Shown here: one piece after another, positions 1 through 64,000 of the stretch | How the letters are laid out: each line of letters starts with the position of its first letter | How positions within the stretch are numbered: the first letter of the stretch is position 1 | DNA from: Propionicimonas paludicola | GTDB taxonomy: Bacteria; Actinomycetota; Actinomycetes; Propionibacteriales; Propionibacteriaceae | Assembly: GCF_002563675.1 (NCBI RefSeq) | Contig: NZ_PDJC01000001.1 | Location: forward strand, 434,001 to 498,000 | Reading direction: 5' to 3' | Length of the DNA stretch: 64,000 bases | Position numbers and translations under genes: made by a program | Notes under the pieces: model-generated | Databases searched by the model: none | Told to the model about the DNA's origin: nothing | Seen by the model: only the letters and a program-made list of their open reading frames with translations

Positions 1-931
1 CCTCGAGCAGCCGCAGCAAGGTCTCCATGGCGAGTCGGCCCATCTGGTACAGCGGCTGCGCGATCGTGGTCAGCGGGGTCCGGAACTGGCTGGCATCCGG
101 GACGTCGTCGAAGCCAACCACCGAGAGATCCTCCGGTACCCGCAGACCGAGCTCGTTGGCCACTTCGATCGTGCGAATCGCAGTCAGGTCGTTGGCGGCG
201 AACACCGCGGTCGGTCGATCAGGACGATCCAGCAGCGCGCGGGCCGGGGCCGTGGCCGAGTCCGGACGGAAGCCGCCGATCTCGATCAGCGTCGGGTCGA
301 CCGGGATGCCCGCTGCCTGGAGCGCGCGGCGGTAGCCCGCCTCGCGCAGTTGAGCCGAGTTGAGGTCGGGGCGTCCGGCAAGCATGGCGATCCGCCGATG
401 GCCGAGGCTGAGCAGGTAGTTCACCGCTAGTTCGGCGCCGGTGAGGCTGTCGGAATCGATGGTGGGCATCGAGCTCGAACCGGCGTGTGGATCCAGTGCC
501 ACCACCGGGATCCGGTAGTCGGGATCGGAGACGGTCGGCGTGACCAGCACGGCCCCGTCGATCAGCGTCCCACTCAGCCGGGCCAGCGAACGAAGCTCCC
601 AGCCGTAGCGTGGGTCCGGCCCGATCCGACCCGAGTAGGCGAGCAACTCGTAGCCGCTGCCTTCGGCGGCCTGGCCGAGGCCCTTGAGCAGCTCGGTGCT
701 GAACGGCTCGAACTCGGCCACCAGCACGCCCAGCACGCCGGTGCGCTGAGAGCGCAGGCTGCGGGCACCCAGACTGGACTCGTAGCCCAGTTCGGCGATC
801 ACCCGGCGGACGTGCTCAGCGGTGCGCTCGGACACGCCGTAGCGGGCGTTGATCACCTTGGAGACGGTTGAGACCGACACCCCCGCCGAGCGCGCCACAT
901 CGACGATGGTCGCATTCACGCGGGTGGGCAC
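1..931 (-). CDS. LacI-family transcriptional regulator, 3' end cut by the window edge
   Basis: The visible 310 codons begin with a LacI helix-turn-helix (residues about 7-30, containing [11 protein letters not shown]) followed by a periplasmic-binding-protein-like effector domain. By comparison with its 346-residue paralogue at 17620-18660, about 30-35 C-terminal residues lie beyond base 1. The two proteins share the stretch [24 protein letters not shown] and the GYELLAYSG segment, so they are clear paralogues. I chose the GTG at 931 because a TACACT box ends 6 bases upstream, as expected for a leaderless transcript; the in-frame GTG at 919 is the alternative. An 18-bp dyad operator lies at 956-973. 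It probably represses xylan or xylose genes in response to a sugar ligand. That role is inferred from the neighbours. Confidence 0.9.
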
Positions 932-937
932 GAGCTG

Positions 938-943
938 AGTGTA
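938..943 (-). promoter_or_regulatory. Putative -10 box (TACACT) for leaderless LacI gene
   Basis: TACACT on the reverse strand is separated by 6 bases from the GTG at 931, so transcription would begin at or next to the start codon. The 956-973 dyad covers the place where the -35 region would be. Confidence 0.5.
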
Positions 944-955
944 AGCCCGCTGAGC

Positions 956-973
956 AACGATATCGATAACGTT
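956..973. promoter_or_regulatory. LacI-type operator dyad upstream of the LacI gene
   Basis: AACGATATCGATAACGTT is an 18-bp dyad with 8 of 9 base pairs matching around a central CG, as is usual for LacI-family operators. It matches the 17551-17570 dyad at nearly every position. It is placed to block the promoter of the LacI gene starting at 931, so autoregulation or cross-regulation by the paralogue is likely. Confidence 0.6.
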
Positions 974-1017
974 TCCCAATTCATCAGGAAGCAGTTATCG
1001 GTCGAAGATCGACTGGC

Positions 1018-2184
1018 CTAGTTCGCCGCGCAACTCGGGTCGGACAGCAGCGGTCCGAACGCGAGCCCGGCCGCCCCCACCATCAGCAGGTCCGATCCAA
1101 GAGCAGCGGGAGTGATCTGCACCCCCTCCAGTGACGGAGCGAGTGCGGCGGAGGCGATGCTGCGCCGCAATGCCTGGGGATCGTAGCTGTGCAGGGCCGC
1201 CAAGAAGCCGCCCAGCGCGATGACCTCCGGGTTGAACAGATTCACCGCGGCGCCCAGCGCCGTCCCCAAGTGGGTGAGCTGACGTCCGACCACTTCGGCG
1301 ACTGCAGGGGAGTGGTCGGCGAGTAGCCGCTCCTCCAGCTGGCCGGGTTCGGCGCGGGGCAGGCCCAGCGCCTTCTGCAGCTCAGCCCGAGTGACCTCGG
1401 CCTCGAGGGTGCCCCTGATTCCGGCCGAGTCGACCACGGGTGCGTCGGAGACTCGGACGTGGCCGAGCTCGCCGGCGTAACCGCTGGCCCCGCCCAGAAG
1501 CGTCCGGCCGGTGATCACCCCGGCACCGATGCCGGAGGCGCCGCCGTTGACGTAGATCACGTTGTCGTGCTCTCGGCCGGCCCCGAACTCGTGCTCGGCC
1601 AGCGCCCCCAGGGCGGCGTCGTTGGCCACCAGCACCGGGTAGCCGGTTGCCGCGCTGAGCGGCTCGGCGAAGGGATCGTCATGCCAGTTCAGGTGCGGCG
1701 CGTTGCGGACCAGTCCGTCACCGGTCCGGACCTGACCGGGTACCGCGACACCGATCCCGGCCACCAGCAGGCCGTCCAGTTCCACCTGCATTCCAGCCAG
1801 GACGGACGCGGTGATGGTCACCGCCTCCGAGGCGCTGGGAATCCGGTCGTACTCGTGGCGGATCACTCGGCGGACGTTGCCGTCCAGCCCGACCAGGCCG
1901 ATGGTGAGCATGTCGATCTCGGGGTTGACCGCGATCGCGGTCACCTCGGGACGAACCGCCACCACCGGGGAGGGGCGACCGACCTGACCCATGGTGGCCG
2001 GCTCATGCTCGGAGACCAGCCCCAGCGACACCAGGTCGGACACCAAGCTGGCGATCGTCGACCGGTTCCGGCCGGTGCGCTTGCTCAGCACTGCCCGCGA
2101 CGCGGGCCCGTCCCGGTAGAGGATGCCGAGGATGGCAGCCAGGTTCGTCCGTCGCACGTCCTCGGTCGTGCCTGCCACGCTCAC
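1018..2184 (-). CDS. ROK-family transcriptional regulator (XylR-like)
   Basis: This 388-residue protein has an N-terminal winged helix-turn-helix (residues about 10-65, containing GRNRSTIASLVSDL) and a ROK sugar-kinase-like domain with the GELGH motif. It lies 59 bases downstream of xylH on the same strand, so it is probably part of the xylFGH operon. Regulators of this type in xylose operons are usually called XylR and sense xylose or xylo-oligosaccharides. The cysteine cluster that normally follows GHxxx in ROK proteins and binds zinc is absent here (GELGHVRVSDAPVVDSAG). Start is GTG 2184, with a GGGAGGTG ribosome binding site. The ligand is inferred from context only. Confidence 0.85.
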   Translation of the reverse strand: MSVAGTTEDVRRTNLAAILGILYRDGPASRAVLSKRTGRNRSTIASLVSDLVSLGLVSEHEPATMGQVGRPSPVVAVRPEVTAIAVNPEIDMLTIGLVGLDGNVRRVIRHEYDRIPSASEAVTITASVLAGMQVELDGLLVAGIGVAVPGQVRTGDGLVRNAPHLNWHDDPFAEPLSAATGYPVLVANDAALGALAEHEFGAGREHDNVIYVNGGASGIGAGVITGRTLLGGASGYAGELGHVRVSDAPVVDSAGIRGTLEAEVTRAELQKALGLPRAEPGQLEERLLADHSPAVAEVVGRQLTHLGTALGAAVNLFNPEVIALGGFLAALHSYDPQALRRSIASAALAPSLEGVQITPAALGSDLLMVGAAGLAFGPLLSDPSCAAN

Positions 2185-2243
2185 GATGACACCTCCCGCA
2201 TCAGAAGTCCGGGCAGGCCCGATTCGCTACGAAGACTATCGGC

Positions 2244-3452
2244 TCAGCGGCCTCCTCGGCGCTTGTTGATGAGGTCGAAGGCGACGGCCAGGAGGAGGAC
2301 GAGTCCCTTGATGGCCATCTGCCAGGCGGCGTCGACCGAGAGGATGGACAGGCCCATGTTGAGCACGCCCATGACCAGGCCGCCGATCATGGCTCCGGTG
2401 ACGGTACCGACGCCGCCTTGGACGGCTGCGCCGCCGATGAACACGGCTGCGATGGCGTCCAACTCGTAGTCCTTGCCGGCGGAGGCGACTGCGCTGCCGG
2501 CACGGGCGGTGGAGACGACGCCGGCCAGGGCGGCGAGCACACCGATGTTGACGAACAGGGCGAAGTTCACTCGCTTGGTCTTGACGCCGCTCATGATGGC
2601 GGCGAACAGGTTGCCACCCATGGCATAGATGTGGCGTCCGAACACCGACCGGTTGAGCAGGAAGTTGTAGCCCAGGATCAGGGCGGCCAGCAGGATCAAG
2701 ATGATCGGGGTGCCGGAGTAGTTCGCCAGCTGCCAAGCGATACCCAGGATCGCCACGACGGCGGCGATGATCTTGCCCCAGAACGGGATGGCGCTCTCAA
2801 TCGGCAGACCGAGCTTCTTGCGTCCGGCGCGCGAGCGGTTGAGGAAGAACACCAGCAGGATGCAGGACGCGATCGCGAGCACCATGGTCAGCACGTCGGT
2901 GGTGCCGATGCTGCCGAGCCAGGAGGGGAGCCAGCCGGCGCCGATGGCGACGAACTCGGCGGGCAGGCCGCCGATGGTGCCGCCGTGCAGGAAGATCAGG
3001 GTGAGGCCACGGAACAGCAGCTGACCGGCCAAGGTGGCGATGAACGCGGGGATGCCGACGAAGGCGACCCAGAAGCCTTGCCAGGCGCCGACCAGGGCAC
3101 CGACCAGCAGCGAGATGATCACGGCGATCCACCAGGGCAGGTGCCATTCGCTCATGGCGAGGGCGGCCACGGCGCCGACCATGGCGACCACGGAGCCGAC
3201 CGACAAGTCGATGTGGCCGGCGATGATCACCATGACCATGCCGATCGCCAGGATCAGCACGTAGGAGTTCTGCTGGATCAGGTTGTTGACGTTGCCGGGC
3301 AACAGCAGGCGTCCACCCGTGAGCACCTCGAACAACAAGATGATGACGACCAGCGCAGCCAGAATGCCGTACTGGCGGAAGTCCACCGCGAGGTTGCGGG
3401 AGGTCTCAGCGGCCTTGCTGGGAGCCGGGGTAGTCGGAGCCGGAGTGCTCAT
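2244..3452 (-). CDS. xylH: CUT2-family sugar ABC transporter permease, xylose-type
   Basis: This 402-residue integral membrane protein belongs to the AraH/RbsC/XylH permease family, with about ten hydrophobic segments and the family stretch [14 protein letters not shown] near residue 80. The ATG at 3452 overlaps the stop of the ATPase gene by four bases (ATGA), so the two are translationally coupled. It should form the membrane channel of the importer whose ATPase and binding protein are encoded immediately upstream. The sequence does not prove xylose specificity; it follows from linkage to xylA and xylB. At about 400 residues it is longer than RbsC (about 320) and close to XylH/GguB. Confidence 0.9.
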
Positions 3453-4993
3453 CGCAGAGCTTCCTTTCCTGCGGTCATGAGGTACATGAGGTTTTCCTGG
3501 GTGGCCTCCGAACGCGGCACATCACCGGTGATGGCGCCCTCGGAGATCGTGTAGATGCGATCACAGATGCCCAGTAGTTCGGGCAGTTCGGAGGAGATCA
3601 TGACGACGGCCTTGCCTTGGTCGGCCAGGGCCTGGATCAACCCGTAGATTTCGTATTTGGCGCCGACGTCGATGCCGCGGGTGGGCTCGTCGAGGATCAG
3701 CACATCAGGTCCGGCAGCCAGCCACTTGGACAAGACCACCTTCTGCTGATTGCCGCCGGACAACCGACCGACCACTTCGGACACGCTCGGGGTCTTGATG
3801 TTCATGCTGCGTCGGTACTCATCGGCGGTCAGGTACTCGCGGTTGCGATCGATGACCCCCCACTTGGCGAACTTGGCCAGTGCCACGGCAGTGATGTTGG
3901 TGCTGATCATCCCGATCAGATTCAACCCGTACCGCTTACGGTCCTCGGTCACATAGGCGATCCCGTTCGCCACCGCCTCGTCCACGGTGGCGGTACTGAT
4001 CTCCTTGCCGTCCTTGAAGACCCGGCCGGAGATGTTGATGCCCCACAGCTTTCCGAACAGGCTCATGGCCAGTTCGGTACGGCCGGCGCCCATCAGGCCG
4101 GCGAAGCCGACGATCTCGCCGGCATGGACGTTGAAACTCGCGTGATCGACAACCACTCGTGAGGTGTCGACCGGGTGATACACAGTCCAGTCCTCGACTC
4201 GGAACCGCTCTTCACCGATGTTCGACTCGTGGCTGGGGAAGAGGTTGTTCAGTTCGCGGCCGACCATGGACTTGATGATTCGGGCCTCGGTGGCGTCGGG
4301 GCCGCGCATGTCGATGGTCTCGATCGTCTTGCCGTCACGGATCACCGTGACCCGATCAGCGATCCGACGGATCTCGCGCAGCTTGTGCGAAATCATGATG
4401 CAAGTGATTCCGTGATCACGCATGCCGGCGATCAGGTCGAGAAGGTGATTGGAGTCTTCGTCATTGAGGGCGGCAGTGGGCTCGTCCAGGATCAGCAGGG
4501 AGACGTCCTTGGCCATGGCCTTGGCGATCTCAACCAGCTGCTGCTTGCCGACACCGATCTCGTAAATCTTGGTTGAGGGGTTCTCATCGAGGCCGACGCG
4601 CTTGAGCAGCGCCGCAGCCTGGATGGACGTCTGGTTCCAGTCGATGACGCCGCGGGTCGCGCGTTCGTTGCCCAGGAAGATGTTCTCTGCGATCGACTGC
4701 AGCGGGTTCAGCGCCAACTCCTGGTGGATGATGACGATCCCGGCCGACTCGCTGGAGTTGATATCGGCGAAAGTCGCCTCAACCCCATTGAACTCGATCG
4801 TTCCCGAGTACGTGCCGTGCGGGTGCACCCCGGACAACACCTTCATCAACGTGGACTTACCAGCGCCGTTCTCACCACAGATCGCGTGGACCTCGCCGCG
4901 GGCGACCTCCAGGGAGACCTGATCCAGGGCGCGGACACCGCCGAAATCCTTGGTGATCTCATGCATCCGCAGGATCGGTTCGTTCTCAACCAT
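3449..4993 (-). CDS. xylG: CUT2-family sugar ABC transporter ATP-binding protein, xylose-type
   Basis: This 514-residue protein contains two ABC cassettes, typical of XylG/MglA/RbsA. The first has Walker [10 protein letters not shown] near residue 40 and Walker [12 protein letters not shown]. The second has a degenerate Walker A (GLMGAGRTE), a perfect signature LSGGNQQKV and Walker [11 protein letters not shown]. It powers import through the neighbouring permease. It starts 80 bases after the binding-protein gene, and a strong hairpin at 5029-5063 separates the two. Start ATG 4993 has an AGGTGAAG ribosome binding site. Confidence 0.93.
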
Positions 4994-5028
4994 GCTTCAC
5001 CTCATGACTCTTGAAGATGGACACACCA

Positions 5029-5063
5029 GTGGGGTGACGGTGATTCTCGCACCGTCACCCCAC
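5029..5063 (-). terminator. Intercistronic hairpin between xylF and xylG
   Basis: A perfect 14-bp stem (GTGGGGTGACGGTG paired with CACCGTCACCCCAC) with a 7-base loop starts ten bases after the xylF stop. No T-tract follows. In binding-protein transporter operons such hairpins commonly cause partial termination or protect the upstream message, giving more binding protein than ATPase and permease. I infer that role here. Confidence 0.65.
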
Positions 5064-5073
5064 CGGCTAGATG

Positions 5074-6180
5074 TCACAGACCGACGTCGGCAGCCTTGAG
5101 GAAGCCGGAATCGATCAGCTTGGACTGAACCTGGTCCTTGGTGACGACCTCGGGCTCGATCAGGTACGAAGGAACAACCTTCACACCATTGTTGTAGGTC
5201 TTCTCGTCATTGACGTCGACCTTCTCGCCCTTGGTGATCTGCTGGATCATCTTGAACACCTGGGCACCCAGCTTGCGGGTGTCCTTCCAGACGGTCATGG
5301 ACTGCTCGCCAGCCAGGATCGCCTTGACGTTGGCCTTGTCGCCATCCTGACCGGTGATGATCGGCCAGTCGGTGCCGACCTTGTAGCCGGCCGACTTCAG
5401 CGAAGCCTCGATGCCGATTGCCAGGGAGTCGTTGGGGGACAGCACGGCCTGGACCTTCTTGCCACCGGCGTAGAAGGAGGACAGACGGTTGTCCATCTCG
5501 GACTGAGCGTTGGCCGACTTCCAGCCCTGGATGCCGATCTTGGTCCACTCGTCGTTGCTCTTCGGAGCCTTGCCACTGGGGACCACGAGGGTGCCCTTGG
5601 TGACGTAGGGAAGCAGAACATCCCACGCGCCGGAGAAGAAGAACTTCGCGTTGTTGTCGTCGGGGCTACCGGCGAACGGCTCGAAGTTGATCGGAGCAGA
5701 AGCGGAGTCCAGCTTGAGCTGGTCCTTCAGGAAGTTGCCCTGCAGCTGGCCGACCTTGTAGTTGTCGAAGGTGGCGTAGTAGTCGACGTTCGGGCTGCCG
5801 TTGATCAGGCGGTCGTAAGCGATGACCTTGATCTTCTGCTTGGCCGCAGTGTCGAGGACCGGGCCGAGCGCGGTGCCGTCAATGGAAGCGATGACCAGAA
5901 TCTTGGCGCCGCCGGCGATCTGATTCTGGATCTGGCTGATCTGCTGATCAACCTTGTCATCGGCGTACTGAAGATCAACGGTGCACTTGGCCTCTTCCAG
6001 CTGCTTCTTCAGCTGCTCGCCATCGTTGATCCACCGCTCCAGGCTCCGGGTCGGCATCGTGATGCCAACATTGCATCCGGTCGCGGCACCGCCGGTGCCA
6101 CCGGCCGCGCTGCACGCGCCCATCGAAAGCACCATAGCGCCGGCCGCGGCCAATGCGATGATGCGGGACTTGTGCGACAT
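5074..6180 (-). CDS. xylF: Sugar ABC transporter substrate-binding lipoprotein, xylose-type
   Basis: The 368-residue product has a lipoprotein signal peptide (MSHKSRII..., lipobox SMGAC) and a periplasmic-binding-protein fold of the XylF/ChvE/RbsB group. It should be lipid-anchored outside the membrane and deliver a pentose to the permease. I chose ATG 6180 rather than an in-frame ATG at 6315 because the signal peptide starts there and an AGGAAGGA ribosome binding site precedes it. It is the first gene of xylF-xylG-xylH-ROK. Its upstream region (6181-6527) is shared with divergent xylA and holds candidate operators. Exact ligand is inferred from xylA/xylB linkage. Confidence 0.9.
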   Translation of the reverse strand: MSHKSRIIALAAAGAMVLSMGACSAAGGTGGAATGCNVGITMPTRSLERWINDGEQLKKQLEEAKCTVDLQYADDKVDQQISQIQNQIAGGAKILVIASIDGTALGPVLDTAAKQKIKVIAYDRLINGSPNVDYYATFDNYKVGQLQGNFLKDQLKLDSASAPINFEPFAGSPDDNNAKFFFSGAWDVLLPYVTKGTLVVPSGKAPKSNDEWTKIGIQGWKSANAQSEMDNRLSSFYAGGKKVQAVLSPNDSLAIGIEASLKSAGYKVGTDWPIITGQDGDKANVKAILAGEQSMTVWKDTRKLGAQVFKMIQQITKGEKVDVNDEKTYNNGVKVVPSYLIEPEVVTKDQVQSKLIDSGFLKAADVGL

Positions 6181-6252
6181 ATGTCCTTCCTCTCTGAATG
6201 ATCTTGTCGCCGATTGCCCCAAATGGCACAGCTGTGTGACCGTCGGGGGCGC

Positions 6253-6271
6253 ATGGTTGACGGGCAACCAT
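6253..6271. promoter_or_regulatory. Candidate operator dyad upstream of xylF
   Basis: ATGGTTG ACGGG CAACCAT is a perfect 7-bp inverted repeat around a 5-base centre, 73 bases upstream of the xylF start codon. Its spacing fits a dimeric regulator. The cognate protein is unknown; the ROK protein encoded in the same operon is the obvious candidate. Confidence 0.4.
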
Positions 6272-6481
6272 TTGTCGATGACGGCAACATAACTTCGCAC
6301 GAGGTGGGGCGGCAAGATCGACGCATAACAATCTGGTAACTGATCTGGTCACGGTGATAGCGCTCTCGCTGAGGCGGAGAGCGTTTTCGGTCCGGGGGCT
6401 CTCCGAGCCGCTCGGACGGGGCTGGGCGAGAGGCCTTGCGGGGCCGTGGATGCGATGGACAGCGACGGGCCTCTGCGATAA

Positions 6482-6496
6482 GTTGTATCCCACAAC
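6482..6496. promoter_or_regulatory. Candidate operator dyad upstream of xylA
   Basis: GTTGT ATCCC ACAAC is a short inverted repeat 31 bases before the xylA start. It could be an operator overlapping the xylA transcription start region. It differs in sequence from the 6253-6271 dyad, so one regulator binding both is not obvious. Confidence 0.3.
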
Positions 6497-6527
6497 ATTC
6501 CTCAACGACGAGAGATCGGATGTCTTA

Positions 6528-7718
6528 ATGACTCTCACTCCAACTCCTGCTGACAAGTTCACCTTCGGCCTGTGGACGGTCGGCTACAACGGTGGCGACC
6601 CCTTCGGTGGACCGACCCGGGCCCCGCTGGACGTGGTGCACGTCATCGAGAAGCTGGCCTCCTTCGGTGCCTACGGTCTGACCTTCCACGATGACGATCT
6701 GTTCGCCTTCGGCTCCACCGATGCCGAGCGTCGCACGCAGATCGACCGGCTCAAGGCTGCCTGTGAGGCCACCGGGCTGAAGACCCCGATGATCACCACC
6801 AACCTGTTCAGCCAGCCGGTCTTCAAGGATGGTGGCTTCACCTCCAACGATCGCGCTGTGCGTCGCTTCGCGCTGCGCAAGGTGCTGCGCAACATCGACC
6901 TGGCCATGGAGGTCGGCGCTCAGACCTTCGTCATGTGGGGTGGCCGTGAAGGCGCCGAGTATGACGCGGCCAAGGACATCCGCTCCGCTCTCGAGCGTTA
7001 CCGCGAAGCGGTCAACCTGCTCAGCGAGTACGTCCTGGACGCCGGCTACGACCTGAAGTTCGCGATCGAGCCGAAGCCGAACGAGCCCCGCGGCGACATC
7101 CTGCTGCCGACCGTCGGTCACGCGCTGGCCTTCATCAACTCCCTTGAGCACCCCGAGATGGTGGGCCTCAACCCGGAGGTCGGGCACGAGCAGATGGCGG
7201 GCCTCAACTTCCAGGCCGGCATCGCTCAGGCGCTGTACCACGGCAAGCTCTTCCACATCGACCTCAACGGTCAGCGCGGCATCAAGTACGACCAGGATCT
7301 GGTCTTCGGCCACGGTGATCTGCACAACGCCTTCGCGCTGGTCGACCTGCTGGAGAACGGTGGCCCCAACGGTGGCCAGGCCTACACCGGCATGCGTCAC
7401 TTCGACTACAAGCCGTCGCGCACCGAGGACGAGAACGGTGTCTGGGAGTCGGCCAAGGCCAACATGCAGACCTACCTGCTGCTCAAGGAGCGGGCCAAGG
7501 CGTTCCGGGCCGATCCCGAGGTGCAGGAAGCCCTGGCTGCGGCCAAGGTGGCCGAGCTCGCGGTGCCGACCCTGGCCGAGGGCGAGGGCTACCGGGAACT
7601 GATCGCCGACACCGAGTCCTACGAGAACTTCGACTCCGGTGCCTACTTCAATGGTCACGGCTTCGGCTTCGTCCGACTCCAGCAGCTGGCCACCGAGCAC
7701 CTGCTCGGCGCTCGCTGA
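6528..7718 (+). CDS. xylA: Xylose isomerase
   Basis: This 396-residue enzyme converts D-xylose to D-xylulose in the cytoplasm. It matches the short actinomycete-type (class I) xylose isomerases, with the N-terminal [17 protein letters not shown], the active-site histidine region [12 protein letters not shown], the metal-binding segment [10 protein letters not shown] and [15 protein letters not shown]. Longer class II enzymes (about 440 residues) carry an N-terminal extension absent here. I chose ATG 6528 because family members begin at this point; an open frame extends back to 6354 without homology. xylB follows after 81 bases containing a strong hairpin. Confidence 0.97.
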
Positions 7719-7729
7719 CCTGACCTACT

Positions 7730-7767
7730 CCAGAATCTCGGACGGCTTCGGCCGTCCGAGATTCTGG
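7730..7767 (+). terminator. Perfect 17-bp hairpin with UUCG tetraloop between xylA and xylB
   Basis: CCAGAATCTCGGACGGC at 7730-7746 pairs perfectly with GCCGTCCGAGATTCTGG at 7751-7767, and the loop is TTCG closed by C-G, the exceptionally stable C(UUCG)G tetraloop. It starts 11 bases after the xylA stop and has no T-tract. It may be a partial terminator or an RNA stabiliser that sets the xylA:xylB expression ratio. Confidence 0.75.
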
Positions 7768-7799
7768 CCTATCCAACGAAACTCCAAGGAGGGCTCGCC

Positions 7800-9197
7800 A
7801 TGGCGCGAGTGATCGGGGTCGACTCCTCGACCCAAAGCTGCAAGGTCGTGGTCCGCGACGTTGCCAGCGGTGAGTTGGTGGCCAGTGGCCGAGCCAGTCA
7901 CCCGAACGGCACCGAGGTCGACCCGGCCCATTGGTGGACGGCGCTGAACCAGGCGCTCGAGCAGGCCGGTGGCCTGGAGCAGGCCGACGCGGTCAGCGTC
8001 GGCGGCCAGCAGCACGGAATGGTGGTCCTGGACACCGAAGGCCGGGTGATCCGTCCGGCGCTGCTGTGGAACGACACCCGTTCGGCGCAGGCCGCTCTGG
8101 ACCTGATCGCCGAGGTGGGCGCTGAGGCATTCGTCGAGCGCACCGGGGTCCTGCCGGTGGCCTCGTTCACTGCCACCAAGCTGCGCTGGCTGCGTGACCA
8201 CGAGCCGGAGAACGCCGCCAAGGTGGCTGCGGTCTGCCTGCCGCACGACTGGCTGAGCTGGCGGCTGCGGGGCTACGGCCCGGCCGACGAGTCGCCGCTG
8301 GGCCCGCAGCTGCACGAGTTGGTCACTGACCGCTCCGATGCCAGCGGCACCGCCTACTTCTCCGGCAAGAGCGATGCCTACGACCGGGAACTGCTGATCC
8401 TGGCCCTGGGCCACGACGCGATCCTGCCGCGGGTGCTCGGCGCCACCGAGTCGGTGCCCGGACCGGGCTTCGTCCTGGCTCCCGGTGCCGGCGACAATGC
8501 CGCGGCCGCCCTCGGCCTGGATGCACATCCTGGTGATGTGGCCGTCTCGCTGGGCACCTCGGGGACGGTCTTCGCGGCCACCGATGTGGCCGTGGGGGAT
8601 GCCACCGGGACCGTGGCCGGCTTCGCCGATGCCACCGGCGGCTTCCTGCCCCTGGTCTGCACGCTGAACGCGGCCCGGGTGTTGGACGCGGTGGCCGGTC
8701 TGCTGGGCGTGAACCACGACGAACTGGCCGAGTTGGCACTGGCTGCGGAGCCGGGGGCCGGCGGTGCGGTGCTGGTGCCCTACTTCGAGGGCGAACGCAC
8801 CCCGAACCTGCCGGACGCCACCGCGACCTTCTCCGGACTGACCCTGGCCTCGACCACCCGGCCGAATCTGGCCCGGGCTGCGGTCGAGGGCATGCTGTGC
8901 GGCCTGGCCGCCGGTGTCAGCGCGGTGCAGGAGCTCGGCGTCGAGGCGAAGCGGATCCTGCTGATCGGCGGCGCGGCGGCCAATCCGGCCGTCCAGACCA
9001 TCGCCGGACAGGTCTTCTCGGTGCCGGTCCAGGTGCCCAGCCCCGGGGAGTACGTCGCCGACGGTGCGGCTCGCCAGGCAGCGTGGGCGCTCACCGGGCA
9101 GCGGCCGACCTGGCCGGTGGAAATGGTGGCGTCCCCGGCTGTGGACTCGCATCCGGAGATTCTGGCCAACTACCTGGCTGCGGCCGCTCGGTACTGA
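7800..9197 (+). CDS. xylB: Xylulokinase
   Basis: This 465-residue FGGY-family kinase phosphorylates D-xylulose to xylulose 5-phosphate for the pentose phosphate pathway. Visible motifs are the N-terminal phosphate-binding segment [11 protein letters not shown], the sugar-binding [12 protein letters not shown], the catalytic-region [12 protein letters not shown] and the ATP-binding GTSGTVFA. Its length is slightly under the 480-500 usual for XylB. ATG 7800 has AAGGAGG immediately upstream. It is downstream of xylA on the same strand and converges with the esterase gene. Confidence 0.95.
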
Positions 9198-9205
9198 TCG
9201 ACCAC

Positions 9206-9244
9206 AGAGGCCTGGCTCAGCGGCGTGCCGCGAGCCAGGCCTCT
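9206..9244. terminator. Bidirectional hairpin between xylB and the esterase gene
   Basis: AGAGGCCTGGCTC and GAGCCAGGCCTCT form a perfect 13-bp stem around a 13-base loop that itself contains GCGGC/GCCGC. It starts just after the xylB stop and overlaps the last codons of the convergent esterase gene, so it can end transcription from both sides. Confidence 0.65.
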
Positions 9245-10185
9245 TGGCGTTGCCAGTGGTAGAACTGGCCGCCCTCGTGGCCGTTGAACTCGTAGACCGC
9301 GATCTCCCGGTCGCTGGAGCCGTAGCCGTTGTAGGCGGCGAAGACGGTGGAGGGCAGCACGATGTCGTCCATCAGGCCCACGGAGAACAGCGCCGGGGCG
9401 GTCGCCCGACGAGCGAAGTTGGCGCCGTCGAAGTAGGACAGCGTGGTGAACACCTGCTCGGTGCTGCCGCGATGGATCGACAGGTACTGCGTGACTTCGG
9501 TGAACGGTCGGCTCGGGGTGAGGCTGACTGCGCGGCGGAAGTGACACAGGAACGGAACGTCCGGCATCACCCCCGCCACCCTGCTCCCCACCAGGCCTGC
9601 AACGGCGAGGGTGATTCCTCCGCCTTGGCTCCCGCCGGTGATCGCCACCTGCTGCGGGTCCACGAACTCGAGAGTCTGCACTGCCTCGACCAACCGGACG
9701 GCGTCAACGAAGACTCGTCGATAGAAGTAGTCGTGAGGATCCTCGATGCCCCGGGTCATGTAGCCGTCCAGGGCCGCGCCGCTGCCGTGCGGATCGGACG
9801 TGCTGCCGCCGCCGCCCCAGCCGCTGCCCTGGCCGCGGGTGTCCATGATCACGTTGACGTAGCCGGCCGCCGCCCAGTGCAGATGCTCGGCCGGAAGCCC
9901 GCGTCCGCCGTTGTAGCCGATGAACTCGACCACAGCCGGCCGCGGCCGCTCGTCCAGCGGACGAATGATCCAGGCCTTGATCGGATCCCCGGCATAGCCG
10001 GCGAACTCGACGTCCTCGACGATCACCTGAGTGATCGGGCCCTCGATCCGGCGGCGCTCCAGCCGCGGCGGGATGGCCGCCGACTCGGCCAGGGTCTGCG
10101 CCCAGAACGCGTCGAAGTCGGCGGGCTCTGGAACCTGCGGACGGAAGTCGACCAGTTCGGGCAGGGTCAGATCGGTCAGCGGCAT
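9217..10185 (-). CDS. Acetylxylan esterase / cephalosporin-C deacetylase family protein
   Basis: This 322-residue alpha/beta hydrolase of the AXE1 family (carbohydrate esterase 7) removes acetyl groups from xylo-oligosaccharides and related acetyl esters. The nucleophile elbow is ITGGSQGGG near residue 185; the aspartate and histidine of the triad are in GLMDDIVLP and NGHEGGQ. The N-terminal PLTDLTLPELVDFRPQVPEP is typical of the family. There is no signal peptide, so it acts in the cytoplasm. Its start lies two bases after the GH43 stop, making it the last gene of the xylo-oligosaccharide operon. Substrate is inferred from context. Confidence 0.88.
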   Translation of the reverse strand: MPLTDLTLPELVDFRPQVPEPADFDAFWAQTLAESAAIPPRLERRRIEGPITQVIVEDVEFAGYAGDPIKAWIIRPLDERPRPAVVEFIGYNGGRGLPAEHLHWAAAGYVNVIMDTRGQGSGWGGGGSTSDPHGSGAALDGYMTRGIEDPHDYFYRRVFVDAVRLVEAVQTLEFVDPQQVAITGGSQGGGITLAVAGLVGSRVAGVMPDVPFLCHFRRAVSLTPSRPFTEVTQYLSIHRGSTEQVFTTLSYFDGANFARRATAPALFSVGLMDDIVLPSTVFAAYNGYGSSDREIAVYEFNGHEGGQFYHWQRQEAWLAARR

Positions 10186-10187
10186 GG

Positions 10188-11747
10188 CTACCCCTCGCTG
10201 TCGGGTACGGGAAGGTACTCGACCTTATCGACCCGGACGCTGCCCTCCCCGGGTCGTCCGCCATCGTGGGCGTAGATGCCGAGCCACAGCCCCAGGAAGC
10301 CGCCGGTGGCGATGGTGTCCAGGGTGGAGGCGTCAGCGTGCCCGACGACCTGCTGCGCGCCGTCGGCGCCGATGCAGGTCAGGGTGTAGTCGCGGCCCCG
10401 AGCCGAGACGGCCAACCGCACCGAGCCCGCAGTGAGGCTGACCTGGCCGAGGTGATGCTCGACGCCGGCCTGCCGGTGCACGGCGGTGACGGTGTAGCCA
10501 TCGGCGGATGGGCTGATGGCGAGCCGGACGTGATCGCGCTCGCCCTGCCGGATCACCAGCCCGGCCTCTTGCTGATCGGCCAGGGCGGGGGAGAAGGTCG
10601 CCGAGAAGTCCGCACAGCGGTGCTGCTGACGGATGCCCAGGAAGGCCGGCTGTCCGATGTCGCTGAGCGTGTCCGTGGTCGGACGCAGCCGCCAGGCATC
10701 GCCGTCGGCAGTGGCGAAGTCGGCCGGACCGCGCAGCGAGTTCCAGCACGGGTCGCCGGGGAGCACCGGGCCACCGATCGCGCCCTGAGTCACGCCCAGC
10801 GGCGTGTCGTCGGCGAACGGCACCTCGACGGCGGCCGGAATCCGGCCTACTCCGGGTGCGAAGACCGGCCAGCCGTCCTGCCAGGTCACCGGCACCAGGA
10901 AGGTCTCCCGGCCCAGCGGGTAGTGGTAGCCGCCGTAGATCCGCATGGCCAGCAGGACGGCCCACCAGCTGCCGTCCGCGGCCTGCACCAGATCGGCATG
11001 GCCGGCGCCCACGACGTCCACCTCACGGCCGAGGTGGCGATGAGTCATGACGGGATTGGCGCGGTTGCCCTCATACGGCCCGGTGACGGAGTCGGCGCGC
11101 ATGATGCACACGCAGTGATGGATCTCGGTGCCGGCTTCGGCAGTCATCAGGTAGTAGCGACCGTCCACCTTGTACAGGTGCGGCCCTTCGGCCCAGACGA
11201 CGCCGAGCTGGGCGCCCCGCCAGATCACCGTCTCGTCGCCCACCAGGCGCTGGGCTACCGGGTCGTACTCGCGGACCCAGACTTCGGTCTGATCGTGCCA
11301 CTGCGGCTCGAGCGCCAACCGGGTGCCGTGGAACCAGATGCGTCCGTCGTCGTCGAAGAAGATGGACGGGTCGATGCCCGCCGTCCCCAACCAGATCGGA
11401 TCCGACCAGGGGCCGGCCGGGTCGGTTGCGGTCATCAAGAAGTTCCCCGGCCGGTCGGGTTGGTCCGGGTAGACCATCGTGCAGACCAGCCAGTACAAGC
11501 CGTCGTGGTAGCGGATCGTCGGGGCATACAACCCGCCGGAGGAGGCGATCCCGGAGTAGTCCAGCTGATCGGCGCGGGTGATGACATGGCCGATCTGCGT
11601 CCAATGCACCAGGTCGGTGCTGTGGAAGATCGGCAGCCCGGGGAAGTACTCGAAAGTGGAGTTGACCAGGTAATAGTCCTCACCGACCCGACAGATCGAT
11701 GGATCGGGGTAGCAGCCCGGCAGCACCGGGTTCTGAACCATGCCCAT
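10188..11747 (-). CDS. GH43-family beta-xylosidase / alpha-L-arabinofuranosidase
   Basis: The 519-residue protein has an N-terminal five-bladed GH43 domain with the expected catalytic residues: the base aspartate in CYPDPSI, the pKa-modulating aspartate in GIDPSIFFDDDG and the acid glutamate in VWAEGPHLYK. Residues about 320-519 form the C-terminal beta-sandwich common in GH43 beta-xylosidases. No signal peptide is present, so it should cleave imported xylo-oligosaccharides inside the cell. The start ATG overlaps the GH3 stop by one base (TGATG), giving translational coupling. The ATG six bases later is an alternative start. Whether xylose or arabinose is released cannot be told from sequence alone. 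Confidence 0.92.
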   Translation of the reverse strand: MGMVQNPVLPGCYPDPSICRVGEDYYLVNSTFEYFPGLPIFHSTDLVHWTQIGHVITRADQLDYSGIASSGGLYAPTIRYHDGLYWLVCTMVYPDQPDRPGNFLMTATDPAGPWSDPIWLGTAGIDPSIFFDDDGRIWFHGTRLALEPQWHDQTEVWVREYDPVAQRLVGDETVIWRGAQLGVVWAEGPHLYKVDGRYYLMTAEAGTEIHHCVCIMRADSVTGPYEGNRANPVMTHRHLGREVDVVGAGHADLVQAADGSWWAVLLAMRIYGGYHYPLGRETFLVPVTWQDGWPVFAPGVGRIPAAVEVPFADDTPLGVTQGAIGGPVLPGDPCWNSLRGPADFATADGDAWRLRPTTDTLSDIGQPAFLGIRQQHRCADFSATFSPALADQQEAGLVIRQGERDHVRLAISPSADGYTVTAVHRQAGVEHHLGQVSLTAGSVRLAVSARGRDYTLTCIGADGAQQVVGHADASTLDTIATGGFLGLWLGIYAHDGGRPGEGSVRVDKVEYLPVPDSEG

Positions 11748-14176
11748 CAGTCGACGACCTCCACCCGCACCTGGCGGGCATCGGCATTGGTGACCGGGTA
11801 GACCTCGCCGGTCAGCTCGATCCGAGCTCGCTGGGTGGCATGGCCGACCACCGGCTCGGCGACGTTCAAGCCGGTGTTCGAGATGGCGCCGTTGGTGGTG
11901 CTCACGCTGGGGAGCCCGTTGCCGGAGGCCGCCGAATGCGAGCCGACCCAGACCTCGACATCGCCGGGTTCGACGATCTTGCGCAGGCTGCGGTCGGTGA
12001 AGGCGAACCGCGTGGTCGGGACGTCGAAGCGCACCCGCCGGGACTGGCCGGGCTCCAGTTCGACCCGGGCGTAGCCGAGCAGCTGGACGACCGGGCGGAC
12101 CACCGAGCCGACCACGTCCCGTCCGTAGAGCTGGACGACCTCGGCGCCGGCCCGGGATCCGGTGTTGGTCACACCTACCTCGACCGCGAAGTGGGCGCCG
12201 GTGTCCACTTCGGAGACCGTGGACACCTCGGAGTAGCCGAAGCTGGTGTAGGACAGCCCGAAGCCGAACGGACGAACCGGGGTCGGGTCGGTCGAGGTGA
12301 CCTCCGACGGACCGCCGAGGATCGGCTGCAGGTAGGAGAACGGCTCGGCGCCGGCGGAGCGGGGCAGGGAGACCGGCAGCCGACCCGAGGGGTTGACCAA
12401 CCCGGTGATCACGTCGGCGATGGCCAGGCCGCCGCCTTCGCCCGGGAAGAAGGACTGCAGCACGGCAGCCGGCCGCGGGCCGGGTCCGTCCAGCGCCCAG
12501 CCGATCGCGTAGGGCCGGCCGGTGATGGCCACCATCACCACCGGGGTGCCGGTGGCGACCAGGGCCTCGACGAGCTCGCGCTGCACCCCGGGCAACTCCA
12601 GCGACTGGGTGTCGTTGCCCTCGCCGACGGTGCCGCGGCCGAACAGCCCGGCCTGATCTCCGACCACCACGATCGCCACATCGGCGTCGGTGGCGACCGC
12701 CACGGCCTCGGCGAAACCGGACCGGTCCTCGCCTTCCACGGCGCAGCCCAGCGCCGAGGTCAGCTCGGGCTCGGGCAGCCCGGCCGTGGCGAAAGCGCCC
12801 GCCAGCGCTTCCGCCACGGTCGGGATGGCGATGCTCACCGGATAATCCGGGAAAGCGGCAAGTACATGGTTGGCGAAGGAGTAGCAGCCTTGCAGGGCAG
12901 CGGTGCGGTCTGCGTTCGGGCCGATCACGGCCACCTTCGCCGGGGCCGGGCCGGCTACCAGCGGCAGTACTCCGTCATTGCTGAGCAGGATCACCGAGTG
13001 CTCGGCCAGCCGACGAGCGATCTCCTGGTGTTCGATCGGGTCGAGGTCGACCTCGCTGGGCGGGTCGGCCTCGAAGGCGTCCGGCTCGAGCAGGCCGAGG
13101 GCCTCCTTCTGGGCCAGTGCTCGCAGCACCGCGCGATCCAGGTAGGCCTCGTCGAGGCGCCCGGAGCGCACCTCCTCGGCCAGCGGGGCCAGGTAGGCGT
13201 CGCCGGTGGGCAGTTCGACGTCGATGCCCGCGATCAGGGCGAGCCGGGCGGCCTCGCCGCGGGTGGCGGCCACTCCCTGCATGACCTGCAGGAAAGCGAC
13301 CGCGAAGTAGTCGGCCACCACGATGCCGTCGAAGCCGATCTTGGTGCGCAGCAGGTCGGTCAGGATGGACGGGTCGGAGGCCACCGGGACACCGTCGATC
13401 GCGGTGTAGGAGTTCATCACCGAAGCGGCGCCACCGTCGTGAATGGCCATCTCGAACGGTGGCAGGAACACGTCCAGGATCTCCCTCGGCCCGGCGCTGA
13501 CCGGGGCGTGGTTGCGTCCGGCCGTCGAGCCGGAGTAGCTCAGGAAGTGCTTCAGGGTGGCGTGTACCCCGGCCGACTGGAGGCCGCGGACGAAGGCCGT
13601 GGCCACCGTGCCGACCAGGTACGGGTCTTCACCGATGCACTCGTCGACGCGTCCCCAGCGGGGATCGCGAATCACATCGAGCACCGGAGCCAGGCCCTGA
13701 TGGACGCCGAGCGCAGCCATCGATGACCCGATGGCCGCACCGGCCTGTTCGACGAGCTCCGGATCGAAGGAGGCCCCCCAGGCCAGCGGCGTGGGGAACG
13801 TAGTCGCCTTCCACGCGGCCAGGCCGGTCAGCACTTCCTCATGCACCAGCGCCGGGATGCCCAGCCTGGTCTCACGCTTGAGCCGGCGCTGCTCGGCCCA
13901 CAACCAGTTCGCCCGCTCCACCGGATCCACCGGACGGGTGCCGTAGACCCGGGTGAAGTGGCCGATGCCGTCCTTGGTGATCTCGGCCAGCTGGCCGGAG
14001 GACCGTTGGTCGGCGGCCATCTCGCTCTGCATCGGTGCGACGACATTGCCGCCCTGGTCCAGCCAGTAACCGGTGATCTGGGCCAGCTTCTCCTCCAAGG
14101 TCATGCTCGCGGCCAGGGAACGGACGCGTTCGGAGACCGTGGGCATGGCGGGAATGCCGTTAGGGGATGTGGACAC
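11747..14176 (-). CDS. GH3-family glycoside hydrolase, probable beta-xylosidase/beta-glucosidase
   Basis: This 809-residue enzyme has the GH3 TIM-barrel N-terminal domain, with the nucleophile aspartate in FDGIVVADYFAV near residue 285. The GH3 C-terminal alpha/beta sandwich (ILLSNDGVLPLV onward) and a fibronectin-III-like tail follow. Start is the GTG at 14176, preceded by AGGAGA; in-frame codons further upstream run through the permease gene and are spurious. There is no secretion signal, so it acts on imported oligosaccharides. Operon context with GH43 and a deacetylase favours xylo-oligosaccharides. Confidence 0.92.
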   Translation of the reverse strand: MSTSPNGIPAMPTVSERVRSLAASMTLEEKLAQITGYWLDQGGNVVAPMQSEMAADQRSSGQLAEITKDGIGHFTRVYGTRPVDPVERANWLWAEQRRLKRETRLGIPALVHEEVLTGLAAWKATTFPTPLAWGASFDPELVEQAGAAIGSSMAALGVHQGLAPVLDVIRDPRWGRVDECIGEDPYLVGTVATAFVRGLQSAGVHATLKHFLSYSGSTAGRNHAPVSAGPREILDVFLPPFEMAIHDGGAASVMNSYTAIDGVPVASDPSILTDLLRTKIGFDGIVVADYFAVAFLQVMQGVAATRGEAARLALIAGIDVELPTGDAYLAPLAEEVRSGRLDEAYLDRAVLRALAQKEALGLLEPDAFEADPPSEVDLDPIEHQEIARRLAEHSVILLSNDGVLPLVAGPAPAKVAVIGPNADRTAALQGCYSFANHVLAAFPDYPVSIAIPTVAEALAGAFATAGLPEPELTSALGCAVEGEDRSGFAEAVAVATDADVAIVVVGDQAGLFGRGTVGEGNDTQSLELPGVQRELVEALVATGTPVVMVAITGRPYAIGWALDGPGPRPAAVLQSFFPGEGGGLAIADVITGLVNPSGRLPVSLPRSAGAEPFSYLQPILGGPSEVTSTDPTPVRPFGFGLSYTSFGYSEVSTVSEVDTGAHFAVEVGVTNTGSRAGAEVVQLYGRDVVGSVVRPVVQLLGYARVELEPGQSRRVRFDVPTTRFAFTDRSLRKIVEPGDVEVWVGSHSAASGNGLPSVSTTNGAISNTGLNVAEPVVGHATQRARIELTGEVYPVTNADARQVRVEVVD

Positions 14177-14231
14177 CGGGTCCGTCTCCTTCGAATTGCA
14201 GGGGCTTGATGGTTGTGGGCCGAGCGTGTGC

Positions 14232-15113
14232 TCAGCCCTTGACGGCGCCGGTGAGGCCGCCGACGATGCGACGCTCGAAGATGCTGAAGAAGAACAGCGC
14301 CGGGAGCATCGACAAGGAGGTGAAGGCCAGCACGGCTGCGGTGTCCACCGAGTGCTCGGACGAGAACGCCTGCACGCCCAACGGGAGGGTGTACATCTTG
14401 GACTCGTTGAGGATGAACAGGGGCAGCATGTAGCTGTTCCAGGCACCGACGAAGGCCAGGATCGCGGTGGTGATCACGCCCGGCAACGACAGCGGCAGCA
14501 CCATCCGGAAGAAGAAGCCGAGTCGGCTGGCGCCGTCGATGAAGGCGGCCTCCTCGAGTTCCTTCGGGATGGCGGCCAGGAACGGCACCAGGATGATCAC
14601 CGTCATCGGCAAGGCGAAGGCGATCTGCGGAAGGATGACCCCCAGCAGGTTGTTGGCCAGGTTCATGTTCTTCAGCAGTAGGTACAGCGGGGTGATCGCC
14701 ACCGTCAGCGGGAACATCAGGCCCGCGGCGAACAGCGAGTACATGGCGTTGCGTCCGCGGAAGTCGTACCGGGCGATCACGAAGCTGGCCATCAGAGCCA
14801 GGGCCACGGTGCCGATGGTGGTGGACACTGCCGAGATCACCGAGTTGGTGAACTGCTGCCAGAACAGCTGACTGGCCAGGACGTCGGCGTAGTTCTTGAA
14901 GACCCATGGGTTGGGAAGCCCGGACGGGTCGACGGTGATCTGCGAGTTCGTCCGGAAGCCGCCGATGATGATGTACAGCACCGGCGCGATGCAGATCGCG
15001 ATCAGCACCGTGGCGATCAGGTAGGTGCCCGGGCTGCCCCAGGTGGCCCCGGACTTCGAGGCGCGCTTGCGTCCGCTTCGCCGAGAACTGGCGGTGAGTG
15101 CGACTTGAGACAT
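14232..15113 (-). CDS. CUT1-family sugar ABC transporter permease (MalG type)
   Basis: The 293-residue product is a MalG-like permease with six predicted membrane segments and the cytoplasmic EAA loop visible as ELEEAAFIDGASRLGFF. It pairs with the MalF-type permease encoded just upstream, whose stop overlaps this start (TGATG). No ATPase gene lies in the cluster, so a shared MsiK-type ATPase elsewhere is expected, as is common in actinobacteria. Likely substrate is xylo-oligosaccharides, from context. Confidence 0.92.
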   Translation of the reverse strand: MSQVALTASSRRSGRKRASKSGATWGSPGTYLIATVLIAICIAPVLYIIIGGFRTNSQITVDPSGLPNPWVFKNYADVLASQLFWQQFTNSVISAVSTTIGTVALALMASFVIARYDFRGRNAMYSLFAAGLMFPLTVAITPLYLLLKNMNLANNLLGVILPQIAFALPMTVIILVPFLAAIPKELEEAAFIDGASRLGFFFRMVLPLSLPGVITTAILAFVGAWNSYMLPLFILNESKMYTLPLGVQAFSSEHSVDTAAVLAFTSLSMLPALFFFSIFERRIVGGLTGAVKG

Positions 15114-16123
15114 CAGCGAGCCTTCCGCTCCGGGCCGTCGGTGAGCGCACCTTCGGTGTCGCGCCGCAGCACGAACCGCTGGTAGGTGAGCGCGATCACC
15201 AGCGAGATCACGAAGATCGCCACCGCGACCGCGTTGCCGTAGCCGTAGTTACCGGCCAGCCGACCTTCGCGGACCATGTAGGTGGCCATGGTGGAGGTGC
15301 CAGCCGTCGAAGAGACGTACTGACCCCAGATGATGTAGACCAGATCAAACAGCTGCAGCGAGCCGATGATCGACAAGAACGCCCAGACTCGGACCGTGGG
15401 GCCGAGCAATGGCAAGGTGATCCAACGCTGGATCCGCCAGTAGGACGCGCCGTCGATGGCCGCCGCCTCGTAGAGCTCGTCGGGGATGCCCTGCATCCCG
15501 GCCAGCATCAAGATCACGGCGAAGCCCAGGTACTTCCACGAAATGATGACCATCAGGGTCCAGATCGCCGTGTTCGGGTTGGCGATCCAGTCGGCGGTGG
15601 CCCAGCCCATGCCGAGGTTGGTCAGCAGGTCGTTGAGGGCGCCCTGGTACTGCAGCATCAAGCTCCAGCCGGTGCCCACGATGACCTCGGAGATCACGTA
15701 CGGGACGAAGATCAGCACCCGGATCAACGAACGACCCTTGATGTTCTGGTTGAGCAGGAGGGCGAAGGCGATGGCCGCCGGCCCCTGCATGATCAACGAC
15801 ATCACCACGATCATCCCGTTGTGCGTCAGCGCATCAAGGAAGTTCTGGTCGGTGAAGATCGTGATGTAGTTCTGGAACCCGACGAAGTTCGTGGGAACCC
15901 CGAAGCCCTTCCACTTGAAGAAGCCGTAGTAGGCGGCCATGAACACGGGAAGGATCACAAAAGCCAGGAACATCAGGATCGCCGGTCCGGCAAGGATCAC
16001 GATTTCAAGCCGCTTGCGCCATTCTGCCCTGGCTCGGTCAGCCCGAGCCGATGCCGAAGCATCGACTCGGGCCGACTTCGAACCTGACGAGCGCGTGGCC
16101 AGTGCATTCACTGTTTCGCTCAT
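15113..16123 (-). CDS. CUT1-family sugar ABC transporter permease (MalF type)
   Basis: This 336-residue MalF/UgpA-type permease has an N-terminal cytoplasmic extension rich in Ala, Arg and Ser (residues 1-38), six membrane segments and the EAA loop DELYEAAAIDGASYWRIQ. It starts 12 bases after the solute-binding protein gene and overlaps the next permease by one base. Together with that partner it forms the membrane channel of the oligosaccharide importer. Confidence 0.92.
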   Translation of the reverse strand: MSETVNALATRSSGSKSARVDASASARADRARAEWRKRLEIVILAGPAILMFLAFVILPVFMAAYYGFFKWKGFGVPTNFVGFQNYITIFTDQNFLDALTHNGMIVVMSLIMQGPAAIAFALLLNQNIKGRSLIRVLIFVPYVISEVIVGTGWSLMLQYQGALNDLLTNLGMGWATADWIANPNTAIWTLMVIISWKYLGFAVILMLAGMQGIPDELYEAAAIDGASYWRIQRWITLPLLGPTVRVWAFLSIIGSLQLFDLVYIIWGQYVSSTAGTSTMATYMVREGRLAGNYGYGNAVAVAIFVISLVIALTYQRFVLRRDTEGALTDGPERKAR

Positions 16124-16135
16124 GAGGTTCTTGGA

Positions 16136-17467
16136 CTAGCCCTTCGCCGCAGCCGTCTTCACAGCAGCAACGATCTCAGCAGCGGTGCCCTTGCCGGCGA
16201 GCATGTTGACCACGCCACCGTTCAGAGCATTGCCGACGTTCTGGCCGTACATGGTGTCCAGCCACAGGCTGACGTAGGCGGCCTTGTCGTAGGAGGCGAG
16301 CACGTCCTGCAGAGCAGGATCGGTCACGACACCCTTGGCGTCCTTGTTAGCGGGCAGGGTCTGGAACGCCTTGGCGTAGCCCTCCTGGTTGGCCTTGTTG
16401 GCCATGAAGTTCAGGAAGTCGACGCACTCGGCCGGGGCACCCTGGCGGCACGCGAAGCCGTCCGAGCCACCCATCATTGCGGTGGGATCGCCAGCGCCGC
16501 CGGAGACGGCCGGGAAGGGGAACCAACCCAGGTCGGCCAGCGACTTCTTGTCCGGGGTGAGGTCCTTGACCACGCCGGGCTCCCAGGCACCCATGAGCTC
16601 CATGGCGGCCTTGTGGTTGGCGATCTGGCCAGCGGAGCTGCCTGCGCCCTGCTGAGCAGAGGTGGTCAGGTAGCCCTTGTTGAACGGATCGGTGTCAGCG
16701 AACGCCTTCAGGTCCTCGCCGGCCTTCAGCCAGCAGGGATCGGAGAAGTCCTTCTCGGCAGCGGCCTTGTCCATGACGTCCTTGGAGCAGTCACGCAGAG
16801 CCATGAAGTAGTACCAGTGCGCGGCCGGCCAGGCGTCCTTGCCGCCGAGCGCGATCGGAGAGATGCCCTTGGCCTTCAGCTTGGCCACCGCAGCGTTGAG
16901 CTCCTCGAAGGTGGTCGGCAGAGCAGTGATGCCGGCTTCCTTGAACAGATCCTTGCTGTAGTAGATGCCGCCGGGCAGCACCGAGGTGGGCATGCCGTAG
17001 ATCTTGCCGCCGACGGTGAAGGCGCTGAAGATGCCGTCGCCCAGAGCGGTCTTGACGTCGGGAGCGATCTTGTCGGTGATGTCCATCACCTGACCGGCTG
17101 CGACCACGTCAGCGAGCTTGCCGCCGCCACGGGCCATGAAGATCGTCGGATCCTGGCCGGAGTTCAGGGCGGTCTGCAGCTTTCCGTCCATGTCCTCGTT
17201 CTGGATGGCCTGGATGTTGATGGTGACGTTCGGGTGTTCCTTGGTGAACGCCGCAACCGTGTCTTCCCAGTACTTCTTGCCGTCACCGGTGGTGGAGTTG
17301 TGCCAGAAGGTCATCGTCACCGGAGCAGCTGCGCTCTGCGACGGTGCGGATGAACTGCCGCCCGGGGTGGTTGCGGTCCCGGACGTTCCGCCGGAACAAC
17401 CGGCGAGGGCTAGCGCCACGCTTGCACCCAGCGCGACCAGCGCCGGGGCCTTCATTTTCCACTGCAT
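16136..17467 (-). CDS. CUT1-family extracellular sugar-binding lipoprotein
   Basis: This 443-residue solute-binding protein has a lipoprotein signal ending in ALALAGC and a family 1 binding domain starting at VTMFWHNS-like sequence near residue 52 (VTMTFWHNSTTGDGKKYWE). It is the first gene of the operon binding protein-MalF-MalG-GH3-GH43-esterase and should be the most abundant product. Start could be 17467 or the Met four codons in (17455). The 17551-17570 LacI operator lies upstream. Xylo-oligosaccharide is the likely ligand. Confidence 0.92.
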   Translation of the reverse strand: MQWKMKAPALVALGASVALALAGCSGGTSGTATTPGGSSSAPSQSAAAPVTMTFWHNSTTGDGKKYWEDTVAAFTKEHPNVTINIQAIQNEDMDGKLQTALNSGQDPTIFMARGGGKLADVVAAGQVMDITDKIAPDVKTALGDGIFSAFTVGGKIYGMPTSVLPGGIYYSKDLFKEAGITALPTTFEELNAAVAKLKAKGISPIALGGKDAWPAAHWYYFMALRDCSKDVMDKAAAEKDFSDPCWLKAGEDLKAFADTDPFNKGYLTTSAQQGAGSSAGQIANHKAAMELMGAWEPGVVKDLTPDKKSLADLGWFPFPAVSGGAGDPTAMMGGSDGFACRQGAPAECVDFLNFMANKANQEGYAKAFQTLPANKDAKGVVTDPALQDVLASYDKAAYVSLWLDTMYGQNVGNALNGGVVNMLAGKGTAAEIVAAVKTAAAKG

Positions 17468-17550
17468 ACGACAGACCTCTCAGTCCTCTTTGACCGTGCG
17501 GCAGGGATTCCTGCCTGTTCTGGATACTTTCATCGCCATCCGGGCCTGTC

Positions 17551-17570
17551 AAACGTTTTCGATAACGTTT
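17551..17570. promoter_or_regulatory. LacI-type operator between the binding-protein operon and the LacI gene
   Basis: AAACGTTTTCGATAACGTTT is a 20-bp dyad with 9 of 10 pairs matching around a central CG. It sits in the divergent region 84 bases upstream of the binding-protein start and 50 bases upstream of the LacI start. It shares the stretch CGATAACGTTT and dyad centre with the 956-973 site. Repression of the oligosaccharide operon by one or both LacI paralogues is the natural reading. Confidence 0.7.
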
Positions 17571-17606
17571 TAGTTGCGCCTGGATCTCGTCCGGCTCGGC
17601 ATGGGC

Positions 17607-17612
17607 TAGCGT
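17607..17612 (+). promoter_or_regulatory. Putative -10 box (TAGCGT) for LacI gene
   Basis: TAGCGT is followed by 7 bases and the GTG at 17620, the spacing expected for a leaderless transcript. Confidence 0.45.
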
Positions 17613-17619
17613 TACCGCC

Positions 17620-18660
17620 GTGACCCACACTGTTAGATCCGGACGTACCGCCGAGCGGCCGGTTGTCGAGCGGGCCACCATCGTCGATGTGGCCCGGACG
17701 GCCGGAGTCTCGGTCTCCACGGTGTCCAAGGTGATCAACGGCCGAGACGGCGTCGCGGCCGAGACCTATGACAGGGTGATGAGCGTCGTGGCCGACCTGG
17801 GCTACGAGTCGTCCCTGGTGGCCAGCAGCCTGCGGCGGCGCAGCACCAATGTGGTCGGGGTGCTGGTGCCGCAGTTCGAACCGTTCTCCACCGAGCTGCT
17901 CAAGGGCATCTCGACCGCCACCGAAGGCACCGGCTATGAGTTGCTGGCCTACTCCGGTGATCTCAGCCACAACGAGATCGGCTGGGAGCGCCGCTCGCTG
18001 TCCCGGCTGGCCGGCACGTTGATCGACGGTGCCGTGATCGTGGCCCCCACTGCCGCGGTGACCACGGCGACCATTCCGGTGGTGGCCATCGACCCGCACA
18101 CCGGACGTACCGGACCCAGCACCGTCGAGGTGGACAACATCGGCGGCGCCCGGGCCGCCACCGAGCATCTCATTGAGCTGGGCCACACCCGGATCGCGCA
18201 CATCCGCGGTCGCACGGACCTGGTCTCTGCCGAGCAGCGCGAGCAGGGCTACCGAGAGGCCCTCCAGGCCGCCGGTCTGCCCTACGACCCCGAGCTGGTG
18301 CGGGTGGGCGGCTATCGCGCCGTGGAGACCACCGATGCCGCTCACGAACTGCTCAGCCTGCCGAACCGGCCCAGTGCGATCTTCGCGGCCAACGACCTGT
18401 CCGCGATCCGGGTCCTTGAGGTGGCCGCCGAGTTGGGTCTTCGGGTGCCCGAGGATCTGTCGGTGGTCGGCTTCGACAACGTCCCGGAGGCGGCGAACGC
18501 CACCCCGGCGCTGACCACGGTCTCCCAGCCCATGCATCAGATCGGTGCCGAGGCCATCCGGATCCTCATGGAACTGCTCAACGGGGAGTCCAAGGAAGAG
18601 CACCTGCGGCTACCGGCCACCATGGTGATCCGGGCCAGCACGGCACCCTTCGTCGGCTGA
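17620..18660 (+). CDS. LacI-family transcriptional regulator
   Basis: The 346-residue protein has a LacI helix-turn-helix (residues about 20-45, [15 protein letters not shown]) and a ligand-binding domain (NGL-type, with FAANDLSAIRVLEVAAELG near residue 255). It is transcribed away from the binding-protein operon and is almost certainly its local repressor, binding at 17551-17570. It is paralogous to the truncated LacI gene at the left edge of the window. GTG 17620 is preceded at 7 bases by TAGCGT. The inducer is probably a xylo-oligosaccharide or xylose, from context. Confidence 0.93.
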   Translation: MTHTVRSGRTAERPVVERATIVDVARTAGVSVSTVSKVINGRDGVAAETYDRVMSVVADLGYESSLVASSLRRRSTNVVGVLVPQFEPFSTELLKGISTATEGTGYELLAYSGDLSHNEIGWERRSLSRLAGTLIDGAVIVAPTAAVTTATIPVVAIDPHTGRTGPSTVEVDNIGGARAATEHLIELGHTRIAHIRGRTDLVSAEQREQGYREALQAAGLPYDPELVRVGGYRAVETTDAAHELLSLPNRPSAIFAANDLSAIRVLEVAAELGLRVPEDLSVVGFDNVPEAANATPALTTVSQPMHQIGAEAIRILMELLNGESKEEHLRLPATMVIRASTAPFVG

Positions 18661-18663
18661 GCC

Positions 18664-20427
18664 TCAGGCCGGATCGACGATCTCGCAGAGCACCTGACCC
18701 GAACCCACGCTGGCACCGACCTTGGCCGAAAGCCCGGAGACGATGCCGGCCCGATGGGCGGTGATCGGCTGCTCCATCTTCATGGCCTCCAGCACCAGGA
18801 CCAGGTCGCCCTCGGCCACCTCGTCCCCTTCGATCACGGCCACCTTGACGATGGTGCCCTGCATTGGGGCGGTCAGCTCGTTCGACGAGGGCGCCTTGGC
18901 CTTCGCGCCCCCGGTGCTGCGACGGGTCGGACGCTGCGCAGAGGGCTGCTTCAGGACCGGGGCGGCCAGCGAACTGGGTAGCCGGACCTCGACCCGGCGA
19001 CCGTTCACCTCGACCACGTAGACGGTCTTGTCCTCGCCCTCGGTGCTGCCCAGCGTGCCGGTGTAGGGCTCCAGCCGCTTGTCGAACTCGGTCTCGATCC
19101 AACGGGTGTGGACGCCGAAGCTGCCGTCGGCGGCCACGAAGGCCGGCTCGGTGAGCACTGCGGCATGGAAGGGGATCACCGAGGGCATTCCCTCCAGCAC
19201 GGTCTCGGCCAGTGCCCGGCGGCTGCGCTCGATGGCCTGGGCCCGGTCGGCCCCGGTGACGATCAGCTTGGCCACCAGTGAGTCGAACGAGCCGGGCACG
19301 GCCATTCCGGGCAGGTAGCCGGCATCCACCCGGACGCCCGGGCCGGACGGCGGCGTCCAGGCGGTCAGGGTGCCGGGGGCCGGCATGAAGTTGCGTCCGG
19401 GGTCCTCGGCGTTGATCCGGAACTCGATCGAGTGCCCGCGCGGGGTCGGGTCGCCGTAGCCGAGCTCCTCGCCGTCGGCGATCCGGAACATCTCCCGGAC
19501 CAGATCCAGTCCGGTGACCTCTTCGGAAACCGGGTGCTCCACCTGGAGCCGGGTGTTCACCTCGAGGAAAGAGATGGTGCCGTCCTGGCCGACCAGGAAC
19601 TCACACGTCCCGGCGCCCACGTAGCCGGCCTCGGCCAGGATCGCCTTGCTGGAGGCGTACAGGCTGGCCACCTGCTCCTCGCTCAGGAATGGTGCAGGCG
19701 CCTCTTCGACAAGCTTCTGGTGGCGTCGTTGCAGGGAGCAGTCGCGGGTGGAGACCACCACGACGTGGCCGTGGGCGTCGGCCAGGCACTGGGTCTCGAC
19801 ATGCCGGGGACGGTCCAGGTAGCGCTCGACGAAGCACTCGCCGCGACCGAAGGCGGTGACCGCCTCGCGGGTGGCCGACTCGAACAGCTCGGGGATCTCC
19901 TCCAGAGTGCGGGCCACCTTCAGGCCGCGTCCGCCGCCACCGAAGGCGGCCTTGATCGCGATCGGCAGTCCGTGCTGCTCGGCGAACGCGAGCACCTCAG
20001 CGGCGTCCGCCACCGGGTCGGCCGTGCCGGGAACCAGGGGAGCACCCACCTTCTGGGCGATATGACGGGCCTGCACCTTGTCGCCGAGGGCTTCGATGGC
20101 GGCCGGCGGCGGTCCGATCCAGGTCAGCCCGGCGTCGATCACGGCCTGGGCGAAGGCGGCGTTCTCGGCCAGGAAGCCGTAGCCGGGGTGGACGGCGTCG
20201 GCCCCGGCGCGGGTGGCCACGGCGAGCAGCTTGGCGATGTCGAGGTAGGTCTCGGCCGGGGTGATTCCGTTCAGTGCGAAGGCCTCGTCGGCGAGCCGGA
20301 CGAAGAGCGAGTCGGCGTCCGGGTCGGCGTAGACGGCGACGCTGCCGATCCCGGCATCGCGCGCAGCCCGGATCACCCGCACCGCGATCTCGCCGCGGTT
20401 GGCGACCAGCACTTTCGAAATCGTCAT
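18664..20427 (-). CDS. pccA: Acyl-CoA (acetyl/propionyl-CoA) carboxylase alpha subunit: biotin carboxylase plus biotin carrier
   Basis: This 587-residue protein fuses a biotin carboxylase (residues 1-450, ATP-grasp with [13 protein letters not shown], and the family's [10 protein letters not shown] segment) to a C-terminal biotin carrier domain, with the biotinylated lysine in [10 protein letters not shown]. This is the actinobacterial AccA3/PccA layout. It carboxylates its own biotin with bicarbonate and ATP, then works with a beta subunit such as the one at 28716-30290. BirA at 30339-31109 should biotinylate it. The start has a strong AGGGAGGG site. Whether it serves acetyl-CoA, propionyl-CoA or both cannot be decided from sequence. 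Confidence 0.93.
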
Positions 20428-20571
20428 CGACCCTCCCTGGAACCTGCGGCGTCGCTGCGGAGTCTAGTGAGAAGGTCTGGACCCCGAGGCGCGGACTAAG
20501 CCGCTTTGCTGAGCTTTGCTGTGTTCTGCGTGTCGGCTGAGGTTGTCGGGACCCGACGCCGTGGACGGAGC

Positions 20572-21573
20572 ATGCTGGACGCCGTGAGCAGCATTCGCAG
20601 CAGGGCCTGGCGCGACGGCGTCGAAGTGGCCGTCGACTTTCCGTTGGCCGATCTGGACGCCTGGCTGGGCCGTGAGGACGTCCTGGTCTGGCTGGACATC
20701 CTGGCCCCCAGCCCTGAGGACCTCGCCGTGCTGCGCGACGAACTCGGCATGGACGAGTTGGCCGTCGAGGACGCCGTCGAGCCCATGGAGCGGCCCAAGG
20801 CCACCCGGCACGCCACCCACTCCTTCCTCACCTGCTACTCGACGACGATCGAGACTGGCACGCGCAACGCGCGGCTGATCACCGGCCGGGTCTCGGCCTT
20901 CCTGCTGAAGGACGGTCTGATCACCGTGCGCCCGGACGACACCGTCGATATGGACGCCATTCTGCGCCGCTGGCAAGAGGACGGCCTGCTGCACAGCGGC
21001 GTGGCTGCACTCGTCCATGGGCTGCTGGATCACCTTGTCGATGGCCACTTCGAAGCCATCGGGAAGATGGACGATGAGCTGGAGGATCTCGAAGACCTGC
21101 TCTTCGAGCCCAGCGGCAAGACGTCCATCCTTCAGCAGCGGGTGTTCGCCATGCGCAAGGCACTGGTCGAGTTGCGCCGGGTGGTGCTGCCGATGCGCGA
21201 GGTGGTCACGTCGGTGATGCGGTTCCGCTCGGAGAGCGATCGACCGCTGGCCACCGACCTGGACGGCAACTTCAACGATCTCTACGACCATGTGATCCGG
21301 GCCGCAGAGTGGACCGAAAGCCTGCGCGACATGGTCTCCAGCATCTTCGAGACCCAGCTCTCCTTGCAGGACGCCCGGCTGAACGAGGTGATGAAGAAGT
21401 TGGCCGGCTGGGGCGCCATCATCGCGGTGCCGACCGCGATCACCGGCTGGTTCGGCCAGAACCTGCCCTACCCGGGCTTCTCGGCCGTCTCCGGCCTGAT
21501 CCAGTCCAGCGTGCTGATCGTGTTCGGCAGCGTCGGGCTGTTCGCAGTCTTCCGGAAGTTCGACTGGATCTAG
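20572..21573 (+). CDS. CorA-like divalent metal transporter
   Basis: The 333-residue product has the CorA architecture: a large cytoplasmic N-terminal domain, a long helical stalk and two C-terminal membrane segments. The signature Gly-Met-Asn loop that forms the Mg2+ selectivity filter reads Gly-Gln-Asn here (TGWFGQNLPYPGF), so ion selectivity may differ. ATG 20572 is preceded by GGACGGAG; an in-frame ATG at 20506 adds only unlikely residues. It is divergent from the carboxylase gene. Confidence 0.85.
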   Translation: MLDAVSSIRSRAWRDGVEVAVDFPLADLDAWLGREDVLVWLDILAPSPEDLAVLRDELGMDELAVEDAVEPMERPKATRHATHSFLTCYSTTIETGTRNARLITGRVSAFLLKDGLITVRPDDTVDMDAILRRWQEDGLLHSGVAALVHGLLDHLVDGHFEAIGKMDDELEDLEDLLFEPSGKTSILQQRVFAMRKALVELRRVVLPMREVVTSVMRFRSESDRPLATDLDGNFNDLYDHVIRAAEWTESLRDMVSSIFETQLSLQDARLNEVMKKLAGWGAIIAVPTAITGWFGQNLPYPGFSAVSGLIQSSVLIVFGSVGLFAVFRKFDWI

Positions 21574-21620
21574 ATCATTCCTGGCTGTCTCGGCGATGTC
21601 GGGCCGGCTGCGCCGCGCCC

Positions 21621-21626
21621 TACGAT
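21621..21626 (+). promoter_or_regulatory. Putative -10 box (TACGAT) for leaderless lysE-type gene
   Basis: TACGAT lies 6 bases before ATG 21633, placing transcription start at the start codon. No ribosome binding site is present, which agrees with a leaderless message. Confidence 0.5.
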
Positions 21627-21632
21627 GCGTCC

Positions 21633-22262
21633 ATGAGCTTGGCCCAGGCCGTCCTCGGCTTCGCACTGCTGGCTGCAGTGATGACCGTCACTCCCGGCCT
21701 GGACACCGTCTTCGTGCTCCGGCAGGTGTTGCGCGGCGGACCTCGTCCGGCCTTCGCGGCCGCGGCCGGGATCGGGCTGGGAGTGGTGTTCTGGGGAGTG
21801 GCCGCGGCGGCCGGTGTGGCTGCGTTGTTCGTGGCCTCGCAGGTCGCCTACAACGTGTTGCGCTGGGCCGGAGTGGCCTTCCTGCTCTACCTGGCGTTCA
21901 GCTACCTGCGCTCTGCGTGGCGCGGTGATTCACCATCGCTGGAGGTCGCCGGCACCCCGGTGGACAAGCCCGGCGAAGCGTTCATCAAGGGGCTGCTCAC
22001 TGACCTGCTGAACCCGAAGATCGCCGTCTTCTATCTGTCGGTGCTGCCGCTGTTCCTGCCGCCCGGCTACCCGCCGGCGGCGATCGGAGCCCTGTTGGCG
22101 CTGATCCACGGGGCCATGGGTATGGCCTGGTTCACCGTGGTGATCCTGGCGGCCGGCCCGATGCGCCGCTATCTGACCAGCCGTCGGGGCGGCCGGATCG
22201 TCGACGCCACCGCGGGCGTGGCCATGACCGGCTTCGCGGCCGTCCTCGGCTTCGAGCGCTGA
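21633..22262 (+). CDS. LysE/RhtB-family amino-acid exporter
   Basis: This 209-residue membrane protein has about six hydrophobic segments and the family N-terminal motif with TPGLDTVFVLRQ. LysE/RhtB proteins export amino acids such as lysine, threonine or homoserine lactones; the substrate here is unknown. ATG 21633 was chosen because the family starts at this point and a TACGAT box precedes it by 6 bases. Confidence 0.9.
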   Translation: MSLAQAVLGFALLAAVMTVTPGLDTVFVLRQVLRGGPRPAFAAAAGIGLGVVFWGVAAAAGVAALFVASQVAYNVLRWAGVAFLLYLAFSYLRSAWRGDSPSLEVAGTPVDKPGEAFIKGLLTDLLNPKIAVFYLSVLPLFLPPGYPPAAIGALLALIHGAMGMAWFTVVILAAGPMRRYLTSRRGGRIVDATAGVAMTGFAAVLGFER

Positions 22263-22553
22263 GGGGTTACGGGCCGCGTCAGCCGACTGGCGGCATCGCG
22301 TTGCCCAGGACGCGTCACCTCGAACAGGTGATCCGCGAGTTCGTCCAGCCGGGCCTGCGCTTTCTGTGTGGCCTGCTGTGATTTCGAGGTAGACGGGCAA
22401 CCGAGAATCCCTCCCGTTCTCATTGCGGCCGATTGTGAAATCACTTGGGCCGTGATTCGTATTCGCGTGCATGTTGCAGGACGTGGCCATGCTCAGGCGC
22501 GCATGGGGTGAGGACAAATGCAGTGACCACAGGGTGACGAAGCCGTGGTCGGC
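22263..22553. other. Intergenic stretch with a short direct repeat of the HNH gene's 3' end
   Basis: About 290 bases without a supportable gene. A copy of GCGCGCATGGGGTGAGGA at 22497-22514 recurs, with one extra G, at the end of the HNH gene near 22558, 60 bases apart. This suggests a small duplication at the edge of the accessory patch. Confidence 0.4.
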
Positions 22554-23900
22554 CTATGCGCGCATGGGGGTGAGGAAGCGGGCGTGGATTCGTGGTCGCT
22601 GGGTGGGGTCGGCGCGTCGGGGCGGGATGATCTCCGCTCGGCCGTCGGCTCGCAGTCGTACCTGCCAGCGATCGGCGGTCGGGTCGTGGCCCGGTTCGAC
22701 GATGCCGTGGTGGTGCGCGCAGACCAGGACGAGATTGTCTAGTGACGTCAATCCGCCCGCCCACCAGGGGACGATGTGGTGGGCGTGGCACTCCTGAGGC
22801 GGCTTGTCACAGCCGGGGAACACGCATCCGCCGTCGCGTAGTTCGAGGGCTGCTCTGATCGGGGCGGCAACGAGTCGTTGGGTGCGTCCGACGTCGAGGA
22901 TCTCGGACTGGCTGCCCAGTACTGCGGGTAGCAGGTCCGCGTCGCACAGCAGTCGCCGCAGGACTCCGGCCGGTATCGGCTGGTTGCTGCCGGTCAGGTG
23001 GCCGGTCAGCAGCCCCGCGTCGGTAGCGGTCTTGGCGAGTTTGTCGTAGGACAAGGTGATCACGATGCGGGGCCGGTCGCCGCCGTTGGCGGGGGCGAGT
23101 GCTTCTTGGCAGTGCCGGTTGACCATAGTGATCAGCGCGTCGGCTCGGCGCATGGTGGGTGTGACAAGCTCAACGAGTGGATCTCGGGCTTCGAGGGAGG
23201 CTCGCTTGTCGGCGGCGGCGTAGGCGTCGATGATCCGGATGAACGGTTCGGCATCGGCTACTGGCAGGCTGCCACGAATGTGGATGCTGCCGTGCCCGTC
23301 GCCGACGAACTCCAGATGCCGGCGGGCACGGGCGGCTCGCTGTTGCCGTTCGAGCCTGGCAGCTTCGAGGGTGTCGGCGGTGTCGGGGGCGAGTACTTCG
23401 ACCAGGTGTGTGGTGAGCCGACGCAGGGCTGCGGCGTCGTGGCTGGCCGCGAAACCAACCATCAACTCTTGTCCTTGGATGATCGTGGCCTGGTCGAACT
23501 CTCGGGGTAGGTCGGCGAGTACGGAGGTGATCGCCTCGGCCTGGGAGGGCAGCACCATTCCGGCGGCGGCAGCACGCCGGACGACCTCGAACTGGGCCAG
23601 CCCTTGTCCGGCTTTGATCAGCCGCCTCGCCTCGCGAGGGGTGAGTTGGGCGGCATCGGTGAGCCAGGTGGTGGTCGAGGTGCGGTACTCCCGCCAGGCC
23701 GCCTCCGTCGCTTCGATGCGGGCGGCGAGTTGTTGCTGCCAGGCCTGGAGCCGGGCATCCAGCCGCAGCGCCACTCTCAGATTGGCGAGCTGTTCCGCAT
23801 CGGACGGTAGCCGCAGCCGATCATCGGTGAGAGCATCAAGAGCAGCACCGATAACGGCCAACAACTGGCCATCAGTCAGCTCGGCGAAGCTCTCATCCAT
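22554..23900 (-). CDS. DUF222 / HNH endonuclease domain protein (13E12 repeat family)
   Basis: The 448-residue product has an N-terminal DUF222 domain (residues about 15-300) and a C-terminal HNH nuclease motif: CVFPGCDKPPQECHAHHIVPWW then NLVLVCAHHHGIVEP, with the expected zinc cysteine pairs. Proteins of this 13E12 family occur in many copies in actinobacterial genomes, often in variable regions, and their biological role is not settled. A TAGTGT box lies 6 bases before ATG 23900. Its copy in this lower-GC patch suggests recent acquisition. Confidence 0.9.
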   Translation of the reverse strand: MDESFAELTDGQLLAVIGAALDALTDDRLRLPSDAEQLANLRVALRLDARLQAWQQQLAARIEATEAAWREYRTSTTTWLTDAAQLTPREARRLIKAGQGLAQFEVVRRAAAAGMVLPSQAEAITSVLADLPREFDQATIIQGQELMVGFAASHDAAALRRLTTHLVEVLAPDTADTLEAARLERQQRAARARRHLEFVGDGHGSIHIRGSLPVADAEPFIRIIDAYAAADKRASLEARDPLVELVTPTMRRADALITMVNRHCQEALAPANGGDRPRIVITLSYDKLAKTATDAGLLTGHLTGSNQPIPAGVLRRLLCDADLLPAVLGSQSEILDVGRTQRLVAAPIRAALELRDGGCVFPGCDKPPQECHAHHIVPWWAGGLTSLDNLVLVCAHHHGIVEPGHDPTADRWQVRLRADGRAEIIPPRRADPTQRPRIHARFLTPMRA

Positions 23901-23906
23901 AACCCC

Positions 23907-23912
23907 ACACTA
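23907..23912 (-). promoter_or_regulatory. Putative -10 box (TAGTGT) for the DUF222/HNH gene
   Basis: TAGTGT is separated by GGGGTT from ATG 23900, matching the leaderless spacing seen at many other genes here. Confidence 0.4.
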
Positions 23913-24029
23913 ACCAGCCCCACTGACACTTTCTTCCCCCGAATTGGCCCTCAGCTCATGTCCCGAGAAATGTCGTACAGATAATCACAGGAAAGGCGTC
24001 GCCAGTCCCAATCGGGCCACGCAGGATGG

Positions 24030-24719
24030 TTACGGCTGGTCCTGGAAGAACACCGAGTTCACGTCCATTGCGAACAACCACCTTCGAGTCCTTAACTTCG
24101 CCAACAACTGCGCGTCATCAGGCCCAGAAACCAAACGCTGTTCAACAAAGGTCGTCAGCCACGATTCCGGAGTCACTAGCACCGTGGCCGCCTGGCCACT
24201 CAGGAGTTGCGAATAGCCTTCAAGATCGGGCGAACAGGAATAGTTGGGCCCCGGCACGGGCAGGGTGTCGCTCGGCGATCCATCCGCCACATCGCCACTT
24301 GAGGCGAGCACACAGAAGCTCGCCATCGCCTGCAGCATGGTGTCTCGCCCGGCGGTGTAGTCCCCGTCCCAACCGAAGAAGACCAAGGAATGCGCCTTGC
24401 ACTGCAGCCGGTAGCCGTCCTTCACCTTCCAGTTGTTCTGGCCTTCGCGACAGGTGGTGTAGGTGCGTCTGGCCACCAGGCTCACCCCAGGAACCGACAA
24501 GCCCGCGGGCCACTGCTCCACCCGGGCGATCGCTGCCGACCGAGCCTCAGCCGTCTGAGAGCCATCCAGCACCTCAGCCGCCGCCAGCCGCGGGGCCGCA
24601 CAGCCCGAAAGGGCCATAGCGATACCGGCAAGCAGGGAGACCAGTCCAGCGGGTCGATGCCATGACGGCTGCCGCTTGCGCGGGGACAACGCATTCTTGC
24701 GGTGAGCTGACAGCTCCAC
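24030..24719 (-). CDS. Hypothetical lipoprotein
   Basis: I do not recognise this 229-residue protein. It has basic N-terminal residues, a hydrophobic segment and a lipobox (AMALSGC near residue 44), so it should be a secreted lipoprotein. The mature part contains four or five cysteines (TTCREGQ, LQCKAHS, FCVLASS, YSCSPD) that could form disulphides. Start GTG 24719 has a GGAGG site; ATG 24752 is the alternative. The gene is noticeably less GC-rich than its neighbours, in line with transfer. Confidence 0.65.
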   Translation of the reverse strand: MELSAHRKNALSPRKRQPSWHRPAGLVSLLAGIAMALSGCAAPRLAAAEVLDGSQTAEARSAAIARVEQWPAGLSVPGVSLVARRTYTTCREGQNNWKVKDGYRLQCKAHSLVFFGWDGDYTAGRDTMLQAMASFCVLASSGDVADGSPSDTLPVPGPNYSCSPDLEGYSQLLSGQAATVLVTPESWLTTFVEQRLVSGPDDAQLLAKLRTRRWLFAMDVNSVFFQDQP

Positions 24720-24913
24720 GCCTGCCTCCAAAGGGGGTGAGGATGTTCGCACGCTAGCGGGCGCAGCCAGCCCAAACCCAGCCCTCGGCGAACTCTGTCA
24801 GTCTTCTGTCCTCTTAGCGACGACGAAGCCACCTGATCGCGATGTGAAGGAGTGAGGGTTCGGTGGCGTGAGTCAGGATCGAGAGCGGCGGGTGGACGGA
24901 CTCTTGATGAGCT

Positions 24914-26074
24914 TCAGTCGATGATGGCCCGAGCCGGCGCAGGCTCGGGTGGCATCGGCGCGGCCAGCCAGGCGGCCAGTGCGGTGGTCAGGGGAATCGC
25001 TGCCACCAGGGCGATCGAGGCCACCAGGGTGGCGATCACTTCCTGGGCCACGGTGTTGAAGGTGAGCAGCTGCAGAATCGTGAAGTTCAGCCGGGAGGAC
25101 AGCAGCAGCAGCGCCAGCGCCGTCCCCACATAGGCGAAGGCGATCGTGTAGACGGTCGAGGCGATGTGGTCGCGGCCGATCCGCATGGCGCTGCCGAAAA
25201 TCGTCCGGCGGCTGGCCGTCGGGGCGGCCTCGCGCAGCTCCCAGACCGCTGAGGCCTGAGTGATCGTGACGTCGTTCAGCACGCCGACCCCGGCCAGCAC
25301 CATGCCGCACAGCAGGATCCCGCGGGCATCGATGCCGGGGAACTGGGACGGGAGCTGACCCATCACCTCGTCCTGCAGAGGGGTCAGGCTAGTCGCCGGG
25401 ATCGCCCACCAGGCCAGGCCGGCCACCACGGCGATGCCGAGGAAGGTGCCGATCAGGGCGGTGGTGGTCTTCACCGAGATGCCGTGGGCCAGGTAGACCA
25501 CGACGAACATCACCAGCGAAGCGGTGACCAGGGCGACCCCCAGCGGGTTGCGGGCAATGCTGAGCGCCGGCAGCGTGAACGTCCACACGATCGTGAGCGC
25601 GGCCGCCAGCCCGACCAGCGCGGCCACGCCCTTCCAGCGGGCCACGGCGATCACCACGGCAACGAAGACGGCGAGCAGGGCCAGCATCGGCGCGGTCCGC
25701 TCGTAGTCGATGAAGTAGGCGCCGGGTTGTCCGGGCAGGGTCATGGCCTGCACTCGCTGGCCCAGGTGGACTTCGCTGAGCGGCGCGCTTGGGTCGCCGG
25801 GCACCTCGACGCGGCTGCCGTCGTCGAGCTGGACGACCAGATGCCCGGTCTGCCCGTCGTTGGGGACCACTTCAACCACCGAGCCGGTGACCAGGGTTGC
25901 TCCAGGATCCAGCCACGGCTGCTTGGCCGGGACATCGTGGGGCCACAGCAGCACCGCCCCGACTGCGGTGGCGGCCACCAGGATGGCCATCACGATGCCC
26001 AGGATCAGCTGGGTGTGCCGGCTGGCTCGGACGGGTCCACCGTGGTCGTGGGTCGTCACGAGCTCTGGTTCCAT
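24914..26074 (-). CDS. YibE/F-like family membrane protein
   Basis: This 386-residue protein has one N-terminal membrane segment, an extracytoplasmic beta-rich domain (residues about 55-125, with VVQLDDGSRVEVPGD) and about seven further membrane segments. The conserved stretch GMVLAGVGVLNDVTITQAS near residue 265 is diagnostic of the YibE/F family. Function in the family is unknown; it is found mainly in Gram-positive bacteria. It stands alone between the lipoprotein and the SDR gene. Confidence 0.88.
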   Translation of the reverse strand: MEPELVTTHDHGGPVRASRHTQLILGIVMAILVAATAVGAVLLWPHDVPAKQPWLDPGATLVTGSVVEVVPNDGQTGHLVVQLDDGSRVEVPGDPSAPLSEVHLGQRVQAMTLPGQPGAYFIDYERTAPMLALLAVFVAVVIAVARWKGVAALVGLAAALTIVWTFTLPALSIARNPLGVALVTASLVMFVVVYLAHGISVKTTTALIGTFLGIAVVAGLAWWAIPATSLTPLQDEVMGQLPSQFPGIDARGILLCGMVLAGVGVLNDVTITQASAVWELREAAPTASRRTIFGSAMRIGRDHIASTVYTIAFAYVGTALALLLLSSRLNFTILQLLTFNTVAQEVIATLVASIALVAAIPLTTALAAWLAAPMPPEPAPARAIID

Positions 26075-26143
26075 GCTCTGGATTCTGCCATCGCCGCGGT
26101 CAGCGACCGCCAGTGCGGGCTTCGGCGTGGGTAAGTGTTCGGC

Positions 26144-26821
26144 TCAGACCGGGGCGATCCGCAGGCTGTCCAGGCTGGCCTCCGGTGGCAGGTCCACCGC
26201 CAACCGGACGGCCCGAGCCACCGAGTCGGGGTCCAGATAGCGCTCTGGACGGTACGTCCGGCCCTCCAACTCGTTGAGCTGGACCTGCATCGGGGTGGCC
26301 ACCCGTCCCGGGTGCAGCGAGGTGACCCGGATGGCGCCCCGCTCCTCGGCCCGCAGTGAGTCGGCCAGCGCAGTCAGGGCGAACTTGGATGCCGCGTAGA
26401 CCCCCCAGCCGGCGTGGGCAGTCAACCCGGCACCGGAGTTGATGAAGATCACCAGGCCGCGGGCGACGCGCAGTGCCGGCAGCAGAGCCCGGGTCAGGGT
26501 GGCCGGGGCGACCACATTGGTGGCCAGCACCTGCTGCCACTCCTGGGTGGTGCTCTCGGCAAGGGTGCCGTAGGCGACCAGTCCGGCCGAGTGCACCAGG
26601 ACGTCCAGGCGCTCGATGCCGGCGGCGGCCGCCGCGACGGCAGCCTCATCGTCCAGGTCCACGCAGAACGGCGCGGACGACTCCAGCAGGGCGCAGGTCT
26701 CAGCGATCCGGTCGGCGTCCCGACCACCGACCAGGACGTGATGGGTGCTGCTCAGGGCCAGGGCGATCGCTCGTCCGATGCCACTGGAAGCACCGGTGAC
26801 CAGCGCAACCGGGCGGCTCAT
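26144..26821 (-). CDS. Short-chain dehydrogenase/reductase
   Basis: The 225-residue classical SDR carries the nucleotide-binding TGASSGIGRA at residue 9, NAG-like HSAG near 88, and the catalytic pair in YAASK near 148 with an upstream serine. Its substrate is unknown. Its ATG overlaps the stop of the UbiA-type gene by four bases, so the two are co-translated. In mycobacteria an SDR (DprE2) acts in the decaprenyl-phospho-arabinose pathway downstream of the UbiA enzyme. This protein is a short generic SDR, however, and I would not call it DprE2. Confidence 0.88.
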   Translation of the reverse strand: MSRPVALVTGASSGIGRAIALALSSTHHVLVGGRDADRIAETCALLESSAPFCVDLDDEAAVAAAAAGIERLDVLVHSAGLVAYGTLAESTTQEWQQVLATNVVAPATLTRALLPALRVARGLVIFINSGAGLTAHAGWGVYAASKFALTALADSLRAEERGAIRVTSLHPGRVATPMQVQLNELEGRTYRPERYLDPDSVARAVRLAVDLPPEASLDSLRIAPV

Positions 26822-27723
26822 CCGAACACCGCGATCGCCACCGGGATCACCCACAGCACGGCCAGCACCTGCAGCGTCCGGTCGCCCATGACAACGTCTT
26901 CCGGCTCGCCGGCCTTGCCCTGATCGACCTTCATGGCGTAGCGGAGCAGGGCCAAGGTGAACGGTGCGATCGAGATGGCCGTCCAGCTGACTCCCAGCGG
27001 CTGCACTCCGGGCAGTTCGAAGGCCCACAGGCTGTAGGACATGATCACCACGGCGATCGAGATCGACCAGACCTCGCGCAGGTAGGACTTGGTGTAGCGC
27101 TCCAGGCTGGCTCGGGTGCCGGCCTCGGTGCCCAGCTCCTTCAGCTCGGAGTAGCGCTTGCCGGCCACCATGAACAGCGAGCCGAAAGAGGCCACCAGCA
27201 AGAACCACTGGCTCAGCGGCAGCTCGGAGGCGACGCCGCCGGCCACGGCCCGCAGCAGGAAGCCGGCCGCCACCATGGCCAGATCGATGATCGGCTGGTG
27301 CTTGAGGAAGAACGAGTAGGCGAGCTGGAACACCCAGTAGACGGCCAGGGTCACGCCCAGCATCGGGGTGGTCCAGAAGCCCACGGCGAAGGCGGCCACC
27401 GCGGTGACGGCAGCCAGGATCCAGGCCGTCCGGGGGGACACCTCACCGGCGGCGATCGGCCGGAACTGCTTCTTCGGGTGCAGTCGGTCGGCTTCGATGT
27501 CGCGGACGTCGTTGATCAGGTAGATCGAGGCGCTGATCAGGCTGAACGCCACGAAGGCCAGAGCACTGGCCAGCAGCACACCAGGTTCCAACAACCGGCC
27601 CGAGGCCAGCGGGGCGGCCAGCACCAGGACGTTCTTCACCCACTGCTTGGGACGCATCGCGCGCAACCAGGCCGGCAGGGCGGACTTCTTCGGTGCGGCG
27701 TTCGCAGAATCTTGGCTCGTCAT
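26818..27723 (-). CDS. Decaprenyl-phosphate phosphoribosyltransferase-like UbiA prenyltransferase
   Basis: This 301-residue polytopic UbiA-superfamily enzyme has the aspartate-rich first motif NDVRDIEADRLHPKK and FRPIAAGEVS, which closely resembles mycobacterial Rv3806c. That enzyme transfers phosphoribose from PRPP to decaprenyl phosphate, the first step to the arabinose donor DPA. About nine membrane segments are visible. Start ATG 27723 has TAGCCT nine bases upstream. The mycobacterial-type arabinogalactan is not expected outside the mycolata, so the product may feed another envelope glycan. Confidence 0.85.
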   Translation of the reverse strand: MTSQDSANAAPKKSALPAWLRAMRPKQWVKNVLVLAAPLASGRLLEPGVLLASALAFVAFSLISASIYLINDVRDIEADRLHPKKQFRPIAAGEVSPRTAWILAAVTAVAAFAVGFWTTPMLGVTLAVYWVFQLAYSFFLKHQPIIDLAMVAAGFLLRAVAGGVASELPLSQWFLLVASFGSLFMVAGKRYSELKELGTEAGTRASLERYTKSYLREVWSISIAVVIMSYSLWAFELPGVQPLGVSWTAISIAPFTLALLRYAMKVDQGKAGEPEDVVMGDRTLQVLAVLWVIPVAIAVFG

Positions 27724-27732
27724 CTCGGCCCC

Positions 27733-27738
27733 AGGCTA
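27733..27738 (-). promoter_or_regulatory. Possible -10 box (TAGCCT) for the UbiA-type gene
   Basis: TAGCCT lies 9 bases before ATG 27723, slightly longer than the 6-8 base spacing of the other leaderless candidates. Confidence 0.3.
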
Positions 27739-27758
27739 CCGTTTGCGGCCACCCTGGC

Positions 27759-28376
27759 TCAGCTTCGCCAGAGGCTGTGCCAGGGGACTCCCAGCTCGCT
27801 GAGCAGCCTGCGCAGCAGCGGCAGGCTGATCCCGACCACGTTGTGCGGGTCGCCGCACAGAGTGGTCACGTAGGCACCGCCCAGACCGTCGATGGTGAAG
27901 CCGCCGGCCACCTTCAGTGGCTCCCCGGTGGCCAGATAGGCATCGATCTCGGCCTCGTCCAGGTTGGCGAAGATCACCTCGGTGGTGGCCACCGACGAGG
28001 CCCGCTCGATGCGTCCATCGTGTCGGTACCAGACGTGGTGCCCGGTGTGCAGCTGTCCGGACGCACCGCGCATCCGCAGCCAGCGCTGCTTGGCCTGATC
28101 CAGGTCCGCGGGCTTACCGAACGGCTCACCGGCGAACTCCAGCAGCGAGTCGCAGCCGACCACCAGGACGTCCTCATCGGGCACCTGGGCCAGCACATCG
28201 GTGGCTTTCGCCTCGGCCAGGACGGCGACCAGCGAGATCACGTCCGGTGCGGTGAAGCCGGACTCGTCCACCTGGGAAACCACGACGTCGGGGTGAAGCC
28301 CCGCCTGGCGAAGCACCTGCTGACGGGCCGGAGAGGCTGAGGCCAGGATCAGCCGCGGCCCCTGCTCAGCAGCCAA
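27759..28376 (-). CDS. maf: Maf-like nucleoside triphosphate pyrophosphatase
   Basis: The 205-residue protein starts with the Maf signature LILASASPARQQVLRQAG and has the conserved DEDVLVVGCDSLLEF and GGFTIDGLGGAYV segments. Maf proteins hydrolyse dTTP, UTP or modified nucleotides to monophosphates. The only in-frame initiator is TTG 28376, because a stop lies nine codons further upstream. An ATG with an AGAGAGGA ribosome binding site lies just upstream at 28410 but in another frame, giving a 14-codon frame ending at 28366. This may be a leader ORF or reflect a one-base frameshift. Confidence 0.88.
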   Translation of the reverse strand: MAAEQGPRLILASASPARQQVLRQAGLHPDVVVSQVDESGFTAPDVISLVAVLAEAKATDVLAQVPDEDVLVVGCDSLLEFAGEPFGKPADLDQAKQRWLRMRGASGQLHTGHHVWYRHDGRIERASSVATTEVIFANLDEAEIDAYLATGEPLKVAGGFTIDGLGGAYVTTLCGDPHNVVGISLPLLRRLLSELGVPWHSLWRS

Positions 28377-28491
28377 GGCTCGATCCGGTCGGGTCGGCGA
28401 TCACAGCCATCGTCGGTCCTCTCTGGTCGAAGCGCAGGCCTCCAGAATGTCACGTCCATCCGGTGGAGGGGCAAGCCAGGCTGAACTTGGC

Positions 28492-28715
28492 TCAGCGCCG
28501 GAAGGTGCTGCGCCAGGCATCCCGGCCGGGCAGCAGCGGGTTGCGCACCGTGTGCCAGTAGGAGCGCCAGCCGCCGGCCAGGGTGCCGGTCGCCGGCGGG
28601 TGTGGAGTCGGACGCTGCCGACGCACGGCCACGATCACCGCGGCCAGCGCGGCCAGTTCCTCCTCGGTCGGCTCGCCACTGACGATCCGGACCAGGTCCT
28701 CGGGTGCCGGGGCGC

Positions 28716-28719
<4 letters not shown>
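28492..28719 (-). CDS. accE: Acyl-CoA carboxylase epsilon subunit
   Basis: This 75-residue protein matches the small actinobacterial AccE/PccE subunit: an N-terminal [18 protein letters not shown] segment followed by a basic, proline-rich tail ending in WRSTFRR. AccE binds and stimulates the alpha-beta carboxylase complex. GTG 28719 overlaps the beta-subunit stop by four bases (GTGA), so the genes are translationally coupled. Confidence 0.88.
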
Positions 28720-30290
<1,571 letters not shown>

Positions 30291-30297
30291 GATGCTG

Positions 30298-30303
30298 ACC
30301 ATA
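30298..30303 (-). promoter_or_regulatory. Putative -10 box (TATGGT) for pccB
   Basis: TATGGT on the reverse strand is 7 bases before ATG 30290. An identical box faces the other way at 30327-30332 for birA. Confidence 0.5.
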
Positions 30304-30326
30304 TCGGCGGGCATTCTGCGGTGGCA

Positions 30327-30332
30327 TATGGT
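30327..30332 (+). promoter_or_regulatory. Putative -10 box (TATGGT) for birA
   Basis: TATGGT is 6 bases before GTG 30339. The two -10 boxes are only 23 bases apart, so the divergent promoters must overlap. Confidence 0.5.
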
Positions 30333-30338
30333 CTACGC

Positions 30339-31109
30339 GTGATTACCAGCTTTGACCGCCAATGGCTCACCGAACGGCTTGGCGAGCAGGCCGGCTGGTG
30401 GTCGGCTCTGGACGTGGTGGACGCCACCGGCTCCACCAACGCCGACCTGAGTGCGGCGGCCCGCGCCGGCGCCCCGAGCGGGACGGTGCTGATCGCCGAG
30501 CATCAGCGCAGCGGACGTGGCCGGTTCACCCGCAGCTGGGAGGCCCCACCCGGAGCGGCAGTGGCCATCTCGGTGCTGCTGCGTCCGCCGGCATCGATCC
30601 CGCTGGAGCGCTGGACCTGGCTGCCGCTGGTGGCCGGCCTGGCCGTGGCCGAGGGACTTCACCAGGCGGCCGGAGTCCCGGCCCGGCTGAAGTGGCCCAA
30701 CGACGTCCTGATCAACGACCGCAAGGTCTGCGGCATCCTGGTCGAGCGGGTGGGGGACGCCGCCGTCATCGGGATGGGCGTCAACACCCGGCTGCGCGCC
30801 GAGGAGCTGCCGGTGCCCACCGCCACCTCGCTGCTGCTGGCCGGTGCCGAGACGTCGAACGGCGAGGTTGCCGCCGCCGTCCTCACCGCGTTGCGGGGCT
30901 GGTATCAGCGCTGGGAGGCCGGCGACGACCTCAGCGTCGCCTACCAGGAGGTCTGCGCCACCATCGGACGCCAGGTCCGGGTCGAGCTCGGGCCGGACGA
31001 GTCCCGCCGGGGGGAGGCCGTCGGCATCGATCGGGGCGGCCGGCTGCTGGTTCGCACCGCGATCGGCCTGGAGGCATTCGCGGCCGGCGACGTGGTTCAT
31101 CTGCGCTGA
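30339..31109 (+). CDS. birA: Biotin-[acetyl-CoA-carboxylase] ligase
   Basis: The 256-residue enzyme activates biotin as biotinyl-AMP and attaches it to the carrier-domain lysine. Visible motifs are GSTNADLSAAARAGAPSG, the biotinyl-AMP loop SGRGRFTRSW and KWPNDVLINDRKVCGIL, plus the small C-terminal domain. It lacks the N-terminal DNA-binding domain of E. coli BirA, so it is a catalytic-only (group I) ligase. GTG 30339 follows TATGGT by 6 bases. It is divergent from the carboxylase beta gene whose partner it modifies. Confidence 0.93.
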   Translation: MITSFDRQWLTERLGEQAGWWSALDVVDATGSTNADLSAAARAGAPSGTVLIAEHQRSGRGRFTRSWEAPPGAAVAISVLLRPPASIPLERWTWLPLVAGLAVAEGLHQAAGVPARLKWPNDVLINDRKVCGILVERVGDAAVIGMGVNTRLRAEELPVPTATSLLLAGAETSNGEVAAAVLTALRGWYQRWEAGDDLSVAYQEVCATIGRQVRVELGPDESRRGEAVGIDRGGRLLVRTAIGLEAFAAGDVVHLR

Positions 31110-31180
31110 TCGGTTCCGACAAGCGGGCTTGTGCTCGTCCTGCACGGGTTCGAGGTCTGGGCTGTGCCACCATTGGACCC

Positions 31181-31696
31181 ATGGGTTTACCGGCTGAACT
31201 CCTCGGCCATGGCGAGGTCGAGGTGCTCCACTTGCGGACGCATGCCAAGGCGCTGATCCCGCCGGCCTTGGTGCTGATCTTCCTGGTGGTGCTGACCGCC
31301 AGCGGACTGGCGATTCTGCCGCCCACCGTCCAGCCGTGGGCCAGCTGGGTGCTGGTCGTGGTCGCGCTGGTGGTTCTCGTGGTGTGGGTGCTCGCGCCCT
31401 TCCTCCGCTGGCTGACCTGCACGTACACCTTCACCAACCGCCGGATCATCACCCGCAGGGGGATCATCAACAAGAGCGGTCATGATCTGCCGCTGACCCG
31501 GATCAACAACGTGGCCTACCGGCGTTCGCTGGTCGACCGGATCTTCGGCTGCGGCACCCTGGAACTCACCACGGCCGCCGACGAGCCGGTGGTGCTCGAC
31601 GACATCCCCGATGTCGAGCGGGTCCACGTGATGATGACCGAACTGCTGTTCTCCAGCATCGACCCGATCCAGCAGCCCGTCCTCAAGGACGAGTGA
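31181..31696 (+). CDS. PH-domain (bacterial PH / DUF304-like) membrane protein
   Basis: This 171-residue protein has two membrane segments (residues about 28-48 and 55-76) followed by a bacterial PH-like domain with YTFTNRRIITRRGIINKSG and DLPLTRINNVAYRRSLVDR. Such proteins are widespread in actinobacteria, often near biotin ligase and GtrA genes; their role is not known. Its stop overlaps the gtrA GTG start by four bases. Confidence 0.87.
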   Translation: MGLPAELLGHGEVEVLHLRTHAKALIPPALVLIFLVVLTASGLAILPPTVQPWASWVLVVVALVVLVVWVLAPFLRWLTCTYTFTNRRIITRRGIINKSGHDLPLTRINNVAYRRSLVDRIFGCGTLELTTAADEPVVLDDIPDVERVHVMMTELLFSSIDPIQQPVLKDE

Positions 31697-32121
31697 ACGC
31701 GCGGGTGAGTGAGCCCCAGGCACCTGCCCGAGCCCCGCTGGCCAGGCAGCTGACCCGGTTCGTGATCTCCGGCGGCATTTCGGCCGTCGTCGACTTCGGA
31801 CTGCTGAACCTGCTGATGGCTGTCGGCCTCGGCCCCAGCCTGGCCAAGGCGCTCTCGTTCATCGCCGGCACCACCACCGCTTACCTGATCAACCGGCGTT
31901 GGACGTTCGAGGCCGACCCGTCCAAGCGGCGCTTCGCGGCCGTGGTGGCCCTCTACGGGCTCACCTTCGCCGTCCAAGTGGGCTTGTGGACGCTGTGCTA
32001 CCCGTGGCTACTGGCCACCACGGGCAGTGATGCGTGGGCGCGGATCGGCGGTTTCGTGATCGCCCAGGGTGTGGCCACCACGGTGAACTTCGTGGTGCAG
32101 CGCAGCCTGATCTTCCGCTAG
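31693..32121 (+). CDS. GtrA-family membrane protein
   Basis: The 142-residue GtrA-like protein has four predicted membrane segments and the family pattern FVISGGISAVVDFGLL and AYLINRRWTF. GtrA proteins are thought to flip or help transfer lipid-linked sugars in cell-surface polysaccharide synthesis. GTG 31693 overlaps the preceding stop. Its stop codon overlaps that of the convergent S51 peptidase (shared CTAG). Confidence 0.88.
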   Translation: MNARVSEPQAPARAPLARQLTRFVISGGISAVVDFGLLNLLMAVGLGPSLAKALSFIAGTTTAYLINRRWTFEADPSKRRFAAVVALYGLTFAVQVGLWTLCYPWLLATTGSDAWARIGGFVIAQGVATTVNFVVQRSLIFR

Positions 32122-32834
32122 AGCACCGTCATCGGCTGCGGGGCCACCAGGACGCCGGACGAGGTGGGTAGATCCGAGGGCAGCACCTGGTAGACGTTCT
32201 TTCCGGCCGCCTCCGACAGGTACTCGGTGGCGACCCCGTCCACGTAGTGGATCCCGGCGCCGTCATCGGCCCCGAAGCCGCCCGGCAGGGCACCGGAGGC
32301 GATCGCATCGGTGAAGGCCGGGGCCCGCTCGGCCTCGCCGTCGAAATGTGGGCAGAAGCTGCCCTCGACCAGGCCCAGGCCGCCGCGCCAGGCGCGGAAG
32401 TCACCGAAGGAGTCGGTGATGCAGCCGGAGTACCAGCAGGCACCGCCGGCCGAGACCCCGGCCAGGACGACGTCGCCGGCCGCGTAGCGGGAGCGGATCG
32501 CCGCGTCCACGCCATGGGCCTGCCACAAGGCCATCAGGTTCACGGTGTGGCCGCCACCGACCAGGAGCAGATCGACGTCGGCCAGCCGGGCCACCGAGCC
32601 GGCCGAGCCGCCCTGCCACAAGGTGAGCACCATGGTGCGCACGCCGAGGGTGCCGTAGGCCAGCAAGAAGCGGTTGATGTACTGCGGGTCATCGGCCGAT
32701 GCCGTCGGGGCGAAGCAGACCAGCGGCGAGCGCTTGCCGGTCAGTTCGACCAGGTACCGATCCAGGTTGGTCGGGGCGCCGAGCGGCGACATCGAGAAGC
32801 CGCCTCCGCCCATCGCGACCAGATGCGCAGTCAT
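32118..32834 (-). CDS. Peptidase S51 (dipeptidase E / cyanophycinase-like) family protein
   Basis: The 238-residue protein shows the S51 nucleophile elbow GVSAGGACW near residue 126 and the downstream GLGLVEGSFCPHFDGE with the histidine expected in the family. Peptidase E cleaves Asp-X dipeptides; related proteins include cyanophycinases. ATG 32834 was chosen because homology starts at MTAHLVAMGGGGF; upstream codons overlap the purK promoter. Confidence 0.85.
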   Translation of the reverse strand: MTAHLVAMGGGGFSMSPLGAPTNLDRYLVELTGKRSPLVCFAPTASADDPQYINRFLLAYGTLGVRTMVLTLWQGGSAGSVARLADVDLLLVGGGHTVNLMALWQAHGVDAAIRSRYAAGDVVLAGVSAGGACWYSGCITDSFGDFRAWRGGLGLVEGSFCPHFDGEAERAPAFTDAIASGALPGGFGADDGAGIHYVDGVATEYLSEAAGKNVYQVLPSDLPTSSGVLVAPQPMTVL

Positions 32835-32876
32835 GCCCCCATCTTGGCAGAAGCCGGTAGTGGTGCACGGACGAAC

Positions 32877-32882
32877 TAGGCT
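32877..32882 (+). promoter_or_regulatory. Putative -10 box (TAGGCT) for purK
   Basis: TAGGCT is 7 bases before GTG 32890, consistent with a leaderless purK-purE message. Confidence 0.5.
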
Positions 32883-32889
32883 CTGCCGG

Positions 32890-34050
32890 GTGAGTGAAAC
32901 TGCTGCGACGATCGGGGTGATCGGCGGAGGGCAATTGGCTCGCATGATGCACGCCGCCTCGATCGGCCTGGGCCTGCGGCTGCGGCTGCTCGCCGAAGGC
33001 CCGGACGTGTCCGCCGCCCAAGTGGTGCGGGAGGTGTCGGTCGGTGACTACACCGACCCGGCGACGGTGGCGACCTTCGCCGCCGGCTGCGATGCGGTCA
33101 CCTTCGACCATGAGCATGTGCCGACTGCGATCCTGCACGACCTCGAGCGGGCCGGCGTGGCCGTCCGCCCCGGTCCGGACGCGCTGGTGCACGCCCAGGA
33201 CAAGGCCGTGATGCGCTCCCGGCTGACCGCGCTCGGGGTGCCCTGCCCGGCCTACCGCGTGGTCGCCGATGCCGCGGAGTTGGTGGCCTTCGGTGACCAG
33301 CAGGGCTGGCCGGTGATCGCCAAGACCTCCCGCGGTGGCTACGACGGCAAGGGCGTCTGGAAGCTGGACTCCGCGGCCGATGCCGCCGTGCCCTTCGACG
33401 GCCTGCAGGGGCTGCGCCGGGACGCGGTGGTGATCGCCGAGGAGTTCGTCGACTTCGCCCGCGAACTGAGTGTGCTGGTGGTCCGGCGGGCCGGCGGCCA
33501 GGCGGTCGCCTACCCGGTCAGCGAGACCGTCCAGACCGACGGGATCTGCACGGCCACCGTCACCCCGGCGCCCGGGCTGCGAGCCGATCAGGAGCGTGAC
33601 CTGAAGGCCATGGCGCTGCGGATCGCCGAGGCGCTCGGCGTGGTCGGCGTGCTGGCCGTGGAGCTGATGCAGGCCCGCGATGGACGGATCGTGGTCAACG
33701 AGTTGGCCATGCGTCCACACAACACCGGTCACTGGACCATCGACGGGGCTCGGACCAGCCAGTTCGAGAACCACCTGCGTGCGGTGGCCGATTTGCCGCT
33801 GGGCTCGACGGCCATGACGGCCCCGGTCGCGGTGATGGTCAACGTGCTCGGCGGCAGCCGTCCGGATCTGGTCGCCGGCCTGGGCAAGGTCCTGGCCGAC
33901 GATCCGGGCCTGCGGGTGCAGCTGTACGGCAAGCAGGTCGTCCCCGGTCGCAAGGTCGGCCACGTCACCGCGGTCGGCGAGGACGTCGATGCCACCATGG
34001 AGAGGGCCTGGCGGGCCGCCAACTACCTGATGGGAGCAGGCGATGAGTGA
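32890..34050 (+). CDS. purK: N5-carboxyaminoimidazole ribonucleotide synthase
   Basis: This 386-residue ATP-grasp enzyme converts AIR, ATP and bicarbonate to N5-CAIR in purine synthesis. Visible motifs are [14 protein letters not shown] at the N terminus, [13 protein letters not shown] in the ATP-grasp and [20 protein letters not shown] 32890 follows TAGGCT by 7 bases and is where the family begins. It overlaps purE by 8 bases. Confidence 0.96.
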
Positions 34051-34546
34051 ACAGCCACTGGTCGGGATCGTGATGGGCTCGGATTCGGACTGGCCGGTGA
34101 TGTCGGCGGCAGCCGACGCCTGCGCTGAGTTCGGGGTGAGCTACGAGGCCGACGTGGTCTCCGCGCATCGGATGCCCGAGGACATGGTCGCCTATGGACG
34201 CCAGGCGCACACCCGTGGCCTGAAGGTCATCATCGCCGGTGCCGGCGGGGCGGCCCACCTGCCCGGAATGCTGGCCGCCCTGACTCCGCTGCCGGTGATC
34301 GGAGTGCCGGTCCCGCTGAAGCACCTGGACGGAATGGACTCGCTGCTGTCGATCGTCCAGATGCCCTCGGGTGTGCCGGTGGCCACCGTGGCCATCGGCA
34401 ATGCCCGCAATGCCGGACTGCTCGCCGTCCGGATCCTTGCGGCCGGCGATCCGGACCTCACCGCAGCCATGCTGGAGTTCCAGGACGAGCTGCGAGCCAG
34501 CGCCCGGGCCAAGGGCGCATCCGTCCGCGGCCAGCAGCGCGGCTGA
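34043..34546 (+). CDS. purE: N5-carboxyaminoimidazole ribonucleotide mutase
   Basis: The 167-residue class I PurE converts N5-CAIR to CAIR. The family motifs are complete: [23 protein letters not shown] and [14 protein letters not shown], with the active-site histidine in SAHR. Its start lies within the end of purK, so the two are co-translated. Confidence 0.97.
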
Positions 34547-34636
34547 CCGTCCGGCCGGGACGCCACCGGCGCGGCTGACTTCGGCGGCTTCGGTCGCCGG
34601 GCAATACTGGACAAGCTCCCCCGAGCTAGGAGGCCG

Positions 34637-36130
34637 ATGTCGGAGAACGCCAGCGCGCTGCCATCACCCACGGTGCGCAGCCAGGGCATTGCGCTACGCC
34701 GCGGCGTGGTGCTCACCCTGTTCAGTGCCCTGCTGCCGGGTTCGGCCCAGGTCGTGGCGGGCAACCGCAGGCTCGGTCGGGCCGTGCTGCGCTTCCTGCT
34801 GATCGTCGTGGCCGTGCTGGTCGTGGTCGGGCTGCTGGCCGCACTGATCGCTCCGCTGCGCAATCTGTTGCTGGGCTTCCTGCTGGGTTCGATTCCGTTG
34901 CGGATCATCCAGTGGGGGGTGCTGGCCTGGGCGCTGGTCTGGGTGGCGCTGCTGGTCGACGCGTGGCGGCTGGCCAACCCGCGAGTGATGTCGGTGGCCG
35001 GCAAGCTGATCTCGGGCACCCTGGCCGTCGCGCTGGCCGCAGGTGGCGGGACGGCCGCGGTGGCCATCTCCCGCAGCGTCGGCTCGCTGGCCGGCTTGTC
35101 GGACTCGGTCCTGATCGGCGGCGGATCGAACAAGGCCAACGCCGGCCGGATCAACGTCCTGCTGCTCGGTGGGGATGCCGGGAAGGGTCGTGAGGGACTG
35201 CGTCCGGACTCGATGACGGTGGCCAGCATCGACGCCGAGACCGGGCGGACGGTGCTGTTCAGCCTGCCCCGCAACCTGCAGAAGGTGCCGTTCCCGGCCG
35301 ACTCGCCGCTGCACAAGCTGTACCCCAATGGCTACTACTGCCACGTCAAGAACCTGGCCAACGCCTGCATGCTCAACGGCATCTACACCTTGGCCATGAC
35401 CCACAAGAGCCTGTTCCCCGGAGACAAGAATCCGGGCGTCACGGCCACCCAGAGCGCCATCGAGGAGACCCTGGGGCTGAAGATCAACTACTGGGCCATG
35501 GTCGACCTGGCCGGCTTCCAGAAGCTGATCGACGCCGTGGGCGGGATCACTCTCGACGTCGGCGTGCGGGTGCCGATGGGCAGCAAGGAGACCAAGGGCG
35601 GCATCAAGGAGTGGATCGAGCCCGGCAAGGGCCAGCACATGGACGGCCGGCACGCCCTGTGGTTCGCCCGCTCCCGGGAAGGGTCCACCGACTACGCCCG
35701 GATGATCCGGCAGAAGTGCGTGATGAACGCCATGCTCAAGCAGCTGAACCCGACCACGGTGTTCACCAGGTTCAGCGAGATCGCCGAAGCCGGTGGCCAG
35801 ATCGTCGCCACCAACCTGCCCACCAGCGAGGTGGGCACCATGCTCGAACTGGCCGCCAAGGCCAAGTCGCTGCCGATGGCGTCGGTGAGCTTCGCGCCGC
35901 CGATGATCGTCACCTGGGATCCGGACTTCGCCCTGATCAAGCAAACGGTGGCCGACACCATCGCCGCCAGCGAGCAGGCCGACATCAAGGCGACGGCTCC
36001 GCCACAGACGGCCTCGCCGAACTCGGCACCGACCTCGGCCGGCGGTGTGCCGAGCCCGAAGCCGACCAAGCCCATCAAGACCAGCAAGACCAACAAGACC
36101 GACAATCTGGACGCGATCTGTAAGGCCTGA
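34637..36130 (+). CDS. LCP (LytR-CpsA-Psr) family cell-envelope ligase
   Basis: This 497-residue protein has N-terminal cytoplasmic residues, about three or four membrane segments (residues 20-150), an extracellular LCP domain (INVLLLGGDAGKGREGLRPDSM, SLPRNLQKVPFP, DLAGFQKLIDAVGG and the arginine-rich WFARSREGSTDYARMIRQ) and a Pro/Ser/Lys-rich tail. LCP enzymes transfer undecaprenyl-linked glycans to peptidoglycan. ATG 34637 has TAGGAGG five bases upstream; AATACT near 34603 may be its -10 box. Confidence 0.92.
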   Translation: MSENASALPSPTVRSQGIALRRGVVLTLFSALLPGSAQVVAGNRRLGRAVLRFLLIVVAVLVVVGLLAALIAPLRNLLLGFLLGSIPLRIIQWGVLAWALVWVALLVDAWRLANPRVMSVAGKLISGTLAVALAAGGGTAAVAISRSVGSLAGLSDSVLIGGGSNKANAGRINVLLLGGDAGKGREGLRPDSMTVASIDAETGRTVLFSLPRNLQKVPFPADSPLHKLYPNGYYCHVKNLANACMLNGIYTLAMTHKSLFPGDKNPGVTATQSAIEETLGLKINYWAMVDLAGFQKLIDAVGGITLDVGVRVPMGSKETKGGIKEWIEPGKGQHMDGRHALWFARSREGSTDYARMIRQKCVMNAMLKQLNPTTVFTRFSEIAEAGGQIVATNLPTSEVGTMLELAAKAKSLPMASVSFAPPMIVTWDPDFALIKQTVADTIAASEQADIKATAPPQTASPNSAPTSAGGVPSPKPTKPIKTSKTNKTDNLDAICKA

Positions 36131-36135
36131 GTCGC

Positions 36136-36163
36136 CGGCCCGCTCGGGGTTCTGATCGGGCCG
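36136..36163. terminator. Hairpin between convergent LCP and beta-lactamase-like genes
   Basis: CGGCCCG (36136-36142) pairs with CGGGCCG (36157-36163) around a 14-base loop, in the 40-base gap between two convergent genes. No T-tract is present, so termination strength is uncertain. Confidence 0.4.
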
Positions 36164-36170
36164 CGGAGTT

Positions 36171-37022
36171 CTACTTGGTGGCGCTGCCCTCGATGGCGAA
36201 GACCCACTTGCCGACCATGCTGGTCAGTTCCCGACCGGTGTCGAAGTCGGTGTCCCGGGTCATCACGGCCAGTCGGTAGTCGCGGCCGTCACCGGAGACC
36301 GTGCCGATCGAGTTGACCGCCCACAGCCCATCGCTGGACTTGAACTGCACCCAGCCGTTCTTCAGGTGGACGCTGACCGTCCCCGACTTCGGCTGACCGA
36401 CCCCCCAGGTCTGGTCGTCCTCGACCTGACCCATCAGGTCGTAGATGAACTTCGCCTCCTCGGCGGTCAGCGCGGACGAGGTCCCGCCGGCCAGGACGTC
36501 CAGCAGCTTCATCTGATCTGCCGGGGTGGTCCAGGTCCAGCTCCACTGGGTCGGCTTGGCCTGATCCAGGTGGGTGTTGGTCATGCCCAGGTCGGCGGCA
36601 AGTGCGGTGTAGGCCGGTCCGCCGCCGGCGTAGTCCCACAGGGCCTGCGCCGCGTCATTGTCGGAGTGGGTGATCGCCTTGCGGGCGTTCTCCTGGTTCT
36701 CGGGGCTGAGCTGGGCCACCCCGCCGGCCTTGCGCAGCGCCATGGCCACGATCATGGGCTTGGCCATCGACGCGCTCTGGCTGGAGTAGTCGCCCCGGTA
36801 GCTGTAGGTGGTGTGGGACTTCAGATCCTCCAGGTACACCCCGAACTTGTCGCTGCCGCCGGAGATGGTCTTCAGCGCCTGATCGAGCTGCGCGGGGATC
36901 GTCCCGGTCGGTGAGGGGCTCGGCTCGGGGATCCGGACCGGGGCCGTGCAGGCCCCCAAGGTGGTCGCCAGTGCGGTGATCAGGCCGAGCAGGATCATCC
37001 TGCGGCCGGTGGGACGGGTCAT
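36171..37022 (-). CDS. Beta-lactamase-fold serine hydrolase lipoprotein
   Basis: The 283-residue product has a lipoprotein signal (lipobox TLGAC) and a class A beta-lactamase-like domain: SxxK as SMAK, SDN as HSDND, and KTG replaced by KNG (HLKNGW). Such proteins in actinobacteria may be low-activity beta-lactamases or penicillin-interacting proteins; resistance cannot be claimed from sequence. I chose ATG 37022 (AGGAAC upstream) over ATG 37055, which lacks a ribosome binding site and abuts the TIGR03089 stop. Confidence 0.8.
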   Translation of the reverse strand: MTRPTGRRMILLGLITALATTLGACTAPVRIPEPSPSPTGTIPAQLDQALKTISGGSDKFGVYLEDLKSHTTYSYRGDYSSQSASMAKPMIVAMALRKAGGVAQLSPENQENARKAITHSDNDAAQALWDYAGGGPAYTALAADLGMTNTHLDQAKPTQWSWTWTTPADQMKLLDVLAGGTSSALTAEEAKFIYDLMGQVEDDQTWGVGQPKSGTVSVHLKNGWVQFKSSDGLWAVNSIGTVSGDGRDYRLAVMTRDTDFDTGRELTSMVGKWVFAIEGSATK

Positions 37023-37054
37023 CCGGGGTTCCTGTCTACTCCAAAGCCTGCTCA

Positions 37055-37747
37055 TCATGCCATCGTGGCGTGCTCGTTGGCGGCGATCCGGTCCAGCAGC
37101 TGTCGGTCCGCGGGGCCGTCCACGATGACCGCCGAACCACCGCCGGCCAGTGGACGCAGCACCGCCTGCCGCAGGGTCTGCCAGGGTTTGCCGGCCACCA
37201 CCAGGATGCGCTCGCCGATCGGATCGGCGAGAAGCTCGCGATGCCGGACCTCCCGCTCGGCATCGACCCAGGCGATGGCGTCCGGATCGACTCGGTTGGC
37301 CAGGTGCTGATCGGGCTGGGCCAGCGCCTCGGAGGTGAAGTCCATGACTCCCTCGGGCAGATCGGTCAGACCCAGCCCCAGCGGATGCAGCGAGCAGGCG
37401 ATCGTGGTCAGCACCGGGAACGGCTGGGGACGGGTGGGCCCGGTCACCATCACTTCCGCGGCACCGGAGGGCATCGTCGTGTAGCGGCAGCCGGCCTGCC
37501 AGGCGGCCAGCGGCCAGATCAGGCTCATCCAATGCCCGGGATGGCTGACGTTCACCGCTCCGGCCACCACCGAGTCGGCGGCATCCAGCTCGCGCAGCAG
37601 GTTGGCGGTCTTGTCTACCCAGTTCGCGAAGGTCCGCACGCTCAGCTCGGTGCGCGCCGACGTCAGCGGGTCGTACCAGGTGAGCAGCGGCTCGCTGCCG
37701 CGCGTGACCACGGCCTGGCTGAGGGTCTTGATCACGGGACTCGGCAT
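37055..37747 (-). CDS. TIGR03089 family protein
   Basis: This 230-residue protein matches the actinobacterial TIGR03089 family, which resembles a fragment of an acyl-CoA synthetase (AMP-binding) N-terminal region: SEPLLTWYDPLTSARTELS, and WVDKTANLLRELDA. It lacks the catalytic C-terminal half, so enzymatic function is doubtful and the role is unknown. It commonly lies between LCP and GDP-mannose genes. TAGAAT lies 6 bases before ATG 37747. Confidence 0.85.
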   Translation of the reverse strand: MPSPVIKTLSQAVVTRGSEPLLTWYDPLTSARTELSVRTFANWVDKTANLLRELDAADSVVAGAVNVSHPGHWMSLIWPLAAWQAGCRYTTMPSGAAEVMVTGPTRPQPFPVLTTIACSLHPLGLGLTDLPEGVMDFTSEALAQPDQHLANRVDPDAIAWVDAEREVRHRELLADPIGERILVVAGKPWQTLRQAVLRPLAGGGSAVIVDGPADRQLLDRIAANEHATMA

Positions 37748-37753
37748 GGTCGA

Positions 37754-37759
37754 ATTCTA
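37754..37759 (-). promoter_or_regulatory. Putative -10 box (TAGAAT) for TIGR03089 gene
   Basis: TAGAAT is 6 bases before ATG 37747 on the reverse strand. It is paired with a divergent TAGGCT box at 37795-37800. Confidence 0.5.
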
Positions 37760-37794
37760 GGTGCCCCGGGGACGAGCCGGGTCTGGCGGTGCCA

Positions 37795-37800
37795 TAGGCT
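37795..37800 (+). promoter_or_regulatory. Putative -10 box (TAGGCT) for mannose-1-phosphate guanylyltransferase
   Basis: TAGGCT is 6 bases before GTG 37807, the leaderless spacing. Confidence 0.5.
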
Positions 37801-37806
37801 CGGTTC

Positions 37807-38883
37807 GTGCGCTACGTAGTGATCATGGCCGGGGGCTCCGGCACGCGGCTGTGGCCGCTGTCCCGCAAGGGGACGCCCAAGCAGCTGCTCACCCTCTTCG
37901 ACGGCAAGAGCCTGCTCCGTCTGGCATTCGAACGATCGCTGGCCTCGGTGCCGGCCGAGCGGATCCTGGTGGTAACCGGGGCCGGCTATGCCGACGAGGT
38001 CGCGGCCCAGCTGCCGGAACTGGCGGCGGCCAACATCCTGGGCGAACCGATCGGGCGAGACTCGCTGAACGCCGTGGCCTGGCCGGCCGCCGTGCTGCAC
38101 CGGATCGATCCGGACGCGGTGATCGCCCAGGTGACCGCCGATCAGCTGATCGAACCGCTGGAGGTCTTCGCCGCTCAGCTGGAGACCGCCTTCGAGGTGG
38201 CCGAGACGGTGCCGTCCGCGCTGGTCACGCTGGGTGTGGTGCCCACCTCGGCGCACACCGGCTACGGCTACCTGCATCGCGGTGCGGAGCTGGCCGGGTT
38301 CAGCGGCGTCCATGAGGTCGTGGAGTTCGCCGAGAAGCCGGCGTTGGCCACGGCCGAGGCCTACCTGGCTTCGGGGGAGTACTGGTGGAACGCCGGGATG
38401 TTCGTCTGGCGCGCCCAGACCCTGCTCGAGCAACTGCGCCTGCTGTTGCCCGATACCTATGACTCGGTGCTCGAACTCGCCGAGCACCCCGAGCGGCTGG
38501 ACGAGATCTTCCCGCACCTGTTCAAGACCTCGGTCGACTACGCGGTCATGGAGCCGGTCTCGGCCGGCAAGGGCTCGGCACAGGTGGTCGCCGTCTCGCT
38601 GCCGGTGCGCTGGCGCGACGTCGGTGGCTTCGCCTCGCTGGCCGAGTTGTTCCCGGCCGACGATCGGGGCAACGTGATCACCGGGCTGGGAGTCGCCCTG
38701 GCCGCGTCCGGCAATATCGTGGTGAACAGCCAGGACCAGACGGTGGTCGGCCTGCTCGGCGTCGACGACCTGGTGGTGGTACGAACCGACACCGCCACCC
38801 TGGTGGCCAGTCGGGAGTACGCCGAGCGCATCAAGGAACTCGTTGCGGAGGTGAACGGCCTGGCCGGCGAGCAGTACACCTGA
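37807..38883 (+). CDS. manC: Mannose-1-phosphate guanylyltransferase
   Basis: The 358-residue enzyme makes GDP-mannose from mannose 1-phosphate and GTP. It begins with the nucleotidyltransferase signature IMAGGSGTRLWPLSRKGTPK and has FAEKPALATAEAYL and YWWNAGMFVWRA. It is the short form without a fused phosphomannose isomerase domain. Phosphomannomutase for the preceding step is at 45329-46684. Mycobacteria call this gene manB, so naming differs among species. Confidence 0.93.
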   Translation: MRYVVIMAGGSGTRLWPLSRKGTPKQLLTLFDGKSLLRLAFERSLASVPAERILVVTGAGYADEVAAQLPELAAANILGEPIGRDSLNAVAWPAAVLHRIDPDAVIAQVTADQLIEPLEVFAAQLETAFEVAETVPSALVTLGVVPTSAHTGYGYLHRGAELAGFSGVHEVVEFAEKPALATAEAYLASGEYWWNAGMFVWRAQTLLEQLRLLLPDTYDSVLELAEHPERLDEIFPHLFKTSVDYAVMEPVSAGKGSAQVVAVSLPVRWRDVGGFASLAELFPADDRGNVITGLGVALAASGNIVVNSQDQTVVGLLGVDDLVVVRTDTATLVASREYAERIKELVAEVNGLAGEQYT

Positions 38884-38905
38884 TTCGCCGTCAGTCCACA
38901 ACAGC

Positions 38906-39523
38906 ATGATCGAGAACATCAAGCGATTCCGGGAACCCTTCACCTGGGCGGTGACGGCCGTGCTGCTGGGCGGCCTGGTGCTGGGGGTGGTCCAGATCTG
39001 GCTGCAGGTGGCCTCTGGAGCACCACTGCTGGGTACCTTGCAGTCCCTCGGTGGCAATCTGATGAACCTCACCGTGGTCTTCGCGCTGGTCGGCCTGGTC
39101 TGCACCTGTCTGTTCGCGGCTCCGGCCACCCGCGATGCGCTGCTGGTCACTCGAGTCGCTGCCGGGGTGGTCAGCCTGGGGGTGCTGCTCACCTTGGTGG
39201 CCAACCTGCTGGGCCTGTTCGCCGGGACCGGCACGCTGGACATCGCCATGGATCTGATCGGCGGCCTGCTCGACCTGGTGCTGAAGGCACTGGCCGCCGG
39301 GGCGCTGTGGCTGCTGGCCCGCGGGGTGAGCGCCGGACGGATCGAGCCGGCTGCTGAACTGGTGGCCGGCGAGGATCAGTCGGACCCGGCGACCCCGTCG
39401 GCGCCGACCACCTGGCGTCGCGAGGAGGCGGTCGGGACCGCCTGGGGGAGTGCCGCCGAGGCCGCGTCCGGACAGCCCGGAAAGCCGCAGCTCAAGCCCG
39501 ATCCGCCGGTCAGCGCCGAGTAG
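38906..39523 (+). CDS. Hypothetical four-helix membrane protein
   Basis: I do not recognise this 205-residue protein. It has about four membrane segments (residues 14-34, 48-70, 80-105, 110-137), then a hydrophilic, Ala/Pro/Glu-rich C-terminal tail of about 65 residues that is probably disordered and cytoplasmic. It lies 22 bases after manC on the same strand and may share its transcript. No clear ribosome binding site precedes ATG 38906. Confidence 0.7.
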   Translation: MIENIKRFREPFTWAVTAVLLGGLVLGVVQIWLQVASGAPLLGTLQSLGGNLMNLTVVFALVGLVCTCLFAAPATRDALLVTRVAAGVVSLGVLLTLVANLLGLFAGTGTLDIAMDLIGGLLDLVLKALAAGALWLLARGVSAGRIEPAAELVAGEDQSDPATPSAPTTWRREEAVGTAWGSAAEAASGQPGKPQLKPDPPVSAE

Positions 39524-39620
39524 TTCAGCGCGTCCGATGCGGTGCCGGGCGGCGGCGTCCGCTCAGGTCCCCCGAGTGGGTGACCTCGACCGGGGATCGC
39601 AAAGGGTAACGCATACGGGG

Positions 39621-39650
39621 TTGACTTCTGAGTAATGACAGGCGTGTAAT
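39621..39650 (+). promoter_or_regulatory. Promoter of the whiB gene
   Basis: TTGACT (39621-39626) and TGTAAT (39645-39650) are separated by 18 bases, a good match to a housekeeping sigma promoter and the clearest full -35/-10 pair in the window. The start codon is 54 bases downstream, so this message has a leader. Confidence 0.6.
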
Positions 39651-39662
39651 TCCATTCAAGTA

Positions 39663-39683
39663 GTTCACACCCCCAAAGTGAAC
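39663..39683. promoter_or_regulatory. Inverted repeat in the whiB leader
   Basis: GTTCAC and GTGAAC form a perfect 6-bp dyad around 9 bases, just after the predicted transcription start. It could be a protein-binding site controlling whiB; no known regulator consensus was recognised. Confidence 0.4.
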
Positions 39684-39703
39684 CCAGGGTCGAGGAGAAT
39701 CAC

Positions 39704-39964
39704 ATGCAAGAGCTGATCCTGGCTGTTGAGCCGGACAGCGAAGGCGTCCTCAGCTGGCAGGACCGGTCGCTATGTGCGCAGACCGATCCAGAGGCGTTCT
39801 TCCCTGAAAAGGGTGGTTCCACCCGCGAGGCGAAGAAGGTCTGCCTCTCCTGTGAAGTTCGGGCGGAGTGTCTGGAGTACGCCCTGGCCAAGGATGAGCG
39901 GTTCGGCATCTGGGGCGGCCTGAGTGAACGCGAGCGCCGTCGCCTCAAGAAGCGCGCCATCTGA
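39704..39964 (+). CDS. whiB2: WhiB-family iron-sulphur transcriptional regulator (WhiB2/WhmD type)
   Basis: The 86-residue protein has the four cluster-binding cysteines (residues 24, 47, 50, 56), the GIWGG turn (68-72) and a basic C-terminal tail ERRRLKKRAI. The stretch TDPEAFFPEKGGSTREAKK resembles Streptomyces WhiB and mycobacterial WhmD/WhiB2, which act in septation and cell division. Its position beside GDP-mannose genes also matches the mycobacterial order. ATG 39704 has GAGGAGA upstream. Confidence 0.93.
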   Translation: MQELILAVEPDSEGVLSWQDRSLCAQTDPEAFFPEKGGSTREAKKVCLSCEVRAECLEYALAKDERFGIWGGLSERERRRLKKRAI

Positions 39965-40023
39965 GCCGTTTCGGCCACCGGTAGGCTTGGCCTCCGGTTG
40001 CGGACGGTAGCGAAGGATGGCTG

Positions 40024-42960
40024 GTGAGCGATACGGAGTCGGGTCAGGACCCTTGGTCGTGGCTCTACGAGGTTGAGCAGAACGACGCCCCTGACTTCTC
40101 GGCATTTCGGGTAACCGTCGGCGTCTTGGACGTGGGCGGCGACCGAGCTTCCTGTCTGGCCGCGATCCGCAGCCAGGAGGTCGAGGTCGATCAGATCGTT
40201 GACGAGCTCCCTGGAGACGTTGCCGGCGACTGGATCTGGGTGGTCCCGGACGACGCAACTCCAACCCGCGGTGCGCTGGCTGCTCTACTGCGGCGAGTGA
40301 TGGCCCAACCGTCGGCGGCGGTGGTCGGCGGGCTGCTGATCGAGCCGCGGCGCCGCGGCGCCGGCACCATGGTGCGCGACTGGGCGCAGACAATCTCCGC
40401 CAACGGCATCCTCCGTCCGCTGACCGAACCGGGGGAGCTCTATCAGGGGCAACTCAATGCCGGCCCGGCGCTCGGCGTCCCGGCCTCGGGAATGCTGGTG
40501 CGGGGCGATGCCTGGCGCTTCCTGGGCGGGCTGAGCACCGAACTGCCGCGCAGCTACTGGGGCCTCGACTTCGGCTGGCGAGCCAACCTGGCCGGCTACC
40601 CGGTGCTGGCCGACCCCGAGGTTCAGCTGGTCGACCGCTCACAGCCGGACGATCCGGCCGTTGAGCGGGCCGCCGGGTTGGCCCTGGTGGCGGCCCATGC
40701 CCCGCGCGGACGACGCTGGCTGGTCCGGCTCCGGCTGGTGCTGGTCAGCCTGGCCATGGCGCTGGGCTACCTGCTGGGCAAGGATCCGCAGCGCAGCGGC
40801 GACGAACTGCGCGGGCTGGCCGGCTGGCTGACCAACCGTCCGCTGCGCAGATCGCTGCGCGATCAACGTGACCGGCTTCCGGTCAAGGCCGGCTACCGGG
40901 CCGTGGTCCGGCGGCTGCGTCCGCGGCCCGGCGCCGGCGTGCGCCGGCTGATCGAGGCCGGCAGCGCCCGGTTCCTGGACTGGTTGCACACCTTCACCGG
41001 CCGCGGCACTGCGGCCACCATCGACGAGATGACCGGCGACGACTTCGCCGAGACCAGCCCGACCGACCATCGGATCCCGCTGGCCATCACCGGTCTGCTC
41101 GGGCTGGTGATCGCCGCTCTGGTGGCGGTCCGGGGCAGCTTCGGCGACGGTTCGCTGGTGGGCGCCCAACTGCTGGCCGCTCCGAGTTCCTGGACCGATC
41201 TGCTGGCCGACTACCTGCGGCCGGTGGCCGGCGCCGGCCAGTCCGCCGGCGCACCCTGGACCGCCCTCACCGGCATCTTCGCCCTGCTCACCGCCGGTCG
41301 TCCGGAATGGCTGGTCACTGTGGTGATGGTCGGCTGTGTGCCGCTGGCCTGGCTGGTCGCCTTCCGTCTGCTCCGCGCGCTGCTGGGTGATCAGCGCCTG
41401 GCCGGCATCGGTGCTCTGGGCTATGCCCTAGTGCCCGCACTGATCGGTGCGGCGAACGTCGGCGCCTTCGGCACCGTGGTGCTGTCGGTCCTGCTGCCCA
41501 TCCTCGGCTACGCCGGGTGGCATTGGCTGTCCGGACCGCGCTGGAGCTGGCGAGCTGCGGGCGCGTTCGCGTTCTGGTTGGTGCTGGCCTGTTCTCTGGT
41601 GCCGGCCTGGTGGGCCGGTGCGCTGCTGGTCGGCCTGGTCAGCGTCCTGGCCACTCGCCGGTTGGCCGCCGCGCTGCAGTGGCTGTTCGTCCTGGCCGCG
41701 CCCCTGCTCCTGCTGGTCGGCCCCTGGGGATCGGCCATGCTGGCCTACCCGGGACGGTTGCTCACCGGAGTGGAGCCTGCGCTGGCTCCGGGTGACGCCC
41801 CGCAACCCTGGCGGCTGCTGGTCGGTGCCGCGCTGCCTGAGGCCGGAGCCCCGCTGTGGCTGGCGATCGCTTTCTTCGGGGTCTGCTGGGTGGCCGCCCT
41901 GGTCGGAGCACTGCGCCGACCGCTCCCGTCCGGTCTGGTGCTGTTGGCCGCTGCGCTGGCGGCTGGGGCGGCGATCGGGGTCACCCGGTTGGCCGTCCAG
42001 ATCCCGGGTGGGGACTGGGCCCGTCCGCAAGGCCTGGAGTGGCTGTTGCTGCTCGGTGCCCTGCTGGTCCTGGGCGCCGTGGTCGGCTTGGACGGCGTGA
42101 TCACCGACCTGCGCGGCAACGATCTCGGCCTGCGCCATCTGGGCAGCCTGACCCTGGCCCTGATCAGCGTCGGTGTGCTGGTGCTGGGAACCGGCTGGTG
42201 GGTCTGGGCCGGGCAGCTCCAGCTGAGCCGCAGCCCGGTCGGTGACGTCCCCGCCTTCGTCCGCAACGACCAGCTCTCGGCAACCCCGGGACGGACGCTG
42301 GCCCTTCACGTTGGTGAACACGGTGCCACCTGGTCGCTGCTGGAAGGCGACTTCGCCCGGCTCGGTGGCGTCGAGCGCGGGCTGGCCTTCGACGGTGACC
42401 CGGCCGCTCACCGACTGGCCGCCTCGGTGGCTGGACGGCTGCTCGACGACAGCGGAGACGACCAGCTGCTTCCCGACCTGGTCAGCCTCGGGGTGACCAA
42501 CATCACCCTGGCCGATGGCGACCAGGCGCAACGGATGGCGATCAACAATGTGCCCGGCCTCGAACTGGGCTCGGGCAACGCCGACCTCTACGTGTGGCCG
42601 GTGCCCGACTCGGCCCGGCTGGTCGTAGTGGACGGTGACCAGCGCACGGTCGCCGGACCCGGTGCCCAGATTGCGCCAGGCGGATCGGGGCGGATCCTTC
42701 GCCTGGCCGAGCCGGCCGATCCGCGGTGGCGAGCCAGCGTGGGCGGTCGTCCGCTCAACCAGCTCGCCGGTGACGGCCCGGGTACCCAGTTCCTGCTCGG
42801 CGACGCGACCGGCCCGCTCTCGGTCGAGCTCGAGGCGGGATCGGACTGGTGGGCCTGGGTGCAGCTGGCCGGCCTGGCCGTGCTCGTCCTGTTCACCGCT
42901 CCATCGCTGAAGCGTCGCGATGAGACCGGGCCGAAACGACTCGCCGGAGGTGCCCGATGA
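40024..42960 (+). CDS. Large membrane glycosyltransferase (GT2-like domain plus polytopic region)
   Basis: This 978-residue protein has an N-terminal GT-A domain (residues about 25-220) with an acidic pair in VVPDDATP (residues 76-77) and YWGLDFGWRANLAGYP. One membrane segment near 235, a block of ten or more from about 355 to 730, an extracytoplasmic region and a final membrane segment near 945 follow. Homologues sit next to whiB and GDP-mannose genes across actinobacteria and probably glycosylate an envelope lipid or polymer. The donor is unknown. GTG 40024 has GAAGGATGG upstream. DUF5719 overlaps its stop by four bases. Confidence 0.85.
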   Translation: MSDTESGQDPWSWLYEVEQNDAPDFSAFRVTVGVLDVGGDRASCLAAIRSQEVEVDQIVDELPGDVAGDWIWVVPDDATPTRGALAALLRRVMAQPSAAVVGGLLIEPRRRGAGTMVRDWAQTISANGILRPLTEPGELYQGQLNAGPALGVPASGMLVRGDAWRFLGGLSTELPRSYWGLDFGWRANLAGYPVLADPEVQLVDRSQPDDPAVERAAGLALVAAHAPRGRRWLVRLRLVLVSLAMALGYLLGKDPQRSGDELRGLAGWLTNRPLRRSLRDQRDRLPVKAGYRAVVRRLRPRPGAGVRRLIEAGSARFLDWLHTFTGRGTAATIDEMTGDDFAETSPTDHRIPLAITGLLGLVIAALVAVRGSFGDGSLVGAQLLAAPSSWTDLLADYLRPVAGAGQSAGAPWTALTGIFALLTAGRPEWLVTVVMVGCVPLAWLVAFRLLRALLGDQRLAGIGALGYALVPALIGAANVGAFGTVVLSVLLPILGYAGWHWLSGPRWSWRAAGAFAFWLVLACSLVPAWWAGALLVGLVSVLATRRLAAALQWLFVLAAPLLLLVGPWGSAMLAYPGRLLTGVEPALAPGDAPQPWRLLVGAALPEAGAPLWLAIAFFGVCWVAALVGALRRPLPSGLVLLAAALAAGAAIGVTRLAVQIPGGDWARPQGLEWLLLLGALLVLGAVVGLDGVITDLRGNDLGLRHLGSLTLALISVGVLVLGTGWWVWAGQLQLSRSPVGDVPAFVRNDQLSATPGRTLALHVGEHGATWSLLEGDFARLGGVERGLAFDGDPAAHRLAASVAGRLLDDSGDDQLLPDLVSLGVTNITLADGDQAQRMAINNVPGLELGSGNADLYVWPVPDSARLVVVDGDQRTVAGPGAQIAPGGSGRILRLAEPADPRWRASVGGRPLNQLAGDGPGTQFLLGDATGPLSVELEAGSDWWAWVQLAGLAVLVLFTAPSLKRRDETGPKRLAGGAR

Positions 42961-44324
42961 ACCGCTGGTTGCTGTCGTTGGGCTCGATCGCCGTGGTCGT
43001 CGGCCTGACCGTCGCCGGCTCGCTGGTCGCGCCGGCCGCGCTCCCGCTCACCGAGGTGCCCACGGTGGCCACTCGCTCGACGCTGGTCTGCCCCGGCTTC
43101 GCCTCGGCGACCGCCACCCGCACGGTGATCGCGGCGTCGACCCAGTCCGACCTGCGCTTGGCCAAGCTCTCCGCTCCGCAGAATCCGAAGACCGGAACTG
43201 GGCTGGTCCGGCTCAGCGACTCAGAGGAACCGGTTCGGGTCTCGGCGGAGCGGACCGGAGCGTTCGGCGCCACCACGACCGTGACCGCGGCGGACGGCAG
43301 CGATCGCGGTCTCTCCATGGCCCGCTGTCTGCTGCCGCAACCGGAGTACTGGTTCACCGGCGTCCTGGTCGGCACGAACTCCGGATCCGAGGTGGATCTG
43401 GTGAACCTGGACGGCACCCGCGCCGTCGTCGATCTGACCGCCTACGGCCCGTCCGGGAAGCTGGCGGCAACTCGCGGAGTCGTGGTCGACCCGGGTGCGG
43501 AGAAGAAGGTCTCGCTGGCATTGATCCAGCGTGGTGACCAGCCGATCACCGTGCGAGTGACCAGTTCGGAGGGCCGGATCGCCGCCTTCCTCCGCCAGCG
43601 CAGCTGGGGCGCGACGCGTCCACTGGGTGCGGACTGGCTGCCCGCTTCGGCGGCACCGGCCACCGACCTGGTGGTGCCGGGGGTGCCGGACGGCGCCGGC
43701 CGGCGCACGCTGGTGCTGGGCAACCCGGGCGACCGCACCGCGGTGGTCAAGGTGGATGTGCTGAGCGCGAGCGGTCCGACCAATGTGGTCGGGGCGGTCA
43801 ACGTCGAGGTGCTGGCCGGGACCACCAAGGCGGTCGAGCTCAGCGCCGGGCTCGGCGGCGGAGCAGCCGGGGTCCACCTGAGCTCTGATCAGCCGATCAC
43901 CGCCGGTCTGCTGGCTGACTCCGGTGGTTCAGAGAACGAGATCGATCCCGCGTCGGCGGCCGCGGCGGACGCGCTGCCGGACGACGGCATCTGGCCGCTG
44001 GCGCTGGCCAAGTCGGCCACCGCTGTGGTCACCTTCACCAACCCGGAGTCGGCGGCGGTCACGGCCACCGTCACCCTGGGTTCCGGCGGCACCGGGCAGG
44101 ACAGCACGGTGAAGATCCCCGCTCAGAGCACGGTCACTTTCGCCGTCCCGAAGTCGTCGGCGTCCTCGATCCGGATCCGGACCCAGGCCACCACCCTGCG
44201 GGCCGCGGTGGTGGTTCGGCAGACCGTCGGCAAGGTGAAGGGTCTGGCCGTGGTGGTGCTGATGGCCGGGCAGGGCAGGACCGAGCCGATCCAGGTCGGC
44301 TACGACCCGCATCTGGGCAGCTGA
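42957..44324 (+). CDS. DUF5719 family exported protein
   Basis: The 455-residue product has a signal peptide or N-terminal membrane anchor (MNRWLLSLGSIAVVVGLTV) and a long Thr/Ser/Val-rich beta-strand region typical of DUF5719. Its function is unknown. The ATG overlaps the glycosyltransferase stop (ATGA), so the two are co-translated and likely act together outside the membrane. Confidence 0.85.
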   Translation: MNRWLLSLGSIAVVVGLTVAGSLVAPAALPLTEVPTVATRSTLVCPGFASATATRTVIAASTQSDLRLAKLSAPQNPKTGTGLVRLSDSEEPVRVSAERTGAFGATTTVTAADGSDRGLSMARCLLPQPEYWFTGVLVGTNSGSEVDLVNLDGTRAVVDLTAYGPSGKLAATRGVVVDPGAEKKVSLALIQRGDQPITVRVTSSEGRIAAFLRQRSWGATRPLGADWLPASAAPATDLVVPGVPDGAGRRTLVLGNPGDRTAVVKVDVLSASGPTNVVGAVNVEVLAGTTKAVELSAGLGGGAAGVHLSSDQPITAGLLADSGGSENEIDPASAAAADALPDDGIWPLALAKSATAVVTFTNPESAAVTATVTLGSGGTGQDSTVKIPAQSTVTFAVPKSSASSIRIRTQATTLRAAVVVRQTVGKVKGLAVVVLMAGQGRTEPIQVGYDPHLGS

Positions 44325-44418
44325 TCCCACTCGCCGCGGCGAACTCCTCGATCGCGTGGGGCGGTTCCTGAGCCCGTCGAAGGCGCCCAGCGCTCCCACC
44401 GAGGTCGGACCGGACCGG

Positions 44419-44859
44419 CTAGTCCCAGTCGTCCCCGTCGGAGTAGCCCGGGTCGAGATCCTCCAGGCTGATCCCGGTCAGCGCACTGAGCTGCTCGACC
44501 AGTGCTCGGCGGACCAGCCGGCGCAGCTCACCAGAGTTGTCCGCACGATGCTCCAGCGGCCGCCGGAACAACACAACTTGCGCGCGCCGACCCGCCTGGC
44601 CGGGGATCGCGGCCGCCAGCGGGACGCGATCGGGACGCCACTGCGGCGAGGCCGCGGGGACGTCCTCGAAGCCGATCTCGACGCCGATCAGCGCCTGCGG
44701 GCAGACTCGGGCGGTCGTGGCGATCGCGTCGCGAAGGTAGTCGGCGAACCGTTCGGCGCCGGTGCGCCGCTGCGGCAGCCGGACCGGAGCTCCGGTGAAG
44801 GGGTTGGCCTGGGCCAACGGGCCGCGCAGCCCACGTCCATGTCGATCGCGCCGGCCCAT
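44419..44859 (-). CDS. Zincin-like metallopeptidase family protein lacking HExxH
   Basis: This 146-residue protein fits the small 'metallopeptidase family' (zincin-like, DUF1025-type): basic N terminus, GVEIGFEDVPA, VVLFRRPLEHRA and ELRRLVRRALVEQLSALTG. The position where active members carry HExxH reads VEQLSAL here, so the zinc-binding histidines are missing and it is probably not a peptidase. ATG 44859 was chosen because TAGGCT lies 7 bases upstream; ATG 44910 is an alternative. Confidence 0.78.
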   Translation of the reverse strand: MGRRDRHGRGLRGPLAQANPFTGAPVRLPQRRTGAERFADYLRDAIATTARVCPQALIGVEIGFEDVPAASPQWRPDRVPLAAAIPGQAGRRAQVVLFRRPLEHRADNSGELRRLVRRALVEQLSALTGISLEDLDPGYSDGDDWD

Positions 44860-44866
44860 GTTCGCC

Positions 44867-44872
44867 AGCCTA
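44867..44872 (-). promoter_or_regulatory. Putative -10 box (TAGGCT) for the zincin-like gene
   Basis: TAGGCT on the reverse strand is 7 bases before ATG 44859. It decides the start over the in-frame ATG at 44910, which lies upstream of it. Confidence 0.5.
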
Positions 44873-44946
44873 GCCGTCCCCGCGGGCTTCGACACTGGGC
44901 GAGCCGACACCGGGCCGGGCTCCCTCGCCCCCGGCGGTGTCGGCGG

Positions 44947-44952
44947 TAGCGT
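44947..44952 (+). promoter_or_regulatory. Putative -10 box (TAGCGT) for DUF3499 gene
   Basis: TAGCGT is 6 bases before GTG 44959, the leaderless spacing. Confidence 0.45.
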
Positions 44953-44958
44953 GACCTG

Positions 44959-45318
44959 GTGATCTCCCGTCGCTGCTCCCGGGCCGGCTGTGGTCGTCCG
45001 GCTGCGGCGACGCTGACCTATGTCTACGCCGACTCCACCGCGGTGCTCGGCCCGTTGGCGCTACGCGCCGAGCCGGGCTGCTACGACCTGTGCGACGAGC
45101 ACGCCGGGCGACTCAGCGCCCCGCGCGGCTGGGAGGTGATCCGGCTCCCCAGCGGGCAGCCCGACCCGCGCGCCGCCGGCGGAGATCTGACCGCACTGGC
45201 CGACGCCATTCGCCAGGTGGGCCTGGGTACCGCCGAGCCGCCGGCCGAGCTGTCGGTGACCCGGCGCAAGGGTCACCTGGCCGTGCTCGCCGACCCACCG
45301 GACGGCCCCAGCCGATAA
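44959..45318 (+). CDS. DUF3499 family protein
   Basis: The 119-residue protein begins with RRCSRAGCGRPA and has CYDLCDEHAGRL near residue 37-48, so it probably binds zinc through these cysteines and histidine. DUF3499 is an actinobacterial family of unknown function commonly next to phosphomannomutase. GTG 44959 follows TAGCGT by 6 bases. Confidence 0.87.
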   Translation: MISRRCSRAGCGRPAAATLTYVYADSTAVLGPLALRAEPGCYDLCDEHAGRLSAPRGWEVIRLPSGQPDPRAAGGDLTALADAIRQVGLGTAEPPAELSVTRRKGHLAVLADPPDGPSR

Positions 45319-45321
45319 GCT
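45316..45321 (+). promoter_or_regulatory. Putative -10 box (TAAGCT) for phosphomannomutase
   Basis: TAAGCT overlaps the end of the DUF3499 gene and lies 7 bases before GTG 45329. Confidence 0.45.
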
Positions 45322-45328
45322 CGACAGC

Positions 45329-46684
45329 GTGATCGACTCAGGGGTTTTCAAGGCCAATGACATCCGCGGCGTGGTCCGCGGAGCACAGCCGCAGTGGGAT
45401 GTAGAGGGTGCCCGGAAGATCGGAGCGGCCTTCGTGGCCGCCTTCGAGTTGGCCGGGGCCGAGTTCGTGATGTCGCGCGACATGCGCGGAGGCGGCAAGG
45501 AACTCAGCCGGGCTTTCGCCGAGGGGGCCATGGCCGCCGGAGCCAGTGTCACCGACATCGGGCTGGCCAGCACCGACGGCCTCTGGTACGCCTCCGGGGC
45601 GCTGCACCTGCCCGGGGTCCAGTTCACCGCCTCGCACAACCCGTCCGACTACAACGGGGTCAAGTTCTGCCTGGCCGATGCGGCACCGATCACCCCGGAT
45701 CTGATGGCCAAGATCAAGGAGTACTCGCTCGGTGAGGTTCCGGCCAGCACGGCCGTCCCGGGCAGCTACCGCACCGATGACCTGCTCGGCGGCTATGCCG
45801 CGCACCTGCACTCGCTGATCGACACCACCGGCTGGCGCCGCCTCAAGGTGGTGGTCGACGCTGGTAACGGCATGGCCGGCTACACGACTCCGGCCGTCCT
45901 GGGCCCGCTGAATGTCGAGTTGATCGAGCTGTTCACCGACCTGGACGGCGACTTCCCGAACCACCCGCCGAACCCGCTGGAGCCGGCCAACCTGGTGGAC
46001 GCGCAGAACGCCGTCCGCGAGCACGGGGCTGATCTGGCGCTGGTCTTCGACGGTGACGCCGACCGGTGCTTCATCATCGACGAGCGCGGCGAGGTCGTCC
46101 AGCCGTCGGTGATCACCGCGCTGATCGCCAAGGCCGAGCTGGCCCGCGAGCCGGGTGCAGCCATCGTGATCAACTCGATCACCTCCCGGGCGGTCAGTGA
46201 AGTGGTGGCCGCTGCCGGTGGGCGAATCGTCACCAGTGCCGTGGGCCACACCCGGATGAAGGCCAAGATGGCCGAGCATCACGCCATCTTCGGCGGCGAA
46301 CACTCCGCTCACTACTACTTCCGTGAGTTCTGGGGTGCCGACACCGGGATGCTGGCCGGCCTGCACGTGCTGGCCATGCTGGGGCACGGTACTCAGACGA
46401 TGTCCGAGCTGGCCGCCGCCCTGCCCAGCTACGCGGCCTCCGGCGAGCTGAACACCTCGGTGGCCGATCCGGCCGCGATCACCGCCGAGGTGGCGAAGGC
46501 ATTCGAGGGACGCGGCGAGATCTCCTGGACCGACGGCCTGCTGGCCAGTGGGCCGGACTGGTGGTTGAGCGTCCGGGAGTCCAATACTGAACCGTTGCTG
46601 CGGCTGAACGTCGAGGCTCCCGACCAGGACCTGGTCGACCGGCTGCGCGATGAGGCATTGCGGATCATCCGAAAGGAAGCCTGA
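45329..46684 (+). CDS. manB: Phosphomannomutase/phosphoglucomutase
   Basis: This 451-residue alpha-D-phosphohexomutase interconverts mannose 6- and 1-phosphate. It has the phosphoserine loop [13 protein letters not shown] near residue 95, the metal loop FDGDADRCF near 240 and the C-terminal phosphate-binding [14 protein letters not shown]. It provides substrate for the guanylyltransferase at 37807. Start GTG 45329. Its stop overlaps the Trm112-like ATG by one base. In mycobacterial naming this enzyme may be called manA or mrsA. Confidence 0.93.
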
Positions 46685-46869
46685 TGAGCGAGTTGCCCGC
46701 CGAGGTTCTCGAGCTGCTGGTCTGCCCGTCCTGCCACACCAAGCTGGCCCTGGACTACGAGGCGTCCGAACTGGTCTGCACCGGGGCCGGCTGTGGGCTG
46801 GCCTACCCCATCCGTGGCGGGATTCCGATCCTGCTGGTGGATGAGGCCCGGCGGCCCACTGTCGGCTGA
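46684..46869 (+). CDS. Trm112-family zinc-ribbon protein
   Basis: The 61-residue protein has two cysteine pairs, [10 protein letters not shown] and [19 protein letters not shown], the Trm112/YcaR pattern. Eukaryotic and archaeal Trm112 activates methyltransferases; the bacterial role is less clear. It is coupled to the phosphomannomutase by a TGATG overlap and followed one base later by the SIS-type gene, a conserved actinobacterial order. Confidence 0.9.
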
Positions 46870-46870
46870 C

Positions 46871-47887
46871 ATGTTCACCTTCGACGACTCCCGGCTGCAG
46901 GACCCGGACGTGCTGGCCGCGGCCGATGGGCTATTGCGTCCGCTGGCCGAGGCCGGGGCCCGGATCCGTCGTGAGGACGTTGCCGCCCAGGGTCCGCTGA
47001 ACACGCTGGACGGTGCCGATCGTCCCCGCGCCCTGATCATCTTCGGCCCCGAGGCCCGGTTGGTCCGCTCCGTCCTGGAACCGACCTGTCCGGTGCCGCT
47101 GGTTGCCTGGCCCCGACTCGGCCTGCCCGGCTGGGTCGGTCCGCTGGACATCGTGGTGGTGCTGGGCGGCGGTGATCGGACCAGCCTCGCTGCGGCCTTC
47201 GAGGCCGTCCGACGGGGCTGTCAGCTGCTCGTGGCTGCACCCGCGGAGTCGGCGCTGGCCCGGGAGTCGGCATCGAAGGCGACCACCCTGCTGCCGACCT
47301 CGACCGGCGATCCGCTGGCCGCGGCCGTGGTGGCCCTGGCCGGGCTGAACCGGCTCGGTCTCGGGCCGACCGTCAACCCGCACGGCGTTGCCGCCGCGAT
47401 GGACCGGGTGGCCGAAACCTGCGCGGCGCGGCTGGACGCCACCGAGAACCCGGCAAAGCTGGTGGCCTTGGAACTGGCCGAGGCGCAGCCGCTGGTGTGG
47501 GGCGGCTCGGTCCTGGCGGCCCGGGCCAGCCGACGGATCGCCGAAGCCCTGCGTGCCGCCAGTGGACGGATAGGGCTGGCTGCCGACGCGAGCGCCCTGG
47601 AGCCGCTGCTCACCACCACGCCTCCGCGAGATCCGTTCGCCGACCCCTTCGACGAGGTGGCGTCGGTGTGCCGTCCCGGTCTGGTGCTGATCGACGACGA
47701 CCGGGACGACGAACTGGCTGCCGAGGAACGCGACCGGCTGACCCGGATCGCGGACGCCCAGGACATCAAGATTTCCCGGCTCAGCCACACCGAGGGCAGC
47801 GTCGTCGAGCGGTACGCGACCGTGCTGCAGCAAGGGCTTTTCGCTGCGGCCTATCTGAGCATTGGGCTGGGGACGGCGCCCCGGTGA
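46871..47887 (+). CDS. SIS-domain, phosphoglucose/phosphomannose isomerase-like protein
   Basis: The 338-residue product resembles the hypothetical SIS-fold protein that follows phosphomannomutase in many actinobacteria (the mycobacterial Rv3256c type). It has a Rossmann-like N-terminal half (IVVVLGGGDRTSLAAAFEAVRRG near residue 95) and a C-terminal half like bacterial phosphoglucose isomerase C domains (QPLVWGGSVLAARASRRIAE near 205). Catalysis is not established; the gene's position suggests a role in mannose phosphate metabolism. ATG 46871 starts directly after the Trm112-like stop. Confidence 0.78.
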   Translation: MFTFDDSRLQDPDVLAAADGLLRPLAEAGARIRREDVAAQGPLNTLDGADRPRALIIFGPEARLVRSVLEPTCPVPLVAWPRLGLPGWVGPLDIVVVLGGGDRTSLAAAFEAVRRGCQLLVAAPAESALARESASKATTLLPTSTGDPLAAAVVALAGLNRLGLGPTVNPHGVAAAMDRVAETCAARLDATENPAKLVALELAEAQPLVWGGSVLAARASRRIAEALRAASGRIGLAADASALEPLLTTTPPRDPFADPFDEVASVCRPGLVLIDDDRDDELAAEERDRLTRIADAQDIKISRLSHTEGSVVERYATVLQQGLFAAAYLSIGLGTAPR

Positions 47888-47944
47888 TCCGGCCTTCCGC
47901 CGCGCCCTCGGGTGCGGCAGCCGGTGCCGTCCAGGTCTGCAAAG

Positions 47945-48898
47945 ATGACCGACGTGAGTAGCCATTCCGGGAACCGGGCGGTGATCGCCGCCCTCGGCGC
48001 GAACCTGTTCATCGCGGTCACCAAGTTCGGCGCATGGGCGCTGACCGGTGCCGCCTCCATGCTGGCCGAAGGCGTGCATTCGGTCGCCGACACCGCCAAC
48101 CAGGTCCTGCTGTTGCGCGGCGGACGTACGGCGCAGCGCGAGGCCACCGACGAGCATCCGTTCGGCTACGGCCGGGCCCCCTTCATCAGCGCCTTCATGG
48201 TCTCGGTGATCCTGTTCAGCCTGGGCGGGTTGTTCGCGATCTACGAGGCCCTTGAGAAGTACCAGGAAGTGCTCCACCACAAGCCCAATGAGCTGCTTGA
48301 GGGTGCGTGGTGGTGGGTGCCGCTGGCCGTCCTCGGCTTCGCGATCGTGGCCGAGGGCTTCAGCCTGCGCACCGCGGTCCATGAGTCGCGCCCGGTGAAG
48401 GGCTCTCAGAGCTGGTTCCGGTTCATCCGGACGTCCAAGTCGCCGCAGCTGCCGGTGGTGCTGTTGGAGGACTCGGCCGCGCTGATCGGACTGGTCTTCG
48501 CGCTGCTCGGGGTCGGCCTGACCCTGCTCACCGGGGACGGCATCTGGGACGCCATCGGCACCGGCCTGATCGGCGCCCTGTTGATCGTCGTGGCCATCGT
48601 CTTGGCCGTGGAGACCCGCAGCCTGCTGCTGGGTGAGGCGGCCAGTCCCGAGGCCGTGCGCACCATCGTGGACGCGCTGGCCGGCACCGAGGGCGTGGAA
48701 CGCGTGATTCACCTGCGCACCCTGCACTTGGGGCCCGAGGAGGTCCTGGTGGCGGCCAAGATCGCGGTCGAGCCGACCACCTCGGCACGCCGAGTGGCCG
48801 AGGTGATCGACGCCGCCGAGGTGGCGATTCGGGCCGCCGATCCGCAGGTCACGGCGCTCTATCTGGAGCCGGACATCGACCGGGGCGTCAGCGCCTGA
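47945..48898 (+). CDS. Cation diffusion facilitator (CDF) metal exporter
   Basis: This 317-residue CDF protein has about six membrane segments, the N-terminal SMLAEGVHSVADTANQVLL with metal-binding residues, and a cytoplasmic C-terminal domain. It should export Zn, Fe, Mn or similar ions by proton exchange; the metal cannot be assigned. I give ATG 47945, but GTG 47954 is possible because AAAGAT lies 7 bases before it, matching the leaderless pattern. Confidence 0.9.
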   Translation: MTDVSSHSGNRAVIAALGANLFIAVTKFGAWALTGAASMLAEGVHSVADTANQVLLLRGGRTAQREATDEHPFGYGRAPFISAFMVSVILFSLGGLFAIYEALEKYQEVLHHKPNELLEGAWWWVPLAVLGFAIVAEGFSLRTAVHESRPVKGSQSWFRFIRTSKSPQLPVVLLEDSAALIGLVFALLGVGLTLLTGDGIWDAIGTGLIGALLIVVAIVLAVETRSLLLGEAASPEAVRTIVDALAGTEGVERVIHLRTLHLGPEEVLVAAKIAVEPTTSARRVAEVIDAAEVAIRAADPQVTALYLEPDIDRGVSA

Positions 48899-48953
48899 GC
48901 CCAGCGACGGCGGGCTATTGCTCACCGGCGGTTCTTGGCCGGGGTGGCCGGCG

Positions 48954-48959
48954 TAGGCT
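48954..48959 (+). promoter_or_regulatory. Putative -10 box (TAGGCT) for YdeI-type gene
   Basis: TAGGCT is 8 bases before ATG 48968. Confidence 0.45.
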
Positions 48960-48967
48960 CTGCGGCC

Positions 48968-49414
48968 ATGGCAGAGGAGTTGCAGCTGGAGTTGACCGTG
49001 GTGCCCCGCGGCCCGGCCGGTGCCTTCGTGCTCACCGATGAGCAGGTGGCCGTGCTCGGCGACGGAGCCAAGGCGTTCCCCGTGCGAGTCACGATCGGGG
49101 ATCGATCGGTTGCCTTGCGGCTGACCCGGATGGGCGGGGAGAACCTGATCGGGCTCAGCAAGGCCGCTCGCGCAGAAGCCGGCGTCGAACTCGGCGACAC
49201 CGTCGCGGTGGTGATCGCAGCGGACGCCAGCCCGCGAACCGTCGAGGTCCCCGACGACCTGGCCGCGGCGCTTGCTGCCGCACCGGACGCCGCCCGCACC
49301 TTCGCCGAGCTGGCCCCGTCACATCGCAAGGAGCACGTCCGCTGGATCACCGAGGCCAAGCGCGAGCAGACCCGCGCCGACCGGATCGCCAAGACCATCG
49401 AGCGGCTCAGCTAG
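48968..49414 (+). CDS. YdeI/OmpD-associated (DUF1905) family protein
   Basis: The 148-residue protein has an N-terminal DUF1905 beta domain (FPVRVTIGDRSVALRLTRMGG, GLSKAARAEAGVELGDTV) and a C-terminal YdeI/OmpD-associated helical part (FAELAPSHRKEHVRWITEAKR). The biochemical role of these cytoplasmic proteins is unclear; some have been linked to bacteriocin protection. ATG 48968 follows TAGGCT by 8 bases. Confidence 0.87.
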   Translation: MAEELQLELTVVPRGPAGAFVLTDEQVAVLGDGAKAFPVRVTIGDRSVALRLTRMGGENLIGLSKAARAEAGVELGDTVAVVIAADASPRTVEVPDDLAAALAAAPDAARTFAELAPSHRKEHVRWITEAKREQTRADRIAKTIERLS

Positions 49415-49445
49415 CCTCGGCCGGCCGAACCGCTCGACGGGGGGC

Positions 49446-50732
49446 TCATAGCCAGCGACTGCCCTTGAGCAGGCCGATCAGGTGATCGATGACGTCGGTA
49501 CCCATCCGCAGGCCGTTGTGCTCGTACTGGCTGGTCACCCAGGTCCGGCAGTTGGGCAGCAGTGCGGCGGTCTCCATCGAGTACTCCAGCGGCACGTAGG
49601 CGTCGCCGTAGTAGACCGAGGCGGCCACCGGGACGTCGGCCTGGGCCAACTTCTCGGGGAAGTAGAGCTGGTTCCATTCGTGCTGGGCCAGCAGCTCGGC
49701 CACCGGGGCGAACGGGGTCAGCTCGAAGTCCTCGGCGAAGACCGAGCGGTGAATGTGCTCGCCGGCCAGCAGGGTCGGATCCTCCCGGATCCGGTCCGGC
49801 ATGGTCCGCTCGGCCGACCAGTTGGTCACCACGCCGTCGGCGTAGCTGGACTCGTGCAGCACGGCGTACAGCGGGTTGCGGCCCTCGAAGGGCAGCGAGC
49901 CGGCCAGATCGTGGGCGAAGCCGGCACTGTCGTGGGGGAGCGAGAGGAGCCGGTGCAACTCGAGGGCTCCGTGCTGACCGCCGAGGTGATGCCCCAGGGT
50001 GCGGAACCGCTCGGGCGAGACCACATCGCCGTTGGGCAGGCTGATCTTGCCCTGCTCGCAGAGCCTGGTCAGCTGGACGATCCGCTCCCGGTCGCCGGGG
50101 AAGCGCCGGTAGTAGTCCTCGGACTTGGCGATCATGGTCTGCCAGGTGGTGGAGTACACGTCATCGATCGGGTGCTGGACGGCGCTGAGCCCACCGGTGA
50201 TGATGGCCCCGGCCAGGGACTCCGGATGCACCGACAGGTAGTGCAGGCTGGTGAAGCCACCGAACGACTGGCCCAGCAGCGTCCACTTCTGCGCGCCCAG
50301 GGCTTCGCGGATCAGCTCCGCGTCGTTGACGATCTCGTCGGCCCGGAAGTGGCTGAGGTACTCGGCCTGTGCGGACGCGTCCAGGCCGGCCAGCGGGGCG
50401 CGGACCTCGGCCTTCACTGTGCTCCCCTCGCGAACCACCCGGCCGCTGATGGGGCTGGAGTTGCCGGTGCCGCGCTGGTCGAGCATGACGACCTGGAAGT
50501 CCTTCAGGGCCCGCTCCAGCCAGGCCGGAGCGGCCGGAGCCGGCCGAGGCGCTTCGTGGCCGGGGCCGCCTTGCAGGAAGACCAGGTAGGGCAGGTCCTG
50601 GCCACCCTCGGCGGTGATCACGCGGGCGAAGATCTCGATGGTCCCTGCGGCCGGATTGCGGTGGTCCAGCGGGGCGTCGAGGGTGATCTCGGTCAGGCTG
50701 AGATCGAGCAGCTTGGTGGTGGTGATTGACAC
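49446..50732 (-). CDS. Alpha/beta hydrolase, proline iminopeptidase-like (peptidase S33)
   Basis: The 428-residue protein has the S33 oxyanion motif VFLQGGPGHEAP, QRGTGNSSPI and the nucleophile elbow LLGQSFGGFTSLHYL near residue 150, with the C-terminal histidine in SQYEHNGLRMG. It likely releases N-terminal proline or other residues from peptides. No signal peptide is seen. GTG 50732 follows TAGCCT by 7 bases. Confidence 0.9.
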   Translation of the reverse strand: MSITTTKLLDLSLTEITLDAPLDHRNPAAGTIEIFARVITAEGGQDLPYLVFLQGGPGHEAPRPAPAAPAWLERALKDFQVVMLDQRGTGNSSPISGRVVREGSTVKAEVRAPLAGLDASAQAEYLSHFRADEIVNDAELIREALGAQKWTLLGQSFGGFTSLHYLSVHPESLAGAIITGGLSAVQHPIDDVYSTTWQTMIAKSEDYYRRFPGDRERIVQLTRLCEQGKISLPNGDVVSPERFRTLGHHLGGQHGALELHRLLSLPHDSAGFAHDLAGSLPFEGRNPLYAVLHESSYADGVVTNWSAERTMPDRIREDPTLLAGEHIHRSVFAEDFELTPFAPVAELLAQHEWNQLYFPEKLAQADVPVAASVYYGDAYVPLEYSMETAALLPNCRTWVTSQYEHNGLRMGTDVIDHLIGLLKGSRWL

Positions 50733-50739
50733 GCTGACC

Positions 50740-50745
50740 AGGCTA
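50740..50745 (-). promoter_or_regulatory. Putative -10 box (TAGCCT) for the S33 peptidase gene
   Basis: TAGCCT on the reverse strand is 7 bases before GTG 50732. Confidence 0.45.
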
Positions 50746-50837
50746 AACCCTGCGGCACTCGATGTCGCGGACAGGCCGGGTCCCGATCAGCGCGCCCGGC
50801 TGACGGCGGTGAGCAGGCCGCCGACGGCAGACTCGCG

Positions 50838-50843
50838 TAGGCT
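50838..50843 (+). promoter_or_regulatory. Putative -10 box (TAGGCT) for ahcY
   Basis: TAGGCT is 8 bases before GTG 50852. Confidence 0.45.
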
Positions 50844-50851
50844 TTGCCGAC

Positions 50852-52267
<1,416 letters not shown>

Positions 52268-52279
52268 GGTCGGGCCGGG

Positions 52280-53089
52280 TCAGCCGGCCAGGCCCAGGTA
52301 CTCCTCCAGGGTCTTGCTCTTGGTCTTGGCTACGCCTTTGGCTGCCTCGACTCCGACATAACGGAAGTGCCACGGCTCGAAGCTGATCCCGGTGATCCGC
52401 TGAGTGCCCGATGGATAGCGGACGATGAAGCCGAACTCGGCCGCGTGCCGCTTCAGCCAGGCACCTGCCTTGGAGCGGCCCAGTTCGGTGCCTCGGACCA
52501 GGTGCGTGCCCTTTCGCCAGGCCAGGTCGACGGCCAGCCCGGACTGATGCTCGCTGGCTCCCGGTGGCGCCACCAGGTTGTGGTCGCCGCCGCGATACCA
52601 GGCCGCCTGGCTGGCGTAGCTGCGGTAGGCCGAGCGGACGGTGAGCTGGTAGCCGGCCTTCTTGGCTGCGCCGAACATGGCCTTCACAGCCGCGGAGGCC
52701 GACGGCTGCAGCCTCACCTTTCCGGCCCCGGTGGACGACACCGCGGTGGCTACCAGCCGGGGGGAGTACTTCGCGTTCACCCGGAACTTCTTGGAGATCA
52801 CGGCGATGCCGTCCACCTGGTAGGGCTGGGCCTTCGAGGTGCGGACGTCCCTGGCCGGCGGGGCCGGGGCTCGCTCCGGCCCCGTGGAGCTCGTGGGCTG
52901 GCCAGAGGGAGTAGGCGGAGTCACCGCGGCCGGAGTGGACGGGCCAGCAGTGGCGCCGGTTCGTCCGCCGGCCGAGGTCACCACTGGCGCGGGGGCGGTG
53001 TCGGCCCGCTCGGCCCACGCCGTGCTCTGCCACCACAGCACGGGGCAGATCAGCACTGCTGCCCCGGCGGCCAACCCCTTCCAGCGCAT
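52280..53089 (-). CDS. VanY-type D-alanyl-D-alanine carboxypeptidase (peptidase M15B)
   Basis: The 269-residue product has an N-terminal membrane anchor or signal (residues 5-26), a Pro/Ala/Ser-rich linker (to about 85) and an M15B catalytic domain with the zinc motif SEHQSGLAVDLAW and the catalytic EPWHFRYVG. It trims D-alanine from peptidoglycan stems; this does not imply vancomycin resistance. ATG 53089 is one base after the sixA stop. Confidence 0.92.
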   Translation of the reverse strand: MRWKGLAAGAAVLICPVLWWQSTAWAERADTAPAPVVTSAGGRTGATAGPSTPAAVTPPTPSGQPTSSTGPERAPAPPARDVRTSKAQPYQVDGIAVISKKFRVNAKYSPRLVATAVSSTGAGKVRLQPSASAAVKAMFGAAKKAGYQLTVRSAYRSYASQAAWYRGGDHNLVAPPGASEHQSGLAVDLAWRKGTHLVRGTELGRSKAGAWLKRHAAEFGFIVRYPSGTQRITGISFEPWHFRYVGVEAAKGVAKTKSKTLEEYLGLAG

Positions 53090-53090
53090 C

Positions 53091-53588
53091 TCAGCCGCGC
53101 GGGATCTGGAAGCTCTTCAGTTGAGCCTTGCCCTCGTCCAGGGTCTTCCAGGCGCCGCGGTAGGTGAGCACGGCCAGCCCGCAGGTCGGGAACTTGTCGC
53201 GGACCTGGATGGTGAGCTCATTGGGCTTGGCCAGGCTCAGAATCAGCTCGCCCAGGGTGGGCTGATGGCCGATCAGCAGCGCCGTGGGGGCGTCCTCGGG
53301 TAAGTCGTTGACCAGCGCCAGCAACTCGCTGGGCCAGGCGTGGTAGACGGCCTCGGTGTAGCGGACGTCCGGGCAGCGGGCGCCGGCCGCCTCGGCCGCG
53401 GCCCAGGTGCGTTCGGCCCGGACCGCCTCCGACACCAGGGCCACGTCGAGGTGGTAGCCAGCCAAGATCCGTCCGGCTTCGGCGGCGTCAGCCACCCCGC
53501 GCTCGTTCAGGGGACGCCGGAAGTCCGGACCGGTGGTCTGCCAGGACGACTTGGCATGCCGCATCACGAGCAGCGTCTTCGAAGCCAT
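53091..53588 (-). CDS. sixA: SixA-type histidine phosphatase
   Basis: The 165-residue phosphatase has the catalytic RHAKSSW at residue 11 and the second histidine in IGHQPTLGELI near 110. SixA dephosphorylates phosphohistidine in signalling proteins in E. coli; targets in actinobacteria are unknown. TAGGAT lies 6 bases before ATG 53588. It is followed directly by the VanY-type gene. Confidence 0.9.
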   Translation of the reverse strand: MASKTLLVMRHAKSSWQTTGPDFRRPLNERGVADAAEAGRILAGYHLDVALVSEAVRAERTWAAAEAAGARCPDVRYTEAVYHAWPSELLALVNDLPEDAPTALLIGHQPTLGELILSLAKPNELTIQVRDKFPTCGLAVLTYRGAWKTLDEGKAQLKSFQIPRG

Positions 53589-53594
53589 GGCGCA

Positions 53595-53600
53595 ATCCTA
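53595..53600 (-). promoter_or_regulatory. Putative -10 box (TAGGAT) for sixA
   Basis: TAGGAT on the reverse strand is 6 bases before ATG 53588. Confidence 0.5.
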
Positions 53601-53635
53601 GATCCCGGCGCGGTGCGCGCCGTGGCCGCGACGGG

Positions 53636-53893
53636 TCAGCTCTCGGCGCCGCCGCCGGGCTGCAGCGAGGCCCAGATCTCCTTGCACTCGGGGCAGACCG
53701 GGAAGCGGTCGGGGTTGCGCGAGGGCACCCAGACCTTGCCGCACAGCGCGATCACCGGGGTGCCCATCACCATGGCCTCGGTCAGCTTGGCCTTGGGGAC
53801 GTAGTGCGAGAACCGCTCGTGATCGCCCTCGTCGAGGCGGTACTCGGTGTGCTCCTTGACGATGGTGGTCGTCTGCGGGTTCTCACTGGTCAT
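53636..53893 (-). CDS. DUF3039 family protein
   Basis: The 85-residue actinobacterial DUF3039 protein has MGTPVIALCGKVWVPSRNP and FPVCPECKEIW, whose three cysteines may bind metal. Function is unknown. AAAGAGG precedes ATG 53893, so it is a leadered message. It follows the membrane-protein gene after 29 bases. Confidence 0.87.
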   Translation of the reverse strand: MTSENPQTTTIVKEHTEYRLDEGDHERFSHYVPKAKLTEAMVMGTPVIALCGKVWVPSRNPDRFPVCPECKEIWASLQPGGGAES

Positions 53894-53922
53894 CGAGGCC
53901 TCTTTCCAAAGGATGCTGCGGT

Positions 53923-54627
53923 TCAGGCGGCCTTCCGGGCACGTCCGAGTTGCCGAACCAGTCCAAAGGTACCCAAGGCGGCGAACACGACGTACATCAG
54001 GATGTCGGTGGTGTACTCACTCCACACCTCACCTCGACCCAGGTTGTAGATGATGGTGTCCAGCTTGTCGGCCAGGGCCGCGTCCGGGAGCTCCGTGGCC
54101 AGGAAGCCCAGCACGTCGGTCACCACCATCGAGACGATCGACAAGGCCACCCCGACCACGATCACGACGAGCACTCCCCATACGCCCTTGCGGGGCGGCG
54201 CACCGGCGCCAAGGGTGTACAGCCAGATCGCGGCATAGGCCATGGCGAAGCTGGTGATCGAGGCGATGAAGCCGACCTTGTACAGAATCATGGTCAGCAC
54301 GACGCCGACCACGATGGCGCCCAGCGAGAACAGCAGACCGCGGCCCACCCGCTCGTGGACCGGCGCTTCCTTCCACCATCCCTCGGTGGTGTCCGCGGCT
54401 GCGGCCGCGGCGGCTGGCACACCGGGAGCGCTCGCTGACTCGGCGTAGGGGGGCAGCTCGATGCCCGGCGCCGGGAAGGCGTTCGTCAGTGGCGGGGTCG
54501 GGGCCGGGTAGCTGAACTGGCTCGGCTCCGGCGGGACGACCACCGGCGAGGTGGGCGGCTGTGCCGGCGTTACCGCCTCGACGAAGTCGGGGCCGGTGGC
54601 CGGTTCCGTGGACTCTGGATCGGTCAT
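53923..54627 (-). CDS. Hypothetical membrane protein with proline-rich N terminus
   Basis: I do not recognise this 234-residue protein. The first 95 residues are acidic and rich in Pro, Ala and Thr and probably disordered; four membrane segments follow (residues about 108-130, 133-150, 158-182, 210-228). The start at 54627 is supported by AAGGAG upstream; the open frame further upstream is not coding. No function is suggested by the neighbours. Confidence 0.72.
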   Translation of the reverse strand: MTDPESTEPATGPDFVEAVTPAQPPTSPVVVPPEPSQFSYPAPTPPLTNAFPAPGIELPPYAESASAPGVPAAAAAAADTTEGWWKEAPVHERVGRGLLFSLGAIVVGVVLTMILYKVGFIASITSFAMAYAAIWLYTLGAGAPPRKGVWGVLVVIVVGVALSIVSMVVTDVLGFLATELPDAALADKLDTIIYNLGRGEVWSEYTTDILMYVVFAALGTFGLVRQLGRARKAA

Positions 54628-54795
54628 TGCGGCTCCTTGTGGGCGGTCGTTGAGGGGATCGTAGCGGGAGCGGGCGTCCGCCTTGACCGCTGGACGGGTG
54701 CGGCGGCCCGGTTCCTGGGATCTGGCTGCGTTGTGACCGCTGTTGCCGGTGATCGCGGCCCGGTTCGGCGGCCTCGATGACCGGGCGGAGTAGTA

Positions 54796-54809
54796 TCTCG
54801 ACATCGAGA
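54796..54809. promoter_or_regulatory. Candidate MarR autoregulatory operator
   Basis: TCTCGA CA TCGAGA is a perfect 6-bp dyad with a 2-base centre. It overlaps a TAGTAT box (54791-54796) and lies 14 bases before the MarR start. This placement is typical of an autorepressor site. Confidence 0.55.
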
Positions 54810-54823
54810 GATCAGGGGGTGGC

Positions 54824-55312
54824 ATGGACGAGGTCGACCGGATCCTGGCCGCCTGGGCCACCGAGCTGCCCGAACTCGACACCAGCCCACTAGCCAGCCT
54901 TTCCCGGATGAGTCGGCTGGACCGGCATCTGGATCGGGCTCGCCGCCAGGCCTTCGCCGGCCAGCAGCTGGAGCAGTGGGAGTTCGACGTGCTGGCCGCT
55001 TTGCGTCGCCAAGGCCCGCCCTATGAGCTGTCGCCGGGCGAACTGATCCACCAGACGCTGTCCACCTCGGGGACCATGACCAACCGGGTGAACCGCCTGG
55101 TCGAGCGAGGATTGGTCGAGCGGCGTCCCAACCCCGACGACGGCCGGGGAGTGGTGGTCCGGCTCACTGAGGCCGGGCGGGCCGGCGTCCAGGCCGCCCT
55201 CACCGAGCTGCTGGCTTTCGAGCGGGACGTGCTGTCGGCGATCTCGGCGGACGAGCGGGCCCAGCTGGCCACTCTGCTGCGCCGTCTGCTGGCGCCGTTC
55301 GAGCGCAGCTGA
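54824..55312 (+). CDS. MarR-family transcriptional regulator
   Basis: The 162-residue protein has a MarR winged helix-turn-helix with MTNRVNRLVERGLVERRPNPDDGRGVVVRLT near residues 85-115 and helical dimerisation ends. The N terminus places an extra helix before the core. A dyad at 54796-54809 suggests autoregulation. AGGGGG precedes ATG 54824. Ligand unknown. Confidence 0.92.
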   Translation: MDEVDRILAAWATELPELDTSPLASLSRMSRLDRHLDRARRQAFAGQQLEQWEFDVLAALRRQGPPYELSPGELIHQTLSTSGTMTNRVNRLVERGLVERRPNPDDGRGVVVRLTEAGRAGVQAALTELLAFERDVLSAISADERAQLATLLRRLLAPFERS

Positions 55313-55364
55313 GCCGCGCCGGTATCGTTGGCCGGGTCCTGCCAGCCCCACCGGAAGCCCACTC

Positions 55365-57533
55365 ATGGCCCTGTCGAATCAGTACCTGACCGAGTTGGCG
55401 CAGGCCTATGGGATCGCCACCGAGTTCTGGGACTGGAAGGGCCGGCTCACCGAGGTCACCGACGAGACGGTGATCGCCATCCTGGCCGCACTGGACGTCT
55501 CCGCGGCCGACCCGGAGTCTGCGGCCGCCGCCCTGGAGCAGGTGCGGCTTCGTCCGTGGAGCCGGCTGCTGCCACCCTGCGTGGTCACTGAGCAGGGGAC
55601 GGTCGACAGCGTCCAGGTGCATGTGCCCGACGGCGAGCCGGTGCAGCTGAGCGTCCGGCTCGAGGACGGCGGGCTGCGCGATCTGCGCCAGGTGGACGAT
55701 TTCGAGGCCCCGCGCTGGGTGGACGGGGTGCTGGTCGGCCAGGCGTCCTTCGAACTCCCCGCCAACCTTCCGCTGGGCTACCACCGGCTGCAGGCCATCA
55801 CCGCCGATGCCCAGCTGGAGACCAGCCTGATCGTCACCCCGAGCTTCTTGGGCTTCCCGGACAGCCTCGGCGACAAGCGGGCCTGGGGCTACGCCGTCCA
55901 GCTGTACAGCCTGTCGTCGGCCGACTCCTGGGGAGTCGGTGACCTGCTCGACCTGGCCGATCTGGCCACCTGGTCGGCCAGCCAGCAGTACGCCGGCTTC
56001 GTCCTGGTGAACCCGCTGCACGCGGCCGAGCCGGACGCCCCGATCGAACCGTCGCCCTACCTGCCCACCTCGCGTCGCTACGTGAACCCGCTGTATCTGC
56101 GCCCGGAAGCTATTCCGGAGTACGCCGAGCTCGGCGAGGCTGAGCGGGCCGAGATCCGGCAGGCCAAGAACGAGCTGCGGGCGGCGTTGGTCGGGGCCGA
56201 GCTGATCGATCGCGATCTGATCTGGGCGGCCAAGGTGCGGGCGCTGCAGGTGGTGCATGCCCGCGGGCTGCGTCCGGCCCGCCGGATGGCGCTCAACCAC
56301 TTCCTGCGCCGCGAGGGACGCAGCCTGCTGCAGTTCGCCACCTGGTCGGCGCTGGCCACCGTCCACGGTCACGACTGGCGCACCTGGCCCAGCCAGTACC
56401 ACCGTCCCTCGGCACCGGCCGTGGCCGAGTTCGCCGACCAGCACGCCGAACTGATCAGCTTCTTTGCCTGGCTGCAGTGGGTGGCCGACGACCAGCTGCG
56501 CGCGGCCCAGTCCGCGGCGCACGACGCCGGGATGCGGGTCGGGATCATGAACGACCTCGCCGTCGGGGTCGGCCCGCAGAGTGCGGAGGCCTGGACCTAC
56601 TCCAACCTGTTCGCCTCCGGCATGGGCGTGGGTGCGCCGCCGGATCACTTCAACCAGACCGGGCAGTCCTGGGGGCAGGCGCCCTGGCGTCCGGATCGGC
56701 TGGACGAGCTGTCCTACGCCCCGTTCCGGAGCATGGTGGCCGGCATCCTGCGGCACTGCGGCGGGATCCGGGTCGATCACATCATGGGGCTGTTCCGGCT
56801 GTGGTGGATCCCCGAAGGGATGAGCGCGGCCCAGGGCAGCTACGTCCGCTACAACCACGAGGCCATGGTCGGCATCCTGGCCCTGGAGGCGGTTCGGGCC
56901 GGGGCGCTGGTGGTCGGCGAGGACCTCGGGGTGGTCGAGCCGTGGGTGCGTGAGTACCTGCGTCGCCGCGGCATCCTGGGCACCTCGGTGGCCTGGTTCG
57001 AGCGGGACGACCAGGGCTGCCCGCTGCCGCCGCAGGCCTGGCGGGAGTACTGCCTGGCGTCGGTCACCACTCACGATCTGCCGCCGACCGCCGGCTACTT
57101 GGCCGATGAGCACGTCCGGCTGCAGCACCGGCTGGGCCTGCTGACCGAGTCGTTGGAGACCGAACTGGGCAATGCCGCCGCCGAGCGGGAGGCGTTCATC
57201 GCCAGCCTGCGCGCCGGTGGCTACCTGAGTGCCGATCCGGCTTCCACCCAGGACGTGGTCGAAGCCCTGCACCGCTACCTGGTGGCGACGCCGTCCCGGA
57301 TCCTGTGTGCGGCGCTCACCGACGCCGTCGGGGACCGACGCACCCAGAACCAGCCCGGGACCAGCACCGAGTATCCGAACTGGCGGGTACCGCTCAGCGG
57401 TCCGGACGGGCGTCCGCTGGCTCTGGAGGACCTCTACCGCAACGAGCGCTCGTTCCGGTTGGCCACCATCATGAACGACTTCGCCGTCCCGCTGAACCCG
57501 CCCGACGAGGCGGAACTGGCCCCGCTCGGCTGA
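55365..57533 (+). CDS. malQ: 4-alpha-glucanotransferase (amylomaltase)
   Basis: This 722-residue GH77 enzyme has an N-terminal extension of about 170 residues found in actinobacterial and E. coli-type MalQ, then the catalytic barrel. The nucleophile aspartate is in GIRVDHIMGLFRLWW, the acid glutamate in VVGEDLGVVEPW and the third carboxylate in TTHDLPPTAGYL. It disproportionates maltodextrins for glycogen and maltose metabolism. It lies 52 bases after the MarR gene and is followed by the 20-bp repeat array. Confidence 0.96.
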   Translation: MALSNQYLTELAQAYGIATEFWDWKGRLTEVTDETVIAILAALDVSAADPESAAAALEQVRLRPWSRLLPPCVVTEQGTVDSVQVHVPDGEPVQLSVRLEDGGLRDLRQVDDFEAPRWVDGVLVGQASFELPANLPLGYHRLQAITADAQLETSLIVTPSFLGFPDSLGDKRAWGYAVQLYSLSSADSWGVGDLLDLADLATWSASQQYAGFVLVNPLHAAEPDAPIEPSPYLPTSRRYVNPLYLRPEAIPEYAELGEAERAEIRQAKNELRAALVGAELIDRDLIWAAKVRALQVVHARGLRPARRMALNHFLRREGRSLLQFATWSALATVHGHDWRTWPSQYHRPSAPAVAEFADQHAELISFFAWLQWVADDQLRAAQSAAHDAGMRVGIMNDLAVGVGPQSAEAWTYSNLFASGMGVGAPPDHFNQTGQSWGQAPWRPDRLDELSYAPFRSMVAGILRHCGGIRVDHIMGLFRLWWIPEGMSAAQGSYVRYNHEAMVGILALEAVRAGALVVGEDLGVVEPWVREYLRRRGILGTSVAWFERDDQGCPLPPQAWREYCLASVTTHDLPPTAGYLADEHVRLQHRLGLLTESLETELGNAAAEREAFIASLRAGGYLSADPASTQDVVEALHRYLVATPSRILCAALTDAVGDRRTQNQPGTSTEYPNWRVPLSGPDGRPLALEDLYRNERSFRLATIMNDFAVPLNPPDEAELAPLG

Positions 57534-57566
57534 CCACCGGGCCCACTCGACTGACCCACCCTGGCT

Positions 57567-57706
57567 CGCTTCGCTACCGCAACTGTCGCTTCGCTACCGC
57601 TAGGCCTGCTTCGCTACCCCTCTACCGGTAGCGAAGCAGCCCGAACGGTAGCGAGGTGCGCCGAAGGGTAGCGAGGTGCGTCGAAGGGTAGCGAAGTGCC
57701 GGGCGG
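57567..57706. repeat. Opposed arrays of 20-bp repeats (TTCGCTACC x3 then GGTAGCGA x4)
   Basis: Three copies of (C/T)GCTTCGCTACC begin at 57567, 57587 and 57607. Four copies of GGTAGCGA(A/G) begin at 57627, 57647, 57667 and 57687. All are exactly 20 bases apart, and the second set is the reverse complement of the first. The inner pair forms a 13-bp perfect stem (57606-57618 with 57627-57639) with an 8-base loop. It lies between convergent malQ and the PurM-fold gene, so it can act as a bidirectional terminator, but the array structure goes beyond that need. Confidence 0.85.
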
Positions 57707-57734
57707 GGACGAGCGGGGACGAGCAGGGACGGGC

Positions 57735-58487
57735 TCAGCCGAGCTCGGCGACAACGGTGACCGGGGCGTCGCCCAGGTGGCCGCGCAGCACGTCCAGGTC
57801 GTCGGGGGAGCAGCTGAACAGCACGCAGCTGGACGGTCCGCCGGAGTCAGTCAGGCTCAGCCCGTGCTCGGGCCTCCAGTCGATTCGCAGGCCATCGGCC
57901 GCGGCCAACTGGGGTATCTCCCAGGCCAGGCCCTTCGAGCCGACCGGCAGTGCATCATGGACGACCCCGCTGGCCAGCGCCGCGGTGACGGCCGCCACCG
58001 AGACCTGATCGGGATGCCCGATGTAGACCTCATGGCGGGGAGCCGAGATCGGCAGCCCGGCACAGACCACCAGATCACCGGGCTGCGAGCCGCCGCCGAC
58101 CCGACGTCCGGGACGCCGCCGTCCCAGCACAGTGACGCCGATCCCGGTGGCGACGGTGGCCACGTTGTCCTCGGTGCTGCCGGTGATCGCCTCGCGGGCC
58201 ACCCCGGCCTCGGCGGCCAGCCGGCAGATCTCGGCGATCATCTGCGCGCCGAGCGGTTCCAGCTCGACACACAGATCATCGATCACCGCGATCGGCTCGG
58301 CTCCCGCACACAGCACCTCCAGGAGCGGCACCCGCAGCGCGAAGTGAGCCACCGTGGCGGCATCCGAGGCGACGGTGTCGGCCGGCTTCGGGCCGATCCC
58401 GCCGACCGAATCGGTGGCCACCACCAGGTCGTCCCCGAGTAGCAGCAGATCCCGCACGCGGCGGGCGCCCGACGAAGGTGCACTCAT
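57735..58487 (-). CDS. PurM/AIR-synthase-fold protein, possible alpha-ribazole kinase (CblS-like)
   Basis: The 250-residue protein shows an AIR-synthase-type N-terminal domain: LLGDDLVVATDSVGGIGPKP, DDLCVELEPLGAQMI and AITGSTEDNVATVATGIGVT, then a shorter C-terminal part. It resembles the PurM-superfamily group of small-molecule kinases (ThiL, CblS), not PurM itself. CblS, described in Firmicutes, phosphorylates alpha-ribazole and is encoded with an ECF S component (CblT). Linkage here to an ECF transporter favours this reading, but thiamine-phosphate kinase-like or other ATP-dependent activity is possible. It is the last gene of the operon, six bases after the ADP-ribosylglycohydrolase gene. 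Confidence 0.6.
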   Translation of the reverse strand: MSAPSSGARRVRDLLLLGDDLVVATDSVGGIGPKPADTVASDAATVAHFALRVPLLEVLCAGAEPIAVIDDLCVELEPLGAQMIAEICRLAAEAGVAREAITGSTEDNVATVATGIGVTVLGRRRPGRRVGGGSQPGDLVVCAGLPISAPRHEVYIGHPDQVSVAAVTAALASGVVHDALPVGSKGLAWEIPQLAAADGLRIDWRPEHGLSLTDSGGPSSCVLFSCSPDDLDVLRGHLGDAPVTVVAELG

Positions 58488-58493
58488 GGTCGG

Positions 58494-59489
58494 CTACCTG
58501 CGCAGCTCGACCAGCTCGGCGGCCAGGCGCTGCGGATCCAGGCCGTTGACCTCCCGCAGCTGGGCCAGCATGTCGGCCGGCACTCCCTGCAGGCCGCTCA
58601 GCGAGCCGCACATGGCCCCGGCCATGGCCCCGATGGTGTCGGTGTCGCCGCCGAGGTTGGCGGCCAGCTCGGTGGCCCGGTGCGGGTCGGCGTGGGTCCG
58701 GGCCACCAGGCCCAGTGCGGCCGGCACGCTCTCGGTGGTGGTCACCCAGGCCCCGACCAGGTCGTACAGCTGAGTGAGGAACTCCTGGTCGCTGGTCGGA
58801 CGTTCGGCCAGCTCGATGGCTAGCCGGGCCCGGGCCGAGACTGCGGCGGCCACGGTCTGCTGGCCGCGCTCCCGGCCCAGATCGGCCGCACGCATGCCGA
58901 CCTCGACCGCCTCAGCCAGGTCGGCCCCCTCGATGCCGGCCGAGATCACCCCGGCCACCAGGCAGGCGCCGCTGACCGCGACTCCGGTGTTGTGCGACAT
59001 CACGGTGGCCTCGACCACGGCGTCCACCAGGGCGTCCAGGTCGTCGGGGCGCCGGACGATGCCGATCGGCGCGATCCGCATGGCCGCACCGTTGGTCTCG
59101 CCGCCGTCGCCGGTGCTGCGCGGATCGGCACCCGAGCGCAGCAGGTCGATGGCCTTGGCCGAGCTCGGCCCCAGGAAGTTGCCGGCACTGGCGTTCACTC
59201 GGTCCGCCCAGGCCACCAGCTCACGAGCCACATCCTCGGCCCGGACCTCGCCGCCGGCATCCCGGACGGTGGCAGCCAGCATGAAGGCCTGCTGGGTGTC
59301 GTCGGTGACCTGGCCGGCCCGGAAGCCGTCCACGATCTCGTGACCGGGAGGTGCGGGGTGGAAGCCGCTCAGCCAGCCGAAGGTGTCCCGGATCTTCTGG
59401 GGAACCCACAGTTCGCCCGGCATCCCCATGGCATCGCCAAGAGCCAAGCCGGCCAGGCAGCCCGCCGCACGATCTACAACAGCACTCAT
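58494..59489 (-). CDS. ADP-ribosylglycohydrolase (ARH) family protein
   Basis: The 331-residue product has the full ARH/DraG signature set: GLALGDAMGMPGE, the metal-binding TDDTQQAF near residue 62, ETNGAAMRIAPIG near 133 and GGDTDTIGAMAGAMCG near 280. These enzymes use two Mg2+ ions to hydrolyse alpha-N-glycosidic bonds of ADP-ribosylated substrates. ATG 59489 overlaps the stop of the ECF T gene by one base (TGATG), so it is translated with a transporter. This suggests the true substrate is an imported ribosyl compound, not a protein. That is inference. Confidence 0.88.
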   Translation of the reverse strand: MSAVVDRAAGCLAGLALGDAMGMPGELWVPQKIRDTFGWLSGFHPAPPGHEIVDGFRAGQVTDDTQQAFMLAATVRDAGGEVRAEDVARELVAWADRVNASAGNFLGPSSAKAIDLLRSGADPRSTGDGGETNGAAMRIAPIGIVRRPDDLDALVDAVVEATVMSHNTGVAVSGACLVAGVISAGIEGADLAEAVEVGMRAADLGRERGQQTVAAAVSARARLAIELAERPTSDQEFLTQLYDLVGAWVTTTESVPAALGLVARTHADPHRATELAANLGGDTDTIGAMAGAMCGSLSGLQGVPADMLAQLREVNGLDPQRLAAELVELRR

Positions 59490-60259
59490 CACACAACTCC
59501 ATATCCGAGGCCGAACCGCAGCCAGCACACCACCACGAGGGTGAGCACCGCTGCCGCCAGCACCACAATGTCGACCGTACGGAACTTCAAATCACTCATC
59601 GCCGTCATCGAGTTGGTCGCCCCGTAGCCGCGGTTGGTCATTGCCACGGCCAGGTTGTCGGCCAACAGAATCGAGTTGGTGATGAGCGGCACCATGATCG
59701 GGACGAAGGACACGATCTGGCCGACCGGCCCGGTGTCCTTGATCCGCGCGCCGCGGGCCCGTTGGGCCTCGACGATCAGGTCCTTCTTGTGCACCATCGT
59801 CGGAATGAACGACAGCGCCGTGGTGACCAGGATGGACAGCCAGTAGGGCGCGTGCATCTTGGACATCACCACCAGCAGGTCATCGATCGGCGTGCTCACC
59901 GTGAAGGCATAGGTGGCCACCACCATCAGCAGGATTCGGGCCACGAAGTTCAGCCCCACCAGCAGCGCACCCAGCGTGACCGGCCAGCCCCACAGGCTGA
60001 ACAGCACCTGCGCGTTCTCCGGCAACGTGTACTGCGAGCTGGTGAACATGGTCACCGCCACGATCAGCACGAAGACCAGCAGCAGCGGTTGCAGCATGGC
60101 CCACAGCCCACCCATCGGGGTGCGCACCGCGATCAGCGCGGCCAGCAGGATCACCAGCAGAGCCAGGTTCCCCAGCGGGTGGGAGAACATGAACAGCGCG
60201 ATCATGATCACCACGAAGACGGCGATCTTGATCCGGACGTCCAGTCGCTCGAGGATCAT
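59489..60259 (-). CDS. ecfT: ECF transporter transmembrane (T) component
   Basis: The 256-residue EcfT-like protein has about five to six membrane segments and the two Ala-Arg-Gly coupling motifs region (AQRARGARIKD near residue 165), with NRGYGA later. It transmits ATPase movement to the S component. ATG 60259 overlaps the ATPase stop by four bases. The in-frame extension upstream to 60337 lies inside the ATPase gene and is rejected. Confidence 0.9.
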   Translation of the reverse strand: MILERLDVRIKIAVFVVIMIALFMFSHPLGNLALLVILLAALIAVRTPMGGLWAMLQPLLLVFVLIVAVTMFTSSQYTLPENAQVLFSLWGWPVTLGALLVGLNFVARILLMVVATYAFTVSTPIDDLLVVMSKMHAPYWLSILVTTALSFIPTMVHKKDLIVEAQRARGARIKDTGPVGQIVSFVPIMVPLITNSILLADNLAVAMTNRGYGATNSMTAMSDLKFRTVDIVVLAAAVLTLVVVCWLRFGLGYGVV

Positions 60260-61980
60260 CGGGCACCTCCGGCAAGGACGGACGCCAGATGGCGGCCGAG
60301 TTCGTACTCGTCCAGACAGGCGGTGGCCTGCGGCCACAGCCGGCGCGATAGCGCCACGGTGTCGGTCGTGGTGACCGCAGCCGCAGCCAGCACCTCGGTC
60401 TGGGCCAGGACGTCCGCAGTCGGACCGTCGGCGGCGACCAGGCCGTCGCTCATCACCACGACCCGGCGGGCGTGATGGGCCACCACATCGATGTCGTGGG
60501 TGACCATGACGATGGTGGTGCCGGCAGCGTTCAGCTCGTCGATCAGCTTCATCATTGCCTGCACCCCGGCCCAGTCCTGGCCGGTGGTCGGCTCATCGAC
60601 CACCAGGATCTGCGGACGCAGGGCCAGGATCGAGGCCACCGCGATCCGCTGCCGCTCGCCCTTGCCGAGCGAGAACGGGTGTTCGTCGCGGACGGCGCTG
60701 AGCCCGGTGAAGCCGAGCACCTCGTCGAGCCGGGCGTCGATCTCGGCCTGGGGCATGCCGACCGTCTTCATGCCGTAGGCGACCTCCTCGGCGACCGACG
60801 CGCAGAAGATCTGGTGATCCGGGTTCTGGAAGACGTAGCCCACGTGGCGGGCCAGCTCCCAGGACTGCAGCGTGGCTGCGTCCACCCCGTTGACGATCAC
60901 CTGGCCCGAGGTGGGCTGCAGGATCCGGTTCAGATGCTTGGCCAGGGTGGTCTTGCCGGCGCCATTGCGTCCGACCAGAGCCACGTACTCGCCGGCCTGG
61001 ATGCTGAGGTTCACTCCGGACAGGCCGCGATGGCCGCCGGGGTAGGTGTGCACCAGGTCATGGATCTCGATCACCGGCTGGGCGGCGTCCGACGAGGCCG
61101 CAACCTGCTCGGGGGCCGGCAGCGGACGGCCGGTGGCCAGTCTTTCGACAAGCGCCACCGCCGACTCCAGGTCGAGCGGGATCTCGTCGCGGCCGATCAG
61201 GCCTGCCCTGACCAGGTGGTCGCCCACCACGGTCAGGGGCAGCGGCTTGACCAGGTTCTCCTCGACCAACTCCAGGTTCCGGAAGAAGTCGGCCGGCACC
61301 CCCTGCCAGCTGACCTGACCGTCCTTCAGCACCACCAGCCGGTCGGCCCGGTGCACCACATCGGCGCTGGCGTGCTCGACGGCGATGATGGTGGCGTCGT
61401 CACTGTGCCGGAGCCGGTCGACGGTCGCGTAGATCTCTTCGCGGCCCTGCGGATCGAGTTCCGAGGTGGGCTCGTCCAGGCAGAGCACCTCCGGCTTCAA
61501 CGCCAGAATGCCGGCGATCGCCAGCCGCTGCTTCTGCCCGCCGGACAGCTGTGAGGTCTCCCGCTCGGCGAAGGCGCTCAGCTGCACCTGGGCCAGGCAG
61601 TCGCTCACCCGGCGGTTGATCTCCTCACGCGGGACGAGATAGTTGCGCGGCCCGAAGGCGACATCCTCGGCCACGGTGCGGCCCAGGATCTGGCTCTCCG
61701 GATCCTGCAGGACCAGACCGATGTACTCGGTGATGGTTTGCACCCGGAAGTCGCGCAGGCTGGTTCCGTCGAGGATCACCTCGCCGGTCATCGTCCCCTC
61801 CTTGAGGTGGGGAATCACACCGTTCAGCGCCATCAGCAGGGTCGACTTGCCGGCCCCGGTCTGGCCCATCACCACGGTGAAACTCCCCGCCTTCAGGCTC
61901 AACTCGATCCCGCGGAGGACGTCGGAGTCAGCTTTCGGGTAGCGATAGCTGACCCCGACCACATCCAAAGACTGCTGCAT
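60256..61980 (-). CDS. ECF transporter ATPase, fused double cassette
   Basis: The 574-residue protein is two complete ABC domains in one chain. The first has Walker A GQTGAGKST, signature QLSGGQKQRLAI and Walker B LCLDEPTSEL. The second has Walker A GRNGAGKTT near residue 325, signature-like FSLGKGERQRIAV and Walker B LVVDEPTTGQD. This EcfA-EcfA' fusion is common in dedicated actinobacterial ECF systems. It lies between the S and T genes with near-zero spacing. Confidence 0.93.
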   Translation of the reverse strand: MQQSLDVVGVSYRYPKADSDVLRGIELSLKAGSFTVVMGQTGAGKSTLLMALNGVIPHLKEGTMTGEVILDGTSLRDFRVQTITEYIGLVLQDPESQILGRTVAEDVAFGPRNYLVPREEINRRVSDCLAQVQLSAFAERETSQLSGGQKQRLAIAGILALKPEVLCLDEPTSELDPQGREEIYATVDRLRHSDDATIIAVEHASADVVHRADRLVVLKDGQVSWQGVPADFFRNLELVEENLVKPLPLTVVGDHLVRAGLIGRDEIPLDLESAVALVERLATGRPLPAPEQVAASSDAAQPVIEIHDLVHTYPGGHRGLSGVNLSIQAGEYVALVGRNGAGKTTLAKHLNRILQPTSGQVIVNGVDAATLQSWELARHVGYVFQNPDHQIFCASVAEEVAYGMKTVGMPQAEIDARLDEVLGFTGLSAVRDEHPFSLGKGERQRIAVASILALRPQILVVDEPTTGQDWAGVQAMMKLIDELNAAGTTIVMVTHDIDVVAHHARRVVVMSDGLVAADGPTADVLAQTEVLAAAAVTTTDTVALSRRLWPQATACLDEYELGRHLASVLAGGAR

Positions 61981-61984
61981 GTCG

Positions 61985-62509
61985 TCAGTTCAGGAGCTTG
62001 CTGTTGCGGACCGCGTAGTACGCGACGGCGGCAATCACCAGGTTCACGACCGAGGCGACCAGCAGCGACGGGGTGGCTGCGGCGTACATGCCCCAGCCGC
62101 CGATCGGCAGGACCACCAGGCCCAGGACGAAGCTGTTCAGGATCGAGGTGACCACGACGGCCACCACCAGCCAGATCTGGCCCTTGCGACCCAGCCAGCG
62201 GAAGGCCAGCGCGCAACCGCCCATGGCCAGCGCGACCACGATGTGGATCGGCAGGGTCAGCGGGAAGCCGACGATGGCCGAGGAGAGCAGGTGGCCGACC
62301 GCGATCACGATGAAGCCGACCCAGCCGCCGAAGCCGATGGCTGCGAAGAAGCCGGGAGCCGAGTCCAGGCCGATGGAGCCCAGCGGGCTGGGGATCTTGA
62401 TGAACGAGCCGACGGCGCTCAGGGCGATGAAGATCGCCATGATGGCCAGCTTGCGGGCAGACACCGGCGACTTTGTGGCCTGGTCCGGTGAACGATCCGA
62501 GAGGGACAT
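61985..62509 (-). CDS. ECF transporter substrate-binding (S) component, possibly CblT-like
   Basis: This 174-residue membrane protein has about five or six helices and the stretches SFIKIPSPLGSIGLDSAPGF, GHLLSSAIVGFPLTLP and GWGMYAAATPSLL. The IPSP...DSAPGF pattern reminds me of the S-component family that includes the alpha-ribazole transporter CblT of Firmicutes. I cannot confirm this without a search. Other S-component families (thiamine, riboflavin, biotin) have different signatures. It starts four bases after the kinase gene and directly precedes the ATPase gene. Confidence 0.8.
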   Translation of the reverse strand: MSLSDRSPDQATKSPVSARKLAIMAIFIALSAVGSFIKIPSPLGSIGLDSAPGFFAAIGFGGWVGFIVIAVGHLLSSAIVGFPLTLPIHIVVALAMGGCALAFRWLGRKGQIWLVVAVVVTSILNSFVLGLVVLPIGGWGMYAAATPSLLVASVVNLVIAAVAYYAVRNSKLLN

Positions 62510-62513
62510 CTTT

Positions 62514-63452
62514 CTACTCCTTTGTAGCTGTTGCGAGGAACGAGGTCAGCCCGATGAGGTCGGGTCCGGAGCGTGCGCCCAGCTGGGTGCAGGAGGCTGC
62601 CGCGACCGCATTGGCCAACCGAATGGAATCGGCCGAATCGCGACCGTCGATGAAATGGAAGTACAGGAAGGCACCGGCGAAGGCGTCGCCGGCCCCGGTG
62701 GTGTCGACCGGCGTGACCGGGTAGCCGGAGACCGTGATCCGCTCGCCCGAGCCGGATACGGCGATGGCGCCGTCGCCGCCGAGAGTGACGATGGACAGCC
62801 CGGGGCAGTGCGCGGCCAGGAAGGCCAGGCCGGTCTCGACGTCGTCGCTGCCGCACAGGTCGGTCAGCCCCTCGCGGCAGGGCAGGAAGACGGTGGCCTT
62901 GGCTGCGGCCGCCAGGACGTCCTCGCGGCTCACCCCCAGACCGGCCATGGTGCCCATGCCGACTTCCAGCCCGAAGACCACCGGCACTCCGGAGGTGGTG
63001 GCTGCGGCCAGACCGGCCAGGGCGGCGTCCCGGGGGACCAGGTCGGTGTAGAAGACCTTGGCCGTGCTGATGGTGTGCAGATCGACCTCACCCGGGGTGA
63101 GCGAGCCGAAGGCATCGCCCAGGTCGAGCAGGATGAACCGGTCGCCGGCCGCGTCCACCACCACGGTGGTGCTCAGCGAGGTGCCGCCGGGAAGCACCCG
63201 CATACCGGCGGTGTCGACTCCTTCGGCCTGCAGGCTGTCGATGATCTGGCCGCCGAGCTGGTCGTCGCCGACCTTGCCGATGTAGGCCGCGGCGGCGCCC
63301 AGCCGGGCGGCCTGGGCGATCACATTGGTGCCCGAACCGCCGGGCAGATAGCTGCGTCCGGTGACCACGGCGAAGCCGTCCGGGCCGGGCAGCCGATCCA
63401 CCTGGATCAGCACGTCCATGGCCAGGGTGCCCAGGCCGACGATGTCGCTCAC
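62514..63452 (-). CDS. PfkB/ribokinase-family carbohydrate kinase
   Basis: The 312-residue kinase has LPGGSGTNVIAQAARLG near residue 36 and the catalytic DTTGAGDAFAGAF near 250, both PfkB signatures. It could phosphorylate ribose, a nucleoside or a related sugar. Gene order places it between the regulator and the ECF S component, and its ATG overlaps the GntR stop by four bases. A ribokinase role would fit release of ribose by the ADP-ribosylglycohydrolase-family protein. Confidence 0.9.
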   Translation of the reverse strand: MSDIVGLGTLAMDVLIQVDRLPGPDGFAVVTGRSYLPGGSGTNVIAQAARLGAAAAYIGKVGDDQLGGQIIDSLQAEGVDTAGMRVLPGGTSLSTTVVVDAAGDRFILLDLGDAFGSLTPGEVDLHTISTAKVFYTDLVPRDAALAGLAAATTSGVPVVFGLEVGMGTMAGLGVSREDVLAAAAKATVFLPCREGLTDLCGSDDVETGLAFLAAHCPGLSIVTLGGDGAIAVSGSGERITVSGYPVTPVDTTGAGDAFAGAFLYFHFIDGRDSADSIRLANAVAAASCTQLGARSGPDLIGLTSFLATATKE

Positions 63453-64000
63453 GACTTCCTCCTCAACGTGATGGTGTGGTGGTAGCGGTCGGAGCGGATG
63501 ATCGTCCGGCTGTACTCGATCGGTTGTTCTGCCTTGTCAAAGCCGTGACGGGCGATCGCGAGCAGCGGCTCGCCGAGCTTCACCTCGAGCATGGCGGCCA
63601 CCTCCGCGTCCGCCTTGGCCAGGCCGAAGGTGTCCTCGGTGGTCTGGACGACCAGGTTGAAGGCGTCCTCGAGCTGGGCGTACAGCGACTCCCCGCCCAG
63701 CAGGTTGTCGATGTCGTAGCCGCGGAACAGGGCCACCGGCAGGTAGGAGACGTTGTGAGAGACCGGTGCGCCGTCGGCGGTGCGGATCCGGGGGAAGCGG
63801 ACGACCTCGACTCCGGTGGCGATCCCGAGATTGCGGGCCACCTCGGCTCCGGCCGGCACCGTGGCGAGCTCCTCGGCGCGACGCCCGGGGGTGATTCCCT
63901 GGGCCAGCATCATCTGGGTGAAGCTCATCAGGGTGGCCGGCTTCAGGCTCAGCCGCGGGGCGACCACCCGGGTGCCCATCCCGTGAATGATGGTCAGCAG
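63449..64000 (-). CDS. GntR-family (HutC/UTRA) transcriptional regulator, 5' end cut by the window edge
   Basis: The visible 184 codons end with a UTRA ligand-binding domain (FPRIRTADGAPVSHNVSYLP, GESLYAQLEDAF, EYSRTIIRSDRYH). At the right edge the frame stays open through LLTIIHGMGTRVVAPR, the typical end of a GntR winged helix, so the gene continues beyond base 64000 and the ATG at 63979 is not the start. It heads the ECF operon and probably senses a substrate or product of this pathway. Confidence 0.88.
   Translation of the reverse strand: MLTIIHGMGTRVVAPRLSLKPATLMSFTQMMLAQGITPGRRAEELATVPAGAEVARNLGIATGVEVVRFPRIRTADGAPVSHNVSYLPVALFRGYDIDNLLGGESLYAQLEDAFNLVVQTTEDTFGLAKADAEVAAMLEVKLGEPLLAIARHGFDKAEQPIEYSRTIIRSDRYHHTITLRRKS

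Follow-up and report, generated by a model that had tools for sequence, protein, structure and literature searches.

One end of the window, that is, of the entire 64,000-nucleotide stretch of DNA analyzed here, is occupied by seven genes that all lie on the minus strand. Their order and, judging by the Pfam and NCBIfam scores given with each gene, their families are those of the original prediction:

63449-64000, minus strand, GntR-family regulator with a UTRA ligand domain, the gene being cut by the window edge (PF07702, 115 bits)
62514-63452, minus strand, PfkB-family kinase, nearest to ribokinases (PF00294, 157 bits)
61985-62509, minus strand, ECF S component of the CblT family (PF12822, 55 bits)
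60256-61980, minus strand, fused double ECF ATPase, EcfA-EcfA' (TIGR04520, 469 bits, and TIGR04521, 447 bits, two stretches each)
59489-60259, minus strand, ECF T component of the CbiQ/EcfT type (PF02361, 79 bits), with an ATGA overlap with the ATPase gene
58494-59489, minus strand, YegU-like enzyme of the ADP-ribosylglycohydrolase (ARH) family, a proposed alpha-riboside/alpha-ribotide hydrolase (PF03747, 207 bits)
57735-58487, minus strand, PurM-fold kinase of the CblS family, ARH-linked group (AIRS N-terminal domain, 25.6 bits against a cut-off of 24)

Both overlaps that had been predicted are present, ATGA at the junction of the ATPase and T genes and TGATG at that of the T and ARH genes, with the gene starts revised to, most likely, 59489 for ARH and 60259 for T. 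The GntR and PfkB genes overlap by GTGA, and the remaining three gaps measure 4-6 bases. When complete, the GntR gene comprises 240 codons and extends to about 64171 (locus L002). All seven genes are also present in two further genomes of the genus (L015 and L017) and, split over two contigs (L016 and L124), in a third (G001), and because the same seven genes recur in these genomes, their order is not due to chance. Subsets of the genes recur in Actinopolymorpha, Brevibacillus, other Firmicutes, and one archaeon. A GntR gene adjoins the operon in L015, L017, L019, L036, and L037, and a more distant relative does so in L039; the PfkB gene is accessory and was undetected in many related loci. 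There are also arrangements devoid of ARH, namely, S-A-T-CblS in three genomes (G044, G050, and G005) and, in L036, S-A-T with CblS on the opposite strand.

The S component and the PurM-fold protein, for which a comparison with CblT and CblS had been suggested, are indeed relatives of these proteins: the former shares 35% identity over 142 amino acids with CblT of plasmid pMF1298-5, and the latter 37% over 249 columns with CblS of the same plasmid. In a tblastn search of plasmids with the PurM-fold protein (E 2e-14), the sole matches at E 1e-3 were four Lactobacillaceae plasmids, of which the two inspected, pMF1298-5 and p47-5, carry the gene order ECF S - hypothetical - cobS - histidine phosphatase; the paper on strain MF1298 names the products of this operon CblT, CblS, CobS, and CobC (PMC6722938). 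A profile made from nine S components, with the CblT of pMF1298-5 left out, scores that CblT at 91 bits. Of the 70 CblS loci that were retrieved from Firmicutes and do not belong to the ARH-linked group described below, 65 have a match to the S profile, in 63 cases no more than 300 bp from CblS. The solved S components are reached only weakly by S profile A2 (29 bits for riboflavin S and 24 bits for folate S), and specificity for another vitamin family therefore appears unlikely, even though the window S component does exceed the riboflavin-S Pfam cut-off as well (PF07155, 43 against 26.7 bits). The window genome contains a single S match and a single CblS match. Assignment of the PurM-fold protein to ThiL, the outcome that the original prediction had named as refuting, was rejected at the sequence level, given that the protein has no NCBIfam match at E 0.001 and groups with CblS in the tree. 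Both refuting outcomes that had been defined in terms of sequence families, a different vitamin family for S and ThiL for the PurM-fold protein, thus failed to materialize. Its structural model (pLDDT 95.7) displays the fold common to PurM, HypE, SelD, and ThiL, and ThiL is among the nearest folds (3c9t, Z 18.6, rmsd 3.8 over 221).

In a CblS tree of 95 rows, the window protein belongs inside a group of 24 rows (support 100/96), in 14 of which, from Actinomycetota and Firmicutes, an ARH gene is located near CblS, that is, on the same strand and within 6.5 kb. With neighbors assigned from matches to a small set of query proteins, cob genes, which are typical but not universal in CblT/CblS gene clusters, were detected near CblS in none of the 24 group rows vs 28 of the 71 rows outside, and no CobT or CobS match was obtained in any group row on either strand. 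The neighbor label "CobT" here denotes CobT or CobS, one of the two queries (from L070) being CobS, which does not affect the union of the two. Among the 398 Firmicutes genomes, 100 gave a match, and loci were taken from 79 of these (80 loci), plus G492 as L039; CobS and CobT were sought in 25 of the 100, namely, G492 and the next 24 best-scoring genomes. The tree does not include G005, whose open reading frame is split by a stretch of N, and the counts do not include G037 (E 3.5e-4) and G030 (CobS under the cut-off).

The window genome, a single contig with a completeness of 98.5%, encodes CobU and CobS, the latter called by PF02654 over its cut-off with the NCBIfam CobS models under theirs, whereas CobT was not found. 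Among 96 relatives, a CblS-like gene is present in 3 of the 4 genomes with CobS and without CobT, compared to 7 of the 72 with both (Fisher p 0.006, kinship ignored). This combination of CobU and CobS without CobT makes the CblS-like kinase a good candidate source of alpha-ribazole phosphate in the window genome. The situation resembles that in L. coryniformis, which is reported to lack cobT and to possess cblT and cblS (PMC8123684). The absence of CobT is no proof that the CblS-like kinase is needed because a CobB-type sirtuin, said in PMC9503650 to make alpha-ribazole phosphate without CobT, could bypass this enzyme. Alpha-ribazole itself is released from cobalamin by CbiR (PMC7733943). Alpha-ribosides can also arise from NAD.

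For the 23 genomes of the ARH-linked group, the picture is mixed: 10 have CobS and CobT, 6 have CobS without CobT, and 7 have neither, where completeness figures do not extend to the genomes reached through loci. The latter seven represent about four lineages because four of them (G542, G616, G673, and G698) are close kin. In these 7 of the 23 genomes, the product must have another use. Five Firmicutes genomes without CobS and CobT (G542, G616, G673, G736, and G858) share the arrangement S-CblS-A-T-ARH. A search for B12 riboswitches yielded no Rfam family reaching its gathering score anywhere within the 64-kb window. The gene content of the window genome (CobS and CobU without CobT) fits alpha-ribazole salvage, whereas a simple B12 reading is contradicted by the lack of detected cob neighbors in the 24 group rows, by the negative Rfam result for the window, and by the 7 of the 23 genomes with neither CobS nor CobT. 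Of the predicted operon for alpha-riboside import and phosphorylation, these two activities are backed by homology; the further claim that they operate "for cobalamin" is plausible for the window genome but does not hold up as a reading of the group in its entirety.

The membership of the sixth gene product in the ARH family is clear (207 bits for PF03747 against a cut-off of 26.2), and the closest protein is Escherichia coli YegU (38% identity over 326 amino acids, 222 bits). Residues T63, D64, D65, and T66 as well as D283, D285, and T286 are invariant in 14 of 14 rows; these TDD and D.DT residues presumably have a metal role. The nearest folds to the structural model (pLDDT 95.7) are MJ1187, DraG, and ARH3, with Foldseek TM scores by query length of 0.71-0.77 for ARH3 and DraG, which share the conserved motifs, although identity is 22% to DraG and about 20% to ARH3, and the window protein fails the DraG equivalog TIGR02662 (75 vs 337 bits) and is far under the Tri1 cut-off too. 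Unlike ARH3 and DraG, it is encoded in an operon with an importer, and there is no ADP-ribosyltransferase among the seven genes. To our knowledge, the substrates of ARH enzymes with known activity are ADP-ribose compounds. PMC9738213 describes such activity for the mammalian enzymes and specificity of ARH1 and ARH3 for alpha linkages, including cleavage of alpha-NAD+; alpha-specific cleavage would be the chemistry that these enzymes have in common with the window protein. Alpha-ribazole, being an alpha-N-riboside, contains a bond of this type. The PfkB protein fails the ribokinase (RbsK) equivalog TIGR02152 (124 vs 299.65 bits), which is still its best NCBIfam match, and its best PDB match is a ribokinase (4x8f, 92 bits).

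Taking the gene order, the CblT/CblS homology, the conserved ARH motifs, the recurrence across phyla, and the CobS/CobT pattern, all of which are established, as the starting point, we infer the substrate, the direction, the order of kinase and hydrolase, the activity, and the regulation as follows. The operon would be responsible for the uptake and use of alpha-ribosides, a reading that we rate at close to an even chance. The CblT-family S component, together with its own EcfAA'T motor, would import an alpha-N-riboside, with alpha-ribazole as the first candidate or else a related base riboside, and the CblS-family kinase would phosphorylate its 5'-OH. The resulting alpha-ribotide could have two fates: CobS could join it to a corrinoid, as the window genome with CobU and CobS but without CobT might require, or the YegU-type ARH could hydrolyze the alpha-N-glycosidic bond, releasing the free base and ribose-5-phosphate. 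Should ARH act first, on the unphosphorylated riboside, PfkB would make ribose-5-phosphate from ribose. The GntR-UTRA protein probably gates expression. The splitting by ARH and PfkB was already part of the original prediction, and it is conservation that speaks for this branch. The more specific notion of an alpha-riboside catabolic pathway, in which the CblS-like kinase produces the alpha-ribotide and the YegU-type ARH hydrolyzes it, yielding ribose-5-phosphate and the base irrespective of whether cobamides are synthesized, and in which this bacterial ARH branch, including E. coli YegU, has a small-molecule role, is put forward tentatively.

Pseudouridine breakdown by PsuK and PsuG proceeds through a kinase and a ribotide glycosidase to the base and ribose-5-phosphate, and the proposed pathway follows the same logic, although the enzyme families and the glycosidic bond differ. 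The E. coli yegTUV/yegW cluster (GgaR regulon) likewise encodes a putative nucleoside transporter alongside a GntR-type regulator, an ARH protein, and a kinase of the PfkB family, but this transporter is a putative nucleoside symporter rather than an ECF system, YegV and the window PfkB are only 21% identical, and none of the 15 features annotated in a 14-kb E. coli stretch is a PurM-fold product; the function of yegTUV is described as unsettled in PMC10819704. In a literature search that covered few subscription papers, we found no paper tying ARH, CblS, and an ECF transporter together and no dedicated route of alpha-riboside breakdown. If the operon is such a route, this would explain how the CobT-less window genome can finish a cobamide and what use the five Firmicutes genomes without CobS and CobT make of S-CblS-A-T-ARH, and YegU-type ARH proteins, including that of the unexplained yegTUV operon, would gain a directly testable substrate class.

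The alternative that fares best, although we consider it unlikely, is plain salvage of alpha-ribazole for cobamides as in Listeria and lactobacilli (cblT-cblS-cobS-cobC), with ARH and PfkB either passengers or editing unrelated substrates, such as an ADP-ribosylated protein. The homologous S component and kinase, the CobS+ CobU+ CobT- state of the window genome, the variants of the same family without ARH and PfkB, and the CblS gene of G041, which shares its strand with a FecCD/BtuC-like ABC transporter (the BtuC model being below its cut-off), are all consistent with this possibility. Unlike the Firmicutes system, the window operon has its own EcfAA'T motor, a GntR-UTRA regulator, ARH, and PfkB, and its CblS belongs to a separate group without detected cob neighbors. 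The association of ARH with CblS in two phyla, the five genomes that keep S-CblS-A-T-ARH without CobS and CobT, and the lack of detected cob neighbors in the group argue against simple salvage.

Some members of the ARH-linked group have nucleoside-type neighbors, namely, IU nucleoside hydrolases (L123 and L131), PF04227 (PsuG-type) proteins (L123 and L142), Bmp/ABC-type nucleoside transport genes, and a ribose-1,5-bisphosphate isomerase-like protein (L142; TIGR00511, 248 bits, below the cut-off), so that the group kinase may act on other nucleosides. It seems quite improbable to us that the entire group is made up of general kinases for pseudouridine or beta-nucleosides, which would make the operon just another cluster for nucleoside catabolism: members with such neighbors account for less than half of the group, the transporter of the window resembles CblT and not the Bmp type, and the alpha-linkage specificity of ARH1 and ARH3 (PMC9738213) does not fit. 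Least probable is repair or salvage of alpha-NAD debris, with nicotinamide alpha-riboside or a related NAD breakdown product as the substrate, ARH removing nicotinamide, and the kinases handling ribose: cleavage of alpha-NAD+ by ARH1 and ARH3 (reported in the same source) and the nicotinamidase-like (model below cut-off) and nicotinate phosphoribosyltransferase genes, which share the strand of GntR and lie some 1.2 kb upstream of it, point in this direction, but this pncA/pncB context was rejected as not conserved because neither gene was matched in the fetched stretches around the operons of relatives, some of which end 1.5 kb upstream of GntR, and the S component and the kinase are relatives of CblT and CblS.

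Seven genes at the end of the window, all on the minus strand, encode, according to gene calls and family models, a GntR-UTRA regulator, a PfkB kinase, an ECF S component, a fused ECF ATPase, an ECF T component, an ADP-ribosylglycohydrolase (ARH)-family protein and a PurM-fold protein, with GTGA, ATGA or TGATG overlaps or, otherwise, 4-6 base gaps at the junctions. The original prediction correctly related the S component and the PurM-fold protein to CblT and CblS, the alpha-ribazole S component and kinase of Firmicutes. Among 72,556 plasmids (tblastn, E 1e-3), four records, all from Lactobacillaceae, matched the PurM-fold protein (~36% identity, 86% of the query); in pMF1298-5, the match lies in the order ECF S, hypothetical protein, cobS, histidine phosphatase, an arrangement consistent with the operon described in the plasmid's paper as CblT, CblS, CobS and CobC (PMC6722938). 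Direct comparison with this plasmid gave 37% identity over 249 columns for the kinase and 35% over 142 aa for the S component, and the plasmid CblT scored 91 bits with a profile of nine S components built without it. This profile was matched in 65 of the 70 Firmicutes CblS loci examined outside the ARH-linked group described below, at most 300 bp from CblS in 63. The window S component also exceeds the Pfam riboflavin-S cut-off (43 bits). The plasmid CblS (L041:7929-8687) is annotated as a "hypothetical protein" and no NCBIfam model attains its cut-off there, so genes of this family are easily missed in annotated genomes.

The kinase model (pLDDT 95.7, alignment of 46 rows) has the PurM/HypE/SelD/ThiL fold, which is indicative of the superfamily rather than the substrate:

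SelD: Z 20.3, rmsd 4.1 over 233
HypE: Z 19.8, rmsd 4.1 over 230
ThiL: Z 18.6, rmsd 3.8 over 221

The ARH gene is the only PF03747 match in the window genome. Its product aligns without gaps to Escherichia coli YegU (38% over 326 aa, 222 bits); the best solved protein is MJ1187 (98 bits). All 14 ARH rows share the same residues in the TDDT and GGD.DT motifs, and the model (pLDDT 95.7, 13 rows) structurally matches MJ1187, DraG and ARH3. Mammalian ARH1 and ARH3 are reported to hydrolyse alpha-NAD+ but not beta-NAD+ (PMC9738213), which makes an alpha-N-riboside, such as alpha-ribazole, a chemically sensible target. Its scores against DraG and Tri1 are far under the curated cut-offs.

Characterised ARH enzymes act on ADP-ribose, the ribose of which bears a 5'-phosphate, favouring an order in which the kinase acts first. 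CblT-EcfAA'T would import an alpha-riboside and the CblS-like kinase would phosphorylate it at the 5' position, after which it could pass to CobS or be hydrolysed by ARH to the base and ribose-5-phosphate. Alpha-ribazole is reported to arise naturally when CbiR cleaves cobamides (PMC7733943). A rival reading is that the kinase group comprises broader nucleoside kinases, as favoured by loci L123 and L142, where kinases of the same group occur together with PF04227 (PsuG-type) proteins; these loci show a kinase-plus-glycosidase pairing with a hydrolase different from ARH. L142 (2962-10514) holds a second CblS-like gene of genome G616, among Bmp-type ABC genes, with a ribose-1,5-bisphosphate isomerase-like protein. 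Alternatively, ARH may act first, with PfkB then serving as a ribokinase. PfkB is an accessory to the operon: the window's genus has it, as does a Firmicutes locus (L037) where CblS does not adjoin, and it went undetected in the loci of Actinopolymorpha and Brevibacillus and in seven Firmicutes loci of the tree group that carry ARH.

In an unrooted, 95-row tree of the CblS family, the window kinase belongs to a 24-row group (support 100/96) that contains all 11 ECF+ARH loci and the three loci with ARH but no ECF nearby. None of the 24 group loci had a detected cob gene, compared with 28 of the 71 outside. Within the group, the ECF+ARH loci do not form a single clade (9 changes required, as low in 31 of 500 shuffles). 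Among the 23 group genomes, seven (G363, G542, G616, G673, G698, G736, G858) have neither CobS nor CobT, and six (G000, G010, G126, G257, G492, G597) have CobS only. Where CobS is absent, the imported riboside cannot feed CobS-dependent cobamide assembly, and the simple B12-salvage reading fails for this part of the group. Within Firmicutes, where 25 of the 100 genomes with a CblS match were covered, CobS is present in 4 of 10 group genomes versus 14 of the 15 CblS holders outside the group (p 0.007, lineages not independent). Several observations count against the proposal: both CobS and CobT occur in 10 of the 23 group genomes, S-A-T-CblS arrays lack ARH in three genomes (G044, G050, G005), CblS lies on the opposite strand, with no ARH, in locus L036, and no riboswitch was found within the 64-kb window.

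CblS has been found in 363 species, mainly Firmicutes (PMC6461909), and can replace CobT, as in L. coryniformis, reported to have cblT and cblS without cobT (PMC8123684); a CobB-type sirtuin may also substitute for CobT (PMC9503650). The window genome (3.26 Mb, single contig, 98.5% completeness), whose closest named relatives, among those found, belong to Propionibacteriaceae, has CobS (PF02654 over its cut-off, NCBIfam CobS models under theirs), CobU, one S match and one CblS match, and no CobT match. A CblS-like gene is present in 10 of 96 relatives (leaving out a weak match in G037), all 10 with CobS, which also occurs in 66 of the other 86 (p 0.11, not significant). It is found in 3 of 4 CobS-positive, CobT-negative relatives versus 7 of 72 with both (p 0.006, kinship uncorrected). 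The predicted combination of salvage and degradation survives: support for its degradation half exceeds expectation, and its cobalamin half is plausible for CobT-less, CobS-positive genomes, including that of the window. Among the open-access papers searched, none was found to join ARH, CblS and ECF.

Variant loci were also observed. The Firmicutes locus (L037:4844-10643), GntR-PfkB-S-A-T-ARH, with no CblS beside it and no CobS or CobT matches in its genome (G491), is possibly a purely catabolic form. A Methanohalarchaeum archaeon (L040:9977-14505) encodes the same S family, EcfA and EcfT, then PfkB, without CblS or ARH; in its genome (G493), CobS was matched but CobT was not. Upstream of the window operon, outside the window and ~1.2 kb past GntR, nicotinamidase-like and nicotinate phosphoribosyltransferase genes lie on the same strand (L002:11390-13602), with no match in the stretches examined around relatives' operons. 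In G041 (L120:2912-6399), the CblS-like gene shares a strand with a FecCD/BtuC-like permease (BtuC model under cut-off) and a binding protein, neighbours that hint at a corrinoid link. The E. coli yegTUV/yegW cluster (L043:822-7302), a named ARH-PfkB-transporter-GntR cluster, adjoins thiD and thiM, and the G041 CblS-like gene likewise adjoins thiD- and thiM-like genes.
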